Part shown: positions 1-64,000 of the stretch, in pieces
Position numbering within the stretch: position 1 is the stretch's first letter
Layout: each line of letters opens with the position of its first letter
Assembly: GCF_014466985.1 (NCBI RefSeq)
Contig: NZ_AP022826.1
Location: forward strand, 1,054,001-1,118,000
Length of the DNA: 64,000 nt
Direction of reading: 5' to 3'
DNA from: Nitrosophilus labii
GTDB taxonomy: Bacteria > Campylobacterota > Campylobacteria > Campylobacterales > Nitratiruptoraceae
Program-made: the position numbers and the translations under genes
Notes under the pieces: model-generated
The model's input: the letters and a program-made list of their open reading frames with translations, nothing else
The model's database searches: none
Told to the model about the DNA's origin: nothing

Positions 1-436
1 CACCGCTTAACTCATCTGGATAGAGAGCCATTACCTCTTTCGGTTTAAGCCCTACCATTTCTAAAGATTTTTCGACTTTTTTAATCATCTCTTTTTGCGT
101 TAGTTTAGTATGCTCTCTTAGTGGGAAGGCTATATTTTCAAAAACATTCATACTATCAAAAAGAGCCCCGCTTTGAAAAAGAAAACCCACCTTTTTTCTA
201 ATCTTAAAAATAGTCTTTTCATCCGCATTAGCTACATCTACGCCATCAACTAAAATCTCTCCGCTATCAGGCCTTAAAAGCCCAACGATATGTTTAATGA
301 TGGTAGATTTTCCACTCCCTGAAAGTCCTAAAATAATGGTAGTTTTGTGTCTAATAATATCTAAGTCAATACCTCTTAAAACCTCTTTTTGGCCAAACTT
401 TTTCTTTAAACCTTTAATAGATATTGCTATATCCAT
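1..436 (-). CDS. mlaF: MlaF-like ABC transporter ATP-binding protein (partial, runs off window start)
   Basis: This is the nucleotide-binding subunit of the Mla phospholipid-transport ABC system, which acts on the inner face of the cytoplasmic membrane to keep outer-membrane lipid asymmetry. About 145 residues are visible from an ATG at 436. The Walker A motif GLSGSGKST is at residues 37-45 and the Q-loop glutamine (FLFQSG) at about 88. The reading frame leaves the window just as the LSGG signature begins. The stretch FENIAFPLREHT is typical of MlaF rather than of amino-acid importers. The expected partner MlaE lies about 46 kb away at 46048-46839, so the usual mlaE-mlaF order is split here. 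The next gene on the same strand upstream is a DUF4149 membrane protein. Family call is firm; the exact substrate is inferred. Confidence 0.88.
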   Translation of the reverse strand, partial: MDIAISIKGLKKKFGQKEVLRGIDLDIIRHKTTIILGLSGSGKSTIIKHIVGLLRPDSGEILVDGVDVANADEKTIFKIRKKVGFLFQSGALFDSMNVFENIAFPLREHTKLTQKEMIKKVEKSLEMVGLKPKEVMALYPDELSG

Positions 437-476
437 ATTTTTCCTTATATTTATGCACTAATACTTCGTTAAAATG

Positions 477-956
477 TTAATCTTTATAAAATAAATAGAG
501 TCTTCTTCCCATCAAAATAGCAAGTGAAAAAGCTAAAAGCATAAAGTCGATTTCGCTTCCTTTGTGAATATTAGCAAAAATTTCACTCTTTGTCATCTCT
601 TCTCCGGCTGCTTGATAAGCCAAAATATCGGGTGTATAATAAAGTGTAAACATAAATATAGCAAAAACCGCCGTCATTGCCGAAGCAAGTACAATTTTAT
701 CTCTCTGAAACATTTTAAAGCTGTAGCTTTCTCTTAAAATTATTATAATAGCCGTAATATTTAGAAGGTTGTTCGTTTTTAGAAATATCCCCGTCATTAT
801 AAGACCCTCTTGATAATGATTCAAAAGTTCTTTACCAAGATACTCTTCACTATGAAAAATGGTTGGTGCCACAAATGCCCCAAGAGTTAAAACGGCTCCC
901 AAAGTTATACCGAGCAAAACAACATAAAAAACATCTATCCATCGTAAAATTTTCAA
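477..956 (-). CDS. DUF4149-type integral membrane protein
   Basis: A 159-residue protein with four predicted membrane helices (about 7-30, 58-78, 85-108 and 135-152). The conserved feel of the first helix, with a small-residue and proline-containing segment (VAPTIF), and the overall length match the DUF4149 family of small membrane proteins, which has no established biochemical role. Its ATG overlaps the stop of the upstream gene prmC by 4 bp, so the two are translationally coupled. It lies 40 bp before the mlaF start on the same strand. The function is unknown; membrane location is directly supported by the hydrophobic profile. Confidence 0.75.
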   Translation of the reverse strand: MKILRWIDVFYVVLLGITLGAVLTLGAFVAPTIFHSEEYLGKELLNHYQEGLIMTGIFLKTNNLLNITAIIIILRESYSFKMFQRDKIVLASAMTAVFAIFMFTLYYTPDILAYQAAGEEMTKSEIFANIHKGSEIDFMLLAFSLAILMGRRLYLFYKD

Positions 957-1798
957 GAAATCTCCTTTAAATTATAATTATCTGTTTTTAAAACAAAACC
1001 TCTGTCCAAACCAGCCAAATCCTTATAAAATTTTGGTTTTAAACCTTTTTTTTCACAATATCTTTTTAAACTCTCTTTTTGATCATAACCCATCTCGCAT
1101 ATAAGAAGCTTAGCCTCTTTTAGCAACGCAATATCTATAATCCTTTTTAAAAGCTCATCTCCCCTCTCCCCGCCAAAAAGCGCTTCTTCAGGCTCAAACA
1201 ATACATTTTTGTCTAGTTTAAAATCTTTTGCTATATATGGCGGATTTGAAACTATAATATCCACTTTTTCCTCTACACAATCAAGTAAAGAGCAGTTTCT
1301 AAGATCTACTCTTTCTTCAACCGAGTGGTTTTTTAAATTTATCTTCGTTACTTCTATAGCTTTTTTTGAGATATCAGTTGCAATAAATCTTGCATTTTTT
1401 AGCTTCTTTGCCAAAATGATCGATATCACTCCGCTTCCCACACCTATTTCGGCTACGGTAACTTTTTCATCTAAATTTACATTTTCCAAAACTTTATCTA
1501 TCAAAAGCTCAGTTTCCGGTCTTGGGATCAACACCCCCTCTTCTATATAAAACTCTTCACTGTAAAAAGAGACTCTTTTTGTGATATATTCTACCGGATA
1601 GTTTTGCGCCCTTTTTTCTATATCTTTTAAAAAGATATTTAACAATTTCTCCTCTAAAACCTCTTCATTATGAAGATGAAGATAAACTCTATCTTGTTTC
1701 AAAATATTTGATAGTAATATCTCAGCTTCAAACAGAGGACGCTGTGCTACACCTGATAGTTTTTTAGCGGCAAGCCTCAAAGCCTCTTTTATAATCAA
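953..1798 (-). CDS. prmC: PrmC, release factor glutamine N5-methyltransferase
   Basis: PrmC (HemK) methylates the glutamine of the GGQ motif of peptide chain release factors, using S-adenosylmethionine, in the cytoplasm. The 281-residue protein has the family-specific IPRPETE segment at about 91-96, the SAM-binding EIGVGSG at 117-123, and the catalytic NPPY at 185-188. Length is normal for the family. It overlaps the downstream DUF4149 gene by 4 bp and follows the M48 protease gene by 17 bp, so the three probably form one minus-strand transcription unit. The call is secure. Confidence 0.95.
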   Translation of the reverse strand: MIIKEALRLAAKKLSGVAQRPLFEAEILLSNILKQDRVYLHLHNEEVLEEKLLNIFLKDIEKRAQNYPVEYITKRVSFYSEEFYIEEGVLIPRPETELLIDKVLENVNLDEKVTVAEIGVGSGVISIILAKKLKNARFIATDISKKAIEVTKINLKNHSVEERVDLRNCSLLDCVEEKVDIIVSNPPYIAKDFKLDKNVLFEPEEALFGGERGDELLKRIIDIALLKEAKLLICEMGYDQKESLKRYCEKKGLKPKFYKDLAGLDRGFVLKTDNYNLKEIS

Positions 1799-1815
1799 AA
1801 TTCACCTTCAATTAT

Positions 1816-3096
1816 CTAATATTTTTGTTCGTTATTGATATTTTCAATCTCCTCTACTGCACAGTTATCTTTTAAAGCCTCTTTATCAAGTTCAGTCTCT
1901 TCGTTAAAACCCAAAGCTTTTAGTCTTTCCAAAATAGGCGGATGAGAGTAGTAAAAAAAGATATATAGAGGATGAGAAAGAGGAAAATGGCTGTTTTCTT
2001 CTACTAACTTTAAAAGGGCGTTTCTCAAAGAGCTTCTTGAAACCATATCCGAACCGTACTTATCTGCAGCATATTCATTTTTTCTTGACACAAAACTAAT
2101 AAGAGGCATAAAGAAAAAGGTAAATATAGGACTAAGCAGCAAAAACAGAGATATTATTGTATACGGTTGATTGCTTATGCCTATTTCGGTAAATAGTTCT
2201 TGAGGAAGGTTAGCAAAAATATAAAACATAGCAAACATCATAACACCCATCATAAAGATATTTTTCAATATATCTTTATTTACAAAATGGCCAAGTTCGT
2301 GACCTAAAACCGCTAAAAGTTCGTCACGAGAAAGTTTTTTTACCAAAGTATCAAAAAGCACCACTCTTTTAGTTTTTCCAAGTCCGCCAAAATATGCATT
2401 TAGTCTATTGTCTCTTTTACTTGCATCCACAACATAAACGCCACTTGAGTCAAATCCACTTCTTTTTAGAAGCTCGTTAATCTCGTTTTCAAGCTCTTTA
2501 TCTTCTAAAGGAGAAAATTTATTGAACATAGGCGCTATGAGAGTTGGATAGATTGCGTTGATAAGTATAATGATTGCAAAAACAAATAAAAATCCCCAAA
2601 GCCACCAAAGCTCAAAATTGAGCATAATATAACTAATACCCGCTATTACGGCAGAACCAAATAGTAAAAACAAAAATGCGCCTTTAATATGGTCTTTAAT
2701 AAACAAAGAAATAGTAGATTTGTTAAAACCGAACTCTTCATCCAAAACAAATTTTTGATAATACTCAAACGGGATACCGACAATATAGTTAATAGCTATA
2801 AATATATCTACAAAAACAACCGATTTTAAGACAATATTATCTATATGTATAGACTTATCCAGCCATTCAAGTCCGAAACCTATCCAAAATATGAACATTA
2901 TATATTCAACAACTGTTTCAACAATAGCAATTTTCTCTTTTTTAGCGCTATATCTTGCGGCTTTAATAAATTTTGAAGGAAGCATCAACACGGCTTTTCC
3001 ATCTTTTGCTTTCAAAACAAACCCAGCTTGCATTACTGATACATAAATCTTCACCAAAACATAGATAAAATATATAATTGATATTGCTAAAATCAT
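1816..3096 (-). CDS. M48 family metallopeptidase (Ste24/CAAX-protease-like)
   Basis: A 426-residue polytopic membrane zinc protease. The zinc-binding and catalytic HELGH is at 266-270, and a third-ligand region NEYAADKYG follows near 340. Hydrophobic segments occur at the N-terminus, around 60-75, 95-110, 140-180 and 275-330, as in Ste24-type enzymes. An N-terminal peptidase_M48_N-type region precedes the catalytic part. Known relatives cleave prenylated peptides in eukaryotes; bacterial members are linked to membrane-protein quality control, so the substrate here is unknown. It is the first gene of the minus-strand unit with prmC and is divergent from the ABC-F gene. Confidence 0.88.
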   Translation of the reverse strand: MILAISIIYFIYVLVKIYVSVMQAGFVLKAKDGKAVLMLPSKFIKAARYSAKKEKIAIVETVVEYIMFIFWIGFGLEWLDKSIHIDNIVLKSVVFVDIFIAINYIVGIPFEYYQKFVLDEEFGFNKSTISLFIKDHIKGAFLFLLFGSAVIAGISYIMLNFELWWLWGFLFVFAIIILINAIYPTLIAPMFNKFSPLEDKELENEINELLKRSGFDSSGVYVVDASKRDNRLNAYFGGLGKTKRVVLFDTLVKKLSRDELLAVLGHELGHFVNKDILKNIFMMGVMMFAMFYIFANLPQELFTEIGISNQPYTIISLFLLLSPIFTFFFMPLISFVSRKNEYAADKYGSDMVSRSSLRNALLKLVEENSHFPLSHPLYIFFYYSHPPILERLKALGFNEETELDKEALKDNCAVEEIENINNEQKY

Positions 3097-3120
3097 AAAT
3101 TTCCTTATTAAATAAAATGT

Positions 3121-3187
3121 AATTAGAATTTGGGAATTAGTATAACTATATCCTAAAACAAATTCCTAATGCACAATTCCTAATGCC
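3121..3187. repeat. Intergenic heptamer-type inverted repeat
   Basis: This segment lies between the divergent M48 protease and ABC-F genes. It contains GAATTTGGGAATTAG on the left and two copies of AATTCCTAATGC spaced 14 bp apart on the right. The arms are inverted relative to each other and built on 7-bp or 14-bp periods. The same kind of sequence recurs at several other intergenic sites in the window. Its function is unknown. Confidence 0.6.
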
Positions 3188-3305
3188 TTATATTCATTGC
3201 TATTGTATCAAAGATAGGTTAAAATTGCATATTCTTTTAAACTATTTTTAATTTTTAAGTCGCTTTATAAATATTAATTATAAAAATTATATTAAGAGGT
3301 TATAA

Positions 3306-5237
3306 ATGGCACTGGTTGATTTAAAAGAGATTTCTAAACAGTTTGAAGCTCAAAAGATTTTATGTAGAGTAGATTTTTATATAGACGAGGGAGAAAGAGT
3401 CGCAATCGTTGGAAAAAACGGTAGTGGAAAATCAACTTTGATGAAAATAGTAGCAGGTGTTTTAGAGCCAGATGAAGGTGAAAGAAGAGTTAGACAAAAC
3501 TTAAATATACAGATGCTATCGCAAAAACCGACTTTTAAAGAGAACGTAACAGTAAAAGAAGAGATCGAAAACGAACTTAAAGAGTTAAAAGAGGCTAAAA
3601 ATGAGTATGAAAAGATATCTGAGGAAATTTCACAAAATCCCGAAAACCAAACTCTTTTAAACAGATTAAACGAACTTGCCAACTTTTTAGATTTTCATAA
3701 CGCCTGGAATCTTGACGATAAAATCGAAAGAGTTCTTTTAGAGTTCGATCTAAAAAAATATGAATCAAAACCGGTCAATCTTCTTAGCGGTGGAGAACAA
3801 AGAAGGGTAGCTTTAGCGGGACTTCTTTTGAAAAAACCGGATCTTTTGCTTTTGGATGAGCCTACAAACCATCTTGATGTTTATATGGTTGAATTTTTGG
3901 AAGAGATCTTAATGAAAGAAAAATTCACACTCCTTTTCATATCGCACGATAGATATTTTATAGACAATATTGCTACAAGAGTCGTAGAAGTTGATGAGTG
4001 TAAACTAAGAAGTTTCAAAGGAGGATATAACGACTATCTCAGACAAAAAGAGGAACTTTTAAAATCTTTGCAAAAACAGCATGAAAACCTTCTTAGACTT
4101 CTTAAACAAGAAGAGGAGTGGTTAAACAGAGGGGTAAGGGCTAGGATAAAAAGAAATGAAGGAAGGAAAAAAAGAGTTTTAGAACTTCGTGAGCAGGCAA
4201 AGAAAAATCCATCTCTTATTAGAAAAATTAAGCTCGAATTGGAGCGCGAAAAAAAACATTTTAATCGAGAAGAAGGTATAAATAAAAAGAAAATGCTCTT
4301 TGAAGTGGAAAATGTTACAAAATCTTTAGGCGATAAACTCTTGATAAAAGATTTCTCTACAAGAATTTTGCAAAAAGACAGAATTGCCATAGTGGGTAAA
4401 AACGGTAGCGGAAAATCTACTCTTTTAAAGATACTTCTAGGAGAATTAAATCCTGATAGCGGCGCTATCAAAAGAGGTGAATTCAAAATAGGATATTTCG
4501 ATCAGCAAAGAAGAATGTTAGATGACGATAAAAATCTGATTGAAACCTTTTGCCCTAATGGGGGTGACAGAGTAGAAGTTCAGGGAAAAAATATGCACGT
4601 TTACGGATATCTAAAAAACTTTTTGTTCCCAAAAGAGTTTTTAGATAAAAAGATAGGAGTTTTGAGTGGAGGAGAAAAAAACAGGGTTGCTTTGGCTCTT
4701 CTATTTACAAAAAAGGTTGATTGTCTCATACTTGATGAACCCACTAACGATCTGGATATCCCTACTATAAATATTCTCGAAGAGTATATACAAAATTTCA
4801 GCGGTTCTGTCATTTTCGTAAGTCACGATAGATATTTTGTAGACAAACTTGCTTCTAAACTCTTCATTTTCCATGGTAACGGATATATTGAAGAATCATA
4901 CCAAAGCTATAGCGAATATCTAGCAATAGAAAAAGAGCTAAAGAGTCTGGAGAATTTTGAAAAAGAGATAGAAAAGCCAAAACCCGTAAGAGAGAGAAAA
5001 AGAAAAGCTAAACTATCTTACAAGGAACAAAAACTTTTAGAAGAACTTCCTTTAAAGATTGAAGAACTTGAGGAGAAAATAGCAAAAATAAATGGGTGTT
5101 TGGCAGATCCAAATTGTTACGAAGAAAAAGGGATCAACACTCTTGCCGAAGAACTTAGCCAAATGGAAAGTGAGTATGAAAAGTTAATGGAAAAATATAT
5201 CGAGTTAGAAGAAAAAAGAGAAAAACTGCTATCTTAA
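3306..5237 (+). CDS. ABC-F family ATPase (Uup/EttA-like)
   Basis: A soluble protein of 643 residues with two fused ABC domains and no membrane segments, which is the ABC-F architecture; such proteins act on ribosomes as translation factors. Walker A motifs (GKNGSGKST) occur near 36-44 and 362-370, signature motifs LSGGEQRR near 160 and LSGGEKNR near 453, and LDEPTN boxes in both halves. A basic, charged linker joins the domains. The C-terminus (about 540-643) is a charged coiled coil as in Uup. There is a good AAGAGG ribosome site. It stands alone on the plus strand and is followed by an IS insertion. Uup is the likeliest subtype because of the C-terminal coiled coil, but that subtype is inferred. 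Confidence 0.92.
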   Translation: MALVDLKEISKQFEAQKILCRVDFYIDEGERVAIVGKNGSGKSTLMKIVAGVLEPDEGERRVRQNLNIQMLSQKPTFKENVTVKEEIENELKELKEAKNEYEKISEEISQNPENQTLLNRLNELANFLDFHNAWNLDDKIERVLLEFDLKKYESKPVNLLSGGEQRRVALAGLLLKKPDLLLLDEPTNHLDVYMVEFLEEILMKEKFTLLFISHDRYFIDNIATRVVEVDECKLRSFKGGYNDYLRQKEELLKSLQKQHENLLRLLKQEEEWLNRGVRARIKRNEGRKKRVLELREQAKKNPSLIRKIKLELEREKKHFNREEGINKKKMLFEVENVTKSLGDKLLIKDFSTRILQKDRIAIVGKNGSGKSTLLKILLGELNPDSGAIKRGEFKIGYFDQQRRMLDDDKNLIETFCPNGGDRVEVQGKNMHVYGYLKNFLFPKEFLDKKIGVLSGGEKNRVALALLFTKKVDCLILDEPTNDLDIPTINILEEYIQNFSGSVIFVSHDRYFVDKLASKLFIFHGNGYIEESYQSYSEYLAIEKELKSLENFEKEIEKPKPVRERKRKAKLSYKEQKLLEELPLKIEELEEKIAKINGCLADPNCYEEKGINTLAEELSQMESEYEKLMEKYIELEEKREKLLS

Positions 5238-5303
5238 AACTATTTAGATAAAGTATATTAAACCCGGATTATAGAAAGAGAAAGGAGTGAAATATAAAAT
5301 ATT

Positions 5304-6639
5304 GGGACTGTAAAATAAACTGTGTAAACCACCTAAAGCCTTTAAAACCTTAGCGTGTATATTTTTGCATAATTTCACTGAAAAATATACAAAGCTGAGG
5401 ATAGATTTCACTCCAGCTTCTGATTTTTGTATTACTCCATTTGTGCTGTACCTCCTGTGTGGCAAGATAAAGAAGCTTAAAAGCTGAATCGATGGTTGGA
5501 AAAGAACCCACAGACTTTGTTCTTTTTTTAATATTTGAATTTATCGATTCTATGGGATTTGTCGTATAAATCAGTTTTCTTATAGCTTGGGGATATTTAA
5601 AAAATGTAGATAGCTCATTCCAGTTAGATTGCCAAGACTGGGTAATATGGGGATATTTTTGACCCCATTTGTCATTAAAATTTGTAAGAGCAAGCTCTGC
5701 TTCTTCTTCGGTTGATGAAGTGTAGATACTCTTTAAATCTTTAGCTACCTCTTTTCTATCTTTCCAAGATACAAATTTTAGGCTATTTCTGATCTGGTGT
5801 ACAATACATCTTTGAATTTCTGCCTTTGGATAAACTGCCTCTATAGCCTCTTTAAATCCATTTAGTCCGTCTATTGCAAATATCAATACATCTTCAACAC
5901 CTCTGTTTTTTATCTCATTTAAAAGTGTTAACCACTGTTTAGAACTTTCATTTTCACCTATCCATATACCAAGAATATCTTTTTTCCCTTCAAGAGTTAT
6001 GCCTAGCATTATATATGCAGCAATATTTTTAACTACTCTATCCACTCTTATTTTTAAAACTGTAGCATCCATAAATATTATCGGATATATTGCCTCTAGC
6101 GGACGACTATGCCACTCTTTTGCCTTATCTATTATTGCTTCTGTTATATTGGAAATTGTCTGAATAGAAAGTTCATACCCATATAAATCATCAAGATGGT
6201 GTTGAAATCTGTTCACTCATCCCTTTTGCATATAAAGACAAAATTAAATCTTCTGTCCCCTTTATGAGAGTCTGTCGCTTCTTGATAAGCTTTGGTTCGA
6301 AGGTAGCGTTTCTGTCTCTTGGTATCTTAACCTCTATATCCCCATATTTGGACTTTAAAGTTTTTTCACTGTACCCATTACGATAATTTGGATTATCTGA
6401 AACTTGATGCTTCTCATATCCTAAATGCTCAGTTAACTCTACTTCTGTAGCAGTCTGATAAACCTCTTTTAAAAGACCTTTGAATTCTTCCAAGATCTCA
6501 TCAATATCTATCCCCTTTCCCTCTTTGATAGCTTTTTTTACCTCTTCTGTATTGATATACCTCATTGTGTAAATCCTTTTTATTCTTTAATTTTATCTAA
6601 TCTTTTTATAAGGATTTACACAGTTATTTTTACACTCCC
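5304..6639 (-). mobile_element. IS256-family insertion sequence, complete, 1336 bp
   Basis: The ends are imperfect inverted repeats: GGGACTGTAAAATAAACTGT at the left and, read inward from the right, GGGAGTGTAAAAATAACTGT. The element is flanked on both sides by the identical 8-bp sequence AAAATATT (5296-5303 and 6640-6647), the target duplication expected of IS256. One transposase gene on the minus strand fills the element but is frameshifted. The intact ends and duplication show insertion as a unit between the ABC-F gene and rmuC. It can probably move only if transposase is supplied from elsewhere. Confidence 0.93.
5350..6565 (-). pseudogene. IS256-family transposase, frameshifted
   Basis: The transposase is split into an N-terminal part (6565 down to about 6191, 124 residues) and a C-terminal part (about 6216 down to 5350). 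The break falls after LYAKGMS, where the family normally continues into the helix that here reappears in another frame as FQHHLDDLYGYELS. Mutase-type catalytic elements are all present in the second part: the aspartate in IIFMDATVLK, the aspartate in FAIDGLNGF, and the glutamate in TTNPIESIN. A single net frameshift therefore inactivates an otherwise intact gene. Programmed frameshifting is not usual for IS256, so a mutation is the simpler explanation. Confidence 0.9.
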
Positions 6640-6657
6640 AAAATATTAGACGCAAAA

Positions 6658-8109
6658 CTATATCTCTTTTTTTTCTATTATCTTCATTTCATCAAACTCA
6701 ACCTTTTCTATTCTTTCAAACTCACTTGAGATTTTTTTAGTAGTTACGTGTATATCTTTTACATCTTTACTAACCGTATCGATATGTTTTGAAAGTTTCT
6801 CCCAGCGCTCTTTGTAGAGTTTGAAGTTTTTGGAGAGTTTTCTAAGCTCCTCTTGGATCTTTTTGGCTTGTTCTTGAGTTTTTACATCTCTAACTATAGC
6901 TTGAACTGTGGTTAGAAGTGCCATCAAAGTTGTTGGGCTTGCTATCCAGATACTTTTTTGTCTAGCAAATTCAATTAAGTCTTGGTGATATGCGTTTATT
7001 TCGGCAAAAATCGCTTCGGCAGGTAAAAACAGAATTGCCATTTCGGCTGTTTTTCCTTTTACTATATATTTTGATGCTATATCATTTATATGTTTTTTGA
7101 GGTTTTGTTTAAACTGGCTCTCATATCTTTTTTTATCCACTTCGTTTTCAGCCTCTATCATATTGGAGTAGTTTTCAAGAGGAAACTTCGAATCTATAGC
7201 TATAAGTCCTACAGGTTCAGGTGCTTTAATAACCGCATCGGCAACAACTTTTTCGTTCTCTTCCGCCAAAGGATACTGTATATCGTAAAGTTCACGATTT
7301 TCCCCGAAAATAGATTTTAATATAGAGTTTAGCTGAACTTCACCAAATATCCCTCTGCTCTTTTTGTCACTCAAAACATTTTGAAGACTAACAACCTCTC
7401 GTGATAGATTTTCTATATTTTTTTGGGCTTCTGCGATTTTGGCAATACCGGTTATAATGTCTTTAAATGTTTTATCGACATTTTCGAAACCTTCTTTTAG
7501 TCTCTCATCTACCTTATTGCTGATTTTGTCTAGATTTTGAGTAACTTTTGAGTTTAGCTCCTCAAAATTTATCTTTAAAGAGTTTGAAAGCTCATCTTTG
7601 AACTCTTTTTGAGAATTAAAAAAGTCCAAAAACAGCTTGGAGTTTTTCTCTATGATCTCTTGTAAGATTAAGTTTGCTTTTTCAAAATTGGTTTTAAGAG
7701 ACTCTTCAATATTTTGATTTAGTTTTAGAAAATCTTCATTTAGTTTTTCACTCTGAACAGTAAGAGCTTTTGAAAACTCATAAAAATGTTTTGAAAGATT
7801 TGATTCTATCTCATTTTTAAAATCGTTTGTACTTTTTTCTATATTTTTGAATAACTCTATATTTTTAGCAATCTGCTCCTGATTATCCTTAGCATTTTGA
7901 TATAGTTTTTCATCAATTTTCTCTATCTTTTGATGTAAAAACTCTCTTTGATCTTCAAAATGTTTTGAAATTTTTTCATTTAACTCATAAAAATATTTTT
8001 CTAGCTCTTGAAATTTTGAAAGTTCTTTCTTTAAAATTAGAAGGTAAATAAAAGCTCCCGCCGCAAAAATAGCGGCAGCTATCGAAAAAATGAGAGTTAG
8101 TTCCATCAT
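6658..8109 (-). CDS. rmuC: RmuC-type DNA recombination protein
   Basis: A 483-residue protein with one N-terminal membrane anchor (about 5-27), a long coiled coil (about 30-250) and a C-terminal RmuC domain (about 250-440). The RmuC domain contains SRGIFGEVQL and the conserved AIDSKFPLENY segment. RmuC limits rearrangement at inverted repeats and has a predicted nuclease-like fold. Its start overlaps the thrC stop by 4 bp, so it is translationally coupled to thrC. The IS256 element lies just past its 3' end and does not interrupt it. Confidence 0.9.
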   Translation of the reverse strand: MMELTLIFSIAAAIFAAGAFIYLLILKKELSKFQELEKYFYELNEKISKHFEDQREFLHQKIEKIDEKLYQNAKDNQEQIAKNIELFKNIEKSTNDFKNEIESNLSKHFYEFSKALTVQSEKLNEDFLKLNQNIEESLKTNFEKANLILQEIIEKNSKLFLDFFNSQKEFKDELSNSLKINFEELNSKVTQNLDKISNKVDERLKEGFENVDKTFKDIITGIAKIAEAQKNIENLSREVVSLQNVLSDKKSRGIFGEVQLNSILKSIFGENRELYDIQYPLAEENEKVVADAVIKAPEPVGLIAIDSKFPLENYSNMIEAENEVDKKRYESQFKQNLKKHINDIASKYIVKGKTAEMAILFLPAEAIFAEINAYHQDLIEFARQKSIWIASPTTLMALLTTVQAIVRDVKTQEQAKKIQEELRKLSKNFKLYKERWEKLSKHIDTVSKDVKDIHVTTKKISSEFERIEKVEFDEMKIIEKKEI

Positions 8110-9584
8110 GTATCCAAAAATTTCAAAATCTCTTCGTCTATTCTATCTTTTTCGATAACACTATTATGAACAATAGGCTTATTAAAAAGCTCCTCTATAA
8201 CAACTGGGATCATAATGCGTAATCTTTTAGCTATCTCTATCAAAGCCTCTAAGTCTCTATATTTTTTACTATCTTTGTTTAATGCGTTCAAAACTGTAGG
8301 GGCAAATTTAGTCCATTCCGCAGTTGAATAAGCTATATTTTTTATATCCTTATATTTTTCATACAGTTTTATAGTCGTTGCCGTATGCGGATCCATCAGA
8401 TAGTTCTTATTTAGTGCATACTCCCTTATATACTCTTTAATCTCCTCATCAGTTGTAAAGTCTGCTTCAAAATCGGCCTGAAGCTCTTTTAGCTCTTCAT
8501 TTGTAAGCTCATAATAGTCGTTTTCATTTAGACTATCCATAAGCTCTTTTGTTCTTTTGCTTCCAAACTTATCAAAAAGAACTCTTTCTACGTTTGAAGA
8601 TTTTAGTATATCCATAGCCGGAGAAGTTGTCTTTTTTAGAAATTTTCCTCTTAAATCGTATCTACCCTCTTTTATCAACTCGGTTAAAACATTATTTTCA
8701 TTAGAAGCAATCAAAATCTTTTTAACCGGTAATCCCATCTTTTTAGCATAATATCCGCCAAGAGCATTTCCAAAATTACCACTTGGAACTGTCAGATATA
8801 CTTCATCGCCTATCTTAATATCTCCCATTCTTACCAATTCTAAATAGCTGTGGAAATGATAAATTATTTGAAAAATAATTCGACCAAAATTTACAGAGTT
8901 TGCAGCAGATAGTTTTATACCTTTCTCTTTTAGTTTATTTTTAAAGATTTGAGAGTTTAAAAGATTTTTTAAAGCGCTCTGTGCATCATCAAAATCTCCA
9001 ATTATTCCTATAACTTTTAGATTATCTGCATCTTCTGTTACCATTTGAAGTCTTTGAACATCACTCGTACCGCCATCAGGATATAAACAAGCAACTTTTA
9101 TATTTGGTTTATTTTTAAATGTTTCAAGTGTTGCAGGTCCTGTATCACCACTAGTTGCAGCTAAAATAAGATAGTTTTCTCCTCTTTTTTTTGCTAAAGC
9201 TGATAGGATGTACCCAAAAGGCTGTAACGCCATATCTTTAAAAGCTCTTGTTGGTCCGTGATATAGTTCGCTTATATATAGATTTTCTTCAACTTTTTTT
9301 ACAGGTACAGGATTTTTAGGATCATCGAATTTATCGTAGAGATTTAGAGCATTTTTAATAAGTTCATTTTCGATATCGATTTCAAATTTTTTTAGTAGAT
9401 AGTATGCTAACTCTTTGTAGCTACTGTTTAGATGTTTTTCAAAAAAATCATCTTCACATTTTGGCAACTCTTTTGGGATATAAAGCCCACCATAGCTTGC
9501 GCTAGGATTTAGGATAGCTTCGCTGAAACTTACTTCAACGGGCTTTATTCCGTCATTACCTCTTGTTTCAATAAAGTTCATCAT
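8106..9584 (-). CDS. thrC: Threonine synthase
   Basis: ThrC converts O-phosphohomoserine to threonine and phosphate in the cytoplasm using pyridoxal phosphate. The 492-residue length fits the longer ThrC class. The PLP-binding lysine is K116 within YHGPTRAFKDMALQPF. AATSGDTGPA near 143-152 contacts the phosphate of the cofactor or substrate, and VPSGNFGN is near 265. The start is read as the tandem ATG at 9584/9581. Downstream rmuC is coupled by a 4-bp overlap. Confidence 0.95.
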   Translation of the reverse strand: MMNFIETRGNDGIKPVEVSFSEAILNPSASYGGLYIPKELPKCEDDFFEKHLNSSYKELAYYLLKKFEIDIENELIKNALNLYDKFDDPKNPVPVKKVEENLYISELYHGPTRAFKDMALQPFGYILSALAKKRGENYLILAATSGDTGPATLETFKNKPNIKVACLYPDGGTSDVQRLQMVTEDADNLKVIGIIGDFDDAQSALKNLLNSQIFKNKLKEKGIKLSAANSVNFGRIIFQIIYHFHSYLELVRMGDIKIGDEVYLTVPSGNFGNALGGYYAKKMGLPVKKILIASNENNVLTELIKEGRYDLRGKFLKKTTSPAMDILKSSNVERVLFDKFGSKRTKELMDSLNENDYYELTNEELKELQADFEADFTTDEEIKEYIREYALNKNYLMDPHTATTIKLYEKYKDIKNIAYSTAEWTKFAPTVLNALNKDSKKYRDLEALIEIAKRLRIMIPVVIEELFNKPIVHNSVIEKDRIDEEILKFLDT

Positions 9585-9626
9585 TAACCTTTCAAAAATT
9601 TTTGAAATTTTACCATACTTAAAAGT

Positions 9627-9650
9627 GTAAGTGATAAGTAATCAGTAACA
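9627..9650. repeat. Short degenerate heptamer run
   Basis: Between cutA and thrC the sequence runs AAGTGTA AGTGATA AGTAATC AGTAACA. The units share an AGT core at 7-bp spacing. It resembles the other heptamer runs in this window but uses a different unit and lacks a clear inverted partner. Confidence 0.4.
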
Positions 9651-9667
9651 AATTATGGATAGATTAT

Positions 9668-10000
9668 TTATATTTTATTAGTCACGGTTTTTACTACTTC
9701 ATCTATCCATTTTAGATAATCATAACTTCCATCTTTGATATCTAAAGCGATAATCTCTGGAACTTCATAAGAGTGAAGCTCTTTTATTTTCTTCATTAAA
9801 GATTCAAAAAGTTCATTTTTAGTTTTTATAATCATCAAAACTTCGCTATCCTCTTGAATCTTTCCTTGCCACTCATAAATAGATTCTATTTTATCAACAA
9901 TATTTACACATGCGGCAAGTTTAACTTCTACCAACACTTTAGCTATCTTTTTAGCCTCTTCTTTATTTGATGCGGTTGAAAAGACCACTATATGTTGCAT
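9668..10000 (-). CDS. cutA: CutA-type divalent-cation tolerance protein
   Basis: A 110-residue cytoplasmic protein matching CutA along its full length, including the early STASNKEEAKKIA helix, the core LAACVNIVDKIESIYEW, and the C-terminal SYEVPEIIALDI strand. CutA forms trimers with a ferredoxin-like fold; the copper-tolerance role comes from E. coli and may not apply generally. Spacing to thrC (84 bp) and to argB (190 bp, filled by a repeat) suggests it is transcribed alone or weakly linked to thrC. Confidence 0.92.
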   Translation of the reverse strand: MQHIVVFSTASNKEEAKKIAKVLVEVKLAACVNIVDKIESIYEWQGKIQEDSEVLMIIKTKNELFESLMKKIKELHSYEVPEIIALDIKDGSYDYLKWIDEVVKTVTNKI

Positions 10001-10013
10001 TTATATCCTTTAT

Positions 10014-10190
10014 ATTTGGAATTTGGAAATAGGAATTGGGAATTAGTGCTATTTTATATCAAATATATAATTTAGAAATTTTTTATTCAATTAGTATATT
10101 CAATTAGTATATTCAATTAGTATATTCAATTAGATTTTGCTATGCATATTTATATACATTTTCCTAATTCCAAATTCCCAATTCCAATTT
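10014..10190. repeat. Dispersed intergenic repeat, copy A (about 170 bp)
   Basis: This fills the gap between argB and cutA. Outer arms are heptamer runs (GGAATTN units on the left, complementary NAATTCC units on the right). The core begins TTAGTGCTATTTTATATCAA and ends ATTTTGCTATGCATATTTAT. The same core lies in reverse orientation at 40234-40397 with only scattered differences, apart from the number of 13-bp units. No reading frame or known element is recognised. Paired arms would fold into a long hairpin. Confidence 0.85.
10085..10134. repeat. 13-bp tandem repeat, nearly four units
   Basis: The unit ATTCAATTAGTAT is present three times exactly and then as a partial fourth copy ending ATTCAATTAGA. 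It lies inside the dispersed repeat copy A. The reverse-oriented copy B has only about two units, so the array length varies between copies in the same genome. Confidence 0.92.
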
Positions 10191-11041
10191 CATTTTAGAA
10201 TTTGCGTTCCTATACCAGCGGTTGTGAAAATCTCAAGCAAAATGGAATGTTCAATTCGTCCATCGATTATATGAGCTTTTTCTACCCCTCCTTCAACCGC
10301 TTCCAAACATGCGTCAACTTTCGGAATCATTCCTCCGGCAATTGTTCCGTCATTTTTTAGCTTTTCAATACTCACTTTATCCAAAGTAGAAATAAGATTT
10401 TTATCTTTATCCAAAACTCCTGGAGTATCAGTTAAAAATATAACTTTTTTTGCTTTAAGTGCAACTGCTATTTTACTAGCAGCTAGATCGGCATTTATGT
10501 TATATCCAGGATGCGACAGCTTGTTACTTGCAGCTATAGGAGCAATAACCGGAACAAACTTTTCGTTTAAAAGATTGTATACGACCGCAGGATCTATATG
10601 TTCAATAACTCCCGTATAGCCAAATTTTTCAAAATCTTTTGGACGAGCTGTGATAAAGTGAGCATCTTTTCCGCTTATACCTATCGCTTTTGCGCCGTGA
10701 TTGTTTAGTAAAGAGACAATCTCTTTGTTGATATCTCCGCTAAGAACCATCTCTACTATCTCCATTATTTCTGGAGTAGTAACTCTTTGTCCATCAATAA
10801 ATTTGGTAGGAATCTGTAGTCTATCCAAGATAGATGTTATTTTTTTTCCTCCTCCGTGTACTATAACCGGTTTTATACCAACAAGATACATCAAAAGTAT
10901 ATCTTCGGCAAATTTTTCTTTCAGTTTCTGTTCAGTTTGAGCAGACCCTCCATATTTAATAACAAATATCTGATTTCTAAACTCTTTTATGAAAGGCAAC
11001 GCATCAAGCAGCGTCTGAACGGTTTGAATCTTCTTTTTCAT
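10190..11041 (-). CDS. argB: Acetylglutamate kinase
   Basis: ArgB phosphorylates N-acetylglutamate, the second step of arginine synthesis. The 283-residue protein has the amino-acid-kinase hallmarks: VIKYGGSAQ near 27-35, IVHGGGKKIT near 60-69, and the LTDTPGVLDKD segment near 202. The ATG at 11041 has AAGGAG four bases upstream, located inside lpxK; the 38-bp overlap with lpxK is therefore real. argD, another arginine gene, lies separately at 50349-51542. Confidence 0.95.
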   Translation of the reverse strand: MKKKIQTVQTLLDALPFIKEFRNQIFVIKYGGSAQTEQKLKEKFAEDILLMYLVGIKPVIVHGGGKKITSILDRLQIPTKFIDGQRVTTPEIMEIVEMVLSGDINKEIVSLLNNHGAKAIGISGKDAHFITARPKDFEKFGYTGVIEHIDPAVVYNLLNEKFVPVIAPIAASNKLSHPGYNINADLAASKIAVALKAKKVIFLTDTPGVLDKDKNLISTLDKVSIEKLKNDGTIAGGMIPKVDACLEAVEGGVEKAHIIDGRIEHSILLEIFTTAGIGTQILK

Positions 11042-11951
11042 AAAACTCCTTCACATATTTGTCTATCTTTTTAAGAATTTCTTCATCGATTTTTAGCTCA
11101 AGCTCCATTACAGATAGTTTAAAACCCATATCTTTCAGTTTCACTTCATCTTTTTGAGTGACTAAAAGAGAGGTTGCGTTTTCTTGTTTTACAATTTTTT
11201 CAATCTCTTCTTTGCCAAAAAAATGATGGTCTTCAAAATAGAACTTTTTTATCTTTTTCGGCAAAAAACTCTCTAATCTTCTAGGCCTTGCTATTGCCGT
11301 AACCAAAACCATATTGGGGGTGGGATTTAGTATTTTTACATCCCTTTTAAAATCTTTTCCCTCTTCTACTACAATATCTGAATACTTTTTGAAAAATAGC
11401 GGCTCTCTATAAGGACCGGAAGGCAAACAAAATCTGTTTTTAAAATCATTTTTTATCAAAATATCGAACTTTTTTATCTCGCATCTGTGAAAAGCGTCAT
11501 CCAAAAGAACTATTTTTGCACCAAGCTCTTTTGCTTTTTCAATAGCTTTGCTTCTATTTTTGGAAACGATAACTGTAGCATTTGGCAGTTTTAAAGCAAT
11601 AAGCATAGCCTCATCACCGCTTTTTTTTACATCGGTCAAAATCTCGCCGTTACGGCTTACTATCAAAAGCCCCTTTTGCTCTCTTTTATAGCCTCTAAGT
11701 ATTACGAAAACATCTTCATATCTTTTGGCAAGTTCTATTATAAAGGGGGTCTTTCCACTTCCACCAACACTCAAGTTGCCAACAGAAATCACAGGCAGCC
11801 CAAAATCTTTTTCACTGCAAAAAAATCTTTTAGATATTACTACGATACAGTAAATTGCCGTTAAAGGCAGAAGAAAGAAAGATAAAACTCTTTGAAAAAA
11901 AGAGGGGTTATAAAAATACCCCTCTATCCAACCCACAATCTTTTTTTTCAC
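11004..11951 (-). CDS. lpxK: Tetraacyldisaccharide 4'-kinase LpxK
   Basis: LpxK is the inner-membrane kinase that adds the 4'-phosphate to the lipid A precursor. The 315-residue protein has an N-terminal membrane-associated helix (about 19-40) followed by the P-loop region SVGNLSVGGSGKTPF near 54-68. The segment LLDDAFHRCEIKKFDI follows, with the family's D-D-x-F-x-H pattern. It overlaps argB by 38 bp and lies 25 bp after the DegT-family gene, which suggests co-transcription and raises the possibility that the DegT-like protein acts on an envelope sugar. Confidence 0.93.
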   Translation of the reverse strand: MKKKIVGWIEGYFYNPSFFQRVLSFFLLPLTAIYCIVVISKRFFCSEKDFGLPVISVGNLSVGGSGKTPFIIELAKRYEDVFVILRGYKREQKGLLIVSRNGEILTDVKKSGDEAMLIALKLPNATVIVSKNRSKAIEKAKELGAKIVLLDDAFHRCEIKKFDILIKNDFKNRFCLPSGPYREPLFFKKYSDIVVEEGKDFKRDVKILNPTPNMVLVTAIARPRRLESFLPKKIKKFYFEDHHFFGKEEIEKIVKQENATSLLVTQKDEVKLKDMGFKLSVMELELKIDEEILKKIDKYVKEFYEKEDSNRSDAA

Positions 11952-11972
11952 TCGTTACTCGTTACTTTTCAC
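11949..11972. repeat. Short heptamer direct repeat
   Basis: The gap between the DegT-type gene and lpxK contains CTCGTTACTCGTTACTTTTC, that is, CTCGTTA twice in tandem followed by a degenerate third unit. It belongs to the same general class as the other 7-bp intergenic runs but uses a different unit. Confidence 0.45.
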
Positions 11973-11976
11973 CTGA

Positions 11977-13113
11977 TTAAACTCTAGTCTTCGCAACCTC
12001 TTTGATCTGTTCAATAACATAATAGACATCTTCATCACTCATTTTCGCATGTATAGGAATAGACAAAATCTGCTGATAATTTCTAAGAGCGTTAGGAAAA
12101 TCGTTAACTCTTAAGTTGTATTTTTGTTTGTAATAGTTTAACAGATGCAATGGAATATAATGAAGTCCTACATATACACCTCTTTTTACAAGCTCTCTTG
12201 CAAAAGAGTCCCTGTTTTTGTCGATTTTAATGATGTATAGTTGATATGTATGTTCTCTTTTTTTCACCGGCAAAGTAATATGAGGCGTACCTTCCAACTC
12301 TTTGTCGTAAATCTTTGCAATCTCTTGTCTTCTTTTAATCGCTTTATCTACTTTTTGGAGCTGAGCGTGATTGAAAGCAGCTTCAAGTTCACTCATATCA
12401 TATTTTAGACCTATATCTACAACATCATAGATATACCCTAAACTTCCATCTTTGTTCCACTCTTGAGAAACTATAGCGTGATTTCTAAGAAGCTTTGCTC
12501 TATCGTTTAATTCCTCATTATCAGTTACCAGCATACCTCCGTTACTGACAGACTCTCTTAAATGTGGATTGAAACTAAAAGTTGTTATATCGGCTCCGGT
12601 TGAACCTATTCTTTGTCCGTTATAAGTAGCACCCAAAGCTTCGCTGGCATCTTCGATAATTAAAATATTATATTTTTGAGCGATTTCATAAAGTCTATCC
12701 AGATCTGTTGGCTGACCTCCCACATGGTTAATGATAGCACCTTTTAGTTTTTTGGATCTGTTGTTTGACAAGATCTCTTCTAAAGCATCTAGGTCAATAT
12801 TAAAATCATCAATATCTATATCGGCGAATATTGGTTCAGCGTCAAAATGTCTAACAACTTCCGGAACATTTGGAAATGCGTTTACAGAACAGATGATTTT
12901 GTCACCTCTTTTCAGATCGATTGCGGTCATTGAAAGGTGCAACGCTCCCGTCCCGCTTGAAGTAGTTAGTGCAAATTCGCTTCCAACATATTTCGCAAAA
13001 TCTTTTTCAAGTTTCTCTATCTTAGACTCTGAGCTTAATGAAAGAACCTCTTTTATCTCTTCTAACTCCTTATCTCCAATATCTGGAATGTAAAAAGGAA
13101 TCTCTTTTTTCAT
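11977..13113 (-). CDS. DegT/DnrJ/EryC1/StrS-family protein lacking the PLP lysine
   Basis: A full-length 378-residue member of the sugar aminotransferase family, with the N-terminal TTSSGTGALHLSMTA cofactor-phosphate loop near 50-64, and EDASEALGA at 154-162. Family members normally bind pyridoxal phosphate through a lysine in a segment of the type SF-x-x-x-K-x-x-T-T-G-x-G-G. The corresponding segment here (180-193) is SFNPHLRESVSNGG, with leucine at the lysine position and no lysine nearby. The usual histidine or glutamine after EDA is also altered (SEA). The gene is otherwise intact, so it may be a dehydratase-like or non-catalytic derivative rather than an aminotransferase. It is the first gene of a unit with lpxK and argB. 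A role in envelope sugar metabolism is inferred only from this context. Confidence 0.82.
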   Translation of the reverse strand: MKKEIPFYIPDIGDKELEEIKEVLSLSSESKIEKLEKDFAKYVGSEFALTTSSGTGALHLSMTAIDLKRGDKIICSVNAFPNVPEVVRHFDAEPIFADIDIDDFNIDLDALEEILSNNRSKKLKGAIINHVGGQPTDLDRLYEIAQKYNILIIEDASEALGATYNGQRIGSTGADITTFSFNPHLRESVSNGGMLVTDNEELNDRAKLLRNHAIVSQEWNKDGSLGYIYDVVDIGLKYDMSELEAAFNHAQLQKVDKAIKRRQEIAKIYDKELEGTPHITLPVKKREHTYQLYIIKIDKNRDSFARELVKRGVYVGLHYIPLHLLNYYKQKYNLRVNDFPNALRNYQQILSIPIHAKMSDEDVYYVIEQIKEVAKTRV

Positions 13114-13207
13114 AATTTCTCCTTTACAAATATACTTGTTCCATTATACTAAAATATACCTTAATCAATTCTTCTAAATATAGTAAAATTATTTAAACAA
13201 AAAAATT

Positions 13208-14029
13208 TTAACAGATAATTTTTCTCGATAACATATTGATCTCGTCACAACTAAATCCAGCACTCTTTCTCGCTTCAATATTTATAAAAGGTTTACTATG
13301 TAGTGTTCCGGGATATATCTTTTCAACTACGTCAAAATAAGCTTTTTTATAATCTTTAATCCCCTCTTTTTCACAAGCCCATCTAAACCAAAAATCTCCT
13401 TTTTTCACATGAAAAATCTCTTCATATAAAATAATATCAAGTGCATTTATTATTTTTTGGGTAAAATTATCTTTAAAAGAAGATAATTTTTTCACTATTT
13501 TCAGATTGGAGTCAAGTCCGTTTGCTTCAAGATATCTAGGAACTACTGCCATTCTCTCAATAAGTTTTAAGCTCTTTTTTCCAGCTTCGAAAAGAGCGCT
13601 GTGAACTACAAAATCTGAGTATTTAAACCCTAGTTCTTTTAATAGTTCATCTATCATTAAAAAGTGTCTACACTCATCATCAGCAACTTCTAGCCAATCA
13701 TCATAGAACTTTTTGGGCATATCTAAAAATCTATAAGCCGCATCTAACGCTAGATCTATAGCGCTGTATTCGATATGAGCTATTGCGTGAAGCAAAATAG
13801 CTCTGCCCTCTTTTGTGTCAAACTTACCTCGTTTTGGTACATCTTTTGGACTTACAATAGTGCAATAATCGCTAAATGAGGGTTTTTCAAAAACAGTAGG
13901 AGTAAAACCTTTTTCAAACTCAACTTTGCCATTTTTATATTTTTCGTAAAATTTTTTAAATCTATCAATCTTTTCATAAGGATTTGATGTTAAAATAATC
14001 TCTTCTAAACTTTTATAAAAATTCATCAC
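13208..14029 (-). CDS. DUF455 family ferritin-like protein
   Basis: A 273-residue cytoplasmic protein matching DUF455. Likely di-iron ligands are visible: HAIAHIEYSAIDLALD at 81-96 (E87), DDECRHF at 117-123 (E119, H122), and YEEIFHVKKGD near 203-213. This is the pattern of ferritin-like diiron proteins related to MiaE-type hydroxylases. The physiological substrate is not established. It is divergent from the MBL-fold hydrolase gene, with only 19 bp between the starts, so the promoters must overlap the coding starts. Confidence 0.85.
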   Translation of the reverse strand: MMNFYKSLEEIILTSNPYEKIDRFKKFYEKYKNGKVEFEKGFTPTVFEKPSFSDYCTIVSPKDVPKRGKFDTKEGRAILLHAIAHIEYSAIDLALDAAYRFLDMPKKFYDDWLEVADDECRHFLMIDELLKELGFKYSDFVVHSALFEAGKKSLKLIERMAVVPRYLEANGLDSNLKIVKKLSSFKDNFTQKIINALDIILYEEIFHVKKGDFWFRWACEKEGIKDYKKAYFDVVEKIYPGTLHSKPFINIEARKSAGFSCDEINMLSRKIIC

Positions 14030-14048
14030 AAAACCTTTAAGGAAAGAT

Positions 14049-14642
14049 ATGCAACTAAAATATAAACCTATGGGCCAATATCAAACAAACTGCTATATAG
14101 TAACAATAAATGATCGAGATATTATCATAGATCCAGGAGTCGGTGCAACATCTTGGATAGAAAAAAATGTAAAAAACCCTGTAGCCATCTTAAATACACA
14201 CGGACATTTCGATCATGTCTGGTCAAACGCAGAGGTAAAAAAGATATTTAACATTCCTATCTTTATTCACCATAAAGATGCGTTCTTTTTGGAAAATGAT
14301 CAGTTTAGTATGGGAAAACCGAAAAGTAAAGCTGATTTTTTAGTAAACAACGAAGATATAATTGATTTAGAAGGTATAAGATTTAGGTTTTTACACTTTC
14401 CTGGACATACTCCAGGATGTTGTGTAATAGAGTTTGAAGAGGCCTGGTTTAGTGGAGATTTTATATTCCGTGGAAGCATTGGAAGAGTAGATTTTCCATA
14501 TAGTAATCCTGAAGATATGAAAAAAAGCCTTTTAAGATTTAAAGAGATTAGATATGACAAACCAGTATATCCGGGCCATGGTGAACCAACTACTATAAAA
14601 AACGAACAAAAACATGTGGATTACTGGCTAAGGGCTATATAA
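14049..14642 (+). CDS. MBL-fold metallohydrolase (glyoxalase II-like)
   Basis: A 197-residue metallo-beta-lactamase-fold hydrolase. Metal ligands are visible: HGHFDH at 51-56, FPGHTPGCC near 117-125, the SGD segment near 137, and PGHGEPT near 175. Such proteins hydrolyse thioesters such as lactoylglutathione, but the short length (about 200) is typical of the broad GloB-like group whose substrates vary. AAGGAAAG precedes the ATG. It is followed by an AT-rich gap. Confidence 0.9.
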   Translation: MQLKYKPMGQYQTNCYIVTINDRDIIIDPGVGATSWIEKNVKNPVAILNTHGHFDHVWSNAEVKKIFNIPIFIHHKDAFFLENDQFSMGKPKSKADFLVNNEDIIDLEGIRFRFLHFPGHTPGCCVIEFEEAWFSGDFIFRGSIGRVDFPYSNPEDMKKSLLRFKEIRYDKPVYPGHGEPTTIKNEQKHVDYWLRAI

Positions 14643-14809
14643 ATCAAATATTCAATAGATTTTTTCCTAACTTATATAAAAATCTATAATATAATTTTTT
14701 TACCAAGAACATAAATATAACTTATGAATATTTTTAAGTATATTATAAATAATTATAATATACTATAAACATAATTGTTTATTTTATAGATAAAAATAAG
14801 GAGTGATAG

Positions 14810-15388
14810 ATGAAAAGATTAATAAACACAATAGTGAGCGTTACTATTATCTCTTCGGCTCCTCTTTTAGCGCAAATGCAACCTAAAGAGGCCTTTGAGT
14901 ATATGAAAGAGGTTTTAAAAGGGGACTGGAAACTATCGCCAAAAGAGAAACAGATTGGCACAACAGGCGCTCATGAACATCCGGCGGTAAAAAGACTTTT
15001 GGGAACCGACAAAACAGGTGTTGCATATAAAGTTATAGCTAGAGACTCAACTTTGCAAGAAGATCTTTTGCCAAATACTATGAAACAGATGGTTACGATG
15101 TATCACTGTGATGATTTTAATGAGTGTAACGAGTTATTAGCGACACATTATTGTGCAAAAAGAAATCAACCCAGTTTCATTTTCAATACTAAAGAGAGCA
15201 CAAAAGAGAGACTAGTTTTTGATTGTGATATGGAGAGAAGTGAAGTATGCGACTCAGATGAAGCGCACGTACACAAAATAATTTTGGAACTTTCAAATAA
15301 TAACAATCATCTCAAATCTTCATATATAGTCTGGAAAGATGGTGAGAGAGCTTCACACCATTCTATATATCACTTCGATAGAAAATAA
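14810..15388 (+). CDS. Exported protein of unknown function
   Basis: A 192-residue protein with a clear Sec signal peptide (residues 1 to about 21, ending LLAQ). The mature part is hydrophilic and contains several cysteines (in MYHCDDFNECNEL, THYCAKR, FDCDMERSEVC), spaced as if to form disulfides or bind a metal in the periplasm, and several histidines near the C-terminus. I do not recognise the family. It has a GGAG ribosome site, is monocistronic, and ends at a strong hairpin shared with the convergent thioesterase gene. Confidence 0.7.
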   Translation: MKRLINTIVSVTIISSAPLLAQMQPKEAFEYMKEVLKGDWKLSPKEKQIGTTGAHEHPAVKRLLGTDKTGVAYKVIARDSTLQEDLLPNTMKQMVTMYHCDDFNECNELLATHYCAKRNQPSFIFNTKESTKERLVFDCDMERSEVCDSDEAHVHKIILELSNNNNHLKSSYIVWKDGERASHHSIYHFDRK

Positions 15389-15392
15389 CACA

Positions 15393-15420
15393 TATTTAAG
15401 GGCGATATTGCCCTTAAATA
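15393..15420. terminator. Bidirectional hairpin terminator between convergent genes
   Basis: An 11-bp perfect stem (TATTTAAGGGC with GCCCTTAAATA) around a 6-nt loop sits between the 3' ends of the exported-protein gene and the thioesterase gene. Flanking T-rich sequence is modest, so termination is probable but not proven. Confidence 0.75.
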
Positions 15421-15427
15421 TAATATC

Positions 15428-15817
15428 CTAACGATTATCAAGTACATGTTTATCAAGAGTATAAGTTTTAAAAATTCCTTTGAAAACCTCTTTTTCCCCT
15501 ACTCTGCCTACAACTTCAACTTTTGATTTTTTGCCATCATTTTCTATCACATTTGCTTCAAACAAAACCTCTTGTCCAATTTTTACAGGCGCTAAAAACT
15601 TCACATCAGCCCCCGTTAAAACCACATAAGGCTCATTGACTGCACACATCGCTGCAAAGTCGGCTGCGCTAAAGGTAAAACCCCCATGTACCAAACCCTC
15701 TTCGTCGGCCGCCATCTCAGAAATCGTTCTCAATAAAATCTTACTATATCCCTCCTTTAACTCCAAAACCTCTCCGCTAAAGCGAGAATCTATCTTTTTA
15801 TGAGTTTTAAGCTCCAC
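15428..15817 (-). CDS. PaaI-like hotdog thioesterase
   Basis: A hotdog-fold protein of about 129 residues with the HGGFTFSAADFAAM segment, the core of PaaI/YbgC-type acyl-CoA thioesterases; the substrate is unknown. A longer reading from 15847 is open, but a strong GGGAGG ribosome site lies six bases before the GTG at 15817, so I choose that start. It then overlaps the upstream ArsC/Spx-like gene by 11 bp. Together with that gene and the HAD phosphatase gene it forms a coupled minus-strand unit. Confidence 0.85.
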   Translation of the reverse strand: MELKTHKKIDSRFSGEVLELKEGYSKILLRTISEMAADEEGLVHGGFTFSAADFAAMCAVNEPYVVLTGADVKFLAPVKIGQEVLFEANVIENDGKKSKVEVVGRVGEKEVFKGIFKTYTLDKHVLDNR

Positions 15818-16157
15818 TAAACACCTCCCTATATACCTCTTCGTCAAATCCTACCAATACTTCGCCGTTATCAAGCTCGATTACCGGTCTTTTTATAAGT
15901 AGGTTCTCTTTACAAAGCCACTCTCTTTTTCCCTCATCATCCAGATTTAGCTCTTTTAGTTTTAGCTGTCTATATTTGGTTCCACGAGAGTTAAATAAGG
16001 TATTTATATCAACCTTTTTTAGCCATTCATCTATTTTATCACACCCTACAGATTCCTTTTTAAAGTCAATAAACTCAAACTCGACTCCTATGTCTTTTAA
16101 AAATTTTAAAGCTTTTTTTACGCTACCACAAGTTTTTATCCCGTAAACTCTCATCAA
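15807..16157 (-). CDS. ArsC/Spx-family thioredoxin-fold protein
   Basis: A 116-residue protein of the ArsC/Spx/YffB group. The redox cysteine is C10 in YGIKTCGSVKKA, and the conserved LIKRPVIEL segment near 87-95 matches the substrate-side arginine region of ArsC relatives. The single cysteine and the TCGSVKKA sequence fit YffB-like proteins better than a true arsenate reductase. It overlaps the HAD gene by 4 bp and the thioesterase gene by 11 bp. Confidence 0.85.
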   Translation of the reverse strand: MMRVYGIKTCGSVKKALKFLKDIGVEFEFIDFKKESVGCDKIDEWLKKVDINTLFNSRGTKYRQLKLKELNLDDEGKREWLCKENLLIKRPVIELDNGEVLVGFDEEVYREVFSGA

Positions 16158-16906
16158 ATCTCCTTTAAAAGTTTTGGTAAATCTTTGATACTATCTATCA
16201 AAAAATCAGGTTTTCCTTTTAAGAGGTCCTCCTTTTTGAATTTTCCACTCTTTACCATTACAGTCTTAAGCCAGCAAGCCTTTGCTCCCAAAATATCTCC
16301 TTCAATATCGTCACCGACCATTAAAACTTCGTTCTTTTCAACTCCCATACTTTTAATAGCCAAAGAGAAAAATTCGCAATTTGGTTTACCTAAAACTTTT
16401 GCAACCTTACCGCTTGCGTACTCTAAGCATTTTACAAAACCTCCCGCATCTAGACTCAGCATTCCATCACTATCTTTAAAATATCTGTTTATATTTGTAG
16501 TTATGAAGCTAAAATCTTTCTCCAAAAGTCTAAAAGCTTCGTTCAAAGAGTCGTATGAAAAATTTTTATATGCATCACACACTAAAACAAAATTTTGTTC
16601 AAACTCTTTAAGCTCTTCAAAATAGTTTTTAGCTTCCTCAGTAGCTATTATATAAGCGGAAGATTTTCTATTTTTCAAAAAGAGTTTTGCTGCACTTAAA
16701 GCCGTAAAAAGCTCACTTTCATCGATATCAAATCCAAATTTTTTCAATTTTTCAATAAGTGATTTAGGAGTTGCTCTACTACTATTTGACAAAAACCTGA
16801 TCTTATAATCTTTTTTCAACTCCTCTATCGCCTCAAAAGCGCCATCAATGATTTTATCTCCTTCGTACAAAACTCCACCCATATCAAGCAAAAGCCCTTT
16901 AATCAT
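16154..16906 (-). CDS. HAD-IIA family phosphatase (NagD/LHPP-like)
   Basis: A 250-residue HAD-superfamily hydrolase. Motif I is LLDMGGVLYEG, with nucleophile D8. The usual second aspartate (D+2) is glycine, as in some HDHD2/LHPP relatives that have serine or glycine there. Motif II is FLSNSS near 39-44, and motif IV MVGDDIEGDILGAK near 196-209. The cap position fits subclass IIA. The substrate is unknown. It heads the three-gene unit with the ArsC/Spx-like and thioesterase genes. Confidence 0.85.
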   Translation of the reverse strand: MIKGLLLDMGGVLYEGDKIIDGAFEAIEELKKDYKIRFLSNSSRATPKSLIEKLKKFGFDIDESELFTALSAAKLFLKNRKSSAYIIATEEAKNYFEELKEFEQNFVLVCDAYKNFSYDSLNEAFRLLEKDFSFITTNINRYFKDSDGMLSLDAGGFVKCLEYASGKVAKVLGKPNCEFFSLAIKSMGVEKNEVLMVGDDIEGDILGAKACWLKTVMVKSGKFKKEDLLKGKPDFLIDSIKDLPKLLKEI

Positions 16907-16921
16907 ACTCTATCCTTTAGA

Positions 16922-16984
16922 TCCTCATTGCTTATTGCTCATTAAAATTCACCGACTCTATACTTTACTACTTTTGACTCTAGA
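16922..16984. repeat. Degenerate heptamer-type intergenic repeat
   Basis: The short gap between cmoB and the HAD gene contains TTGCTTATTGCTCATT (two 7-bp units) followed by a run of CTC/CTT-rich near-heptamers such as GACTCTATACTTTACTAC. It shares the 7-bp period seen elsewhere but a different unit. No gene is present. Confidence 0.4.
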
Positions 16985-17890
16985 CTAAGAACTACCTACT
17001 TTTAATCTTACATATACCCTTTTTGGTGCAGGATAGCCTTCAACAGTCAAATTTGGATTATCTTTGTCTAAAAAATCCTCTAAACTCTCGCCTAAAATCC
17101 ATTTAGTTTTTCTCTGTTCTTCAAATGTAGTAGGTTTTTTAGCCAAAACCTCAAAACTATCAAATCCCGCTTTTTCGCACCAGTTTTTCAAAGCCGCAAC
17201 AGTAGGAACAAAATGCACATTGGAAATTTTTGAGTATGTTTTAGCAGGACATAACGCTATAGGTTCTTCTCCTTCAATATAAAAAGTATCCAGATAGACT
17301 TCTCCATCTCTTTTTAGACCCTGTTTTAGCCACTTAAGCATCACTATAGGATCGCTCCTGTGATATAAAACCCCCAAACAAAAAATTACGTCGAACTTTT
17401 TATGATAAAAAGGAAGATGTTCTACTCCTAAAAGCTCATAAACAATATCGCTTTTTACGTAACGATTGATAAAATCAAACTGCGTTTTAAATAGGGGAGA
17501 AGGATCAAACCCGACTATCTCTTTTGGTTTTTCTTTTAACATTCTAAACATATAATATCCGTTGTTACAGCCGATATCGGCTACGCTCTTTCCTTTTAGA
17601 TGAAAATGTTTTTTTAAAAGGTTATATTTGATATTACTTTTCCATTCACTATCTATAAAGGTACCAAAAATATCAAAAGGACCTTTTCTCCAAGGTCTTA
17701 GAGCTAAAGAAACCTCACTTATATACTCTCTTTGCTGCTTTGTAACTTCACCTTCTATTTTCACAACATCTTCGAGTTCTATTTTGCTTACATTAATATC
17801 GGGAAGTATTGAAAGTAATTCTCTTAGAGGAGCTATATTTTTCCACTTAAGCCAAGATTTTCTTTCTTTTTTAATACTTTCAATATCCAC
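16985..17890 (-). CDS. cmoB: tRNA U34 carboxymethyltransferase CmoB
   Basis: CmoB transfers a carboxymethyl group from carboxy-SAM to 5-hydroxyuridine at the tRNA wobble position. The 301-residue protein has the CmoB N-terminal region, the [13 protein letters not shown] segment near 81-93, SAM-site [15 protein letters not shown] near 114-128, and [13 protein letters not shown] near 175-187. Length is normal. The partner CmoA is not in this window. A fragment of a nucleoside phosphorylase gene lies divergently just beyond its start. Confidence 0.94.
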
Positions 17891-17930
17891 AAAAATCCTT
17901 TATAATATTTTTATAAATTAAAGGAGTAAA

Positions 17931-18011
17931 ATGATAATCCACACCGCACTATTTGCAGAAGCTAAACCTATTATAAAGTTTTTCGGTTTAAAATCGGTTG
18001 ATGATAAATAG
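17931..18011 (+). pseudogene. Nucleoside phosphorylase-like gene, N-terminal fragment
   Basis: A good AAAGGAG site precedes an ATG whose 26-codon reading (MIIHTALFAEAKPIIKFFGL, then six more residues and a stop) matches the start of nucleoside phosphorylase/MTA-nucleosidase-like proteins. It is similar to, but not a copy of, the start of the intact gene at 38525 (MKFITCSLYYEAKPFLEKF). The rest of the gene is missing; about 50 bp of unassigned sequence and then the IS3 element follow. It marks the left edge of the accessory island. Confidence 0.65.
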
Positions 18012-18060
18012 TCCTCCCTGAAAAACACTCATTTTTCTTCAATTTTCATACCAAAGCCTA

Positions 18061-18827
18061 TGACCTGCTTCCCAAAAATTGGGCCAAGATCAGAGTTAGA
18101 GTATAATAAAACTACTGGAGTAGCAGATGAAGAAAAGATTCAGTGAAGAGAAGGTTGTAAAAATATTACAAGAGGTTCAAAAAGCGGATACCCAAAGAGA
18201 AGTTATTCGCAAATATAATATAAGTGAGCAGACATTTTACAAATGGAAATGTATGTATGGCGGGATGAGCGTAAGTGAGGTAAAAAGACTCAAAGAACTT
18301 GAAAAAGAGAATGCCAAGCTCAAAAAACTTCTATCAGAGCAACTACTGGTTAACGAAGCGCTCAAGGAAATAACAGAAAAAAAGTGGTAACGTCCACTGC
18401 AAAAAGAGAAGCTGTAAAAATGATGATGAGTCATAAGATATCCCAGCAGCGGGCATGCAAAGAGATAGGTATTAGCCGTTCCCAGTTTGTATATGAACCC
18501 AAGCAACCTAAGAAAGACAAACCTTTGAGGGATTTACTCAAAAGTATAAGTGAAATCTATCCACGCTTTGGATACGGGCGTATAGCGGTAATGCTAAGCT
18601 GGCGATTAAAAGAGACCATAAATATCAAAAGAGTATATCGGATATGGTATATGCTAAACCTCCAACTTCCAAAGAAGAGACCAAAAAGAAAAAGACTAGA
18701 AACCAATCCAATAAAAATGTGTTCACAACATACAAATCATGTATGGAGTAGTGATAGAGCTGCCAATGGACAAAAGCTTAAATCAATTACTAACTCTGTA
18801 ATTGGACCCACTTTTTGGAGCAGGTCA
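18061..18827 (+). mobile_element. Internally deleted IS3-family element, copy 1 (767 bp)
   Basis: The terminal inverted repeats are TGACCTGCTTCCCAAAAATT at the left and, read inward, TGACCTGCTCCAAAAAGTGG at the right. The element has a full orfA and the first half of orfB; most of the DDE integrase region is missing, and the coding sequence runs straight into the right-end repeat. A copy of the same 767-bp length lies in reverse orientation at 29507-30273. I see no convincing short target duplication (left flank GCCTA, right flank GCGTA). The right end interrupts a cheB-like gene. Confidence 0.88.
18127..18390 (+). CDS. IS3-family OrfA (helix-turn-helix protein)
   Basis: An 87-residue OrfA with an N-terminal transposase-type helix-turn-helix (KRFSEEKVVKILQEV, then YNISEQTFYKWK) and a C-terminal leucine-zipper-like coiled coil. 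At the 3' end the A7G run (18377-18384) is a typical -1 slippery site leading into orfB, the usual way IS3 elements make the OrfAB transposase. Confidence 0.88.
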   Translation: MKKRFSEEKVVKILQEVQKADTQREVIRKYNISEQTFYKWKCMYGGMSVSEVKRLKELEKENAKLKKLLSEQLLVNEALKEITEKKW

Positions 18828-18833
18828 GCGTAA
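18384..18833 (+). pseudogene. IS3-family OrfB, truncated by internal deletion
   Basis: About 149 residues in the -1 frame relative to orfA. The N-terminal HTH_21-like region is present (RYGRIAVMLSW region, then KRPKRKRLE). The integrase core begins at NHVWSSDRAANGQKLKSI and stops there; the last codons are read from the terminal inverted repeat. The later catalytic residues of the DDE core are absent, so no active transposase can be made. Confidence 0.88.
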
Positions 18834-19042
18834 TAATCTTCCGTCACTAGATCAACTGTGAAACCACAAAATCCAGATAGTCTATTTGCATATGAAGAAA
18901 TTCCCAAGGGATCCATATGTAAAGCAATGACAAAACTCTCTTTTTTTGGTGGACAAAGAGAGCTGATAATTTTTCCAATGAGTCCCGGTCCACCCGTTAA
19001 AGCCCAAATTAGGATAAGTTTTGTAGGTACTTTTTCTTGCAA
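18828..19042 (-). pseudogene. CheB methylesterase, N-terminal remnant cut by IS3
   Basis: The reading from a TTG at 19042 begins KLILIWALTGGPGLIGKI and continues through FVIALHMDPLGISSYANRL, which is the start of a CheB methylesterase domain without a receiver. In CheB the first motif is normally GASTGGP with the catalytic serine, and the second AQHM; here they read WALTGGP and ALHM, so the serine is lost. The gene is cut off by the IS3 copy after about 70 codons. It follows the MCP gene by 15 bp on the same strand and was presumably its adaptation enzyme. Confidence 0.8.
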
Positions 19043-19057
19043 TGTTTAAACCTTGAA

Positions 19058-21007
19058 TCAACTTTTAAATTTGAAAAGATGAGAATCAAGTTTTTCAATA
19101 ATATTATTTAAATGTTCAGCTGCTGAGGCTATCTCCTCTACACTTCTGGCATTTGACATAGATACTTCGTTGAGTTGGTTGATTTTTTGTGCAATTTCAG
19201 CAACTTTTTCTTTGAGATTATCCACAGAAATTGAACTCTCTTTCGCTTTTTCTGTTGAATCTTCCATCAAACGAATCACATTACCAATATTTGTTTCTAC
19301 AATATTAGCTATTTTAACGGTTTGCATTACCTCATTAGCGTTATTTTGCATATGTTTGCTTGTTTTTTCAATAGCAGAAGTTATGTTAATGATCGTTTTA
19401 TTGATCTCATCTAAATTTTTTTGCGTTTTTTCTGCTAATTTTCTGACCTCTTCAGCCACCACAGTAAAACCTTTTCCATGTTCTCCTGCACGAGAAGCTT
19501 CGATGGAAGCGTTGAGTGAAAGTAGATTTGTCTGTTCGGCAATATCCCCGATAAGTTTTAAAATATCTTTAATTGCAAAAGCGCTTTCTTGTAACTTTTT
19601 CATTTGATTGGAAAGTTTTCCTTCTTTAATACTTGTATATTTGATTTTTTCTACAAGAGTGTTGATATGTTCTACGGCATCATTGAGAGCTTGATATGAA
19701 TTTTCAGAGATTTCTGTCATTTCACGAACTTTACTCTCAACGAAAGCTGCATCTTTTGCCGTATTTTTTGCATTAGAATCGATAATTTTGACCAAAGAGG
19801 ATTCATCTTCCACTCTTTTACCTATTTCCAAAGACGTAGCTGAGAGTTCATTAGAAATAGAAGAGGCTTCATTGCTTACATTTTTTGCTTCATTAATTGC
19901 ACTTTTAACTTTTTCTATAAATTTATTGATATAAAATGCTACTTGGGCAATCTCATTTTTTCCCTCTATATCGATTCTTTTCGTAAGATCTCCCTCTCCA
20001 CCGGCCAAGTTTTGTGCTGCTCTTTTAATATTGTCTAGGTTTTTACCGATCATTAAAGCTACAAATATAAGAAGAGCACTTATAATTAAACCTACTGCAA
20101 CGAAAATAATCGTAAGTTTGATCTTTAATGCTTGGATCATTGCCTCTTTCTCTTTTTTCTGATCTTCCCGTAAACGTACAAGTGTATCTATGGTTTTTCT
20201 TGCGGCATTTTTCATTTGAGAAGATATGCTATTCATGGAGTTTCTTAGTTCAATCAGTTCCATCAAAGTTTTCTTATAATTTTTTAAAGCTGATGTCAAT
20301 GAATCTACCATTTTCTTGTTTTTTGCACTATCCAGCGAAGTTCTTAGTTGAATAGCTAACTGGTTGATTTTTTCGATTTTTGAAAGAATTGTTTTGACAT
20401 ATTCGTCGTTCTTTCTACGCAGATAGTTTTTTTCAGCTATTCTGATTCGCATTAAGCTCATAATGATCTTATTGGAAAGCGCTGCTTCCTCTACTTCATC
20501 AATAATTTCTTGAGCAGAAGCTTTATGAGAGCGTATTACCCTATCTCTTTGACCATTTTGTATGATTTCAATTTTTCTGGCGCTCTCTTCGACCCTGTTT
20601 GCTAAGTCAACCAATTTTTGTTCTTTTTTAATAGCTTCATCTCGGATTTGGGCATATCTATAAAAAAGTTTTTTATATTCCAAAAGCCTTTGAATGGCTC
20701 TTTCTACAAGCTTTTGGTTCTCTTTTTGGGTAAAACTTGATTGTAGATGTTTTGCTATTTTTATATTGTGATCAATGAGTTTCAAAACTTCCTTAGCGTA
20801 TTTTTCATCTTTTCTTCGTATATAGTTTTTTTCTGCCACTCTTGCTTCAAGCATCAGTTTGATGATCTTGTTGGCAAGCGAGGCTTTTTGGCTTTTATCC
20901 TGGATACTATCTATACTAGATGCAATGGTGAAATATAAAATCACAAAAACGACGATCAAGATGGCCGGAATAGCCATTAACACCTTTTTTATAGAAATAT
21001 TTTGCAT
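19058..21007 (-). CDS. Methyl-accepting chemotaxis protein with HBM-type sensor
   Basis: A 649-residue transmembrane chemoreceptor. A first membrane helix (about 9-29) is followed by a long helical periplasmic region that contains two similar modules, each with an AEKNY-x-RRK motif near 54 and 195, the pattern of the helical bimodular (HBM) ligand-binding domain. A second membrane helix (about 296-318) leads to a HAMP domain and a cytoplasmic signalling domain with the conserved hairpin tip ([15 protein letters not shown] near 508). The ligand is unknown; HBM receptors elsewhere bind small organic acids. It lies 13 bp after the GGDEF/EAL gene and just before the cheB remnant, forming a signalling operon. 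Confidence 0.92.
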
Positions 21008-21020
21008 TTGAACTCCCTTT

Positions 21021-23135
21021 TTATCTGGTTTTTATCATTGCTTCAATCTCTTCCATAGGTAGAGGAGGAAAATAGTAGTATCCTTGGATTTTTATTTGAT
21101 AATTTATGTATTGCTTTAAGTAATCAATAGTCTTTTGATCTTCAACACCTTCTATAACCAACGGTATCTTCAATGAATCTGACATAGAGATAATTACATC
21201 CAGAAGTTTTCTTAATTTTTGATCGGAAAAAATATTTTGTATAAAGGATTTATCGATTTTGATCGTATCTAAATTATAATCTTTGATATAAAATAGCGAT
21301 GAATATCCTGTCCCAAAATCATCAAGTGCAAATCTATATCCCTCTTTTTCAATAAGTAGCATCATTTCTTGTATAATAGATATATTTTCGGCAAATATAG
21401 TCTCCGTTAGTTCAAAAATGATTTGATTTGATGAAATTTCTGGATATTTTTTTTGCATCTCATGCAAAAAATTTAAAAAATTTCTATCATAAAATTGCAG
21501 TAAAGAGAGGTTGATCGTAACAAAACCTCTATATCTATTATGAGTAATAAACTGAAAAACCTTTTCTATGATCTGATATGTAACCTCTACGATATATCCT
21601 TTGCTTTCTAAAATATGGATAAAGTAAGAGGGGGGCAAAGTTTTGTCTTCTTTTTTCCACCGAAGCAGTGTTTCATATCCTACAATATTTTCCGTTTTTA
21701 GATCGATTATCGCTTGAAAATAGGGAACAAATTCATTATTTTCTATAGCCTGACGAATGTCATGTTCAAGTAATTGTAAACATTTTAACTCTTCAAACAT
21801 TGAATCATCAAAAAATCTGTAACTATTTTTTCCGTTCCTCTTTGCTTTATACATGGCAATATCGGCATAGGATAAAGCTTTCTTAGGATCTGTTTTTTCA
21901 TCAGTAGGTACAAAAATACCCAAAGAAGCAGTAATATATACGATAGTATCATCAATTTTTATTGGCTCTTGTAAGAAATCAATGATTTTATTTGCGATAT
22001 TTCCAACATATATAGGATTTTTTACATCTTTTATAATAACGCCAAATTCGTCCCCACCTAATCTTGCTACAAAATCTTTTTTTCTTAGTGTATTGTGAAG
22101 TCTGGTTGCAACAATTTTTAGCAGTTTATCTCCAGCAGGATGTCCAAAATTATCATTGATAAATTTAAAATTGTCTAAATCAATAAGAATTAAAGCAAAT
22201 TTGACTGATTTTTGATTATATTCTTTGATAGTTTTATTTAAAAAGTCTTGAAAATATTTCCGGTTTGGTAGTTTTGTCAATATATCATATTTACTAAGAT
22301 TATCAAGATTTTTTAGTGTCTGTTGTAAACGCATAATGTTTCTATTGATCTCTTCAGCAATTAAAGAAAACTCATCGTCAGTACTGATCATAATTCTCGC
22401 ATCCAAATCATCGTTTGCTATCTTTTGCAGCGCTTCATTGATTTTATGAAGAGGAGATACAATGGATTGAATGAGGCTTTTTATTAAAAGTATTACTATT
22501 GCACCTAAAAAAACGAGAGCGGCTATGATTATTGTCTTTTGTTTAAAATATAAATTTTGGCTGTGTTGTTGCCGCAAATGCGCACGTTGAATCTGATAAT
22601 CTAAAAGTTGATTTAAAGCAGCTCTTGTTTCACGAAACTCTTTTAGTGCTATGTGATATAAAAGATCATTTATAAGTTTTTCTCTCTTTTTTGAAGATAG
22701 ATTGGTGGTTTTTACCAAAGGATAAATTTTTTTTTGAATGATTTGAACATATTGAGTTAAATTTTCTTTAAATTGCTGCAATAGTTGCCTCTCTTTTTCC
22801 GATAATCGTGTATTATCATATAGATCAATCTTTTCAGTAATCCTTTTTAACTGTTTTTTAATTATTTCTTGGTGATGTAACAATTCTTGTTCTGGCTCTG
22901 CATCAACAAGCCGCAATGTCCTATCGCGAATTCTATAAAGAGCACCTTTTAGATCGCTTAACAGTTCAAGAGAGACAATTTCTTGAGTAAAAATACTATC
23001 AATTCGCTCCTGCATCTGTTTGGCTAAATATAAAGACGCAACTCCTTCGCTTAATATGATCAAACTCATTATTCCTAAAACAGTATAGAGTTTCAGATGT
23101 ATTGAATTTTTTTTAAATATAATATTTTGTAGCAT
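21021..23135 (-). CDS. Membrane GGDEF-EAL protein (cyclic-di-GMP turnover)
   Basis: A 704-residue protein with an N-terminal membrane helix (about 15-35), a four-helix-bundle-like periplasmic domain (about 40-200), a second helix (about 203-225), HAMP, a GGDEF domain and an EAL domain. The diguanylate cyclase site is intact (RLGGDEFGV near 360). In the phosphodiesterase domain the signature reads ETL (YETLLRW near 485), but [17 protein letters not shown] and IKIDKSFI are all present, so activity is plausible. It would make or degrade cyclic di-GMP in response to an external signal. It is the first gene of the operon with the chemoreceptor. Confidence 0.93.
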
Positions 23136-23225
23136 ATTTGTGGCAACCTTTCAAGTAAAAGTTAGAATTTAAAATAATTTTACATTTTTAAAATGAATAA
23201 AAAATGAATAAAAGGAGCCAAAAAA

Positions 23226-23894
23226 ATGTATGTTTTATGTATTGAAGATGATGAAAATATTCAAAAAATTATTAAAGATAGTCTTACACGTGAAAAAATC
23301 GATGTAGAATTCACAGACTCAATTGAAGAAAGCATATACAAACTTGAAATAAAGAGAGTGTATGATGTAATCATACTTGATAGAGTCTTGCCTGATGGTG
23401 ATGGTATCAAACTTCTTCAATACATAAATCGGAAAAAAATTGATATTCCATGTTTAATCATTAGTATTTTAGGAGACATTAATTATAAAATTGAAGGATT
23501 ACAATTAGGAGCATATGATTATCTTCCAAAGCCTTTTGATACAAGAGAACTTATAATGAAACTTAAAAATATTGTCAAAATAAAATATAATTTAGCGACA
23601 AATATTATTCGTATTGATGATGTATGTTTAAATATTTTTTCAAGAAATGTTTATGTAGGAAATAAAAGAGTAAGACTAACTCCTCAAGAGTTTAAAATCT
23701 TGAAGTTACTGATGGTTAATAAAAATAGGATTATAGGAAAGTCTGAAATTGTAGAACGATTAATAGAAAATGAAGGAAAAAATATTGAGTCTAATCTTGT
23801 TGATGTTTTAATTTATAGATTAAGAAAAAAACTTGGAAAAAAAGATTTTATTCAAAATATCAAAAGAGTCGGATATGTTATCAATGATATATGA
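23226..23894 (+). CDS. OmpR-family response regulator
   Basis: A 222-residue regulator with an N-terminal receiver domain (phospho-acceptor D52 in VIILDRVLPDGDG; acidic pair ED near 7-9; conserved lysine in YLPKPFD near 101) and a C-terminal winged-helix DNA-binding domain (LTPQEFKILKLL near 145). AAAGGAG precedes the ATG. It is divergent from the GGDEF/EAL gene across 90 bp and overlaps the histidine kinase gene, so this pair may regulate the neighbouring chemotaxis/c-di-GMP operon; that link is inferred from position only. Confidence 0.93.
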   Translation: MYVLCIEDDENIQKIIKDSLTREKIDVEFTDSIEESIYKLEIKRVYDVIILDRVLPDGDGIKLLQYINRKKIDIPCLIISILGDINYKIEGLQLGAYDYLPKPFDTRELIMKLKNIVKIKYNLATNIIRIDDVCLNIFSRNVYVGNKRVRLTPQEFKILKLLMVNKNRIIGKSEIVERLIENEGKNIESNLVDVLIYRLRKKLGKKDFIQNIKRVGYVINDI

Positions 23895-24699
23895 ACCTAT
23901 TATAACTCTCATAATAGCACTATCTTTTTTTATTTTAGTTGGTATTACAATAAGATATTTTATTGTATTAAGAGCATTAAATAGATATAAATATGCTATT
24001 GAAAATAGAAACTATTTATCTTATCAAAGCTTCCCAAGTGAACTAAAATCCATAATATTTATGTGCAACAAAAAGTTATTTAATTTGCAACTCCAAAATG
24101 ATGGATTAAAACAGTTTAATCTCTATTTGGCCCATGAAATAAAAAGACCGTTAACTCGTATATTGATGAGCATAGAACATATAAGCAATCTTGAATTAGA
24201 CCGTTTACATAAAGAATTACTTCAAACTATTAAAATAATTGATAGACTCCTTTATCTTTCAAACTACTATAATTTAAATACAATAAATCGTATCTGTATC
24301 AATGAAGTTATTCAAGATATTATTCACTCTTTACAATCAGATATTAAAATCACATTTTTGCAAAATGGCTTGATACATATTCATGGAGATAAAGATTTGA
24401 TAAAAATAGCACTTCAAAATATTATAGGAAATGCCATAAAATATTCAACAGAGAGAAAAAAGATCTTGATTGTTTTACATTCACATAAAAAAAACTTCTT
24501 AATAATCAAGGATTGGGGAGCTGGAATTCAAAAATCTAATTATAAAAAAATTTTTCAATTTTCTTATCAAGAAAGTAGTTTCAGCCAAGGATATGGTATA
24601 GGACTAGCCCTTGCAAAATGGATACTTGATTATCATGGTTTGACTATAAAAATATATAGCAAGAAAGGTTATGGGACAAGAGTCAAGATTATGTTTTAA
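23875..24699 (+). CDS. Small sensor histidine kinase
   Basis: A 274-residue kinase with one N-terminal membrane helix (about 8-32) and no sizeable extracellular domain. The phospho-accepting histidine is H87 in YLAHEIKRPLTRI. The ATPase domain has N-box NIIGNAIKYS near 198, G1 DWGAGI near 223, and G2 GYGIGLALAKWI near 245. I choose the ATG at 23875, inside the end of the regulator gene (20-bp overlap); ATG 23884 is also possible. With so little sensor region it may sense through the membrane or a partner protein. Confidence 0.9.
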   Translation: MLSMIYEPIITLIIALSFFILVGITIRYFIVLRALNRYKYAIENRNYLSYQSFPSELKSIIFMCNKKLFNLQLQNDGLKQFNLYLAHEIKRPLTRILMSIEHISNLELDRLHKELLQTIKIIDRLLYLSNYYNLNTINRICINEVIQDIIHSLQSDIKITFLQNGLIHIHGDKDLIKIALQNIIGNAIKYSTERKKILIVLHSHKKNFLIIKDWGAGIQKSNYKKIFQFSYQESSFSQGYGIGLALAKWILDYHGLTIKIYSKKGYGTRVKIMF

Positions 24700-24750
24700 A
24701 TCAAAATAGGCAAAGGCTAAACTACCCCATTTGTCAAGACAACTTTTTTA

Positions 24751-25237
24751 GGGAGCGTTAGAAATTTCGTGTCAGTTAGATAGAATAAAGAGAAAGAAAG
24801 GACTGACATGGAGGAGAAATTTGATTTTAACAAAGCAGTAAAAGAACTGCTTGCAGGTAAGAGGATAAGTGACAAAGATGAGGTTTTAGCTTCATTGGTG
24901 AAGCAGTTAGTAGAAGCTGCATTAGAAGCCGAGATTGAATCCCATATAGCCGATGAAGTTTTAAAGGGTAAAAAGAATCGTAGGAACGGTTATAACAGGA
25001 AAAAGATAAAAAGTAGTGACGGTAAATTTGAGTTAGCTACTCCAAGAGATAGAGAAGGCTCATTCGAACCACAAATAGTTAAAAAACACCTTCTGTTTGC
25101 AGTGATGTGAGTGTAATCGAAACGAAAAACCACAATTAGTGACGAAATCGAAGAGAAGATTCTATCGATGTATGCTCTTGGGATGAGCTACAACGACATA
25201 GCGAATCATATCGAAAAGATTTATCGCATATCCCTTT
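24751..25237 (+). mobile_element. IS256-family element, 5' remnant
   Basis: The left end GGGAGCGTTAGAAATTTCGT resembles an IS256-type terminal repeat and stands 57 bp before a transposase start. The right half of the element is missing: at 25238 a different IS256-type element begins, and what follows that element does not continue this one. Confidence 0.75.
24808..25235 (+). pseudogene. IS256-family transposase, N-terminal remnant with internal stops
   Basis: The first 100 codons match the N-terminus of IS256-type transposases (RRNGYNRKKIKSSDGKFEL, then TPRDREGSFEPQIVKKH). About 39 bp then intrude with two in-frame stops (TGA at 25108, TAA soon after), and the family sequence resumes in the same frame (TTISDEIEEKILSMYALG, then NDIANHIEKIYRI) before being cut off by the next element. 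The catalytic domain is absent. Confidence 0.82.
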
Positions 25238-26150
25238 GATAGTGTACACTAAAGTTCGCAATTTTACTTGAAGACTCTTTTTGAGATTTTGAAATCTTCA
25301 AAAGAGTTGGATAGACTTCCCAGTGAGGAATAAAGCAAACAGGAGGAAGCCTATCCATGAGGAATAATAGCAAAAAAATAGATGAAACAAAAATATTCAA
25401 AGAGATAATGACACAGTTTGTAGTTGATGAAGATCCACTTTTATCAATGATGAAATGGATGATGGAACAGTTGATGAAGATAGAGTCCGAGATGAAAGTT
25501 GGAGCTAAAAAAGGTGAGCATAATAGTGAGAGAAAAAGCTATTTCAGCGGTTATCGTCCAAGAAGATTCGATACAAGACTAGGCACTGTATATCTGATGG
25601 TTCCAAAGATCAGAAAAGGAGGCTATATTCCATTTTTCATAACAGAGAGAAAAAGGAGCGAACAGGCTTTAATTGCAATGGTACAAGAGGCATACGTTAA
25701 TGGAGTATCCACAAGAAAGATAGAGCGTTTGGCCAAAGAGTTGGGGATAGAAAATATTAGTGCTTCGCAAGTATCTCAAATCAATAAAGGGCTAGATGAA
25801 CAAGTAAAAGAGTTTCGAAACAGACCGCTGCAAAAAGAGTATCCATTCGTTTGGGTTGATGCTTTGTATGAGAAAGTGAGAAACTATGAAGGAAGAGTGG
25901 TATCTACTGCTATTATGATAGCCTATGGTGTGACATTGGAAGGAAAAAGAGAAGTATTGGCGATCGAGCCTTTTGTCAATGAAAGCGTAGAGAGCTGGAA
26001 GAGTTTTTTTGATAAACTCAAACAAAGATGTCATCGGCAATGCTAAAATACACCATAACGGCAAAGTGAAAATGTACTATCTACGAAGTTAAAAAATAGA
26101 AGATTTTGTAAAATCTTCTTCTTTAGTTTTAAAGAGGGAGATTGGATGAA

Positions 26151-27287
26151 ATGATAAGCTATGAGGAGTTTGTAATGATACACACTTTAAAAAAGCAGGG
26201 GTACAGCATAAGGGGGATATCGAGAATTACCGGTTTAGATAGAAGAACAATTTCAAAAAGACTCAAGGAAGAGAGTTTGAAACCAAGGAAAAAAGTTGTT
26301 TACAAATCGAAGCTCGATACTTTTAAATCGTATATTGAAAAAAGAGTAAAAGAGGCTTTGCCAGATAAAATCCCTTCCACTGTTATTTACAGGGAGATTT
26401 TGGATATGGGATATGAAGGAAAAGGAAGAGTTGTTCAAAGCTTTGTAAGTGATTTATATAAAAAGTTTATGCCTTTAAAAGAGGAGAGTATTGTAAGATT
26501 TGAGACTTTGCCTGGTGAGCAAGCTCAAGTTGACTGGACAGTTATAAAAGGCGGCAAAAATCCAATATATGCATTTATAATGATACTTGGATACAGCAGA
26601 TATACATACGTCTGTTTTACGGACAATATGAGATATGAGACATTTGAAGATTGCCATAAAAAAGCATATTCTTACTTTGGCGGAATACCTAAAAATATAC
26701 TTTATGATAACCTAAAAAGTGTTGTAATAAAAAGAAACGCATATGGAGCAGGAAAACACAAATTTAATGAAAAGTTTCTTGATTTTTCACGAGACTACGG
26801 TTTCAATCCACTTCTATGCAAACCATATAGAGCTAAAACGAAAGGGAAAGTTGAAAGATATATAGGATATTTGAAAAGAAACTTCTATATACCCTTAAAA
26901 GCAAAGCTGAAAAATTCTTCTCTTGTCATCGATTGTAAGCTTTTAAATTCACAAATATTTAGCTGGCTTGAGATTACAAGTAATAGAGTACATTCTACAC
27001 TGAAGCAAAAACCGAGAGAACTGTTTGAAATAGAAAAGAAGGCTCTGCTGCCACTTGTAAAAACAGCAGAGCCGAGGAGTTCATTAATGATACATACGAA
27101 AAGTAATTCTACAAACAAAAAGGTTTTTGTGTCAATAGATAAAAACAACAACTTTTTTAGAAAAACCGAATATTCAAAAGAGGATAATAAACTTTATTTA
27201 AAAATATTGGATGATAAAGTAAAAATAGAACCACAAACCTCTTTGAAAGATTATGAGGATTTGTTACAGGAAGCTGTAAATGAGTAG
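26151..27287 (+). CDS. istA: IstA, IS21-family transposase
   Basis: A DDE transposase of about 378 residues. The N-terminal helix-turn-helix reads KQGYSIRGISRITG followed by DRRTISKRL. The integrase core starts at QAQVDWTVI (first aspartate), continues through YDNLKSVV (second aspartate) and KGKVERYIGYLKRNF (glutamate). The ATG at 26151 lies nine bases after an alternative TTG; GGGAG upstream fits either. It overlaps istB by 8 bp. Confidence 0.93.
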   Translation: MISYEEFVMIHTLKKQGYSIRGISRITGLDRRTISKRLKEESLKPRKKVVYKSKLDTFKSYIEKRVKEALPDKIPSTVIYREILDMGYEGKGRVVQSFVSDLYKKFMPLKEESIVRFETLPGEQAQVDWTVIKGGKNPIYAFIMILGYSRYTYVCFTDNMRYETFEDCHKKAYSYFGGIPKNILYDNLKSVVIKRNAYGAGKHKFNEKFLDFSRDYGFNPLLCKPYRAKTKGKVERYIGYLKRNFYIPLKAKLKNSSLVIDCKLLNSQIFSWLEITSNRVHSTLKQKPRELFEIEKKALLPLVKTAEPRSSLMIHTKSNSTNKKVFVSIDKNNNFFRKTEYSKEDNKLYLKILDDKVKIEPQTSLKDYEDLLQEAVNE

Positions 27288-28095
27288 CAATAAATCAATA
27301 CAAAAAAAGAGCATATCATATGAAGCAGCCTCTATAGATGAAAGAATAAAAGAGTATGCCCTAATTTTCAGATTACCGGCAATACAAGAGAGCTACTCAT
27401 ATATCGCAGAACAGTCTATGAAAGAGAATCTCTCATATACCCGGTTTTTATTGAAACTATTTGAGTATGAGTATGAAAAAAAGATTCAAAGGTCCAAAGA
27501 AACCACTCTTAGATTGGCGGGATTTCCAAAGGTTAAAACTTTAGAGATGTTTGACTTTAAAAGCTCATCTGTAGATAAAAATATGATAAATGAACTATCT
27601 ACTCTAAGGTTTATAGATAATGCCGAAAATATCCTGCTTATTGGTCCAAGCGGTGTAGGAAAAACCCATCTTGCCATAGCCTTGGGATATATAGCAACAC
27701 AAAATAGAATAAAGACCAGGTTTATTACCGCTGCAGATCTGCTATTGCAGCTTGAAATAGCCCAGCAGGCAGGCAGATTGAACGACTATTTTAAAAAAGT
27801 GATAAATATCCCAAAACTCTTGATAATAGATGAATTTGGATATATAAAACTAAATGAAAATCAGGCCAACCTCTTTTTCCAGGTAATCAACAAAAGATAC
27901 GAGAGCGGCTCGATCATAATCACATCCAATCTTAACTTTACCAAATTCAAGGAGGTACTTAACAATGATGAAGCATTGACTACTGCAATACTTGATAGAC
28001 TTATTCATCACAGTCATATCTTAAACATTCAGGGTGAAAGCTATAGGCTTAAGCAAAAAAGAAAAGCAGGTATTTTTACAGGGTTAAACAGTTAG
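27280..28095 (+). CDS. istB: IstB, IS21-family helper ATPase
   Basis: A 271-residue AAA+ ATPase related to DnaC that directs IstA to target DNA. Walker A is GPSGVGKTH near 125-133 and Walker B is LLIIDEFGY near 183-191. Full length and intact. Its start overlaps istA, as usual for IS21. Confidence 0.94.
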   Translation: MSSNKSIQKKSISYEAASIDERIKEYALIFRLPAIQESYSYIAEQSMKENLSYTRFLLKLFEYEYEKKIQRSKETTLRLAGFPKVKTLEMFDFKSSSVDKNMINELSTLRFIDNAENILLIGPSGVGKTHLAIALGYIATQNRIKTRFITAADLLLQLEIAQQAGRLNDYFKKVINIPKLLIIDEFGYIKLNENQANLFFQVINKRYESGSIIITSNLNFTKFKEVLNNDEALTTAILDRLIHHSHILNIQGESYRLKQKRKAGIFTGLNS

Positions 28096-28860
28096 TTTCT
28101 CAATGTAACAGGTGGTGCATTTTTACATTGCCGAAGTGGTACATTTTTGGGTTGCTGTTGACAAAAGAGGCATAGAAAAGATTGCCCTTCTTGTCAGTGA
28201 TGCACATTTAGGGATTCAAAAGGCTTTCAAAGAGAGTTTTATTGGCGCATCATGGCAACGGTGTAAAGTCCATTTTATGCGTAATATCCTGGCTCATGTT
28301 CCACCTAAAGCAAAAGAGAAATTTGCAGCCAAACTTAAAACTATTTGGCTACAAGAGAGCAAAAAAGATGCATTCATGATAGCACAGATGATTATAGAGG
28401 AGTTTCGCAAAAAATTCCCTGAAGCAATTGAAGTGTTTCAAGAAGGACTAGAAGATTCACTGCAGTTTTATCACTTCCCGCAAATTGATAAAAGGAGGAT
28501 AAGTTCTACCAATATACTTGAGAGAATAAACAAAGAGATCAGAAGAAGATCAAAAGTTGTCTCAATATTTCCATCAAGAGAGTCTTATCTCAGGCTCATT
28601 GCTACATACTTGATGGAGTACACTGAAGACTGGGAGATTGAGAGAAGTTATATTCATCCACAAAAGCTTCAAGAGGTGATGGAAATCTATGAAGCGCAGC
28701 TTAAAGCTGCTTGATATGCAATGAAATATAACTTGCTGGGAAGGAAAATTGCGAACAAAACTTGACAGTATCTTTTTCTAAGTTCCTTAAAATATCTCAA
28801 AAATGCCTAAAATCCTAAGTTTTTAAACACATACTGTCATTTCACTTGAAAAAAACTGTC

Positions 28861-28900
28861 ATTTTGTTTGCGTCTTTACAATTTTGTTTGCGTCTTTACA
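28861..28900. repeat. 20-bp direct tandem repeat
   Basis: ATTTTGTTTGCGTCTTTACA occurs twice without a gap. It lies in the 245-bp stretch between the IS256 right end and the tRNA genes. This stretch also has two ACTGTCATTT sequences that look like IS21-type end motifs, and otherwise nothing I can identify. Confidence 0.85.
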
Positions 28901-29017
28901 ATCTGTGCAATAAATGTTCATAAAAAGTTGATATTTTTGACAAGATAGCTAAATTATTTTGAAGAGAAGTAGCAGCTTGTTTATTCGATTTTTCGGTGAT
29001 TTCTGGGGATTTTTCTT

Positions 29018-29094
<77 letters not shown>

Positions 29095-29107
29095 TTATTG
29101 AAGAAAG

Positions 29108-29182
29108 TGGCTGGGGTGGGAGGATTCGAACCCCCGAATGGCGGGACCAAAACCCGCTGCCTTACCGCTTGGCGACACCCCA
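29108..29182 (-). tRNA. tRNA-Gln (UUG)
   Basis: A 75-nt cloverleaf on the minus strand with anticodon UUG in GCGGGTTTTGGTCCCGC, T-loop GGTTCGAATCC, and an encoded CCA. It is the promoter-proximal gene of a two-tRNA operon with tRNA-fMet. Confidence 0.96.
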
Positions 29183-29216
29183 AGATTTGAGAGGCAACCC
29201 CTCAAATTCGGCTGAA

Positions 29217-29245
29217 ATTATAATACATTTTTTTATCTATGTCAA
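29217..29245 (-). promoter_or_regulatory. Sigma-70 promoter of the tRNA operon
   Basis: On the minus strand TTGACA (29245-29240) is separated by exactly 17 bp from TATAAT (29222-29217), a perfect consensus promoter, with the tRNA-Gln 5' end 35 bp downstream of the -10 box. It is the strongest promoter I can see in the window. Confidence 0.9.
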
Positions 29246-29285
29246 GTGTATGTATAAGTCCATAACATATGGCACTCATTATATT

Positions 29286-29500
29286 TTAAGGGTCAAGACT
29301 AGTTTAGAGGTTCCTCTATAAAGTTTTTTATAAGAATTTTAATAAATCATTATGACGATTATTAAATAAACTCGCACTCTTTTAAGTGTAAATTGAATTT
29401 GTCTTTAGAAGAGAGTCCTTTAAATTTATATAATCTCATTTTAGCATAACTTCAAAATGATTCTATGCCATTAATGTGATTCTTTTTGCAAATTCATTTT
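29286..29500 (-). pseudogene. IS1595-family transposase, C-terminal remnant
   Basis: On the minus strand one frame reads KKNHINGIESF, a stop where tryptophan is expected, then SYAKMRLYKFKGLSSKDKF and NLHLKECEF, followed by a frame change to NNRHNDLLKF. This is the C-terminal block of ISXO2-like (IS1595) transposases, including the glutamate of the DDE-type triad. It has one nonsense change and at least one frameshift. The IS3 copy 2 lies directly against its upstream side. Confidence 0.72.
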
Positions 29501-29950
29501 CTCCATTGACCTGCTCCAAAAAGTGGGTCCAATTACAGAGTTAGTAATTGATTTAAGCTTTTGTCCATTGGCAGCTCTATCACTACTCCATACATGATTT
29601 GTATGTTGTGAACACATTTTTATTGGATTGGTTTCTAGTCTTTTTCTTTTTGGTCTCTTCTTTGGAAGTTGGAGGTTTAGCATATACCATATCCGATATA
29701 CTCTTTTGATATTTATGGTCTCTTTTAATCGCCAGCTTAGCATTACCGCTATACGCCCGTATCCAAAGCGTGGATAGATTTCACTTATACTTTTGAGTAA
29801 ATCCCTCAAAGGTTTGTCTTTCTTAGGTTGCTTGGGTTCATATACAAACTGGGAACGGCTAATACCTATCTCTTTGCATGCCCGCTGCTGGGATATCTTA
29901 TGACTCATCATCATTTTTACAGCTTCTCTTTTTGCAGTGGACGTTACCAC
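29471..29950 (-). pseudogene. IS3-family OrfB, truncated, copy 2
   Basis: It encodes the same 148 residues as the copy at 18384, ending in the terminal repeat (GPTFWSRS), then reads a few codons into flanking DNA (EKMNLQKESH). It lacks most of the catalytic core and cannot be active. Confidence 0.87.
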
Positions 29951-30273
29951 TTTTTTTCTGTTATTTCCTTGAGCGCTTCGTTAACCAGTAGTTGCTCTGA
30001 TAGAAGTTTTTTGAGCTTGGCATTCTCTTTTTCAAGTTCTTTGAGTCTTTTTACCTCACTTACGCTCATCCCGCCATACATACATTTCCATTTGTAAAAT
30101 GTCTGCTCACTTATATTATATTTGCGAATAACTTCTCTTTGGGTATCCGCTTTTTGAACCTCTTGTAATATTTTTACAACCTTCTCTTCACTGAATCTTT
30201 TCTTCATCTGCTACTCCAGTAGTTTTATTATACTCTAACTCTGATCTTGGCCCAATTTTTGGGAAGCAGGTTA
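29507..30273 (-). mobile_element. Internally deleted IS3-family element, copy 2 (767 bp)
   Basis: It has the same length and layout as copy 1 at 18061-18827, in the opposite orientation, with the same internal deletion of orfB. The orfA-side end differs by one base (TAACCTG instead of TGACCTG, counting from the outside). It separates an IS1595 remnant from an IS1634 remnant. No clear target duplication is visible. Confidence 0.88.
29944..30207 (-). CDS. IS3-family OrfA, copy 2
   Basis: The 87-residue product is identical to that of the copy at 18127-18390, with helix-turn-helix and coiled coil, and ends at the same A7G slippery run. The identity indicates a recent common origin of both copies. 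Confidence 0.88.
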   Translation of the reverse strand: MKKRFSEEKVVKILQEVQKADTQREVIRKYNISEQTFYKWKCMYGGMSVSEVKRLKELEKENAKLKKLLSEQLLVNEALKEITEKKW

Positions 30274-30610
30274 GAATAAGATGGCGAAAAATATCCCTTT
30301 TCTTTTTGTTCTCAAAAGCTATTTTTGCACATCCTAAATCATCAAAAATTTTACCAAATATAAGCTCATCTCCAATAACTCTTATATCTTTGTTTGATAG
30401 TTTTCTTTAGGAAGAACTATATTCAAGATAGTCTAAAAGCGAAGGCTCTAACTCCTTGAGTCGTTCTTTTGCCTTTTGAAATAAAATCTCAATTTCTTTC
30501 TTATCTTTACTACAACCTACACTCTCTACAACCCTATATTTACCGCCTCTTTTTGAAATAATTTGAATACTAATACTACCACTTTGATTTTTCTTCTTTC
30601 TTATAAACAT
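30274..30610 (-). pseudogene. IS1634-family transposase, N-terminal remnant
   Basis: It starts MFIRKKKNQSGSISIQIISK, the typical beginning of IS1634 transposases, and runs 67 codons to a stop. A frame change then continues the match (DIRVIGDELIFGKIFDDLG, then DIFRHLI) until the IS3 copy 2 cuts it off. It is broken by both a frameshift and a truncation. Confidence 0.8.
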
Positions 30611-30794
30611 AAACTCATTATATCAAATCCTGTAAAATATCAAGACACCCTGACCCCTCTCTTCTAAACCTCTCTAAACCCATTTTCATGGGACTTCTGC
30701 CCCCTCTCTTTAAAAAGTGAGAATGTCAGGAGTTAGTAAAAAGGTTATTAGTTTTTTTAACAACTTTTAAATATTTAGCTATTTTATTCTACGA

Positions 30795-31175
30795 TTAATA
30801 TGGTTTCATTTTATAACGTTTATAAATTTTGACATTTTGGATAAAGGGTTCTTGTTTCAACTGTTGTGACAATTTCGTTATATCTATGTTTTTACCAATA
30901 ACATCAAATATACAAATTCGATGGGCAATACATTTTTTTAATTTAAGTTGATAGCGGCTTTCAAGCTCTTCTATATAAATTGACTTTTTTCGGTTTAAAA
31001 TAACTTGGATTTGAGATGAATTAACAGAGTTGTTTTCAGGAATACTGGAAAAATTCTCATTAGTTTTTCGATCACCGACAGTCGATGGATGCTCTTGTTT
31101 AAATTTTAATAATTCTTGATAATCTTTGGCAACCACTCCAATCAATAAACAAAACATAAATATTATAGTTTTCAT
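30795..31175 (-). CDS. Small exported protein, possible subtilase propeptide-like chaperone/inhibitor
   Basis: A 126-residue protein with an N-terminal signal peptide (1 to about 16). The C-terminal 70 residues alternate strands and helices (YIEELESRYQLKLKKCI, ICIFDVIGKNIDITKLSQQL, FIQNVKIYKRYK) in the way of inhibitor-I9-type propeptides of subtilisins, with two cysteines that could pair. It begins 2 bp after the stop of the subtilisin-like protease gene, so the two are co-translated. The hypothesis that it acts in trans as chaperone or inhibitor is my inference; I do not recognise a named family. Confidence 0.55.
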   Translation of the reverse strand: MKTIIFMFCLLIGVVAKDYQELLKFKQEHPSTVGDRKTNENFSSIPENNSVNSSQIQVILNRKKSIYIEELESRYQLKLKKCIAHRICIFDVIGKNIDITKLSQQLKQEPFIQNVKIYKRYKMKPY

Positions 31176-31177
31176 TT

Positions 31178-33721
31178 TTATTCCTTGTGACCAAATATTT
31201 CTAAAGTAATTGAGTTTAAAGTACCGCTATCCCCTTCTAACCGATCAGTTATTTCAACTTTCCAGTATCCTTCACTCTTTTCACCCATAAAAGCCAATGA
31301 ACTAAAACGAAAACCTCCATTATACCCATCATAATTAATCTCATTGGGAGTAATTATAAGCGTACGTGTTCCTGATGGTGAGGTTAATGCTATCTCAAGA
31401 TCTCCAGAATATGTGTGATCAGTATCTATTGTTAATCCTACCCATTCTGTCACAAAATTGTCTTTAAAATATACTGATTTTGAAATTGTGGTATTATTAT
31501 CTGGAATAGAAATTTCCAAATTTGATAAAGTAATACTTGCATTTATCTCTTCCGGCAACAATTCGTAATAAGGGGATTTACATTTTTCTATCATTTTAGA
31601 AGGATTTATTAACCCAAAACCGTAATTAATGTTATGCCATAATCCTGCATCGTTTTGTATCCAATGACTATCATTTTCATCTATCTTTTTTGCAGTACTC
31701 GCAATAAGCCACTTAACATCTCTCCATGTTAAATCAGGACATGCTTCAAGAACTAACGCAATTACGCCAGAAACCATCGGAGTCGCTGCACTCGTGCCAT
31801 TCATAGCAAAAGTATAATTACGTCCAGTATCTTCATCTACGGTAATTGCACCAATTTCTCCGTTTAATTCACTCTCGTAATAAGAACGTCCCATTAATAA
31901 AGTTGTAGCTATAGTTGGTGCTATATAGTAATATTCCCCGCCATACGCAGAAACTAAAATATTGCTACCAGGATTAGAATAACTTGCAAACTTATTTTCA
32001 TGATTTAAAGCGGCAACTGTAATAACATAACGATTATTTGCTAGATAAGAAAGATTAGCATTGCCATAATTTTCTCTATCATTTCCAGAAGGAACCGTAA
32101 AAATTCTACCTTTTTTATCTCTTAAATCTGATGTGGCAAGCTCTAAAATCGTTTCAAAACTTTTATCGTTTAAAAAATATGCTCCCCAACTATTGTTACT
32201 TACAAGTATATCATTAGCCCAATCAGCACTGTACCATAAATATTCAAGGTCCTCTAAAGATTGGTTTTCTAACCAATTACTTCCAGCAATAGTAGCATAT
32301 GGAACAACTCCCCTAACTCCTTTTCCATTTCTAGCCCTTGCCGCAATAATTCCAGCAACTGCAGTACCATGTCCAACTACTAAAGGCGAACTTTTATCTA
32401 TTGTAGAAACATTTGAAGTTGGTGTAGGATCATTTGTTTTTGTAACTGAGTTAAAGGATCTATTTAAATCAACATATAGATCTTCATGATCCTTTTCAAC
32501 ACCAGTATCAACTACTTGAATAACTGTTTCATATCCATCATGTTTACCTACAAAATTATGATATACGTTTAAGATATCTAAATCGTTTCCGATTATAGTT
32601 GACACGCCCTTTGTATTTGATACCGATAATCCTCTACTATCAATATGCCATTGAAGATAAAATAGAGGATCACCTTCTAAACCATCAACTATACCGGTAT
32701 TATCTTCATCCTGATTTAACGGATCTAAACCTTCTAAAAGTTCAACTCCATCTGGTATGAAATCATTGTCACTATCTGAAGCTGTTGCATTTGTTTCACC
32801 ATAAAACTCTGTATAGTCACTTAAAAAATCGTAATCTGTATCGGAAATTGTAGGATTAAGGCCATTTTGAATCTCAATATTATCATACAATCCATCATTA
32901 TCGCTATCTCTGTTTAATGGATTGGTGCCTATCAATAACTCTTCTTCCAATGTAAGATTATCCCCATCCACATCACTCAGCAAAACTTCGGTAAGATTTT
33001 CATCATTTAATATCGCTTGAGTAAAATTGTTTTCAAGCAGCTGAATGTAAAGTCTAGGATTTTTAAAAAAGTTATTTTCAGTATTGCTAGGAATATATGA
33101 GTAAATATCTCTATAATCTATAATATCATCTTCATTAACACTTAAACGAAAAATATCTTTTGCAAAAGCATTTAAAAAATTTACGATTTCGGTTGAGTTT
33201 TTTAGTTTAAGTTCTTTTACTTTATGAGCTGCCCAGGTAGTAAGAGCATTAACAATTACTTTACCCTCTTTTAAATCTGATAGTAAAACATATCCATTTA
33301 TAATCCCTTTTAAATTTTTAAAAGAACTATCAATATTTAAATCATCATCAACATCTACATCATAACCGTTCGTCACTTCAATATATACTAATCCATCACT
33401 ATTTACAGGAAAGTTTTCAAAATCTATCTCAAAAATACCCGCAGGTAAATCTGGCCAACTATATTCTGTTATAGATTGATTAAAAGATGAGGTAGTAGTA
33501 TTAAAATCAAAATCTTCATCTATTATTTTAATAGAAACGTTAGCTTCGGCAATCGGCCCTAACAATACATAATTGGAAATTATTGATTTAGATTCTTCAT
33601 TTGTTTCATTAGCTGATGATACCGGTTCATTACTATTTCCTCCTCCCCCACATCCATTAAAACTTATAGCAAACAGCACAAGGCTGTTTGCTATCAACTT
33701 TTTTAGAAAACTATTTCTCAA
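31178..33721 (-). CDS. Subtilisin-like (S8) lipoprotein protease with TSP3 repeats and P domain
   Basis: An 847-residue secreted serine protease. A signal peptide ends at a Cys followed by GGGG (FNGCGGGG), suggesting lipid anchoring, though the lipobox is imperfect. About 240-340 holds thrombospondin-type-3-like calcium repeats (DSDNDGLYDNIE, DSDNDFIPDGVE). The catalytic triad is visible: Asp in VVDTGVEKDHED near 405, His in GHGTAVAGI near 449, Ser in NGTSAATPMVSG near 643. Residues about 735-845 form a proprotein-convertase P domain (YSGDLEIALTSPSGT). The start is TTG, chosen because AAGGA lies at the right distance. It overlaps the large lipoprotein gene by 11 bp. Confidence 0.93.
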   Translation of the reverse strand: MRNSFLKKLIANSLVLFAISFNGCGGGGNSNEPVSSANETNEESKSIISNYVLLGPIAEANVSIKIIDEDFDFNTTTSSFNQSITEYSWPDLPAGIFEIDFENFPVNSDGLVYIEVTNGYDVDVDDDLNIDSSFKNLKGIINGYVLLSDLKEGKVIVNALTTWAAHKVKELKLKNSTEIVNFLNAFAKDIFRLSVNEDDIIDYRDIYSYIPSNTENNFFKNPRLYIQLLENNFTQAILNDENLTEVLLSDVDGDNLTLEEELLIGTNPLNRDSDNDGLYDNIEIQNGLNPTISDTDYDFLSDYTEFYGETNATASDSDNDFIPDGVELLEGLDPLNQDEDNTGIVDGLEGDPLFYLQWHIDSRGLSVSNTKGVSTIIGNDLDILNVYHNFVGKHDGYETVIQVVDTGVEKDHEDLYVDLNRSFNSVTKTNDPTPTSNVSTIDKSSPLVVGHGTAVAGIIAARARNGKGVRGVVPYATIAGSNWLENQSLEDLEYLWYSADWANDILVSNNSWGAYFLNDKSFETILELATSDLRDKKGRIFTVPSGNDRENYGNANLSYLANNRYVITVAALNHENKFASYSNPGSNILVSAYGGEYYYIAPTIATTLLMGRSYYESELNGEIGAITVDEDTGRNYTFAMNGTSAATPMVSGVIALVLEACPDLTWRDVKWLIASTAKKIDENDSHWIQNDAGLWHNINYGFGLINPSKMIEKCKSPYYELLPEEINASITLSNLEISIPDNNTTISKSVYFKDNFVTEWVGLTIDTDHTYSGDLEIALTSPSGTRTLIITPNEINYDGYNGGFRFSSLAFMGEKSEGYWKVEITDRLEGDSGTLNSITLEIFGHKE

Positions 33722-36700
33722 ATAGCTTCCTTATATCGTAACCTATACTTAGAGGATTTAACGTTTTTAATCTTTCAACTTTATTAGATACAGTTGAAGA
33801 TTGTGAAGTTAACGTCGAATCAACATTTAAGTTATCTATATACAATCTTCTACTTCCACTAGAATATAATGTATGATGATCAAAATCGAAGTCGTTAACG
33901 GCATTTAAAAAGTCCTCTTCTGTCATATTTTTAAATTCTGTCATCTCCATCCATAAATACTCGTATGATGGAGAGGTTTTAAAGTAATTTGCCACTGATG
34001 TCGGCAGTATTGAGCTAACATCAGGTAATGTTACAGACGTTGGAGCTATCGTAAAGTAAAAATTAATCTCTGCACTGTAGCTTTCACCGGTAGTAGTATT
34101 GTACTCATTAGCACTGTAACTTATTTTTGTCAAATTAACTTTAGCCAGATCTGCTCCACTAAACCCTACACTATCGTTACCAAAAGTAGGAGTGATATCC
34201 AAATATGGATAATCTTCCGAATTGTAAGTTTGCTTCAAAGTACCGTCACCGTAATAATTATAATGTTCATATCCGTAAGATATGTTAGTAACGCTGTCGT
34301 TAATCCATTTAGAACCACTTATTTGATAAGTTAAATCCGGACTATTAACGTATTTTCTAACAAACTGACTAGTATTGCTGTCATAATCGACGGTGTATGC
34401 ATTTACATACAACGACTTATAGTATGGAATTATACTTAAATAGTCGTTATTTGTAATAATATCGACCTTAGTATCGGCGATTAAAGTAAAATCACTCGGT
34501 GTTACTGTTATATTTGCGATTTCATCTGCAGTTTTATCTTTCAAAAGATAAAATTTGCTATTTCCATCACTATCCAAATATCTGAAAAACAACGAATACA
34601 AACCATCTGATTGAGGAGTCAAATAAGATAGAGTTGTGCTTCCTGTTCCGTTTGCATCTATAGATATATAACCGTAACTACTACCGGAAATTTCGATACT
34701 TCCATAAGGAGTAAAACCGGTTACCGTGACATTGACTTTAGTAGAACAGTCATTTATATAATGGTGGTAGTCATCAAAATAGTATGGGTCTATAGAAATA
34801 TTATACGTCCTAACAGGAACGTTGATGTAAAAATTACTCTCAATCTTAGTTTCATTTTCATCTGTAAATTCATTCCAGGTAACTTTACCATCTCCATTCT
34901 TATCTTCTAGATCTACTACCGCATTATATATTTCGTTACTATCTAATGAACCGTCGTTGTTAGTATCTATTTCATCGGCAGTAACTGTTGGAGAATCTGG
35001 ATCATTTGCGATAACGAAATCAAATAACCAGTTTGGAATATAATTTGAAGAGTAAAGTGAACAAACATCCAAAGTTGAACATTCGGCAGGTTTTTCATTA
35101 TCTGGAACAGGACTATATTCTCCACATAGATATGAACCTTGATCTATAGCCCATTGCAAGATATCACTAAAAATCATATCTTGCGTTAATGCAAAATCAG
35201 GACCTACAGAAACTGAAAAGGTTGCTCTATCGCTACCAGTAACGTTAAATTGAGCAGTTCCTGTACTATCAGTAACTTTTTCTTCTATGATATTTAAAGT
35301 AGAAGTATCATAAAGCGCCACAATCAATCCAGGTAATTGTGTATTAATAACCAAATTACCAGAGGCGTTCGGATCTATTACATAAACTGTTGCCGATGCA
35401 GTACTTGATGCACCTTCAATATCTGTAGCGATACAACTGACCGTATAAACACCGGAATTGTCGAAGGTAGTTGTAAATGCAGTACTATCACTATCGCTAT
35501 AAATGGTATCATTTACACTCCAACTATATGTAACCTCATATCCTTCTGGATCTGTAGCTTCACATTCAAAAGTATATGAACTATTAACATTTACAGTAAC
35601 TGAAGTTGGAACTTTTTCAAAAATTGGCGGCTGATTTTGCCTAATAACTTCTACAGAAACATTTACAGTATTACTAACGTTACCACTACTATCAGTAGCT
35701 GATACAGCATATGTCAATATACCGTCATTTGCAGGACTTATCTCATCAGAAACATAATAGTTACTACCAGGATAGGCCTGATTTAACACAATTTCAGAAC
35801 CATTACTATCTTTTGCGGTAACATTTACATCATCATTTTCAGGATCATATACATACGCATACAACCTAAATGTTTCCCCTTTACTTATATCTACCATATA
35901 AGCATTTGCACCCGCCATAGAAATTTGCGGAGGTTTATTTCCAACATAAAAAGTAAATGTAGAGTTACTATCTAAATTACCGTCACTTGCTTTAACAACA
36001 AGTTCGTGTTCCCCTTTACTTAGCTGTACAACTTCATCATTAGCTACTACATTTCCATCAAGTGTATACTCCAATGAAACCATATCACCGTCAGGATCAT
36101 ACGCATACGCATGTAAGGTGTAGTTTCCTTCCATAATCTGACCAGTAATATAGTAGTACATATTATCAGTATCTAATAAATATGCTCCATAAACAACTGG
36201 GGCTCTGTTTTCATTAACGGTTAAATCGGCAGTTGCAGTATCTTGATTTTTACCATCATTAACTACAACATTTAACTGATATGTCCCAGCTGCAAGAGAA
36301 TTAGGGGCAATATTACTTACTTCCGTATTATCTAAAAGTAGTTTGATACTCATATACATATATCCGCTAGTCGAGTAAGTATCTATAAGTTCATAATGAG
36401 TTCCCTCTTTTAATTCAAAACCGTTTAGTTTTAATGATTCTATATTTATGGTATCTCCATCTCCATCATATGAAGAGATATAAACGTTTACTGACTCTGC
36501 TATATTACTTATTTGATAAGGAGAGAAATATACGTAAGTATTTGGTGGCTGATTCACATCTTGAATAGTTACGTAAGCATATTTTCCACTATCTGCCGTT
36601 TCATTTCCACTAACTATACCGTCAACATTAAATGTAGTGGTTGTTCCTTTATAATTTACTGTATATTCCGTATTAGGTTTGACTTTAACTTTAGCTTTTC

Positions 36701-38309
36701 CTTCACTATCTAAATAAATAGTTTTATAAAAATAATCACTATAACTATAATTATATACGTTTACATATCCGCTTCCCGTAGAATTATCGTCATTTATAGC
36801 AGTTATAGTCACTATTGCACTATAAGGATTTTCTATAGTTAAGTTAAGTTCATAATCACAACCTTCACTATTTGATTGTTTTAGAGAAGAGTTTATATCT
36901 ATAGGCGTCTCTGTCCAACCTGTTAGCACTCCAGAATAATAAAAACTATAATCATTTACACTTCCACTAGTTAAACTTATGGAACCAGTACCATTACTAT
37001 CTAAATATGTATATTCATAGGCCGTCTCTTTTTGAGCCGCAACCCTTATAGAATCGACTGGATTTCCATCTTGATCAACCGCACTAATACATACAATTTC
37101 AGGTTGTTCTAAAGCAAATGCATAATCAAGATTTAAATACTCTCCCCAATTTTCAGTTACGCACATAATAACATATGGCGAGCCTGTAGTATTATCTGGA
37201 TCATCTGCTGCAAAATACTCAGCTTCTCCTAAATATCTCCACATTCCACTTTGAGCATCATAGTACCACATAGGTACTTGGAAGCCGTTTGTACTATCAT
37301 TATCGTCATCACCATAAGCTTCTATCATATCAACTTGATCTTGAGAAAGATATCTTGTTTTTGTTTGTAAACAAGATGTGTAATCAAGCTCAGGAGAGAG
37401 TTTTGATTGCGTTAACACTGAAGCGTTCAGTTCTATCGGATCTCCGTTCTGATCGGTTAGCGATATTAAATCAAATGCTACTGATACAAGTTGCATAGGC
37501 TCACTAGTAGCCATAGTTCCACTATCTTTTCCTATTCCCTTATATTCTCCCGGAAAATATTTGCTATCCTCTTTTTTAGTAGGGTCAAACGCCTTTATCT
37601 TTGCATTAACTAATTTAACACTATCTGGAAAAGCAGAAAGAGGTATAACCGATTCTGAAATTGTATCTCCAAAAGAAGGATCAGCTTGTGTCTTTAGATC
37701 ATTTAAAGACATAATCTTAGCATAAGACTTAATCCCGGATATTGTATTTGATACACCTAGTTTTAAGAACATATTCTGTTTTGAAGTTGCATTAAAGTCA
37801 GATATATCAACAACTTGCGTATTAACAGGCACCGTCATTTCGGCATTTACGGTAACTGATTGACCGTTTTTTAATGAAATAATCTTTTTATAAGGTGCAA
37901 AATTATCTTTTTCTACGCTTAGTTGTGCCTTACTACCATTTTCTGCAACTTCTACAGCTCCAAAATCAAAGGAACCATCAGAATTAATTGCAGTTTGATA
38001 AACAGCATCTTTGCTACTTCCATATACTCCGTCATTATCTAAATCAACAATAAGAGTTGCAACCGCACTTGAATCATTAACCGTGGTAGCCGTCGGTACC
38101 AAACTAGAAGCAGCACCCACAGTAGTTGTTGAAGTTGCGCTTGCTGTTGTTCCACTAACAAATGCAGTAGATGTAGTCGTAACAGTTGTATCTGTCGGTG
38201 TAGGTGTTGATGTAGGAGTCGTACTGTCTCCACCTCCGCCTCCGCCACAGCCACTAAGTAAGAACAGCGCCACTGCAAAACTTATGGCTTTTTCTTTGAA
38301 TCGCCTCAT
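33711..38309 (-). CDS. Very large surface lipoprotein with Ig/PKD-like repeats and EF-hand loops
   Basis: About 1532 residues from the ATG at 38309, which has AAAGGA eight bases upstream (an in-frame ATG 15 bases earlier lacks this). Signal peptide and lipobox LLSGC (C21) are followed by a glycine run and a Thr/Pro-rich linker to about 70. After an N-terminal region of about 400 residues with no family I recognise, several beta-sandwich repeats follow, with boundaries like NRAPVVYGAY, NKPPQISMAG and NQPPIFEKVP; the last one resembles a PKD domain (YTFECEATDPEGYEVTYSWS). Two calcium-binding EF-hand or dockerin-type loops (DTNNDGSLDSNEI, DKNGDGKVTWNEF) lie near 1120-1150. It is probably an adhesin or matrix protein, and the first gene of an operon with the protease. 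Confidence 0.85.
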   Translation of the reverse strand: MRRFKEKAISFAVALFLLSGCGGGGGGDSTTPTSTPTPTDTTVTTTSTAFVSGTTASATSTTTVGAASSLVPTATTVNDSSAVATLIVDLDNDGVYGSSKDAVYQTAINSDGSFDFGAVEVAENGSKAQLSVEKDNFAPYKKIISLKNGQSVTVNAEMTVPVNTQVVDISDFNATSKQNMFLKLGVSNTISGIKSYAKIMSLNDLKTQADPSFGDTISESVIPLSAFPDSVKLVNAKIKAFDPTKKEDSKYFPGEYKGIGKDSGTMATSEPMQLVSVAFDLISLTDQNGDPIELNASVLTQSKLSPELDYTSCLQTKTRYLSQDQVDMIEAYGDDDNDSTNGFQVPMWYYDAQSGMWRYLGEAEYFAADDPDNTTGSPYVIMCVTENWGEYLNLDYAFALEQPEIVCISAVDQDGNPVDSIRVAAQKETAYEYTYLDSNGTGSISLTSGSVNDYSFYYSGVLTGWTETPIDINSSLKQSNSEGCDYELNLTIENPYSAIVTITAINDDNSTGSGYVNVYNYSYSDYFYKTIYLDSEGKAKVKVKPNTEYTVNYKGTTTTFNVDGIVSGNETADSGKYAYVTIQDVNQPPNTYVYFSPYQISNIAESVNVYISSYDGDGDTINIESLKLNGFELKEGTHYELIDTYSTSGYMYMSIKLLLDNTEVSNIAPNSLAAGTYQLNVVVNDGKNQDTATADLTVNENRAPVVYGAYLLDTDNMYYYITGQIMEGNYTLHAYAYDPDGDMVSLEYTLDGNVVANDEVVQLSKGEHELVVKASDGNLDSNSTFTFYVGNKPPQISMAGANAYMVDISKGETFRLYAYVYDPENDDVNVTAKDSNGSEIVLNQAYPGSNYYVSDEISPANDGILTYAVSATDSSGNVSNTVNVSVEVIRQNQPPIFEKVPTSVTVNVNSSYTFECEATDPEGYEVTYSWSVNDTIYSDSDSTAFTTTFDNSGVYTVSCIATDIEGASSTASATVYVIDPNASGNLVINTQLPGLIVALYDTSTLNIIEEKVTDSTGTAQFNVTGSDRATFSVSVGPDFALTQDMIFSDILQWAIDQGSYLCGEYSPVPDNEKPAECSTLDVCSLYSSNYIPNWLFDFVIANDPDSPTVTADEIDTNNDGSLDSNEIYNAVVDLEDKNGDGKVTWNEFTDENETKIESNFYINVPVRTYNISIDPYYFDDYHHYINDCSTKVNVTVTGFTPYGSIEISGSSYGYISIDANGTGSTTLSYLTPQSDGLYSLFFRYLDSDGNSKFYLLKDKTADEIANITVTPSDFTLIADTKVDIITNNDYLSIIPYYKSLYVNAYTVDYDSNTSQFVRKYVNSPDLTYQISGSKWINDSVTNISYGYEHYNYYGDGTLKQTYNSEDYPYLDITPTFGNDSVGFSGADLAKVNLTKISYSANEYNTTTGESYSAEINFYFTIAPTSVTLPDVSSILPTSVANYFKTSPSYEYLWMEMTEFKNMTEEDFLNAVNDFDFDHHTLYSSGSRRLYIDNLNVDSTLTSQSSTVSNKVERLKTLNPLSIGYDIRKLFEK

Positions 38310-38524
38310 GATGTATCCTTTCATAAAAACTTTTTTGAAATCTTTGCCAATCCTCCTCTTTATAAATTTATCTTAAATTTAGTTCTTATAGTTAAATATT
38401 GTCTATAAAGATAATGTTATATCTATAATAATATACTACATTTTCTTAATTTAGTTTTAAAATAAAATTTTTTAAATAATCTATTTAAAGAGATACAAAA
38501 TTAAAACAGACTATAATCCAAATT
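38310..38524. other. Intergenic region between divergent genes
   Basis: This 215-bp, very AT-rich gap separates the lipoprotein gene and the nucleoside phosphorylase gene and must hold both promoters. A TATAAT (38512-38517) lies only eight bases before the ATG at 38525, so that gene could have a very short or absent leader. No further structure is evident. Confidence 0.4.
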
Positions 38525-39088
38525 ATGAAATTTATAACATGCTCTTTATATTATGAGGCTAAACCTTTTTTAGAAAAATTCTCATTATCTTTAATTCATA
38601 AAAAACCCTTTTACATTTATAAAGGTAACAATATTATTTTAGTAATAACCGGGATAGGTTCTATAAATGCGGCTACAGCTGTTACATATATGTTTACACT
38701 GTATCCTCCTACAAAAAAAGATACGCTTATTAACGTAGGAATTGCTGCCGGTAAAAAAAAATTTATGATAGGTGAGATTGTTTCGGTGAAAAAAGTTATT
38801 GATAAATGCTCAAATAAGGTATATTTTCTTAAAAACAATATTAATATCAAATTGCAACAAGTTTCATGTTTAACAGTTTATAAAGAACAGACAGAAAGTA
38901 TAAAATACGATATTGCAGATATGGAATCGTCTGGAATAGTAATAGCTTCAAAAAAATTTGGGATTAATCCCATAATTTTTAAAATAATATCAGACTATTT
39001 TGAACCTCAAAAAGTGTCAAAAGAAAATATTTATTGTTTAATAAATAATAAAGTTAATATAATAGGAAATTTTTTAAATAAATTGTAG
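38525..39088 (+). CDS. Nucleoside phosphorylase-superfamily protein
   Basis: A 187-residue protein of the MTA/SAH nucleosidase and purine phosphorylase superfamily. Visible family elements are the early EAKPFLEKF, the strand-turn VITGIGSINAATAV near 40-53, NVGIAAG near 69-75 and the substrate-binding DMESSGIVIA near 132-141. It is shorter than classical MTA nucleosidase (about 230), so the substrate is uncertain. A paralogous fragment lies at 17931. It stands alone with a weak ribosome site. Confidence 0.75.
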   Translation: MKFITCSLYYEAKPFLEKFSLSLIHKKPFYIYKGNNIILVITGIGSINAATAVTYMFTLYPPTKKDTLINVGIAAGKKKFMIGEIVSVKKVIDKCSNKVYFLKNNINIKLQQVSCLTVYKEQTESIKYDIADMESSGIVIASKKFGINPIIFKIISDYFEPQKVSKENIYCLINNKVNIIGNFLNKL

Positions 39089-39355
39089 ATTTATTAAAAT
39101 AAAAATTAAAGTGTTTTAAAATATAAAAAAATAATTTCATAAACTTTCATTTATGAAAATTTTAATTGTTTCTAAACTATGTTTATGTTTTTTACCTCTT
39201 CTTTTCTTTTTTTCTAAACTTCATATAAGCTTTTTTGAAAAACACCTATAATTACTCTTTTATGAAGTTAGAAAATTTTTAATAATAAAGATATAAAAAA
39301 TTTGCAAAAAAATTTTGATAAAATTACGGTTTTAATTTGTACTAAAGGCTATAAG
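39089..39355. other. AT-rich gap before the CDF transporter gene
   Basis: About 267 bp with no gene. A TATAAT at 39247-39252 could be a -10 box for the downstream transporter gene, without a good -35. A TTG at 39302 would extend the downstream gene by 18 codons, but no ribosome site supports it. I see nothing else here. Confidence 0.4.
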
Positions 39356-40231
39356 ATGACACTACAAAAAAGTGCTACAGTCGTTGCGAGTATCGTTGCA
39401 GGGGTTTTAGTTATAATAAAACTGATTGTTGGTATTCTTAGCGGTTCTGCAGCAGTTCTTGCAAGTGCAATTGACTCCATTTTAGATATATTTGTCTCTT
39501 TATTTAACTATTTTGCTATTCACAAATCTGAAAAAGCACCAAGTGAAAAATTCAATTATGGTCTTGGAAAGATAGAAGCTTTGGCAGCCGTAATAGAAGG
39601 AACCATTATCACTGTTTCAGGCTTTTTTATATTTTATAAAGGTGTTATAAATATCATAGAAGATAAAAAGATAGAGTATCTTGATAGCTCTATCGTAGTT
39701 ATGATAATCTCTATCGTACTAACCGGCGGACTTGTTATATTTTTAAATAAAGTTTACGAAAAAACTAAAAATATGGTTGTAAAATCGGATGCTTTGCACT
39801 ACAAAACCGACCTTTTTAGTAATTCTGCTGTTTTAGCCTCTTTAATTATAGTATATTTTACAGGATGGGATTTCATAGATGGAATTTTTGGTATAGCTAT
39901 AGCAATATATATTATAAAAGAGGCTTATGAGCTTATAAAAGATGGGGTTTTGATGCTACTTGATGCCTCTTTGGACGAGGAGACTGTAGAAAAAATCAAA
40001 GAGATAATAACAAAACAACCAGAAGTTAACGGATATCACTTCTTAAAAACTAGAAGGTCGGGTAGTGATAACTTTGTCGACGTTCATATAGTCTTTACTC
40101 CCGATATATCTCTTTTAGCCGCTCATAGAGTCTCTGACAAAATCGAAGAAGAGATAAAAAAGATTGATCCAAAAGCCAAATGGCACTTTACGATTCATCT
40201 AGATCCGTATGATGATTTTGAAATGCATTAA
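39356..40231 (+). CDS. Cation diffusion facilitator (CDF) metal exporter
   Basis: A 291-residue inner-membrane metal/proton antiporter with six membrane helices and a C-terminal ferredoxin-like domain. The metal-site residues are visible: SAIDSILD in helix 2 and HYKTDLFSN in helix 5, matching the DxxxD / HxxxD site of FieF/YiiP proteins. The cytoplasmic part has VDVHIVF and HRVSDKIEEEI. It probably exports Zn2+, Fe2+ or Mn2+. I take the ATG at 39356, preceded by AAAGG. The gene ends against dispersed repeat copy B. Confidence 0.9.
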   Translation: MTLQKSATVVASIVAGVLVIIKLIVGILSGSAAVLASAIDSILDIFVSLFNYFAIHKSEKAPSEKFNYGLGKIEALAAVIEGTIITVSGFFIFYKGVINIIEDKKIEYLDSSIVVMIISIVLTGGLVIFLNKVYEKTKNMVVKSDALHYKTDLFSNSAVLASLIIVYFTGWDFIDGIFGIAIAIYIIKEAYELIKDGVLMLLDASLDEETVEKIKEIITKQPEVNGYHFLKTRRSGSDNFVDVHIVFTPDISLLAAHRVSDKIEEEIKKIDPKAKWHFTIHLDPYDDFEMH

Positions 40232-40233
40232 CA

Positions 40234-40397
40234 TTGGGAATTGGGAATTTGGAATTTGGAATTTGGAAAATATATATAAATATGCATAGCAAAATCTAAT
40301 TGAATATATTAATTGAATAAAAAATTTCTAAATTATAAATTTGATATAAAATAGCACTAATTCCCAATTCCTAATTCCTATTTCCCAATTCCTATAA
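40234..40397. repeat. Dispersed intergenic repeat, copy B (about 165 bp)
   Basis: The reverse complement of copy A at 10014-10190, lying between the convergent CDF and rny genes. Left arm: five GGAA-containing 7-bp units (GGGAATTGGGAATTTGGAAT). Core: AAATATGCATAGCAAAATCT to TTTGATATAAAATAGCACTA. Right arm: NAATTCC units. It has about two of the 13-bp units where copy A has nearly four. Confidence 0.85.
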
Positions 40398-40399
40398 TA

Positions 40400-41968
40400 T
40401 TACCTTGCATACTCTATAGCTCTATTTTCTCTTATAACGTTAACTTTTATCTCACCGGGATACTGAACGGAGCTCTCTATCTCTTTAGCTATCTCTTTAG
40501 ATAAAAGCACGGCTTCGTCATCATTTATTAACTCGGCATTAACGATAACTCTAACTTCACGTCCTGCATTAATAGCGTAAGCTTTTTTAACTCCCTGTTT
40601 ATTCAAAGCTATCTCTTCGATAGCCTGAACTCTTTTTAAGAAAGCCTCTAAAACTTCTCTTCTAGCTCCAGGTCTAGCAGCACTTAGAGTATCCGCCGCG
40701 CAAACTGCCGCAGCTTCTACGGTCTTGGGTTCTTCGTGGCCGTGGTGAGCATATATTGCATTTATAACTTCGTCTGGTTCTTTATATCTTTTACATATCT
40801 CAGCACCCAGATCTACGTGGCTTCCAGCATATTCATGGGTTAAAGCTTTACCGATATCGTGGAGAAGACCGGCTCTTTTTGCAAGTACTTCGTTACCTCC
40901 CATCTCAGCCGCCATAATGCCGGCAAGATAAGCAACCTCAAGTGAGTGCCCTAAAGCATTTTGACCATAACTAGCCCTAAATTTGAGCCTACCTATAAGT
41001 TTTAAGAGTTCTGGATGTACCTGTCCGATTCCAAGATCAATTACAATATTTTCACCCTCTTCTAGAAGCTGTTGATCAAACTCGGTTTTAACCTTTTCGT
41101 AAATCTCTTCTATACGTGCAGGCTGAATTCTACCATCTTCAACTAAAAGCTCTATTACCTTTGTGGCTATAGCTCTTCTATAAAGGTTAAAAGAGCTAAG
41201 AATAATAGCATTTGGCGTATCATCGATGATAATATCAACGCCTAGCAACATCTCGAGAGTCTTGATATTTCTACCCTCTTTACCGATTATTCTACCTTTT
41301 AGATCGTCACTCGGTATATTTACAACATTTATAAGCCTCTCAGCAGCAAACTCGCCAGCATATCTTGTAGTGGCTTGAGCCAAAATATAGTTTGCTCTTC
41401 TTTTTGCCTCTCTTTTTGCCTCTTCCTCATATTTTCTTACTATATGTGCGATCTCTGCACGTGACTCTTCTTCCGCTTTTTGAAGAATTAATTCTTTAGC
41501 CTCTTCCATCGTTAGGCCTGCATGTTCTTCCAAAATCTTTATGGTCTCTTGAAGTTTCTGTTTATACTCTTCTTCAAGTTTTTCAGCCTCTTCTTTTAAA
41601 GATAAAGCTTCTTCTCTCTCAGCTTTTATCTCTTGTCGCTCTAAAGTTATATGTTTTAGTTCATCTTTGAACATCTGTTTTAAAGAGTCCTCTTTCTCTC
41701 TTAACTCTTTAAAACGCTGCTCATACTCTTCTTGAAGTTTCGCCGTTCTCTCTTCGTACTCTTTCTTTACTGCTAATTCAGCCTCTTTTACTTTGACTTT
41801 TGCATTTTGTAAAATAATTTCAGCTTCGTGTTCTATAGCTTTCGCTTTAGCTTTAGCTTGCTCCTCGTAAAGTTCGAATTTACTTTTTTCTATTCTTTTT
41901 GCTATTAAATATCCTGCAGCGCCACTTATAATAGCGGCAGAACTTCCTACTAACAACTCTAACCACAT
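40400..41968 (-). CDS. rny: Ribonuclease Y
   Basis: RNase Y is a membrane-anchored endoribonuclease that starts mRNA decay. The 522-residue protein has the N-terminal anchor (about 4-22), a long coiled coil (about 25-200), a KH domain (GRIIGKEGRNIKTLE near 230) and an HD domain (LLHDIGKALTHE near 368). SD GAGGGG precedes the ATG. Its start lies inside the 5-FCL gene with an 89-bp overlap, which is long but supported by the ribosome site and the anchor. Confidence 0.96.
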   Translation of the reverse strand: MWLELLVGSSAAIISGAAGYLIAKRIEKSKFELYEEQAKAKAKAIEHEAEIILQNAKVKVKEAELAVKKEYEERTAKLQEEYEQRFKELREKEDSLKQMFKDELKHITLERQEIKAEREEALSLKEEAEKLEEEYKQKLQETIKILEEHAGLTMEEAKELILQKAEEESRAEIAHIVRKYEEEAKREAKRRANYILAQATTRYAGEFAAERLINVVNIPSDDLKGRIIGKEGRNIKTLEMLLGVDIIIDDTPNAIILSSFNLYRRAIATKVIELLVEDGRIQPARIEEIYEKVKTEFDQQLLEEGENIVIDLGIGQVHPELLKLIGRLKFRASYGQNALGHSLEVAYLAGIMAAEMGGNEVLAKRAGLLHDIGKALTHEYAGSHVDLGAEICKRYKEPDEVINAIYAHHGHEEPKTVEAAAVCAADTLSAARPGARREVLEAFLKRVQAIEEIALNKQGVKKAYAINAGREVRVIVNAELINDDEAVLLSKEIAKEIESSVQYPGEIKVNVIRENRAIEYAR

Positions 41969-42530
41969 CTAAGTCCCCTCTTATAATTATTTCATTCGGG
42001 GTAACATATACATCTCCTAAAAGATCGTAATCATCGCATATTTGTGATTTAGTAAAACATTTTTCTATTTCGACAAATATCACAAAGGGTCTGTATGAGA
42101 GTTTAGAAAAAAATATGTCATACATCCCTTTTCCAAATCCTATACGTCTAAAGCTCCCGTCTACCCCGATAACGGGAACTATAGCCAAATCTATACGAGA
42201 AAGTTTAAAAAAAGAGTTTGCAGGCTCTTTTATACCGAATTTTTTAACTTTTATAGGCAACCTGTATTTTACCATTTTAAAACTTTTTCCTTCCATAAAC
42301 GGAAGGTAAATATTTTTAGAATCTTTGAATTTTTTCAATAAACTATTGATATCAGCTTCATGTCCCATAGGCATATAAAAAAGTATAGAGCTAGGATTTA
42401 AAAGCTCTATAAACTCATCTAAAATCTTTACTATTTTTTTATCTTTAATCTTTTTATGCGTTTTTTTTATATTTTTGACTTTTTTTATACAATATTTTCT
42501 AAAATCCTCTTTACTTGAAAAATGTGCCAT
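41880..42530 (-). CDS. 5-formyltetrahydrofolate cyclo-ligase
   Basis: A 216-residue enzyme of folate one-carbon metabolism that converts 5-formyl-THF to 5,10-methenyl-THF with ATP. Family motifs visible: YMPMGHEADINSL near 52-64, LAIVPVIGVDGSFRRIG near 115-131, and GFGKGMYDIFF near 132-142. The C-terminal 30 residues run into the rny start and are basic and unlike the family, so the functional protein probably ends near residue 190. It is divergent from the TlpA-like gene. Confidence 0.9.
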   Translation of the reverse strand: MAHFSSKEDFRKYCIKKVKNIKKTHKKIKDKKIVKILDEFIELLNPSSILFYMPMGHEADINSLLKKFKDSKNIYLPFMEGKSFKMVKYRLPIKVKKFGIKEPANSFFKLSRIDLAIVPVIGVDGSFRRIGFGKGMYDIFFSKLSYRPFVIFVEIEKCFTKSQICDDYDLLGDVYVTPNEIIIRGDLDVVRVVSRKFCRYYKWRCRIFNSKKNRKK

Positions 42531-42582
42531 TTTTAACCTTAAATTGTATATAATTACAATATTCTATCAAATAAGGATTCAA

Positions 42583-43170
42583 ATGAGAGTAACAAAGACT
42601 ATTTTTGTACTTTTTTTAACGTTTTTTTTAATTATAATGAGTGGCTGCTCAAAACATGAAAATAAAAATAAAGATATAATAGCAGACAAAAAAGAAGAGA
42701 AAAAAGAGTCTGAAGAGAAAATTTTTATTTTAAATAGCGTAAATGACGGTAATATTTCACTCGAATTAACACAAATCGGTATTGAGTCGAAAGATTTAAA
42801 AGACAGAGTTTTAATGTTAAACTTTTTCGCCACCTGGTGTCCTCCATGCAAAGCGGAAATCCCACATCTTGTCAATCTACAAAATAAATTTAAAGACAAA
42901 CTTCAGATTGTTGCTGTTTTGTTAGAAGAAAACAAAGATATCAATAAACTAAAAAGCTTCATAAACGAATACAAAATCAACTATTTTGTATCGATTTCAG
43001 ACAAAAATTTTGCTCTAGCTAAAAAAATATACGCTATGGTTCATGCTCCTAGAAATATGCCGATACCCTTAAGTGTTATGTTCAAAGATGGAAAATATAT
43101 AATTCATTATTTAGGAGCTGTACCTGAAGAGATGATAGAGACTGATATCAAAAACGCATTAGGAGAATAG
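42583..43170 (+). CDS. TlpA-like thioredoxin-fold lipoprotein
   Basis: A 195-residue periplasmic thiol protein. The ATG at 42583 has AAGGA upstream and begins a signal peptide with lipobox IIMSGCSK. The mature part has a charged linker, then a thioredoxin fold with active site ATWCPPCKAE. It is probably a membrane-anchored disulfide reductase for cytochrome c maturation or repair of periplasmic proteins. It directly precedes ftsY with no gap. Confidence 0.9.
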   Translation: MRVTKTIFVLFLTFFLIIMSGCSKHENKNKDIIADKKEEKKESEEKIFILNSVNDGNISLELTQIGIESKDLKDRVLMLNFFATWCPPCKAEIPHLVNLQNKFKDKLQIVAVLLEENKDINKLKSFINEYKINYFVSISDKNFALAKKIYAMVHAPRNMPIPLSVMFKDGKYIIHYLGAVPEEMIETDIKNALGE

Positions 43171-44043
43171 ATGTTTGGATTTTTAAAAAAAGGATTACAA
43201 AAAACTCTAGATAATATCAAGCAAGTTTCGCCAAAAAAGAAAAAATACGCTACTCCAGAAGAGATAGAAGAGATTTTAATTGAAGCGGACGTAGAGTATG
43301 AGATAGTAGAAAAGATTGTAAATTCACTTCCCTCTAAAGTAAACAAAACAGTTTTAAAAAACGATCTTTTGTATCTCTTTACACCTATAGAGACAAAAGA
43401 AGCAGATGTAAAGCCTTTTGTAGAATTGATACTAGGTGTAAACGGTGCCGGTAAAACTACCACAATAGCTAAACTTGCTTACAGATATAAAAAAGATGAT
43501 AAAAGCGTTATATTGGGTGCGGGTGATACATTTAGGGCTGCCGCTATAGAGCAGCTAAAGAAATGGGCCGAAAAGCTTAATGTCCCTATAGTGTACACAA
43601 AACAGGGACATGATCCTTCTGCTGTAGCATTTGACACTATCGAGTCGGCTAAGGCAAGAGGGATTGATAGAGTTTTAATCGATACGGCGGGACGTCTTCA
43701 TACTCAAACCAACTTAGCTGAAGAGTTAAAAAAAATAGTAAGAGTCTGCGGTAAGGCTATGGAAGGAGCGCCTCACAGAAAACTTCTAATCCTTGATGGA
43801 ACACAAGGAAACTCTGCTATAAATCAAGCAAAAGTATTTAACAAAATGGTTGGTGTAGACGGTATAATCGTTACTAAATTAGATGGAACAGCAAAAGGAG
43901 GAGCGATAATCAGTATTAGTAATGAGCTGAAACTACCTATACTTTACGTTGGCGTCGGTGAAGGGATGGAAGATCTAATCCCTTTTGATCCTAATGAATA
44001 TATAGATACCATATTGGATGAAATTTTTGAAACAGAAAAATAA
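43171..44043 (+). CDS. ftsY: Signal recognition particle receptor FtsY
   Basis: FtsY is the membrane-associated GTPase that receives SRP-ribosome complexes. The 290-residue protein is the short form lacking the acidic A domain. N domain about 1-85; G domain motifs GVNGAGKTTTIAKLA near 90-104, DTFRAAAIEQL near 119, DTAGR near 171, and TKLDGTAKGG near 231. It overlaps the next small gene by 1 bp, so translation is coupled. Confidence 0.96.
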   Translation: MFGFLKKGLQKTLDNIKQVSPKKKKYATPEEIEEILIEADVEYEIVEKIVNSLPSKVNKTVLKNDLLYLFTPIETKEADVKPFVELILGVNGAGKTTTIAKLAYRYKKDDKSVILGAGDTFRAAAIEQLKKWAEKLNVPIVYTKQGHDPSAVAFDTIESAKARGIDRVLIDTAGRLHTQTNLAEELKKIVRVCGKAMEGAPHRKLLILDGTQGNSAINQAKVFNKMVGVDGIIVTKLDGTAKGGAIISISNELKLPILYVGVGEGMEDLIPFDPNEYIDTILDEIFETEK

Positions 44044-44288
44044 TGAATATCGAATTTCTTTTCTACTTAGGTGTACTAGTAATAATCTTTGTTGTAATTT
44101 GGCTTATTTTCATATATTTTAAGAAATATGACGAAATATCTTTAAAAGAACATAAATGGATTTTAATCGTTTATATAGCAATTTTGATAGTTAGTATATA
44201 TACATGGAGGTATGTTTTTGATTTTTTCTTTTCAGATAAATTTCTTAAAATTTTGCAAAATAGTTCATCACTAAACGGATTAAATTGA
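44043..44288 (+). CDS. Small membrane protein between ftsY and radA
   Basis: An 81-residue protein with two membrane helices (about 4-27 and 40-62). Its ATG overlaps the ftsY stop (TAATG) and its stop is 1 bp before the radA start, so it is clearly expressed with them. I do not recognise a family. Confidence 0.7.
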   Translation: MNIEFLFYLGVLVIIFVVIWLIFIYFKKYDEISLKEHKWILIVYIAILIVSIYTWRYVFDFFFSDKFLKILQNSSSLNGLN

Positions 44289-44289
44289 G

Positions 44290-45633
44290 ATGGCTAAAAA
44301 AAGAAGAGTATATGAGTGCCAAGCTTGCGGTTTTAAAAGCTCAAAATGGATGGGAAAATGTACCAACTGCGGAGTTTGGGACTCTTTTTTGGAATTAAGT
44401 GATGAGCAGATAGAAATATCAAAAAAGATAGAAAATAGTTCCAAAAACCCAAAAGCTTATCCTATCACAAAAATCAAAGAGGATAAGATAGAGAGATTTT
44501 CTACATTCGATACAGAGCTAGATCTTGTACTTGGGGGTGGTATCGTTCCAGGAAGTCTAGTATTGATAGGGGGAAGTCCTGGGGTTGGAAAATCCACACT
44601 TCTTTTAAAGATGTGTGCAAACTTGGCAAAAAACGGTAAAAAAGTACTTTACGTAAGCGCGGAAGAGTCGCAGGGACAGATAAAACTAAGAGCAAACAGA
44701 ATCGAAGCCAATGAAGATAACCTCTATCTGCTTTCAGAAATAAAGCTTGAAAATATTTTAGTAGAACTAAGCAACCAAAATTATGAGCTTTTGGTTATAG
44801 ACTCGATTCAAACAATTTATACCGAAGAAATTACATCTGCACCAGGTACCGTTTCTCAGGTAAGAGCCGTTACATTTGAACTTATGAGAGTAGCAAAATC
44901 TACCAAAACTTCCATATTCATTATAGGACATATTACAAAAGATGGCTCCATTGCAGGACCAAGAGTTTTGGAGCATATGGTAGATACGGTTTTATATTTT
45001 GAGGGGGACAGCTCAAAAGATATAAGGATCCTAAGAGGATTTAAAAACAGATTCGGAAGCATAAGCGAAGTTGGAATTTTTGAGATGACAAAGGTGGGGT
45101 TAGTAAGTGCAAAAGATATATCCGGCAAATTTTTCAGTAAAAAAAAGCGTCAGGCCGGTTCGGCTATAACCGTAGTTATGGAAGGCAGTAGACCTTTAGT
45201 TATCGAAGTTCAAGCACTAGTTAGCGAAAGCGGTTATGCAAACCCAAAAAGAAGTGCAACAGGATTTGACTCTAACAGACTAACAATGCTTTTAGCGCTA
45301 TTAGAAAAAAAGCTGGAGCTTCCTTTCAATCAATATGATGTTTTTGTAAATATCTCAGGAGGTATAAAAATAGGTGAAACTGCCGCAGATTTAGCCGTTA
45401 TCGCCGCTATTTTAAGTAGTTTTAGAAACAGACCTCTAAATAGTGAGACTATCTTTTTAGGCGAAGTTGGTCTAACGGGTGATATAAGAGAAGTGCAGAT
45501 GCTAGATAACCGCCTAAAAGAAGCTGCCTCTCAAGGATTTAAAAAAGCAATCGTACCTTCTAAGCCAATTGAGAATAATCTACTTAAATGTTTTGTGGTA
45601 GATGAAGTATCAAAAATAATTGAGTGGATGTAA
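44290..45633 (+). CDS. radA: DNA repair protein RadA
   Basis: RadA (Sms) is a RecA-like ATPase that drives branch migration in recombination. The 447-residue protein has the N-terminal zinc finger (YECQACG, then GKCTNCG), Walker A GGSPGVGKST near 95, the RadA-specific KNRFG near 254, and a C-terminal Lon-protease-like domain (GGIKIGETAADLAVIAA region near 358). Complete and normal in length. It ends the ftsY unit. Confidence 0.96.
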   Translation: MAKKRRVYECQACGFKSSKWMGKCTNCGVWDSFLELSDEQIEISKKIENSSKNPKAYPITKIKEDKIERFSTFDTELDLVLGGGIVPGSLVLIGGSPGVGKSTLLLKMCANLAKNGKKVLYVSAEESQGQIKLRANRIEANEDNLYLLSEIKLENILVELSNQNYELLVIDSIQTIYTEEITSAPGTVSQVRAVTFELMRVAKSTKTSIFIIGHITKDGSIAGPRVLEHMVDTVLYFEGDSSKDIRILRGFKNRFGSISEVGIFEMTKVGLVSAKDISGKFFSKKKRQAGSAITVVMEGSRPLVIEVQALVSESGYANPKRSATGFDSNRLTMLLALLEKKLELPFNQYDVFVNISGGIKIGETAADLAVIAAILSSFRNRPLNSETIFLGEVGLTGDIREVQMLDNRLKEAASQGFKKAIVPSKPIENNLLKCFVVDEVSKIIEWM

Positions 45634-45763
45634 TTTCAGGAAAATTTAGTTAAAATTAGATGATAATTGGGTGATTATAGTTATATTGTCGCAAAATATA
45701 ACTAATACAACTTAACCGTAAAAAACTACTCTAATTTTTAATATTTAAAAAAGAAGGATGGTT

Positions 45764-46033
45764 ATGGACAAAAAGTGTAAAGCTCATGTTCAAATGGAAG
45801 AGAGATATGCAAGATTAGAAATAGATTATGATAATCTAGAAGAGAAAAAGGCAATCTGTAGTTACGTAAACGATCTTATTCCTATCCATAAAATATCACC
45901 ACAAATTACGGTTGAACCTAAAACTATGGAAACCGGAGAATATGTAATCGAGTTCCACGACGACTATGACAAAAAAGCGGGAGATTTTTTTGAAGATCTA
46001 TTAAGAAAATTAAATATTAAAAAGTGTGATTGA
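45764..46033 (+). CDS. Conserved-looking small cytoplasmic protein, unknown function
   Basis: An 89-residue acidic protein without signal or membrane segments. The ATG at 45764 is preferred over the one six bases earlier, because AAGAAGG directly abuts the first. It has cysteines at both ends (DKKCKAH and KKCD). No family recognised. It converges with mlaE across a 14-bp gap. Confidence 0.55.
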   Translation: MDKKCKAHVQMEERYARLEIDYDNLEEKKAICSYVNDLIPIHKISPQITVEPKTMETGEYVIEFHDDYDKKAGDFFEDLLRKLNIKKCD

Positions 46034-46047
46034 TAGAGTTTTTACTC

Positions 46048-46839
46048 TTACCAATCAAGGTATAAAAATATACTAGATAAAAAGTAGTTTGCCGCAAATA
46101 TGGTCATTGCCGAATAAACAACGGCTTTTGTCGTAGAGAGTCCTACTCCTCTAGCACCCCCTCTTGTAAAATATCCAATATACGTACCTATAATACTTAT
46201 AAGATATCCAAAAACAAAGGCTTTTATTATACCCGTTCCTATATCGCTAAATTCTAAAAATGTTGTAATAGTATCTTTATAAGCCGTAGGATTGACTCCC
46301 AACGCTATTGTTGAGATAAGATAGGCGCTTAAATTTCCTATAAAAACAAACATAATTACCAAAATAGGCAGTGAGATTGTAGTGGCTATTATTCTAGGAA
46401 TTATTAGATACTTTTTTGAATCGATAGCCAAAGTATCTATCGCATCTATCTGCTCGGTAACTCTCATTGTTCCAAGTTCCGCAGCCATCGCGCTGATTGC
46501 ACGAGAAACTAGCATTAAAGCCCCAAATACCGGTCCAAGCTCTTTAGAGATAGAGACGAAAATAGTATATCCTATAAAACTTTCGGCACCAAATTTATGA
46601 AAACCGTGATAGAGTTGTATGGCTTCTACGAGTCCCGTAAACAGAGCAGTCAAGGCTATAACAAAAAAAGAGCCTACTCCTATGATTTCTATCTGTTTAA
46701 AAGTCTCTTTTATTCTGTATGGAGGTACAAAAAACAGCGGTAATAGTTTTAGTTGAAATATTATAAATTCGCCAAATTTTTCCAAACTTTTATAAAACTT
46801 TACAAAAGGAAGACCAAGATAGTAAAAAATTGATTCCAT
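46048..46839 (-). CDS. mlaE: MlaE-type ABC transporter permease
   Basis: A 263-residue inner-membrane permease of the MlaE family, part of the phospholipid transport system across the envelope. It has an N-terminal interface helix and five or six membrane segments. Family signatures include GELGPVFGAL-type ELGPVFGALMLVSR near 95-108 and AELGTMRVTEQIDAI near 114-128. Its ATPase partner is probably the truncated gene at 1-436. It stands alone and is divergent from acpS. Confidence 0.92.
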   Translation of the reverse strand: MESIFYYLGLPFVKFYKSLEKFGEFIIFQLKLLPLFFVPPYRIKETFKQIEIIGVGSFFVIALTALFTGLVEAIQLYHGFHKFGAESFIGYTIFVSISKELGPVFGALMLVSRAISAMAAELGTMRVTEQIDAIDTLAIDSKKYLIIPRIIATTISLPILVIMFVFIGNLSAYLISTIALGVNPTAYKDTITTFLEFSDIGTGIIKAFVFGYLISIIGTYIGYFTRGGARGVGLSTTKAVVYSAMTIFAANYFLSSIFLYLDW

Positions 46840-46850
46840 TAATTACCTTT

Positions 46851-46922
46851 GGAATTTGGAATTAGGAATTGGGAATTGGGAAATTTTAATAAACTAATTC
46901 CTAATTCCCAATTCCTAATTCC
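46851..46922. repeat. Heptamer inverted repeat (clearest example)
   Basis: The left arm has four exact 7-bp units GGAATTN (46851-46878), plus a degenerate fifth. The right arm has four exact complementary units NAATTCC (46895-46922). The arms form a long hairpin with a short loop in the divergent promoter region between mlaE and acpS. A terminator role is unlikely because no gene ends here. Confidence 0.9.
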
Positions 46923-46974
46923 TATGTAAATTTTATCAAAATAATGTTAAAATTTGCCAAAAACAGGTATCTTT

Positions 46975-47340
46975 ATGATAGGCGTAGATATTATAAAAAT
47001 CGACAGAATTAAAAAAATGGTAGAAAAGTTCGGAGAAAAAGGGCTAAAAAGATTTTTAAACGATTCGGAGATCGAAAAACTCAAAAAAATAGAAACTATT
47101 GCCGGTTACTGGGCAGCAAAAGAGGCTATAGCAAAAGCATTGAAAACAGGCATAGGAAAAGAGCTCTCTTTTAAGGATATAGAAATCTACAAAGAAAAAA
47201 GCGGCGCGCCAAATTTTAAACTGCCACAAAGAATCGTCGAAAAATACAAAATAAAAGACAAATCTCTCTCAATCTCTCATGATGGAGAGTACGCCATAGC
47301 CGTAGCGGCGATAGAATCATCCGCCGGCAACGAAAGTTAA
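46975..47340 (+). CDS. acpS: Holo-[acyl-carrier-protein] synthase
   Basis: AcpS attaches phosphopantetheine to acyl carrier protein. The 121-residue protein has MIGVDIIKIDRIKKM with the metal-binding aspartate and AGYWAAKEAIAKAL near 43-56. I use ATG 46975, which starts directly at the conserved MIGVD. An in-frame ATG lies seven codons upstream without family support. Its 3' end overlaps thiS on the other strand by 24 bp. Confidence 0.94.
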   Translation: MIGVDIIKIDRIKKMVEKFGEKGLKRFLNDSEIEKLKKIETIAGYWAAKEAIAKALKTGIGKELSFKDIEIYKEKSGAPNFKLPQRIVEKYKIKDKSLSISHDGEYAIAVAAIESSAGNES

Positions 47341-47517
47341 CATCTCTATCTTATCTCCCTCTTTAGGAACAAACTCTCGCCACTTATCTTTTTTTACTAT
47401 CTCCATATTCACGGCAATTGCCATAACTTTGTCTTCAACTTTCAACTCTTTTAAAATCTCTTGTAAAGTTTTGCTTTCCAAAAAATTTTTCTCTTCACCA
47501 TTAATCGTTACTTTCAT
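47317..47517 (-). CDS. thiS: Sulfur carrier protein ThiS
   Basis: A 66-residue ubiquitin-like protein that ends in the Gly-Gly needed for C-terminal thiocarboxylation (FVAGG), used in thiazole synthesis for thiamine. It begins MKVTINGEEKNF, typical of ThiS. It overlaps the upstream ankyrin gene by 4 bp and the convergent acpS by 24 bp. No other thi genes lie in the window. Confidence 0.92.
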   Translation of the reverse strand: MKVTINGEEKNFLESKTLQEILKELKVEDKVMAIAVNMEIVKKDKWREFVPKEGDKIEMLTFVAGG

Positions 47518-48059
47518 CTACACTCCCCCTCTGTTACATATTTTAAGATATTTACAATCGCCCATCTATGTTTAGCGTACGCCAATTGGCAAGGATTTAC
47601 TCCCTGAGCGTTTTTGATGTTTGGATCAGCACCGTGATCTAAAAGATAGTTCACAATATCAACATCACCAGAATAAGCAGCTTGATGCAGAGGTGTGATA
47701 CCATATATATTTTTTATATTTACATCGGCTTCATGCATAATAAGATATTTTACTATAGAAAGTCTTCTTTGACCTACCGCATAATGTAAGGGCGTCAAAC
47801 CGTTACTATCTTGGATGTCAATATCAGCATCATTTTCAACAAGCCATCTAACTTCTTCTAAATTTCGTATTTTAACAGCAATATGCAAAGGCGAAATACC
47901 GGCTTTACTTTTAGCATCAATATTTGCCCCCTCATTTATAAGTTTTTGAGCGCTCTTTAAATCGTTTTTGAAAATAGCTTCATGCAAAGGAGTCCACCCG
48001 TTAACGCTATCGGCATAACTTATAATCAAAACAGTTAAAAACAGAGCCAATTTTTTCAT
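47514..48059 (-). CDS. Exported ankyrin-repeat protein
   Basis: A 181-residue protein with a signal peptide (about 1-17) and four to five ankyrin repeats, recognised by units such as GWTPLHEAI, GISPLHIAV, GLTPLHYAV and GITPLHQAA at about 33-residue spacing. It is probably a periplasmic protein-binding scaffold; the partner is unknown. It overlaps thiS by 4 bp. Confidence 0.88.
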   Translation of the reverse strand: MKKLALFLTVLIISYADSVNGWTPLHEAIFKNDLKSAQKLINEGANIDAKSKAGISPLHIAVKIRNLEEVRWLVENDADIDIQDSNGLTPLHYAVGQRRLSIVKYLIMHEADVNIKNIYGITPLHQAAYSGDVDIVNYLLDHGADPNIKNAQGVNPCQLAYAKHRWAIVNILKYVTEGECR

Positions 48060-48125
48060 CTATTTCCTCTCTCTTTTAAAAGATAGAGCGATTATAACAT
48101 ATATTATTATATAATAATATTTTTC

Positions 48126-49115
48126 CTATTTAACAAAAGATACCATCTTAAATCTTTCTCCCATCATAGCTGGATGGATTAGAGTTTTTACCTTATTAGC
48201 CTCCCTAAGATATGCGTTAAATCCTTTTTTCTCTTTAACAACTTCTAAAAGTTCAGTTATTCCAAAATCTATCAAAGCTACAAGCTGTGTTTTATAAGCT
48301 TCTTTTTCAAAACCGGCCTCTTTAAATGCATCGATAAGATGAGAAAAATTTACATCGTATGTAATATCACTTTTTTTATAAGCATTTTTTAGTTCCAACT
48401 CTTCGTCAAAAAGAGGATAAATATTATGTTTTTGATAAACACGTATAGAAAAATCGTTTCTTACTTCCAGATCTCCATAATCAAAACTTAAAAAATAACA
48501 CCTTTCAAAGGCATTATATAAATCAAATGCAAACTCTTCATAACCTACGGCCACTTCCCCTTTTTCCATATAGTATTTTTCAGATATTTTTTTAACATTA
48601 TCACTTATTTTAGAAAATTTTATATTGTAATTTTCTATATACCCCATATCTCCCTTGAAAACTAGCTCACAAGGAAATGCGTCAAATATCTCGTTTGCAA
48701 CTACAAAAGCCTCTTTTGATTTCACCCCTTTTAAAGAGCCGTAATGTTTTAACTTTATCAAATCGCCAAAAGAGTTTTTAAAATACTCTTTTTGAACCTT
48801 TTGCAAAGACTCAAATGGCTCTATTATATTAAAGGATAGAGTTTTTAAAAGATTAGGCTTCAATGTGTATATAAACTCTATAATATCAGCAAGAAGATAG
48901 CCTTGATGCGCACCTATCTCGAAAATTTCAGCATTTTTGGATAATTTACCCTCATTTATAAGCATTATAAGATGTTTTGCTATAGCTCCTCCAAAAAATT
49001 TACTAACGCTTACTGCGGTATAAAAATCGCCCTCTTTGCCTATAGCTTTAAAATTTGCATAATATCCGTCACTATCATACAGCCATTTTTGCATAAATTC
49101 ACTAAATCTTACCAT
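48126..49115 (-). CDS. MidA-family (NDUFAF7-like) methyltransferase
   Basis: A 329-residue protein of the DUF185/MidA group. The SAM-binding region FEIGAHQGYLLADI near 82-95, VVANEIFDAFPCELVF near 136-151 and SFDYGD near 212 fit the family. Mitochondrial members methylate a complex I subunit; the bacterial substrate is unknown. Its start overlaps the TolC-like gene by 14 bp. Confidence 0.88.
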   Translation of the reverse strand: MVRFSEFMQKWLYDSDGYYANFKAIGKEGDFYTAVSVSKFFGGAIAKHLIMLINEGKLSKNAEIFEIGAHQGYLLADIIEFIYTLKPNLLKTLSFNIIEPFESLQKVQKEYFKNSFGDLIKLKHYGSLKGVKSKEAFVVANEIFDAFPCELVFKGDMGYIENYNIKFSKISDNVKKISEKYYMEKGEVAVGYEEFAFDLYNAFERCYFLSFDYGDLEVRNDFSIRVYQKHNIYPLFDEELELKNAYKKSDITYDVNFSHLIDAFKEAGFEKEAYKTQLVALIDFGITELLEVVKEKKGFNAYLREANKVKTLIHPAMMGERFKMVSFVK

Positions 49116-50289
49116 CTTCCACTCTTTTATAAAGTTCCAATAAAGCCATCTGCTTTTCTATTTGATATATTTTAATGTCAAGCTTCCTTGCCTCTAGCGA
49201 ATTCTTCATAGTCTCTATATCATATACCGTCTTTTCGCCAGCCTCAAATTTCTCTTTAGTATCTTCGTAAAGTTTCTCATATAAAGCGATATCCTCTTTT
49301 GTTAGTTCTATCTTTTTATCTATTAGTCTAAGTTTTCTCAAAACATTTTTGTATCTATTGATTTCTGCCCTTTTCATATCTTGAGTTAATAGTTTAGATT
49401 TTAAATAGTCAAGTTTTGTAGATTCGATATTTCTAAAAGAGTTGATATCAAACAAAGGCATAGTGATCTTAAATCCATAATCTTTGAAGCTCTCTTTCCC
49501 AGGAGGCATATAAAATGAACCCGAAATCTCCTGAGTATTATAACTAGCGGTCAAAGAAAGAGAGGGTAGATATCTTGCAATTGTCATATTTTTAAAATAT
49601 CTTTTTACCCGCTCATCCTCTTTTGCCTTTTTTATAGAGATATTTTCTCTTAAAAAATCACTCCTATTTATAAGAGTAAAGTGAAGCATTTTCAGATTAT
49701 TCGGATCTTTGTCACTAATATCTTTGAAATTTTTTAAAATATCTTCCAAAGTGGATTTTAGCTCTATATATTTTAATTCGTTTTGATTTTTAGCCAAAAT
49801 AGCCTGGTCTAAGAAAGAGCTATCTATTATACCGCTTAGATATTGCTCTTTTTTCCTTAAAACATCAATTTTAGAGTTTTTGATCATATATTTTTGCTTT
49901 TTTAATAGCAGTTTAGTTTTATTGTAGTTGTATAAAAGATTTATGGCAGTTGCTATAAGCTCCTTTTTTTGCTCTTTGATAGATAGATGAGAAAAGATTT
50001 TATTTGCTTGTGCATATTTTATAGCAAAGTATATTCCTCCACTTTTAAATATGGGTTGATCTACAATAATTCTAAAACTTCTGTTTTCCTGATCTAGACC
50101 ATATTGATCGCTTTTTGTGTAAGAATAGCTCATATTGATAGGATTTATCCAGCTATCTTTTAACTTTTTCGACTCAACATCGCTCTTTTGAAAATCGACA
50201 TTAAACTCTTTTTGCTTCAACTCAGATAGAATTGAGTCGTCACTTATCAAAAATAGAGGTATTAAAAGCAAGATTTTTGAAAATTTCAT
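49102..50289 (-). CDS. TolC-family outer membrane efflux protein
   Basis: A 395-residue protein with a signal peptide, long helical coiled-coil regions and an OEP-type repeat arrangement. ATG 50289 is chosen because GGAG is six bases upstream; the in-frame ATG 21 bases earlier lacks this. It should form a trimeric outer-membrane channel. No inner-membrane pump is adjacent; a HlyD-like adaptor lies about 5 kb upstream in the same direction. Confidence 0.86.
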   Translation of the reverse strand: MKFSKILLLIPLFLISDDSILSELKQKEFNVDFQKSDVESKKLKDSWINPINMSYSYTKSDQYGLDQENRSFRIIVDQPIFKSGGIYFAIKYAQANKIFSHLSIKEQKKELIATAINLLYNYNKTKLLLKKQKYMIKNSKIDVLRKKEQYLSGIIDSSFLDQAILAKNQNELKYIELKSTLEDILKNFKDISDKDPNNLKMLHFTLINRSDFLRENISIKKAKEDERVKRYFKNMTIARYLPSLSLTASYNTQEISGSFYMPPGKESFKDYGFKITMPLFDINSFRNIESTKLDYLKSKLLTQDMKRAEINRYKNVLRKLRLIDKKIELTKEDIALYEKLYEDTKEKFEAGEKTVYDIETMKNSLEARKLDIKIYQIEKQMALLELYKRVEDGKI

Positions 50290-50303
50290 TAACACTCCAT
50301 CTC

Positions 50304-50354
50304 TTAACATTAGATATTTGACATTAGCAAAAAGTTAGTGCCAATGTCCTATAT
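50304..50354. repeat. Intergenic inverted repeat of heptamer type
   Basis: TTAGATATTTGACATTAGC is followed, after a short spacer, by an imperfect inverted copy GCCAATGTCCTATATCTGA. It fills the argD to tolC gap and could form a hairpin. It resembles the other 7-bp runs only loosely. Confidence 0.55.
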
Positions 50355-51542
50355 CTGATCACTAACCTTTAAAATTGCCTTTTCAAATCTTTTAATACCT
50401 TCATCTATCTCCTCTTTTGAGATAGTAAGAGGCGGTAAAAATCTAATAGTATTTCTTCCTGCTTTTAAAACCAAAACTCTCTCTTTAAAAGACTCTTCTA
50501 TGATTTTGCTCAAAATTTCGCCACTTTTGGCTCTAAGTCCTCTCATAAATCCAAGTCCCACACTTTTTTGAAATATATTGGAATATTTTTTTGCCATTTC
50601 ATTTATCCTATCTTCAAAATAGACCATTCTCTCATCCAAAACGCCTCTATCTTTCTCATCTTCCAAAATATCCAAAACCGTATTGGCAGCCGAACAGCTA
50701 AGGTAATTTCCTCCAAAAGTGCTTCCGTGATCTCCAGGTTTGAAAATATCTTTCAATCTTGTCATAATAGCGCCTATCGGTATACCGCCGCCAAGACCTT
50801 TAGCCAAAGTAATGATATCGGGCTCAATCTCATAAAGATTGCTAGCCAACAGCTCACCGGTTCTATAGATCCCTGTTTGAACCTCATCTACTATCAGCAA
50901 AATATCTTTTTTTTTCAAACTTTTTGCAAGTTTTTGAACTTTAGCTTTATCCAGAGGTTCCACTCCGCCCTCACCTTGTATAAGCTCTATCATAACCGCG
51001 ACCGTATGGTCATCTAAAAGACTCTCTATAGAGTCAATATCATCAGCATAAACAAATCCATCGGGAAATGGACCAAAATAGGTATGCATAGCCTCCTGAC
51101 CAGTAGCCTTCAAAGCGGTAATTGTTCTTCCATGAAAGGAGTGTTTTAGGGTGATTATCTTGTATCTTTTTACCTCTCCATCGACTTCGCCATATTTTCT
51201 AGCTATCTTTATGGCACCTTCGTTTGCTTCTGCCCCGCTGTTTGCAAAAAATAGCCTCATATCGTATCCACTAAGTTCAACTAACTTTTTAGCCAGTTTT
51301 GCTTGCGGTTCTATCAGATATAGATTGGAAATATGAATGATATTTTTTGCCTGATTGCAAATAGCTTCAGATACCCTTTTATTGCCGTGTCCTACACTTA
51401 CAACTCCTATACCGCTTGTAAAATCTATATAGTCTTTCCCCTCTTCATCAAAAAGCGTAGCGTTTTCACCTCTTTTAAAATTTATATAGTTTCTTGCATA
51501 AGTATGAAGAACATATTCTAAATCTATCTCTTTTAAATTCAT
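50349..51542 (-). CDS. argD: Acetylornithine aminotransferase
   Basis: ArgD is the PLP enzyme that makes N-acetylornithine in arginine synthesis. The 397-residue protein has the fold-type-I motifs FFANSGAEANEGAIKIARK near 98-116, LIVDEVQTGIYRTG near 214-227 and the PLP lysine in LAKGLGGGIPIGA near 244-256. It lies 5 bp after the restriction endonuclease gene on the same strand. Confidence 0.94.
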   Translation of the reverse strand: MNLKEIDLEYVLHTYARNYINFKRGENATLFDEEGKDYIDFTSGIGVVSVGHGNKRVSEAICNQAKNIIHISNLYLIEPQAKLAKKLVELSGYDMRLFFANSGAEANEGAIKIARKYGEVDGEVKRYKIITLKHSFHGRTITALKATGQEAMHTYFGPFPDGFVYADDIDSIESLLDDHTVAVMIELIQGEGGVEPLDKAKVQKLAKSLKKKDILLIVDEVQTGIYRTGELLASNLYEIEPDIITLAKGLGGGIPIGAIMTRLKDIFKPGDHGSTFGGNYLSCSAANTVLDILEDEKDRGVLDERMVYFEDRINEMAKKYSNIFQKSVGLGFMRGLRAKSGEILSKIIEESFKERVLVLKAGRNTIRFLPPLTISKEEIDEGIKRFEKAILKVSDQI

Positions 51543-51547
51543 CTTTC

Positions 51548-52312
51548 TTATTCCTTTCTAAATCTTTTAAAATATTCATCTATTTCTTCTCTCATCTCTT
51601 TTCCAACTTCCTCAAAAATTTTAAGCAGATTTTCATAACTTCCACTACCACCTAAAAAATCCCAAAACTCTTCGGCAACTTTTAGTTCATTTTCTAAATC
51701 AAGCATACCTGCCATTGTCCAACGACTATAAAGCTTTGGATAATAAGGATTATAAGGAATCGCAATTAAACTATTAACTTTTTTATCTGGATATTTAGTT
51801 AAAATTGCAGCTATCCATTTAAGAAGTGTCCTTTTAAATTCTAAAAAACTACCCTTATTTGGTTTAGCTGTTTTTATATCAAATAGATATATTTCATTTT
51901 CTCTTTCGCAATATAAATCAACTCTTGTAAGTTTAACTTTCCTTTTTTCTCCAATAAATAATTTTTCTTTTATCCTCTCTATCTCTTCAAGTTTATTTGG
52001 TCTTTTTTTTGCAATAATTAAACTATCTATTATTTTATCAATCTCTTTTAAAGCCTCTTCAGTTATTTCAGTGTTAACATTAACCTGTCTATCTACAATT
52101 TTAAAATTATTTTTTGCAAGCTCTACCGCAACGGGTTCAAAAATAGTAGTCCCAAAATTTGTATTTAATGAATGGATAAACTGATACAAAGCCAATCTAT
52201 CTTTTCCAAGAAGTGCTGTATGAAATGGCATATATGCTGGCTCTTTAGTTTTTTCGTAATCTTCGAACTTCTTCCGTATTGTATTTTTTAAAAGTTCTTT
52301 TATTTCATCCAA
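51548..52312 (-). CDS. TdeIII-like type II restriction endonuclease
   Basis: A 254-residue protein matching the TdeIII restriction endonuclease group. A PD-(D/E)xK-type site is visible: D132 in TRVDLYC and D145-I-K147 in LFDIKTAK. TdeIII itself cuts GGNCC, but specificity here cannot be read from sequence. It overlaps its methyltransferase by 13 bp and is followed after 5 bp by argD, so the RM pair is embedded in a housekeeping operon. Confidence 0.85.
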   Translation of the reverse strand: MDEIKELLKNTIRKKFEDYEKTKEPAYMPFHTALLGKDRLALYQFIHSLNTNFGTTIFEPVAVELAKNNFKIVDRQVNVNTEITEEALKEIDKIIDSLIIAKKRPNKLEEIERIKEKLFIGEKRKVKLTRVDLYCERENEIYLFDIKTAKPNKGSFLEFKRTLLKWIAAILTKYPDKKVNSLIAIPYNPYYPKLYSRWTMAGMLDLENELKVAEEFWDFLGGSGSYENLLKIFEEVGKEMREEIDEYFKRFRKE

Positions 52313-53859
52313 AACACACTCTCCGAATAAGGATTCTTATCTTTTTCCACTCTATTTAATACTGGTCTTTTAAATTCCTCAATTATTTTTAGTCCAGCTT
52401 TTTGTGCAATAATTGGATAAAGATTAAATTTATCGTTTGCGACTATAAAAATATTTGCATCTTCTTTTAAATATTTTTTAATATTTTTCAAAACTTTTGC
52501 AACTCCTTCAACATACTCCCTTCTTGCACTCTCTCCTTTCCCTTTAAATAAGGGACCAATTTCAAGTTCATCTTGTCTTTTAAATCCAAAAAGTTCATAA
52601 GCATATTCGTGTTGTTCGTGGTAATTTATAAGTCCTACATATGGCGGAGAAGTAAAAATACCGTCAATTTTTTTATGTTTTACTTTCTCAAAAAGCTCTT
52701 TATCTTTCCTTTCGAGTTCGGATAAAATATCTAACTCCCTGCTGTCTCCTACTAAACAAATCTGTCTTGTATCGCTTCTTAATGTATCAAATTCGCTTAC
52801 CCTTTTAATGGTATCTTTGGTATATCTTTCCCACCAGTTATATATTGTAAAAAGAGGTTTGCAGATTTTACCGTGCTTTTTGCAATAGTAAGGCTTAGTT
52901 ACAGGCTCTTTTAAAGTTGCAAGGTCAGAATGGGTTGTAGCTCTACAGCTTCTAATGGTTCTACTCAAAATAAGAGCCAAAAGTTTTTTTGTATTTTTAT
53001 TTTTTACTTTTTTTATCTCTTCAAAAACAAACTCGATCTCTTTTTGTATAGGCAAAACATACCAAGTTTTTAAAAAACTACTCTTTTCTTTGTTCTCTAT
53101 CTCTAAACCATATTTTTTTAGCAAATCAAAATATTTTAGTAAAAACTCCTCTATTCTTTTTTTACTATACTCTTTTTCATCTATGCGTTCTTCTCTTATC
53201 CATCTTTTAAAATCTGGCGATGGAAAAAACTTTTTATTAAAATCAGCTAAAATATCATTCAATTCTTCATCAAATCTAATATAGCTTTGTTTTTTTATAA
53301 AATTTTTTAATTTTTGAGTAATTTTTTTTGTTTCAATCTCTAAATCTAAAATATCATATTTTGCAACTTTACAATTTGAGATAAAAGCATTAAACGGTGA
53401 AATATCAACACCTATAGCATCCATTTTTAGCTCATTTGCCACAACTAAAGTTGTTCCACTTCCTGCAAATGGATCTAAAACTATATCTCCTTTTTTAAAA
53501 AAATTTCTCTTTTTAAATTCGTCTATATGATCATCCAAAAAATATTCAACAAGTTGTGGAATAAACTTTCCTTTATAAGGATGCAATCTATGAACATGCT
53601 TGGTCCTATCTTTTTCTTTAACCCAATCAAAGGATAGATGCCAATTGATATCCTCGAACTTTTGTCTGTACTTTTTCTCTTTTACTAAAGATTGTTCATA
53701 ATATCTTTTTAACTCATCGGCTAAGATAAACGTTTTACCCTCTTTTTTAATTTTTTGTACTCTTCCATATTGAATTAAGTAAGAGATATTTGATGGTGTT
53801 ATCTCTTTCTTAAACTCCCTACTTGCCCACTCACTTGCTTCTTGTATGCTTAAAAGCAT
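52300..53859 (-). CDS. DNA methyltransferase of the RM pair
   Basis: A 519-residue amino-methyltransferase. The HPYKGKF segment near 93-99 and the SAM motif VLDPFAGSGTT at 127-137 come first, and the catalytic TSPPY (IFTSPPYVGL) near 404 comes later, with about 270 residues between that may hold target recognition. This order is alpha-like, while TSPPY often marks N4-cytosine enzymes. An excisionase-type helix-turn-helix may sit in the first 50 residues. Its ATG shares one base with the upstream oxidoreductase stop (TGATG). Confidence 0.9.
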   Translation of the reverse strand: MLLSIQEASEWASREFKKEITPSNISYLIQYGRVQKIKKEGKTFILADELKRYYEQSLVKEKKYRQKFEDINWHLSFDWVKEKDRTKHVHRLHPYKGKFIPQLVEYFLDDHIDEFKKRNFFKKGDIVLDPFAGSGTTLVVANELKMDAIGVDISPFNAFISNCKVAKYDILDLEIETKKITQKLKNFIKKQSYIRFDEELNDILADFNKKFFPSPDFKRWIREERIDEKEYSKKRIEEFLLKYFDLLKKYGLEIENKEKSSFLKTWYVLPIQKEIEFVFEEIKKVKNKNTKKLLALILSRTIRSCRATTHSDLATLKEPVTKPYYCKKHGKICKPLFTIYNWWERYTKDTIKRVSEFDTLRSDTRQICLVGDSRELDILSELERKDKELFEKVKHKKIDGIFTSPPYVGLINYHEQHEYAYELFGFKRQDELEIGPLFKGKGESARREYVEGVAKVLKNIKKYLKEDANIFIVANDKFNLYPIIAQKAGLKIIEEFKRPVLNRVEKDKNPYSESVFWMK

Positions 53860-55595
53860 CAGCCAACCTTCCTAATTTTAACTTTAACTTCTTGAAAAAC
53901 TGCGTTATTGCCGTAATTGTCTGTTTTTGGAGGTGTAAGGAAGTTTACTTTTTCGTTTCCGCTATAAGCCAAAACCGAATCCTCTCTCAATTCTTCCCTG
54001 ACTCGCACTTCAAACTCAGCTTCTCCGTAAGATGAAGTTACTAAAACTTTATCACCGTCTTTTAACAAAGTGGAAGGATGTACATATAAAAAGTTGTCTC
54101 TTTTAAATTGTGAGTTAAGGGATGTTTTGCATTTTGGAGTTATTAGATAAAATCCTTCTTCCTCGTAATTAAACTCATCATCCACTTCGTCTATAAAACA
54201 AAACAGTCCCGCATCGGTATAAAACTCTTCACTATATGGAATATCCTCAAAAGAGGGTAGCTTATAATACTCACCATCTTTTATAAGTTGCTTCTCATAC
54301 TCTTTTATATACTCCTCTTCGCTTTTGAGCCCATCAAATCCAAATCTTTTAAACATCTCTTTCGTAAACTCGTATTCGCTTATTGCATTTTGGTTATCTT
54401 CTATTTTGGGCATGAGTCCTGCATATTCATGTCCATAGCTAAATCTTATATCGTTTTTTTGTAAAAAGTTTTTTGCAGGGATTACCAAATCAGCCATCTT
54501 AGCGGTTTCATCCATATAGATACCAAATACTACCGTAAAACTCTTTTCTAATCCTTCAATAACTCTTTTTGAGTTTGGCATAGTTATAACAGGATTTGAA
54601 CCTTGGATAAAAGATATATCAAACTCTCCAAAATCGGCCACGGCCTTTTGTACCCTTTTAGCCTCAACTTTTAACGGATCATTTAGTTCAACGGAAGTAT
54701 CACCCAAAAAACTTACTCCGCACCCCTCTTTTCCAAAAAGTCCTAGCATTGCCGCAAGAGAGTCTATCATCCTTACGACTTCCGTTCCGTGAGAGTATTT
54801 TTGCACTCCGTTACCAACCAAAATAACCGTTTTCATACTCTGCATAAGTTCAGCCAGTGTGGCAATTTCAAGTATATCCACACCTATTTTATCAACAGTA
54901 GGAACCATTCTATAGGTTTTTATGAAATCTGCGAAAAATTCATAATCTTCGGTTCTCTCTTCTATAAAGTTTTCATCTTCCGTATTTTGCATATATACAA
55001 ATCTTGCTAATATACAGGCAAGTTCCAAATCTGTCCTTGGTCGTATCTGCAGATGCATCGCCGCTCTTTTGGCAATATCAGTTTTTACGGGATCTATTAC
55101 AACCACAGTTTTACCGTTTAAAAACGGCAGGATATGAGAGTTGGTTGAAGTTATATTTCTTCCCCAAACAATAACAAGTTCACTTTTTTGTATCTGCGTT
55201 GTAGGCAGTATGAGATTTTTACCCCTTCCCTCTTCGATACCTAGCTGTCCGGCTGCGTCACAAAGACTTCCAGCTGTTAAAACCGCTCCGTATCTTGCAA
55301 AAAAGAGATCGGTTATAGCTTGCATTTTACCGAAATTGCCGCTTCCTCTAAAGTGTAGGACCTTTTTGGGCTCACACTTTTTAAGCCTCTCCTCCAAAAT
55401 ATCTAAAGCATCATTAAGCGATATCTTCTCCCCTTTATAATAGGCGCTATCAAGTTGGGGAAAGTTGTAATAGTGATTCATTTTATAACAAAGATGCCCT
55501 TTGGTTACGGGATGATCTTTATCGCCTCTTAACTTATCTTTCAAAACAATACTACAAGCATCATAACAGTCTAATGGACAAGTCGTTTTTTTCAT
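53859..55595 (-). CDS. Molybdopterin-dependent oxidoreductase (DMSO reductase family)
   Basis: A 578-residue catalytic subunit. Four N-terminal cysteines (C6, C10, C14, C36, in CPLDCYDACSI and GHLCYKMN) bind a 4Fe-4S cluster. VIVWGRNITSTN near 146 and SFIQGSNPVITMPNS near 330 match molybdopterin-binding regions. It lacks a Tat signal, so it is probably cytoplasmic, and no iron-sulfur or membrane subunit is adjacent, so the substrate is unknown. It overlaps the HlyD-like gene by 4 bp and the methyltransferase by 1 bp. Confidence 0.87.
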   Translation of the reverse strand: MKKTTCPLDCYDACSIVLKDKLRGDKDHPVTKGHLCYKMNHYYNFPQLDSAYYKGEKISLNDALDILEERLKKCEPKKVLHFRGSGNFGKMQAITDLFFARYGAVLTAGSLCDAAGQLGIEEGRGKNLILPTTQIQKSELVIVWGRNITSTNSHILPFLNGKTVVVIDPVKTDIAKRAAMHLQIRPRTDLELACILARFVYMQNTEDENFIEERTEDYEFFADFIKTYRMVPTVDKIGVDILEIATLAELMQSMKTVILVGNGVQKYSHGTEVVRMIDSLAAMLGLFGKEGCGVSFLGDTSVELNDPLKVEAKRVQKAVADFGEFDISFIQGSNPVITMPNSKRVIEGLEKSFTVVFGIYMDETAKMADLVIPAKNFLQKNDIRFSYGHEYAGLMPKIEDNQNAISEYEFTKEMFKRFGFDGLKSEEEYIKEYEKQLIKDGEYYKLPSFEDIPYSEEFYTDAGLFCFIDEVDDEFNYEEEGFYLITPKCKTSLNSQFKRDNFLYVHPSTLLKDGDKVLVTSSYGEAEFEVRVREELREDSVLAYSGNEKVNFLTPPKTDNYGNNAVFQEVKVKIRKVG

Positions 55596-56380
55596 TTTAT
55601 CTCCACCTTTACGATTTTAGAAAATATTTTAGGGGCTTTCGTAACTATCTCCGCTCTGTAAGCCGAAATATGTACGGGATCGGCAACTTTATAGATTTTA
55701 GAAAATCTAAGTTTAGTCTCTTTCCCGTCTATATAGATCTTTTTGTTTTCAATATTTTCAATCTCTTCCTTATCGAGATATATTACGATTTTGGCTTTAG
55801 AGATATCGGCAATATCAGCTAGTTTAGTTCCGATAGCTGCAAAATCGCCCTCTTTAACATATATTTTATAAACATATCCGCTAACTTTTACACTCTTCTT
55901 TTCCAAAATATCCTTAAGTCTTTTGATATTGTATTTTATATCTTCTATCTGATTTTTTAGATTTTCTATCTTCTCTTTTTGATTTAGATATTGATTGTTG
56001 GTTAACAAAAAATCTGTCAATTTAGCATCTTTTTCAAATTTGGACTTGGTTTTAAGATCTTTTATACGCTCGTAATTCTCTTTTTTAACCCTGCTTAACT
56101 CTTTTAGATTTTTAAGTATTTTCATATCTGTCTGCAATATCTTTTCGAGATTTTCAAGTTTGATTTTCAAAGATTTTAAATTAGCTTCATCAATCTTTGA
56201 ATCAATCTTTATAATTTCGTAATTTTCGACGTTTTCTCCCTCTTTTGAAAGATCGCTCTTAACAACTTTACCGCTAACGGCCGATTTTAGCGTATATATC
56301 TCAAATGGCTCTATTTTGGTCATATATTCGGCCCCAAATACAAAAGTTGTTATAAACAAAATCAAAAAATTTTTTTTCAT
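55592..56380 (-). CDS. HlyD-like periplasmic adaptor protein
   Basis: A 262-residue protein with a signal peptide (about 1-17), two halves of a lipoyl/biotinyl-like domain (SAVSGKVVKSDLSKEGENV near 33-51, and SGYVYKIYVKEGDFAAIGT near 168-186) and an intervening coiled-coil hairpin (about 70-160). This is the HlyD/RND membrane-fusion layout, though short. A pump partner is not adjacent. It heads a tightly overlapping minus-strand run. Confidence 0.82.
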   Translation of the reverse strand: MKKNFLILFITTFVFGAEYMTKIEPFEIYTLKSAVSGKVVKSDLSKEGENVENYEIIKIDSKIDEANLKSLKIKLENLEKILQTDMKILKNLKELSRVKKENYERIKDLKTKSKFEKDAKLTDFLLTNNQYLNQKEKIENLKNQIEDIKYNIKRLKDILEKKSVKVSGYVYKIYVKEGDFAAIGTKLADIADISKAKIVIYLDKEEIENIENKKIYIDGKETKLRFSKIYKVADPVHISAYRAEIVTKAPKIFSKIVKVEIK

Positions 56381-56529
56381 TATTTTTCAACTCCCGGACT
56401 TTTAGTAAGATAATTTTACTATAATAATCAAAGAAAAGCAGAAAAATAAACTATTTTGTATAGAGCGAAAGAGTAGCGACATAAAACTAAATCTGTCTGA
56501 TCATCTTCGCTTCGCTGTAGGGCTAAAGT

Positions 56530-57732
56530 TTAACTAAACCCTTTATAAATATTTTTAAACCACTCAAGTTCATCAAGACTCTCCCAAGGATACTCCTCAT
56601 ACCCAACCTGTCCTTTCGAGGCGGTCTGAACGTACGTAAAACCCCTTTTCATAGGCTCATCCAAACCAAACTTTCTAGTTATCCAAGAGGGAGTTAAAGC
56701 AAACTTATCTCTTATTAGAAGCGACAATTCTTCATCTTTTAAAGATATCTTTGATGTATGCATAGTATCAACCGTAACCGAGAGAGGTTTTGAACGCCCT
56801 ATAACATAAGAGATTATTACTTTAACTTTTTTGGCTAAACCTGCCGCTACTATATGTTTTGCTAACCAACGAGCAGCGTATAATCCGCTTCTATCAACTT
56901 TTGTATAATCTTTTGAACTTTGTGCTCCGCCGCCTATCGGCGCATAAGCCCCGTAAGTATCCGCTACTATTTTTCTACCGGTAAGTCCAGAATCCGCTAT
57001 AGGCCCGTGTATGATAAATTTACCCGTTCCATTTATAATAAACTCCGTCTTTTCATCGATCATATCTTTAAACGAGGATTTTTTTAAAATAAGCTCTTTT
57101 ACTATTTTTTTAACCTCTTCTTGGCTTCTTTTTGAGCTGTGTGATTGGGCGACTACTAACTTATCGATTCTTTTTGGCAAATTATTATCAAAGTTATCTT
57201 TTGAGCCATAATCTAAAACAATCTCCGTTTTCAGATCCACTCCAAAAAGCTCACTATTTAACTTAGCGTTGTTATATAAGATATCCTTAATTTCTCTTGC
57301 CATCATTAATGCCATAGGCATAAAATCCTCTCTCTCATCCGTCGCAAAACCTACCATCATTCCTTGATCACCGGCTCCTATCTCCTCTTCTTTATCAACG
57401 CCGAGACTTATATTCGGAGATTGCCTACTTACATATACTTCATAATTTAACTCATCAGGATAGATTGTCTCTTCGTTTGAAAATCCTCTTTCAGGATATC
57501 CTATATATCTTAAAGCCTCTTTTGCGCATTTTATATAAAAATCTTTATCTACTTCCTTATCTACTTTTACTTCGCCGCCAATTATAACGTTTTTGCCTAC
57601 AACAAAAACCTCAGTCGCTACTCTAGCATTTTTGTCAATTTTTAATAACTCGTCAACTATTTTATCCGCAATAATATCTGCGCACTTATCGGGATGGCCG
57701 GGTGAAACTGATTCTGATGTCTATAGATACAT
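56530..57732 (-). CDS. metK: Methionine adenosyltransferase with in-frame amber at codon 4
   Basis: MetK makes S-adenosylmethionine from methionine and ATP. An ATG at 57732 follows GAGG, but codon 4 is TAG (57721-57723): it reads Met-Tyr-Leu-stop-Thr-Ser-Glu-Ser, where the family has LFTSES. After the stop the sequence is complete and normal: VSPGHPDKCADII, GAGDQGMMVGFATDE, and the rest to the end (400 codons). The first ATG, GTG or TTG after the amber is at 57360, which would lose the GHPDK substrate site. Either the stop is read through, the sequence has an error, or this essential gene is broken. Recorded as one gene, with the anomaly noted. Confidence 0.85.
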
Positions 57733-57795
57733 ATATGTTACCTCTTCGCTTTTTTGGTATTATATCAAAAGAGATAAAATCTGAAGGAGTTTTAT

Positions 57796-58110
57796 ATGAC
57801 GCAAGAACAACTAAGCGAATTTAAAGAGATTTTAGAGAAGAGAAAAGCTCAAGTTGAAAAAAATTTAAGAAATTTAAGAGCGGAAGTTGAAAGTATGATA
57901 GCCGATGATGCACTTGATGATATACAAGATTTGGTTGCTTTAGAAAATATGGATAGAGACGATCAAGCTTTGATAAAAAGATTGGAAGAGGAGTTAAAAG
58001 AGATCAATAATGCTCTTTTAAGAATAAAACAAGGGACTTATGGCAAATGTGAAGACGGCTCCGAAATCGATTTGGACTTACTATACGTAAATCCGCTATA
58101 TCAATGCTAA
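57796..58110 (+). CDS. DksA/TraR-like protein with incomplete zinc finger
   Basis: A 104-residue protein with the coiled-coil N-terminal region of DksA relatives (LKEILEKRK-type heptads, and the DD-x-DDIQDL region near 38-50). The C-terminal zinc-finger zone keeps YGKCEDGSEID but only one of the usual cysteines there, plus one terminal cysteine (YQC). It may act on RNA polymerase without binding zinc. SD AAGGAG precedes the ATG. It is 10 bp before the Fur-family gene and divergent from metK. Confidence 0.75.
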   Translation: MTQEQLSEFKEILEKRKAQVEKNLRNLRAEVESMIADDALDDIQDLVALENMDRDDQALIKRLEEELKEINNALLRIKQGTYGKCEDGSEIDLDLLYVNPLYQC

Positions 58111-58120
58111 AGAGGCAAAA

Positions 58121-58564
58121 ATGACTAAAGATTTCAGTCAATATAAAGAGCAGTTAAAAGAGATAGTAAAATCAAAAGGATTAAAATATTCGGCTCAAAG
58201 AGAAGATATCTTAAAAGCACTATTTGATTCGAAAAAACATTTAACACCAGAAGAGATATATACAGAAGTAAAAAAAATCAATAAAAATATCGGTCTAGCA
58301 ACCGTATATAGGGCACTATCCTTTTTGGAAAGCGAAGGACTTATAAACTCAATCTCTTTTGGAATAGACGGAAAAAAATATGAACTAAACAGAGGTCAAC
58401 ATCATGATCATATGATCTGTTTAAAATGCGGAAAGATCATAGAGTTTTTCGATGAAAGGTTAGAGTCTCTTCAAGAATATATCGCCCAAAAACACAACTT
58501 CAAACTTATAACTCACGAACTAAATATGTACGGTATCTGCTCAAATTGCCAAGAAGAGAGTTGA
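58121..58564 (+). CDS. Fur-family metal-responsive repressor
   Basis: A 147-residue winged-helix repressor. The DNA-binding half has SKKHLTPEEIYTEVKK and GLATVYRALSFLESEG. The metal-binding half has HHDHMICLKCGKIIEF and a C-terminal ICSNC pair. This could be Fur or PerR; the sequence alone does not settle which. It follows the DksA-like gene by 10 bp. Confidence 0.92.
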   Translation: MTKDFSQYKEQLKEIVKSKGLKYSAQREDILKALFDSKKHLTPEEIYTEVKKINKNIGLATVYRALSFLESEGLINSISFGIDGKKYELNRGQHHDHMICLKCGKIIEFFDERLESLQEYIAQKHNFKLITHELNMYGICSNCQEES

Positions 58565-58576
58565 CAAGCTCTCTTT

Positions 58577-59185
58577 CTAAACTTTAGGGAGTTGCCAATT
58601 TTTATAAAACGCAAAAAGTCTCAAAGCCAAACCGAACAAAAAAAGCGATACTGTAATATAGATGTTGTTTTCGTAAAATCTATCGGCTAAGAAGAGAAAA
58701 GTACCTATAATGATGGATATACTTCCGTAAAATTCCGCTTTTAAAATCATAGGGACTCTGTTAAGCAAAACATCTCTCAAAACTCCTCCTCCAACAGCAG
58801 TTATCAAAGCCAAAAGCACCACCCCAAAATAGTTCAGTTCAGTTTCAAGTCCTATTAAGGCTCCTGAAATAGAAAAAGAGGCAAGACCTATAGAATCGCT
58901 AATGATAAAAATCTTTCTTTTTTGAAAACCAAAATTTTTATGTAGTTTCAAAACAATAGCAAAAACAATAACTAAAAGAACTATCATTGAAGGCAAAAAG
59001 TTAACAAAAGAGTAAGGAAGCTTTCCCACTATCACATCTCTTATGATACCGCCGCCTAAAGCCGTCAAAAAAGAGGCTATGAAAACTCCTAAAAGATCCA
59101 GTTTTTCTTCTACCGCCACCCAAAAACCGCTTAAAGCAAAAGCGGCTATCCCTATAATCTCAGCAATCTCTAACAGTGTCATCAA
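58577..59185 (-). CDS. TRIC-family (YicG-like) cation channel protein
   Basis: A 202-residue membrane protein with seven predicted helices and two internal repeats, each with a glycine motif (ALGGGIIRDVIVG near 40-52 and AVGGGVLRDVLLN near 125-137). This is the bacterial trimeric intracellular cation channel (UPF0126) family, thought to conduct potassium. It overlaps the BaiN-like gene by 26 bp. Confidence 0.9.
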   Translation of the reverse strand: MMTLLEIAEIIGIAAFALSGFWVAVEEKLDLLGVFIASFLTALGGGIIRDVIVGKLPYSFVNFLPSMIVLLVIVFAIVLKLHKNFGFQKRKIFIISDSIGLASFSISGALIGLETELNYFGVVLLALITAVGGGVLRDVLLNRVPMILKAEFYGSISIIIGTFLFLADRFYENNIYITVSLFLFGLALRLFAFYKNWQLPKV

Positions 59186-60308
59186 TATGTCTCGCCGCTT
59201 TTACGGCAGAACTGAAAGCCCACTGAAAGTTATATCCTCCAAGTTCTCCCGTTACATCTAAAACTTCACCAATAAAATATAGATTTTTAACTTTCTTGCT
59301 CATCAAACTATTTTTATCTATATCTTTTATAACTACTCCTCCTTTTGTTACCTCGGCTCTTTCAAAGCCGAAAGTTCCTGCGGGTGAAAATGTATATTTT
59401 TCCAAAAGTTTCAATCTTTTTAAATCCTCTTTCTTCAACTCTTTGATCTTTTTGTCTTTAATACCGATAGAATTCAAAAAAAGTTTGGAAAATCTTTTAG
59501 GAAAAGGCAGCAAAGTTACAATCTGTTTATATGGATATCTTAAAAACTCCTCCACTTTTTTTCCGTTTAAAAAATCGATAGTTACGACACCTTTGTCCCA
59601 GTACAACGAAGCGTTAAGTATGGCCGGGCCGCTTATTCCTTTATGAGCAAACAAAATATTGTCTTTAAAAATTTTATCTTTTATTTGTACAACAGCCTCA
59701 AAAGATATACCGCTTAGTTCTTTAAACCAAAACTGCTCACTTTGTACCGTAAAGCCAACGAGAGCCGGTCTTAAAGGAGTGATTTCGTGTCCAAATTTTT
59801 TAGCTATTTTATAACCTATTTCAGTAGCGCCTATCTTTTTATAGCTAACTCCTCCCGTAGCCACGACGACTTTTTTCGCATAAAAATTTTCTTTAGATGT
59901 TTCTATCAAAAAAGCATCATCGACTCTTTTTACATCTTTAATTTCTCTATTCAAAAAAATCTTTTTTTCCTCTATCTCTTTTAAAAAAATATCTATTAGT
60001 TCTTGTGAGCTATGTGGACAAAAAAATTGGTTCTTTTTTCTCAAAACCGGTGAGCAAGAGCGTTTTTTTAGCCATTTAATAAGCTCTTCGTTGGAAAATC
60101 CGTTTAAAACCTCTTTTATAAATTCGCAATCGCCAAGGTAGTTTTTGAAAGAGACTCTTTTATTGGTTATATTGCATCTGCCTCCACCTGAAATCTTTAT
60201 CTTGGCTCCTATACTGGAGTTATGCTCAATCAAAGCGTAATCTTTACCCTTCAAAAAAGAGGCGCACATAAGTCCTGAAGCGCCAGCTCCAAGTATAACA
60301 ATATCCAA
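59160..60308 (-). CDS. BaiN/HI0933-like flavoprotein oxidoreductase
   Basis: A 382-residue FAD-binding protein. The N-terminal dinucleotide fold is VILGAGASGLMCA near 4-16, then SGGGRCNITN near 39-48, and a C-terminal family motif LGGYNFQWAFSSA near 360-372. This is the HI0933 (BaiN/RdsA) group; the substrate is unknown. It precedes the TRIC gene with a 26-bp overlap. Confidence 0.92.
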   Translation of the reverse strand: MDIVILGAGASGLMCASFLKGKDYALIEHNSSIGAKIKISGGGRCNITNKRVSFKNYLGDCEFIKEVLNGFSNEELIKWLKKRSCSPVLRKKNQFFCPHSSQELIDIFLKEIEEKKIFLNREIKDVKRVDDAFLIETSKENFYAKKVVVATGGVSYKKIGATEIGYKIAKKFGHEITPLRPALVGFTVQSEQFWFKELSGISFEAVVQIKDKIFKDNILFAHKGISGPAILNASLYWDKGVVTIDFLNGKKVEEFLRYPYKQIVTLLPFPKRFSKLFLNSIGIKDKKIKELKKEDLKRLKLLEKYTFSPAGTFGFERAEVTKGGVVIKDIDKNSLMSKKVKNLYFIGEVLDVTGELGGYNFQWAFSSAVKAARHIDDTVRDC

Positions 60309-60318
60309 TACTTTTATG

Positions 60319-60636
60319 TTACACCTCTAACGGGTTTTTTTCAAAAATCAGATAATCTATACTTTTGTCGTGAGTAAAAGTTTTAAGTTCGCTCTTTTCG
60401 TCACTCTTCATAAAAGTTTTAAAAGCTGCTGCCATATACTTCCCGACACTGTCCGAAAGCCTTTTATATTCTTTAATATTAAAATTGAGATATGTTGTCA
60501 TAAAAACTTTTTGTGCTTCTTTATCATCTATGCTCATATTTAAAGCAACTTCCACAAACTCTTTGCCGTTTTTTCCTACAAGCTTTCTTACGCTAACGAT
60601 CTTACCTATAGCCCAAGTATAAATTTTCGCAGCCAT
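60319..60636 (-). CDS. Small conserved-looking protein between ddl and the flavoprotein gene
   Basis: A 105-residue soluble protein with a beta-rich first half (IGKIVSVRKLVGKNGKEF) and no signal or membrane segments. An OB-like fold is conceivable but not shown. Its ATG shares a base with the ddl stop, so it is co-translated with ddl. No family recognised. Confidence 0.6.
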   Translation of the reverse strand: MAAKIYTWAIGKIVSVRKLVGKNGKEFVEVALNMSIDDKEAQKVFMTTYLNFNIKEYKRLSDSVGKYMAAAFKTFMKSDEKSELKTFTHDKSIDYLIFEKNPLEV

Positions 60637-61673
60637 TACTTATTTTTCATCCCGCTAATTGTGTGGATATATCTATAATCTATATCTATCTTTTTCTCTT
60701 TTGGTAAATAATCTGAAAGCCTGCTTAAAACATCATCTAGATCACTAAAAAGATAATTTGCCAGACTTCCAGGAATAGGGTTTATCTCATTTAGATAAAT
60801 ATCTCCATTTTTAACAAAAAAATCGCATCTTATTAAAGCACCGCAAAAGAGCGGATCGTAAACCTTTTTAAAGGCCTCTTTTATTCTGTTTTCTAGATCA
60901 TCTTGTATTTGAGCCGGCTTTATCTGTTCGCCTCTTGAAAAATCGAGATATTTTTTCTCAAAATCCAAAAAATCCATCTTTTTAGGCTCTTCAATGATGG
61001 AAAAAATAAACTCTCCTGCTTTACATCCGGCAAGATTGTACTCTTTTATACCATCAATAAAAGGCTCAACTATAACCTCATCATCAAACTCAAAAGCCAC
61101 ATCCAAAGCATAGCTCAACTCATTATCCTCTCTTACCACGCTAACCCCGATAGAGCTTCCAAGTCTCAAAGGCTTGATAATAACTGGATATTCAAATCTT
61201 AAAGGCTTTATCTCATCTTTTTTTATTATCTGATAATCCAAAACATTTAACCCCAGCTCTTTTGCAAACATTTTAGTAAAATGTTTATTAAAACTAATAG
61301 CGCAAGCTTCTATTCTAGAACCTATATAAGAGATTTGATAAAAATCTAAAAGAGCCGCGACTTTACCGTCTTCTCCGTCTCTTCCGTGAATAAGGTTAAT
61401 AACCGCATCGAAATTTATTTTCTTTTCGCCCAACAATCCTTTTTGATAAAAACCGCCTTTTTTCAAAATCAGTTGAGTTGAGTTTTTATACTCTTTAGAG
61501 CTGAAATATTTCGATTTCATATTTTTTTTATCTATCAGATAAAAATCTCTGTTTTCATCCAAAAAAATAAAAACGGTATCGCTTTTTAGTCTCTCTTTCA
61601 AAACTATGGCGCTTACTATACTTATTTCATGCTCGAAGCTGCTACCGCCGAACAAAATAGCGTATCTCATCAA
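60636..61673 (-). CDS. ddl: D-alanine--D-alanine ligase
   Basis: Ddl joins two D-alanines with ATP for peptidoglycan synthesis. The 345-residue ATP-grasp enzyme begins with YAILFGGSSFEHEISIVSA and has INLIHGRDGEDGKV near 92, FEYPVIIKPLRLGSSIGVSV near 160-179, and a C-terminal YLNEINPIPGS near 310. Normal in length. It is 6 bp after ruvA on the same strand. Confidence 0.95.
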   Translation of the reverse strand: MMRYAILFGGSSFEHEISIVSAIVLKERLKSDTVFIFLDENRDFYLIDKKNMKSKYFSSKEYKNSTQLILKKGGFYQKGLLGEKKINFDAVINLIHGRDGEDGKVAALLDFYQISYIGSRIEACAISFNKHFTKMFAKELGLNVLDYQIIKKDEIKPLRFEYPVIIKPLRLGSSIGVSVVREDNELSYALDVAFEFDDEVIVEPFIDGIKEYNLAGCKAGEFIFSIIEEPKKMDFLDFEKKYLDFSRGEQIKPAQIQDDLENRIKEAFKKVYDPLFCGALIRCDFFVKNGDIYLNEINPIPGSLANYLFSDLDDVLSRLSDYLPKEKKIDIDYRYIHTISGMKNK

Positions 61674-61679
61674 ACCCCT

Positions 61680-62237
61680 TTAAATTTTTTGAATTTTTTT
61701 CAACGCCTCTTTAACCAAAGATGGCGTATCGCAAGCTGTGCACTCTTGCAAAACTTTTTGAATTTGATCTTTTTTGAAGCCCAAAGATTCCAAAGCCATA
61801 ATAGCTTCTTGATGAGCGGATGTCAACTGAGGAGTTGAGCCATCTAAACTAAACTCTCCAAGCTCAATCAAAATCCTTGATGCGCTTTTAGGACCGATTC
61901 CAGGAACTTTTTTCAACAAACTTACATTCTTTTCCTCAACTATCTTTACAAATATATCGGGCTTAAAGGTTGAACAAATAGCCATAGCAACTTTCGGCCC
62001 CACACCGTTTATTTTTATGAGTCTTTCAAACATCATCTTTTCGTTGATATCCAAAAAACCGTAAAGAGTTTCGCTATCTTCCCTAATTATATGAGAAATA
62101 TGAAGTTTTATATCTTGCTTTTCTATCTCGCTACTACAGTTTACGGAAACGAAAACCTCGTAAATAACGCCATTTACATTTAAATGTACCGAAGTTGGTT
62201 CTTTCTTTTCTACTTTTCCTATAAGACCGACAATCAA
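61680..62237 (-). CDS. ruvA: Holliday junction DNA helicase subunit RuvA
   Basis: RuvA binds Holliday junctions and loads RuvB. The 185-residue protein has the OB-fold N-terminus ([14 protein letters not shown]), two helix-hairpin-helix motifs (INGVGPKVA near 83 and VPGIGPKSA near 118) and a C-terminal RuvB-binding domain. TTG 62237 is chosen because GGAG lies six bases upstream and it matches the family start; an earlier TTG (62249) would add four residues. ruvB is not in the window. Confidence 0.94.
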
Positions 62238-62370
62238 ATCCAGCTCCAATTTTTTTTCGTATTGTAGTAAAAATTCTTTAGATTAAGTTAAAAATACAAA
62301 TCAAATTATTATAACTATTTGTTAGTATTAAGTACAAATTTGATATATTTTCATTAAAAAGAGCGACAAA

Positions 62371-63777
62371 ATGCTAAAAAAGATTTTTACCAACAGTTTC
62401 GGAATACTTATATCTAGAATACTAGGTTTTATAAGAGATCTTTTGACCGCTTCAATACTTGGAGCAAACATTTATTCTGATATATTTTTCGTAGCTTTTA
62501 AATTCCCTAATCTTTTTAGGAGAATTTTTGCCGAAGGTGCGTTTATTCAAAGTTTTCTTCCCTCATATATAGCTTCAAAACATAAAAATAGATTTGCAGC
62601 TGCCGTTTTTATCAGATTTTTTACAATAATTTTCATCTTTTCCATTTTAGTTACACTTTTTTCTCCCCTTTTTACAAAATTGATAGCTTTCGGATTTGAT
62701 GAAGAACTTATAAATATGGCTTCTTTATATGTGGCTATTAACTTTTACTACTTGGATTTTATCTTTATAGTTACTTTTTTAGCCGCTCTTTTACAATACA
62801 AAGAACATTTTGCGACTACCGCTTTTTCAACCGCACTGCTTAATCTATCTTTGATATCGGCGCTTATAATTTTTCAAAAAAGCGAAAAGGAAAATATCGT
62901 TTTTGCTATGAGTATAGCCGTTTTAATAGGCGGTGCTTTACAGGTTTTAATACATCTTTATATCTCTAAAAAACTAAATATACTAAAAAGATTGATACTC
63001 TCATTAAAAGGATTAAACAAAAAAAAAGAGAGTGTTAAAGAAGATCTTAAAAAATTTTACAAAAATTTCGTCCCTGCTATATTTGGCAACTCAACAGCTC
63101 AAATCTCTGCCTTTTTAGATACTTGGCTTGCCTCTTTTTTAGTAAGCGGATCGATCAGTTATCTCTATTATGCAAACAGAATCTTGCAACTTCCTTTAGC
63201 TCTTTTTGCCATAGCTACAGCAACCGCACTTTTTCCAACGGTTTCTAAAAAATTGAAAGATAAAAAAGATAAAGAAGCAAAAGAGATACTAAAGAAAAGT
63301 TTCTGGCTACTCGTTTTTTTACTCTCACTATCTACGGTAGGAGCTATAGTTCTAAGCGATGAAATAATCTGGCTTCTATTTGAAAGAGGTTCTTTTACGG
63401 GTGAAGATACTAAAAATACCGCATTCGTTTTAGCAATGTATATGATTGGTCTTCTTCCATACGGTCTAAATAAACTTTTTTCACTATGGCTTTATGCAAA
63501 TCATAAGCAGATAATAGCTGCAAAAATCGCTACATACTCATTGATCTGTAATATTGTTTTGTCGGTTATTCTGATATTTTATCTGCAAGCTGCCGGTTTA
63601 GCTCTATCTACTAGTATAGCGGGTTTTGTCTTACTCTTTTTAACCATAAAGGAGTTTGGTTTTAAAGAGTTTTTATCTTTTTTAGAAAGAAAAAAAATTC
63701 TATTTTTGCTTTTTTTGATCTTTTTAGAGCTTTTTATTTTACATACTTTTAAAAATTTTTTGTTTTTAAATCAATAA
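62371..63777 (+). CDS. murJ: Lipid II flippase MurJ
   Basis: MurJ moves the peptidoglycan precursor lipid II across the inner membrane. The 468-residue protein has about 13 membrane helices, and the conserved start FGILISRILGFIRDLLTA, then FPNLFRRIFAEGAF. Typical length for the family. It is divergent from ruvA and is followed by an AT-rich gap. Confidence 0.94.
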   Translation: MLKKIFTNSFGILISRILGFIRDLLTASILGANIYSDIFFVAFKFPNLFRRIFAEGAFIQSFLPSYIASKHKNRFAAAVFIRFFTIIFIFSILVTLFSPLFTKLIAFGFDEELINMASLYVAINFYYLDFIFIVTFLAALLQYKEHFATTAFSTALLNLSLISALIIFQKSEKENIVFAMSIAVLIGGALQVLIHLYISKKLNILKRLILSLKGLNKKKESVKEDLKKFYKNFVPAIFGNSTAQISAFLDTWLASFLVSGSISYLYYANRILQLPLALFAIATATALFPTVSKKLKDKKDKEAKEILKKSFWLLVFLLSLSTVGAIVLSDEIIWLLFERGSFTGEDTKNTAFVLAMYMIGLLPYGLNKLFSLWLYANHKQIIAAKIATYSLICNIVLSVILIFYLQAAGLALSTSIAGFVLLFLTIKEFGFKEFLSFLERKKILFLLFLIFLELFILHTFKNFLFLNQ

Positions 63778-63808
63778 TAAAATAGAAAATTTTATATTTT
63801 TAAGAAAT

Positions 63809-63829
63809 TTTTATCTTCTTAAGATAAAA
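63809..63829 (+). terminator. Possible hairpin after murJ
   Basis: A 9-bp stem TTTTATCTT / AAGATAAAA with a 3-nt loop lies 32 bp beyond the murJ stop. The stem is AT-only apart from one pair and no long T run follows, so terminator function is uncertain. Confidence 0.4.
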
Positions 63830-63962
63830 TTATATTACTATGTAATTAGTAAATGCAATTGTGACATTAATATTACAAATATGTCCTTAACGTCCCTTAA
63901 TTGCTATATAGTTTGATTTTATATGATATACTAAAATTAATATTCAATAAGGTTTGAATGTA

Positions 63963-64000
63963 ATGTTTAAAAAAAATATTATAAAAAAAAGTATAATTTG
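63963..64000 (+). CDS. Possible start of a gene cut by the window end
   Basis: After AAGG, an ATG at 63963 opens a frame (MFKKNIIKKSII) that runs off the window. The short lysine-rich, then hydrophobic start would fit a membrane or exported protein. Too short to identify. Confidence 0.35.
   Translation, partial: MFKKNIIKKSII

Follow-up and report, generated by a model that had tools for sequence, protein, structure and literature searches.

A lipid-anchored kexin-like subtilase of Nitrosophilus labii encoded between a giant lipoprotein and a putative external propeptide

How does a subtilase without a recognizable propeptide of its own come to be folded, and what part is played by the two exported proteins encoded with it? 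These questions are raised by three co-oriented genes on the minus strand of the window (the whole 64-kb stretch of Nitrosophilus labii DNA analyzed here), whose open reading frames encode, from upstream to downstream, a giant lipoprotein, an S8 protease and a small exported protein (Table 1). We consider it quite probable that the protease, a lipid-anchored subtilase of the kexin-like type, no longer has a propeptide within its own chain and depends for folding on one supplied from a separate gene of this operon. The contacts between the genes were described in a first-pass annotation made from the sequence alone and are exact by the coordinates of the reading frames, with an 11-bp overlap between the giant and protease genes (33711-33721) and a 2-bp gap between the protease and small genes (31176-31177); the giant gene also has a possible internal ATG start at 38309, the one used in that annotation. 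The ribosome-binding sites of the protease and of the small gene lie inside the respective preceding genes, so that translation is probably coupled. At the local stop-codon frequency, chance open frames are ruled out for the protease (~5e-24 for 847 codons) and the giant (~5e-43 for 1537 codons), and orthologs exist for all three genes. A perfect 12-bp inverted repeat, ATAGCAAACAGC...GCTGTTTGCTAT (33666-33694), falls within the codons for the protease signal peptide and could act as a brake on translation or transcription.

Table 1 Positions of genes, domains and sites of the operon in the window.
Feature	Position	Strand	Description
Giant lipoprotein gene	33711..38324	-	1537 aa, lipobox LLSGC; full-length orthologs in G371, G181, G060 and L111
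S8 protease lipoprotein gene	31178..33721	-	847 aa, TTG start; lipid-bearing Cys is residue 24
Small exported protein gene	30795..31175	-	126 aa, ATG start, signal peptide ~residues 1-16; putative external propeptide-like chaperone/inhibitor, ORF2-like
AAGGAAG ribosome-binding site of protease TTG start	33726..33732	-	Within 3' end of giant gene; direct reading
AAGGA ribosome-binding site of small gene ATG	31182..31186	-	Within end of protease gene; direct reading
PKD domain of giant lipoprotein	35385..35636	-	Residues 897-980; PKD_4 E=4.7e-7, above curated cut-off
EF-hand-like calcium loops of giant lipoprotein	34863..34973	-	Residues 1118-1154; EF-hand E=0.002, below cut-off; stretch kept in orthologs
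TSP3-like Asp-rich calcium repeats of protease, N-terminal to catalytic domain	32672..32980	-	TSP3_bac E=1.8e-4 (below cut-off) and sequence
Peptidase_S8 catalytic domain	31682..32530	-	D405, H451, S644, oxyanion N547; Pfam E=4e-44
Kexin/furin-type P domain	31199..31447	-	P_proprotein E=2e-16
Predicted beta-alpha-beta-beta-alpha-beta core of small protein	30822..31013	-	Residues 55-118, AlphaFold; subclade-specific Cys82/Cys88 pair at beta2-beta3 hairpin
C-terminal tail KRYKMKPY of small protein	30798..30821	-	Same end column in 37/37 aligned relatives; ORF2 precedent PMC5638518

The domains that the first-pass annotation had read in the two large proteins (a catalytic triad, calcium repeats and a P domain in the protease, Ig/PKD-type repeats and EF-hand loops in the giant) are borne out by profile matches, those to TSP3_bac and EF-hand falling below their cut-offs. 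The triad and the oxyanion asparagine of the protease are kept in 62 of 62 tabulated family members. When the protease sequence was searched against the PDB, ASP of Aeromonas sobria ranked first (3hjr/3wqb, E=1e-41), with furin and kexin next. A search with its structure model among 350,542 PDB chains likewise placed the ASP:ORF2 complex at the top (3wqb_A, E=3e-35), followed by 3hjr, furin and Kex2, and the mirolase-potempin C complex was also listed; the model has a mean pLDDT of 68 and is good for the P domain and the C-terminal half of the catalytic domain. Two other identities were rejected, as the protease scored 71.9 bits against the NCBIfam model of dentilisin PrtP (NF033595, cut-off 300) and gave just weak generic S8 matches to the IetS/subtilase models of anti-phage proteases in PADLOC and NCBIfam. 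The genome encodes one more lipoprotein protease with S8 and P domains (L092 2554-4875; C1, ~908 kb), which has no adjoining small gene and clusters with copies from the same genus.

No I9 or prodomain match was found by Pfam in the window protease, and no protease of the family contains a recognizable fused copy of the small protein. AlphaFold models the N-terminal region of the window protease (residues 24-340) at low confidence, as strands and then helices with no propeptide pattern, a confidence at which this region might still hide a cis propeptide. In several relatives, the catalytic domain begins 8-60 residues from the N-terminus of the protease.

The candidate for the missing propeptide is the small protein. 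AlphaFold predicts the elements E55-60, H65-75, E77-82, E87-92, H99-107 and E112-118 followed by a free tail, with pLDDT mostly above 90 in the core, and their order is that of subtilisin/convertase propeptides, not an unrelated fold. An I9-type propeptide pattern had been proposed for this protein; the S8-propeptide order of that proposal stands, whereas the Inhibitor_I9 profile matched neither the window protein nor its relatives in the family tally. The top TM-scores in Foldseek were to the PC1/3 prodomain bound to furin (0.68-0.72 by target), and ORF2 (2mk4) was also listed; no match had an E-value below 0.001, the values being non-significant because ferredoxin-like folds are common. The prodomains of furin and PC1/3, although alike in predicted fold order, are part of the protease chain. 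Among Pfam families, only ORF_2_N (PF18492; 7 relatives, best E=5.9e-6) and the Fervidolysin prodomain (4 relatives) were matched by more than one of 37 relatives of the small protein. None of these relatives reached the curated ORF_2_N cut-off, the window protein itself scoring 13.0 bits against a cut-off of 29.2 (E=0.12), and a PDB sequence search with the small-protein family gave no match to ORF2. A profile built from 33 small proteins, from which the four giant-associated ones had been left out, picked out the window protein from 2055 open reading frames with E=9.9e-8, with L043 next at 2.5e-4 and L044 and L046 weak.

The C-terminal residue is Tyr in 15 of the 37 relatives, Arg in 9 and Lys in 1, and is Tyr in the window protein. 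By analogy with ORF2, we propose that the tail plugs the active site of the protease in the manner of a bound product, and the terminal Tyr would fit an aromatic P1 preference; a comparison of the last residue with the S1-pocket residues of the proteases gave no clean pattern of co-variation.

The pairing of protease and small gene extends well beyond the window. A first scan of genome contigs with the protease alone as query returned no matches; at E<=1e-40, the protease is found in 49 of the 399 genomes of the order. The DNA around the matches yielded 63 protease genes, three of them at a contig edge, leaving 60 testable. A small exported-protein gene (97-171 aa) lies directly downstream in 45 of these 60 (44 assigned automatically, plus L044, where the open reading frame had been called from too early a start) and directly upstream in 3, that is, on either side in 48, with 12 proteases lacking an adjoining small gene. 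From the other direction, PF18492 was matched four times in 298 genomes of the phylum, each time next to such a protease. The gene order, whose conservation had been put forward as a check on the operon, is thus kept for this pair at 48 of the testable loci and for the full trio in four genomes. Where the small gene is upstream, in a propeptide-like position (L083 8482-8913, L084 8531-8923 and L097 2921-3331), it is separated from the protease gene by 1 bp or overlaps it, and the proteases of L083 and L084 have ~8 residues ahead of their catalytic domain. One genome (G107) has an orphan ORF2-like small protein (L008 1381-1752) with no adjoining protease and a protease (L073) with no small neighbor, and the pair may be split there. 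The shared operon could also be taken to mean that the giant lipoprotein, and not the protease, is what the small protein acts for. More than 40 loci have the protease and the small gene with no adjoining giant, and all three genes are adjacent only in G000, G371, G181 and L111; this distribution nearly excludes such a role, which we regard as extremely improbable.

A protease and small protein of this kind are known. The nascent form of ASP needs ORF2, which is encoded just downstream and places its C-terminus at the catalytic site of ASP (PMC5638518), and vvsAB of Vibrio vulnificus fits the same description, in a group termed chymotrypsin-like (PMC3831164). As in ASP/ORF2 and VvsA/VvsB, the window encodes a kexin-like S8 protease with a P domain and, directly downstream, a small exported protein with a propeptide-like fold whose conserved end is its C-terminus. 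The window protease differs from ASP in being a lipoprotein and in having calcium repeats and an extended N-terminus. ORF2 ends in a Lys located at the catalytic Ser, whereas the last residue of the small protein is Tyr; in its clade, the small protein also has a Cys-x5-Cys pair. The operon further differs from that of ASP/ORF2 in the giant lipoprotein gene that precedes the pair and in its host, a member of the Campylobacterota. The first-pass annotation did not recognize a described system here, a statement that no longer applies to the protease/small pair and is left to the giant, whose apparent tie to the pair looks new.

By this analogy, the small protein is most likely an external propeptide acting as foldase and temporary inhibitor. 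It had been suggested to be a trans-acting inhibitor, which the ASP/ORF2 precedent recasts as a folding chaperone in the first place and an inhibitor for a limited time. Signal peptides would take all three proteins across the inner membrane. The 126-residue protein, folded like a propeptide, would then bind the nascent catalytic domain, template its folding and plug its active site with KMKPY-COOH, as ORF2 does with ASP; the fold and the pairing in this step are computational, and we infer the binding and the foldase action. The protease would stay silent in the periplasm until export and become free when the small protein is broken down or stays behind. If the small protein were instead solely an inhibitor that guards the periplasm, in the manner of potempins and free I9 inhibitors, no foldase action would be required of it. 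ORF2 does also inhibit ASP (IC50 84 nM, PMC5638518), which is consistent with that idea. So are the mirolase-potempin C complex among the structural matches of the protease and a bacterial alpha-2-macroglobulin with a bait region, a type of protease trap, that adjoins the protease/small pair in G060 (L046 5149-10395). S8 enzymes of this type, however, normally need a propeptide to fold, and the relatives with a catalytic domain close to the N-terminus leave no room for one in cis, so a purely inhibitory role seems unlikely to us.

The foldase reading leaves the giant lipoprotein to be placed. This protein consists of a conserved N-terminal region, Ig/PKD-type repeats, EF-hand-like calcium loops and a conserved C-terminus of the NPLSIG type. 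Full-length orthologs are present in 4 of 399 genomes (G000, G371, G181 and G060), and a second draw of 397 genomes contained no further one. A scan of named genomes identified the complete trio in a Sulfurimonas MAG (L111) and partial copies of the giant in one Helicobacteraceae MAG and one Campylobacteraceae MAG. A diverged copy with 28% identity in a Desulfurobacterium MAG (L115 1779-6035) suggests horizontal transfer or mis-binning; it lies on a short contig without a protease and so speaks neither for nor against a link between giant and protease. In G060, the giant is unlinked to the protease, on a separate contig. The four proteases from the giant-bearing genomes group in a single clade (98% SH-aLRT support), which comprises exactly those of the 399 genomes that have a full-length giant, and the Cys-x5-Cys pair at the beta2-beta3 hairpin is common to the small proteins of these genomes and L111 and absent in the other aligned relatives. 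The contiguous genes, the single clade and the common Cys pair together are good evidence that the giant is functionally tied to this protease subclade, as a dedicated partner that would be either substrate or scaffold, and do not tell these two roles apart. The self-contained three-gene system envisaged earlier holds for this one subclade; elsewhere, most protease/small pairs occur without a giant.

As a substrate, the giant would be processed, matured or shed by the protease, as FhaB is by SphB1 or PrcA by PrtP. The overlapping genes, the order kept in four genomes and the strict co-occurrence of the giant with one protease clade all fit, and there is a precedent in the PrtP-dependent cleavage of the co-operonic lipoprotein PrcA, which is not clean because PrcA was still found cleaved in a mutant of the catalytic Ser (PMC8167434). 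Yet most members of the protease family come without a giant, and a cleavage motif modelled on the small-protein C-termini (hydrophobic-K/R-x-Y) was neither enriched nor conserved in the giants. On balance we hold processing of the giant to be possible but somewhat doubtful. The dentilisin operon PrcB-PrcA-PrtP of Treponema denticola resembles that of the window in having three genes and in joining a lipid-anchored subtilase to a partner lipoprotein, but the PrtP chain includes a propeptide, with cleavage after residue 158, and PrcB is a 23-kDa lipoprotein. SphB1 of Bordetella, a lipid-anchored surface subtilase whose target there is the very large surface protein FhaB, differs from the window protease in being an autotransporter with no linked gene for a separate propeptide. 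A giant that keeps the protease in a surface complex as scaffold or anchor, with no role as substrate, while the protease breaks down protein from the environment as a source of food, is also conceivable, and we entertain it tentatively. Such a structural or adhesive role suits the architecture of calcium loops and Ig/PKD repeats, and the dentilisin subunits do form a stable complex (PMC8167434), although a protease that is already lipid-anchored has no need of an anchor.

Either role would place both lipoproteins at the outer surface, which they would probably reach by the type II secretion system (T2SS), as suggested by gene adjacency in two species and the presence of a T2SS in the genome. 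On the same strand downstream of the trio, L111 and L112 carry T2SS genes: in L111, GspG, GspF, a PDZ GspC-like protein and GspD follow directly, and in L112, pseudopilins follow one intervening 1852-aa Ig/cadherin-repeat protein. In the Nitrosophilus labii genome, the T2SS is located elsewhere, with GspD above the NCBIfam cut-off and a weak GspN-like protein. After the lipobox, both lipoproteins have a stretch of the Gly/Ser type (C-GGGGGGDST in the giant, C-GGGGNSNEP in the protease), as do other lipoproteins of the genome. An Acinetobacter T2SS with GspN exports lipoproteins that have a Gly/Ser-rich or Asn/Asp-rich stretch in this position (PMC12802150). PulA and InvL, surface lipoproteins exported by T2SS, share with the two window proteins the lipobox and ensuing Gly/Ser-rich stretch, and in two relatives the trio lies near T2SS genes; here, unlike for PulA and InvL, the case is drawn from sequence and gene adjacency, and Gly-rich lipoproteins are common in the genome.

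The operon lies in a part of the chromosome that differs between sister species. The genes at 16985 and 38525 are 20.6 kb apart in the window, but their homologs are separated by ~200 bp in G003 and 55 bp in G004, both sister species of the same genus, and the block between them (17890-38525) is therefore variable in the genus. It contains several transposase genes, sensor-like genes, a two-component pair and two tRNAs in addition to the operon. The phosphorylase-like gene next to the trio also adjoins it in L111 and G371, which hints that the arrangement is old and was lost in the sisters, and did not arrive recently. Directly downstream of the small gene, 29471-30740 resembles the remnant of a transposase, with an IS3-type element at 29471-30207.

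One may go further and picture a surface proteolysis unit, in which the lipid-anchored kexin-like protease, folded and silenced by its separate propeptide, is exported by the T2SS together with the giant and cuts or sheds it, the protease, the Cys-pair propeptide and the giant co-evolving; in this full form the proposal is speculative and rather unlikely. The pair itself is of the kind described as ASP/ORF2 in Aeromonas and VvsA/VvsB in Vibrio, and the novelty lies in the host group, the lipid-anchored form, the scale and the tie of one subclade to the giant lipoprotein. The ASP/ORF2 arrangement, which the literature considered here places in a few genera of gamma- and beta-proteobacteria, is now found in about one in eight of the sampled Campylobacterota genomes, mostly as lipoproteins. 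These more than 40 natural pairs of protease and putative chaperone, with the small gene on one side or the other, are material for understanding how propeptides act outside the protease chain.
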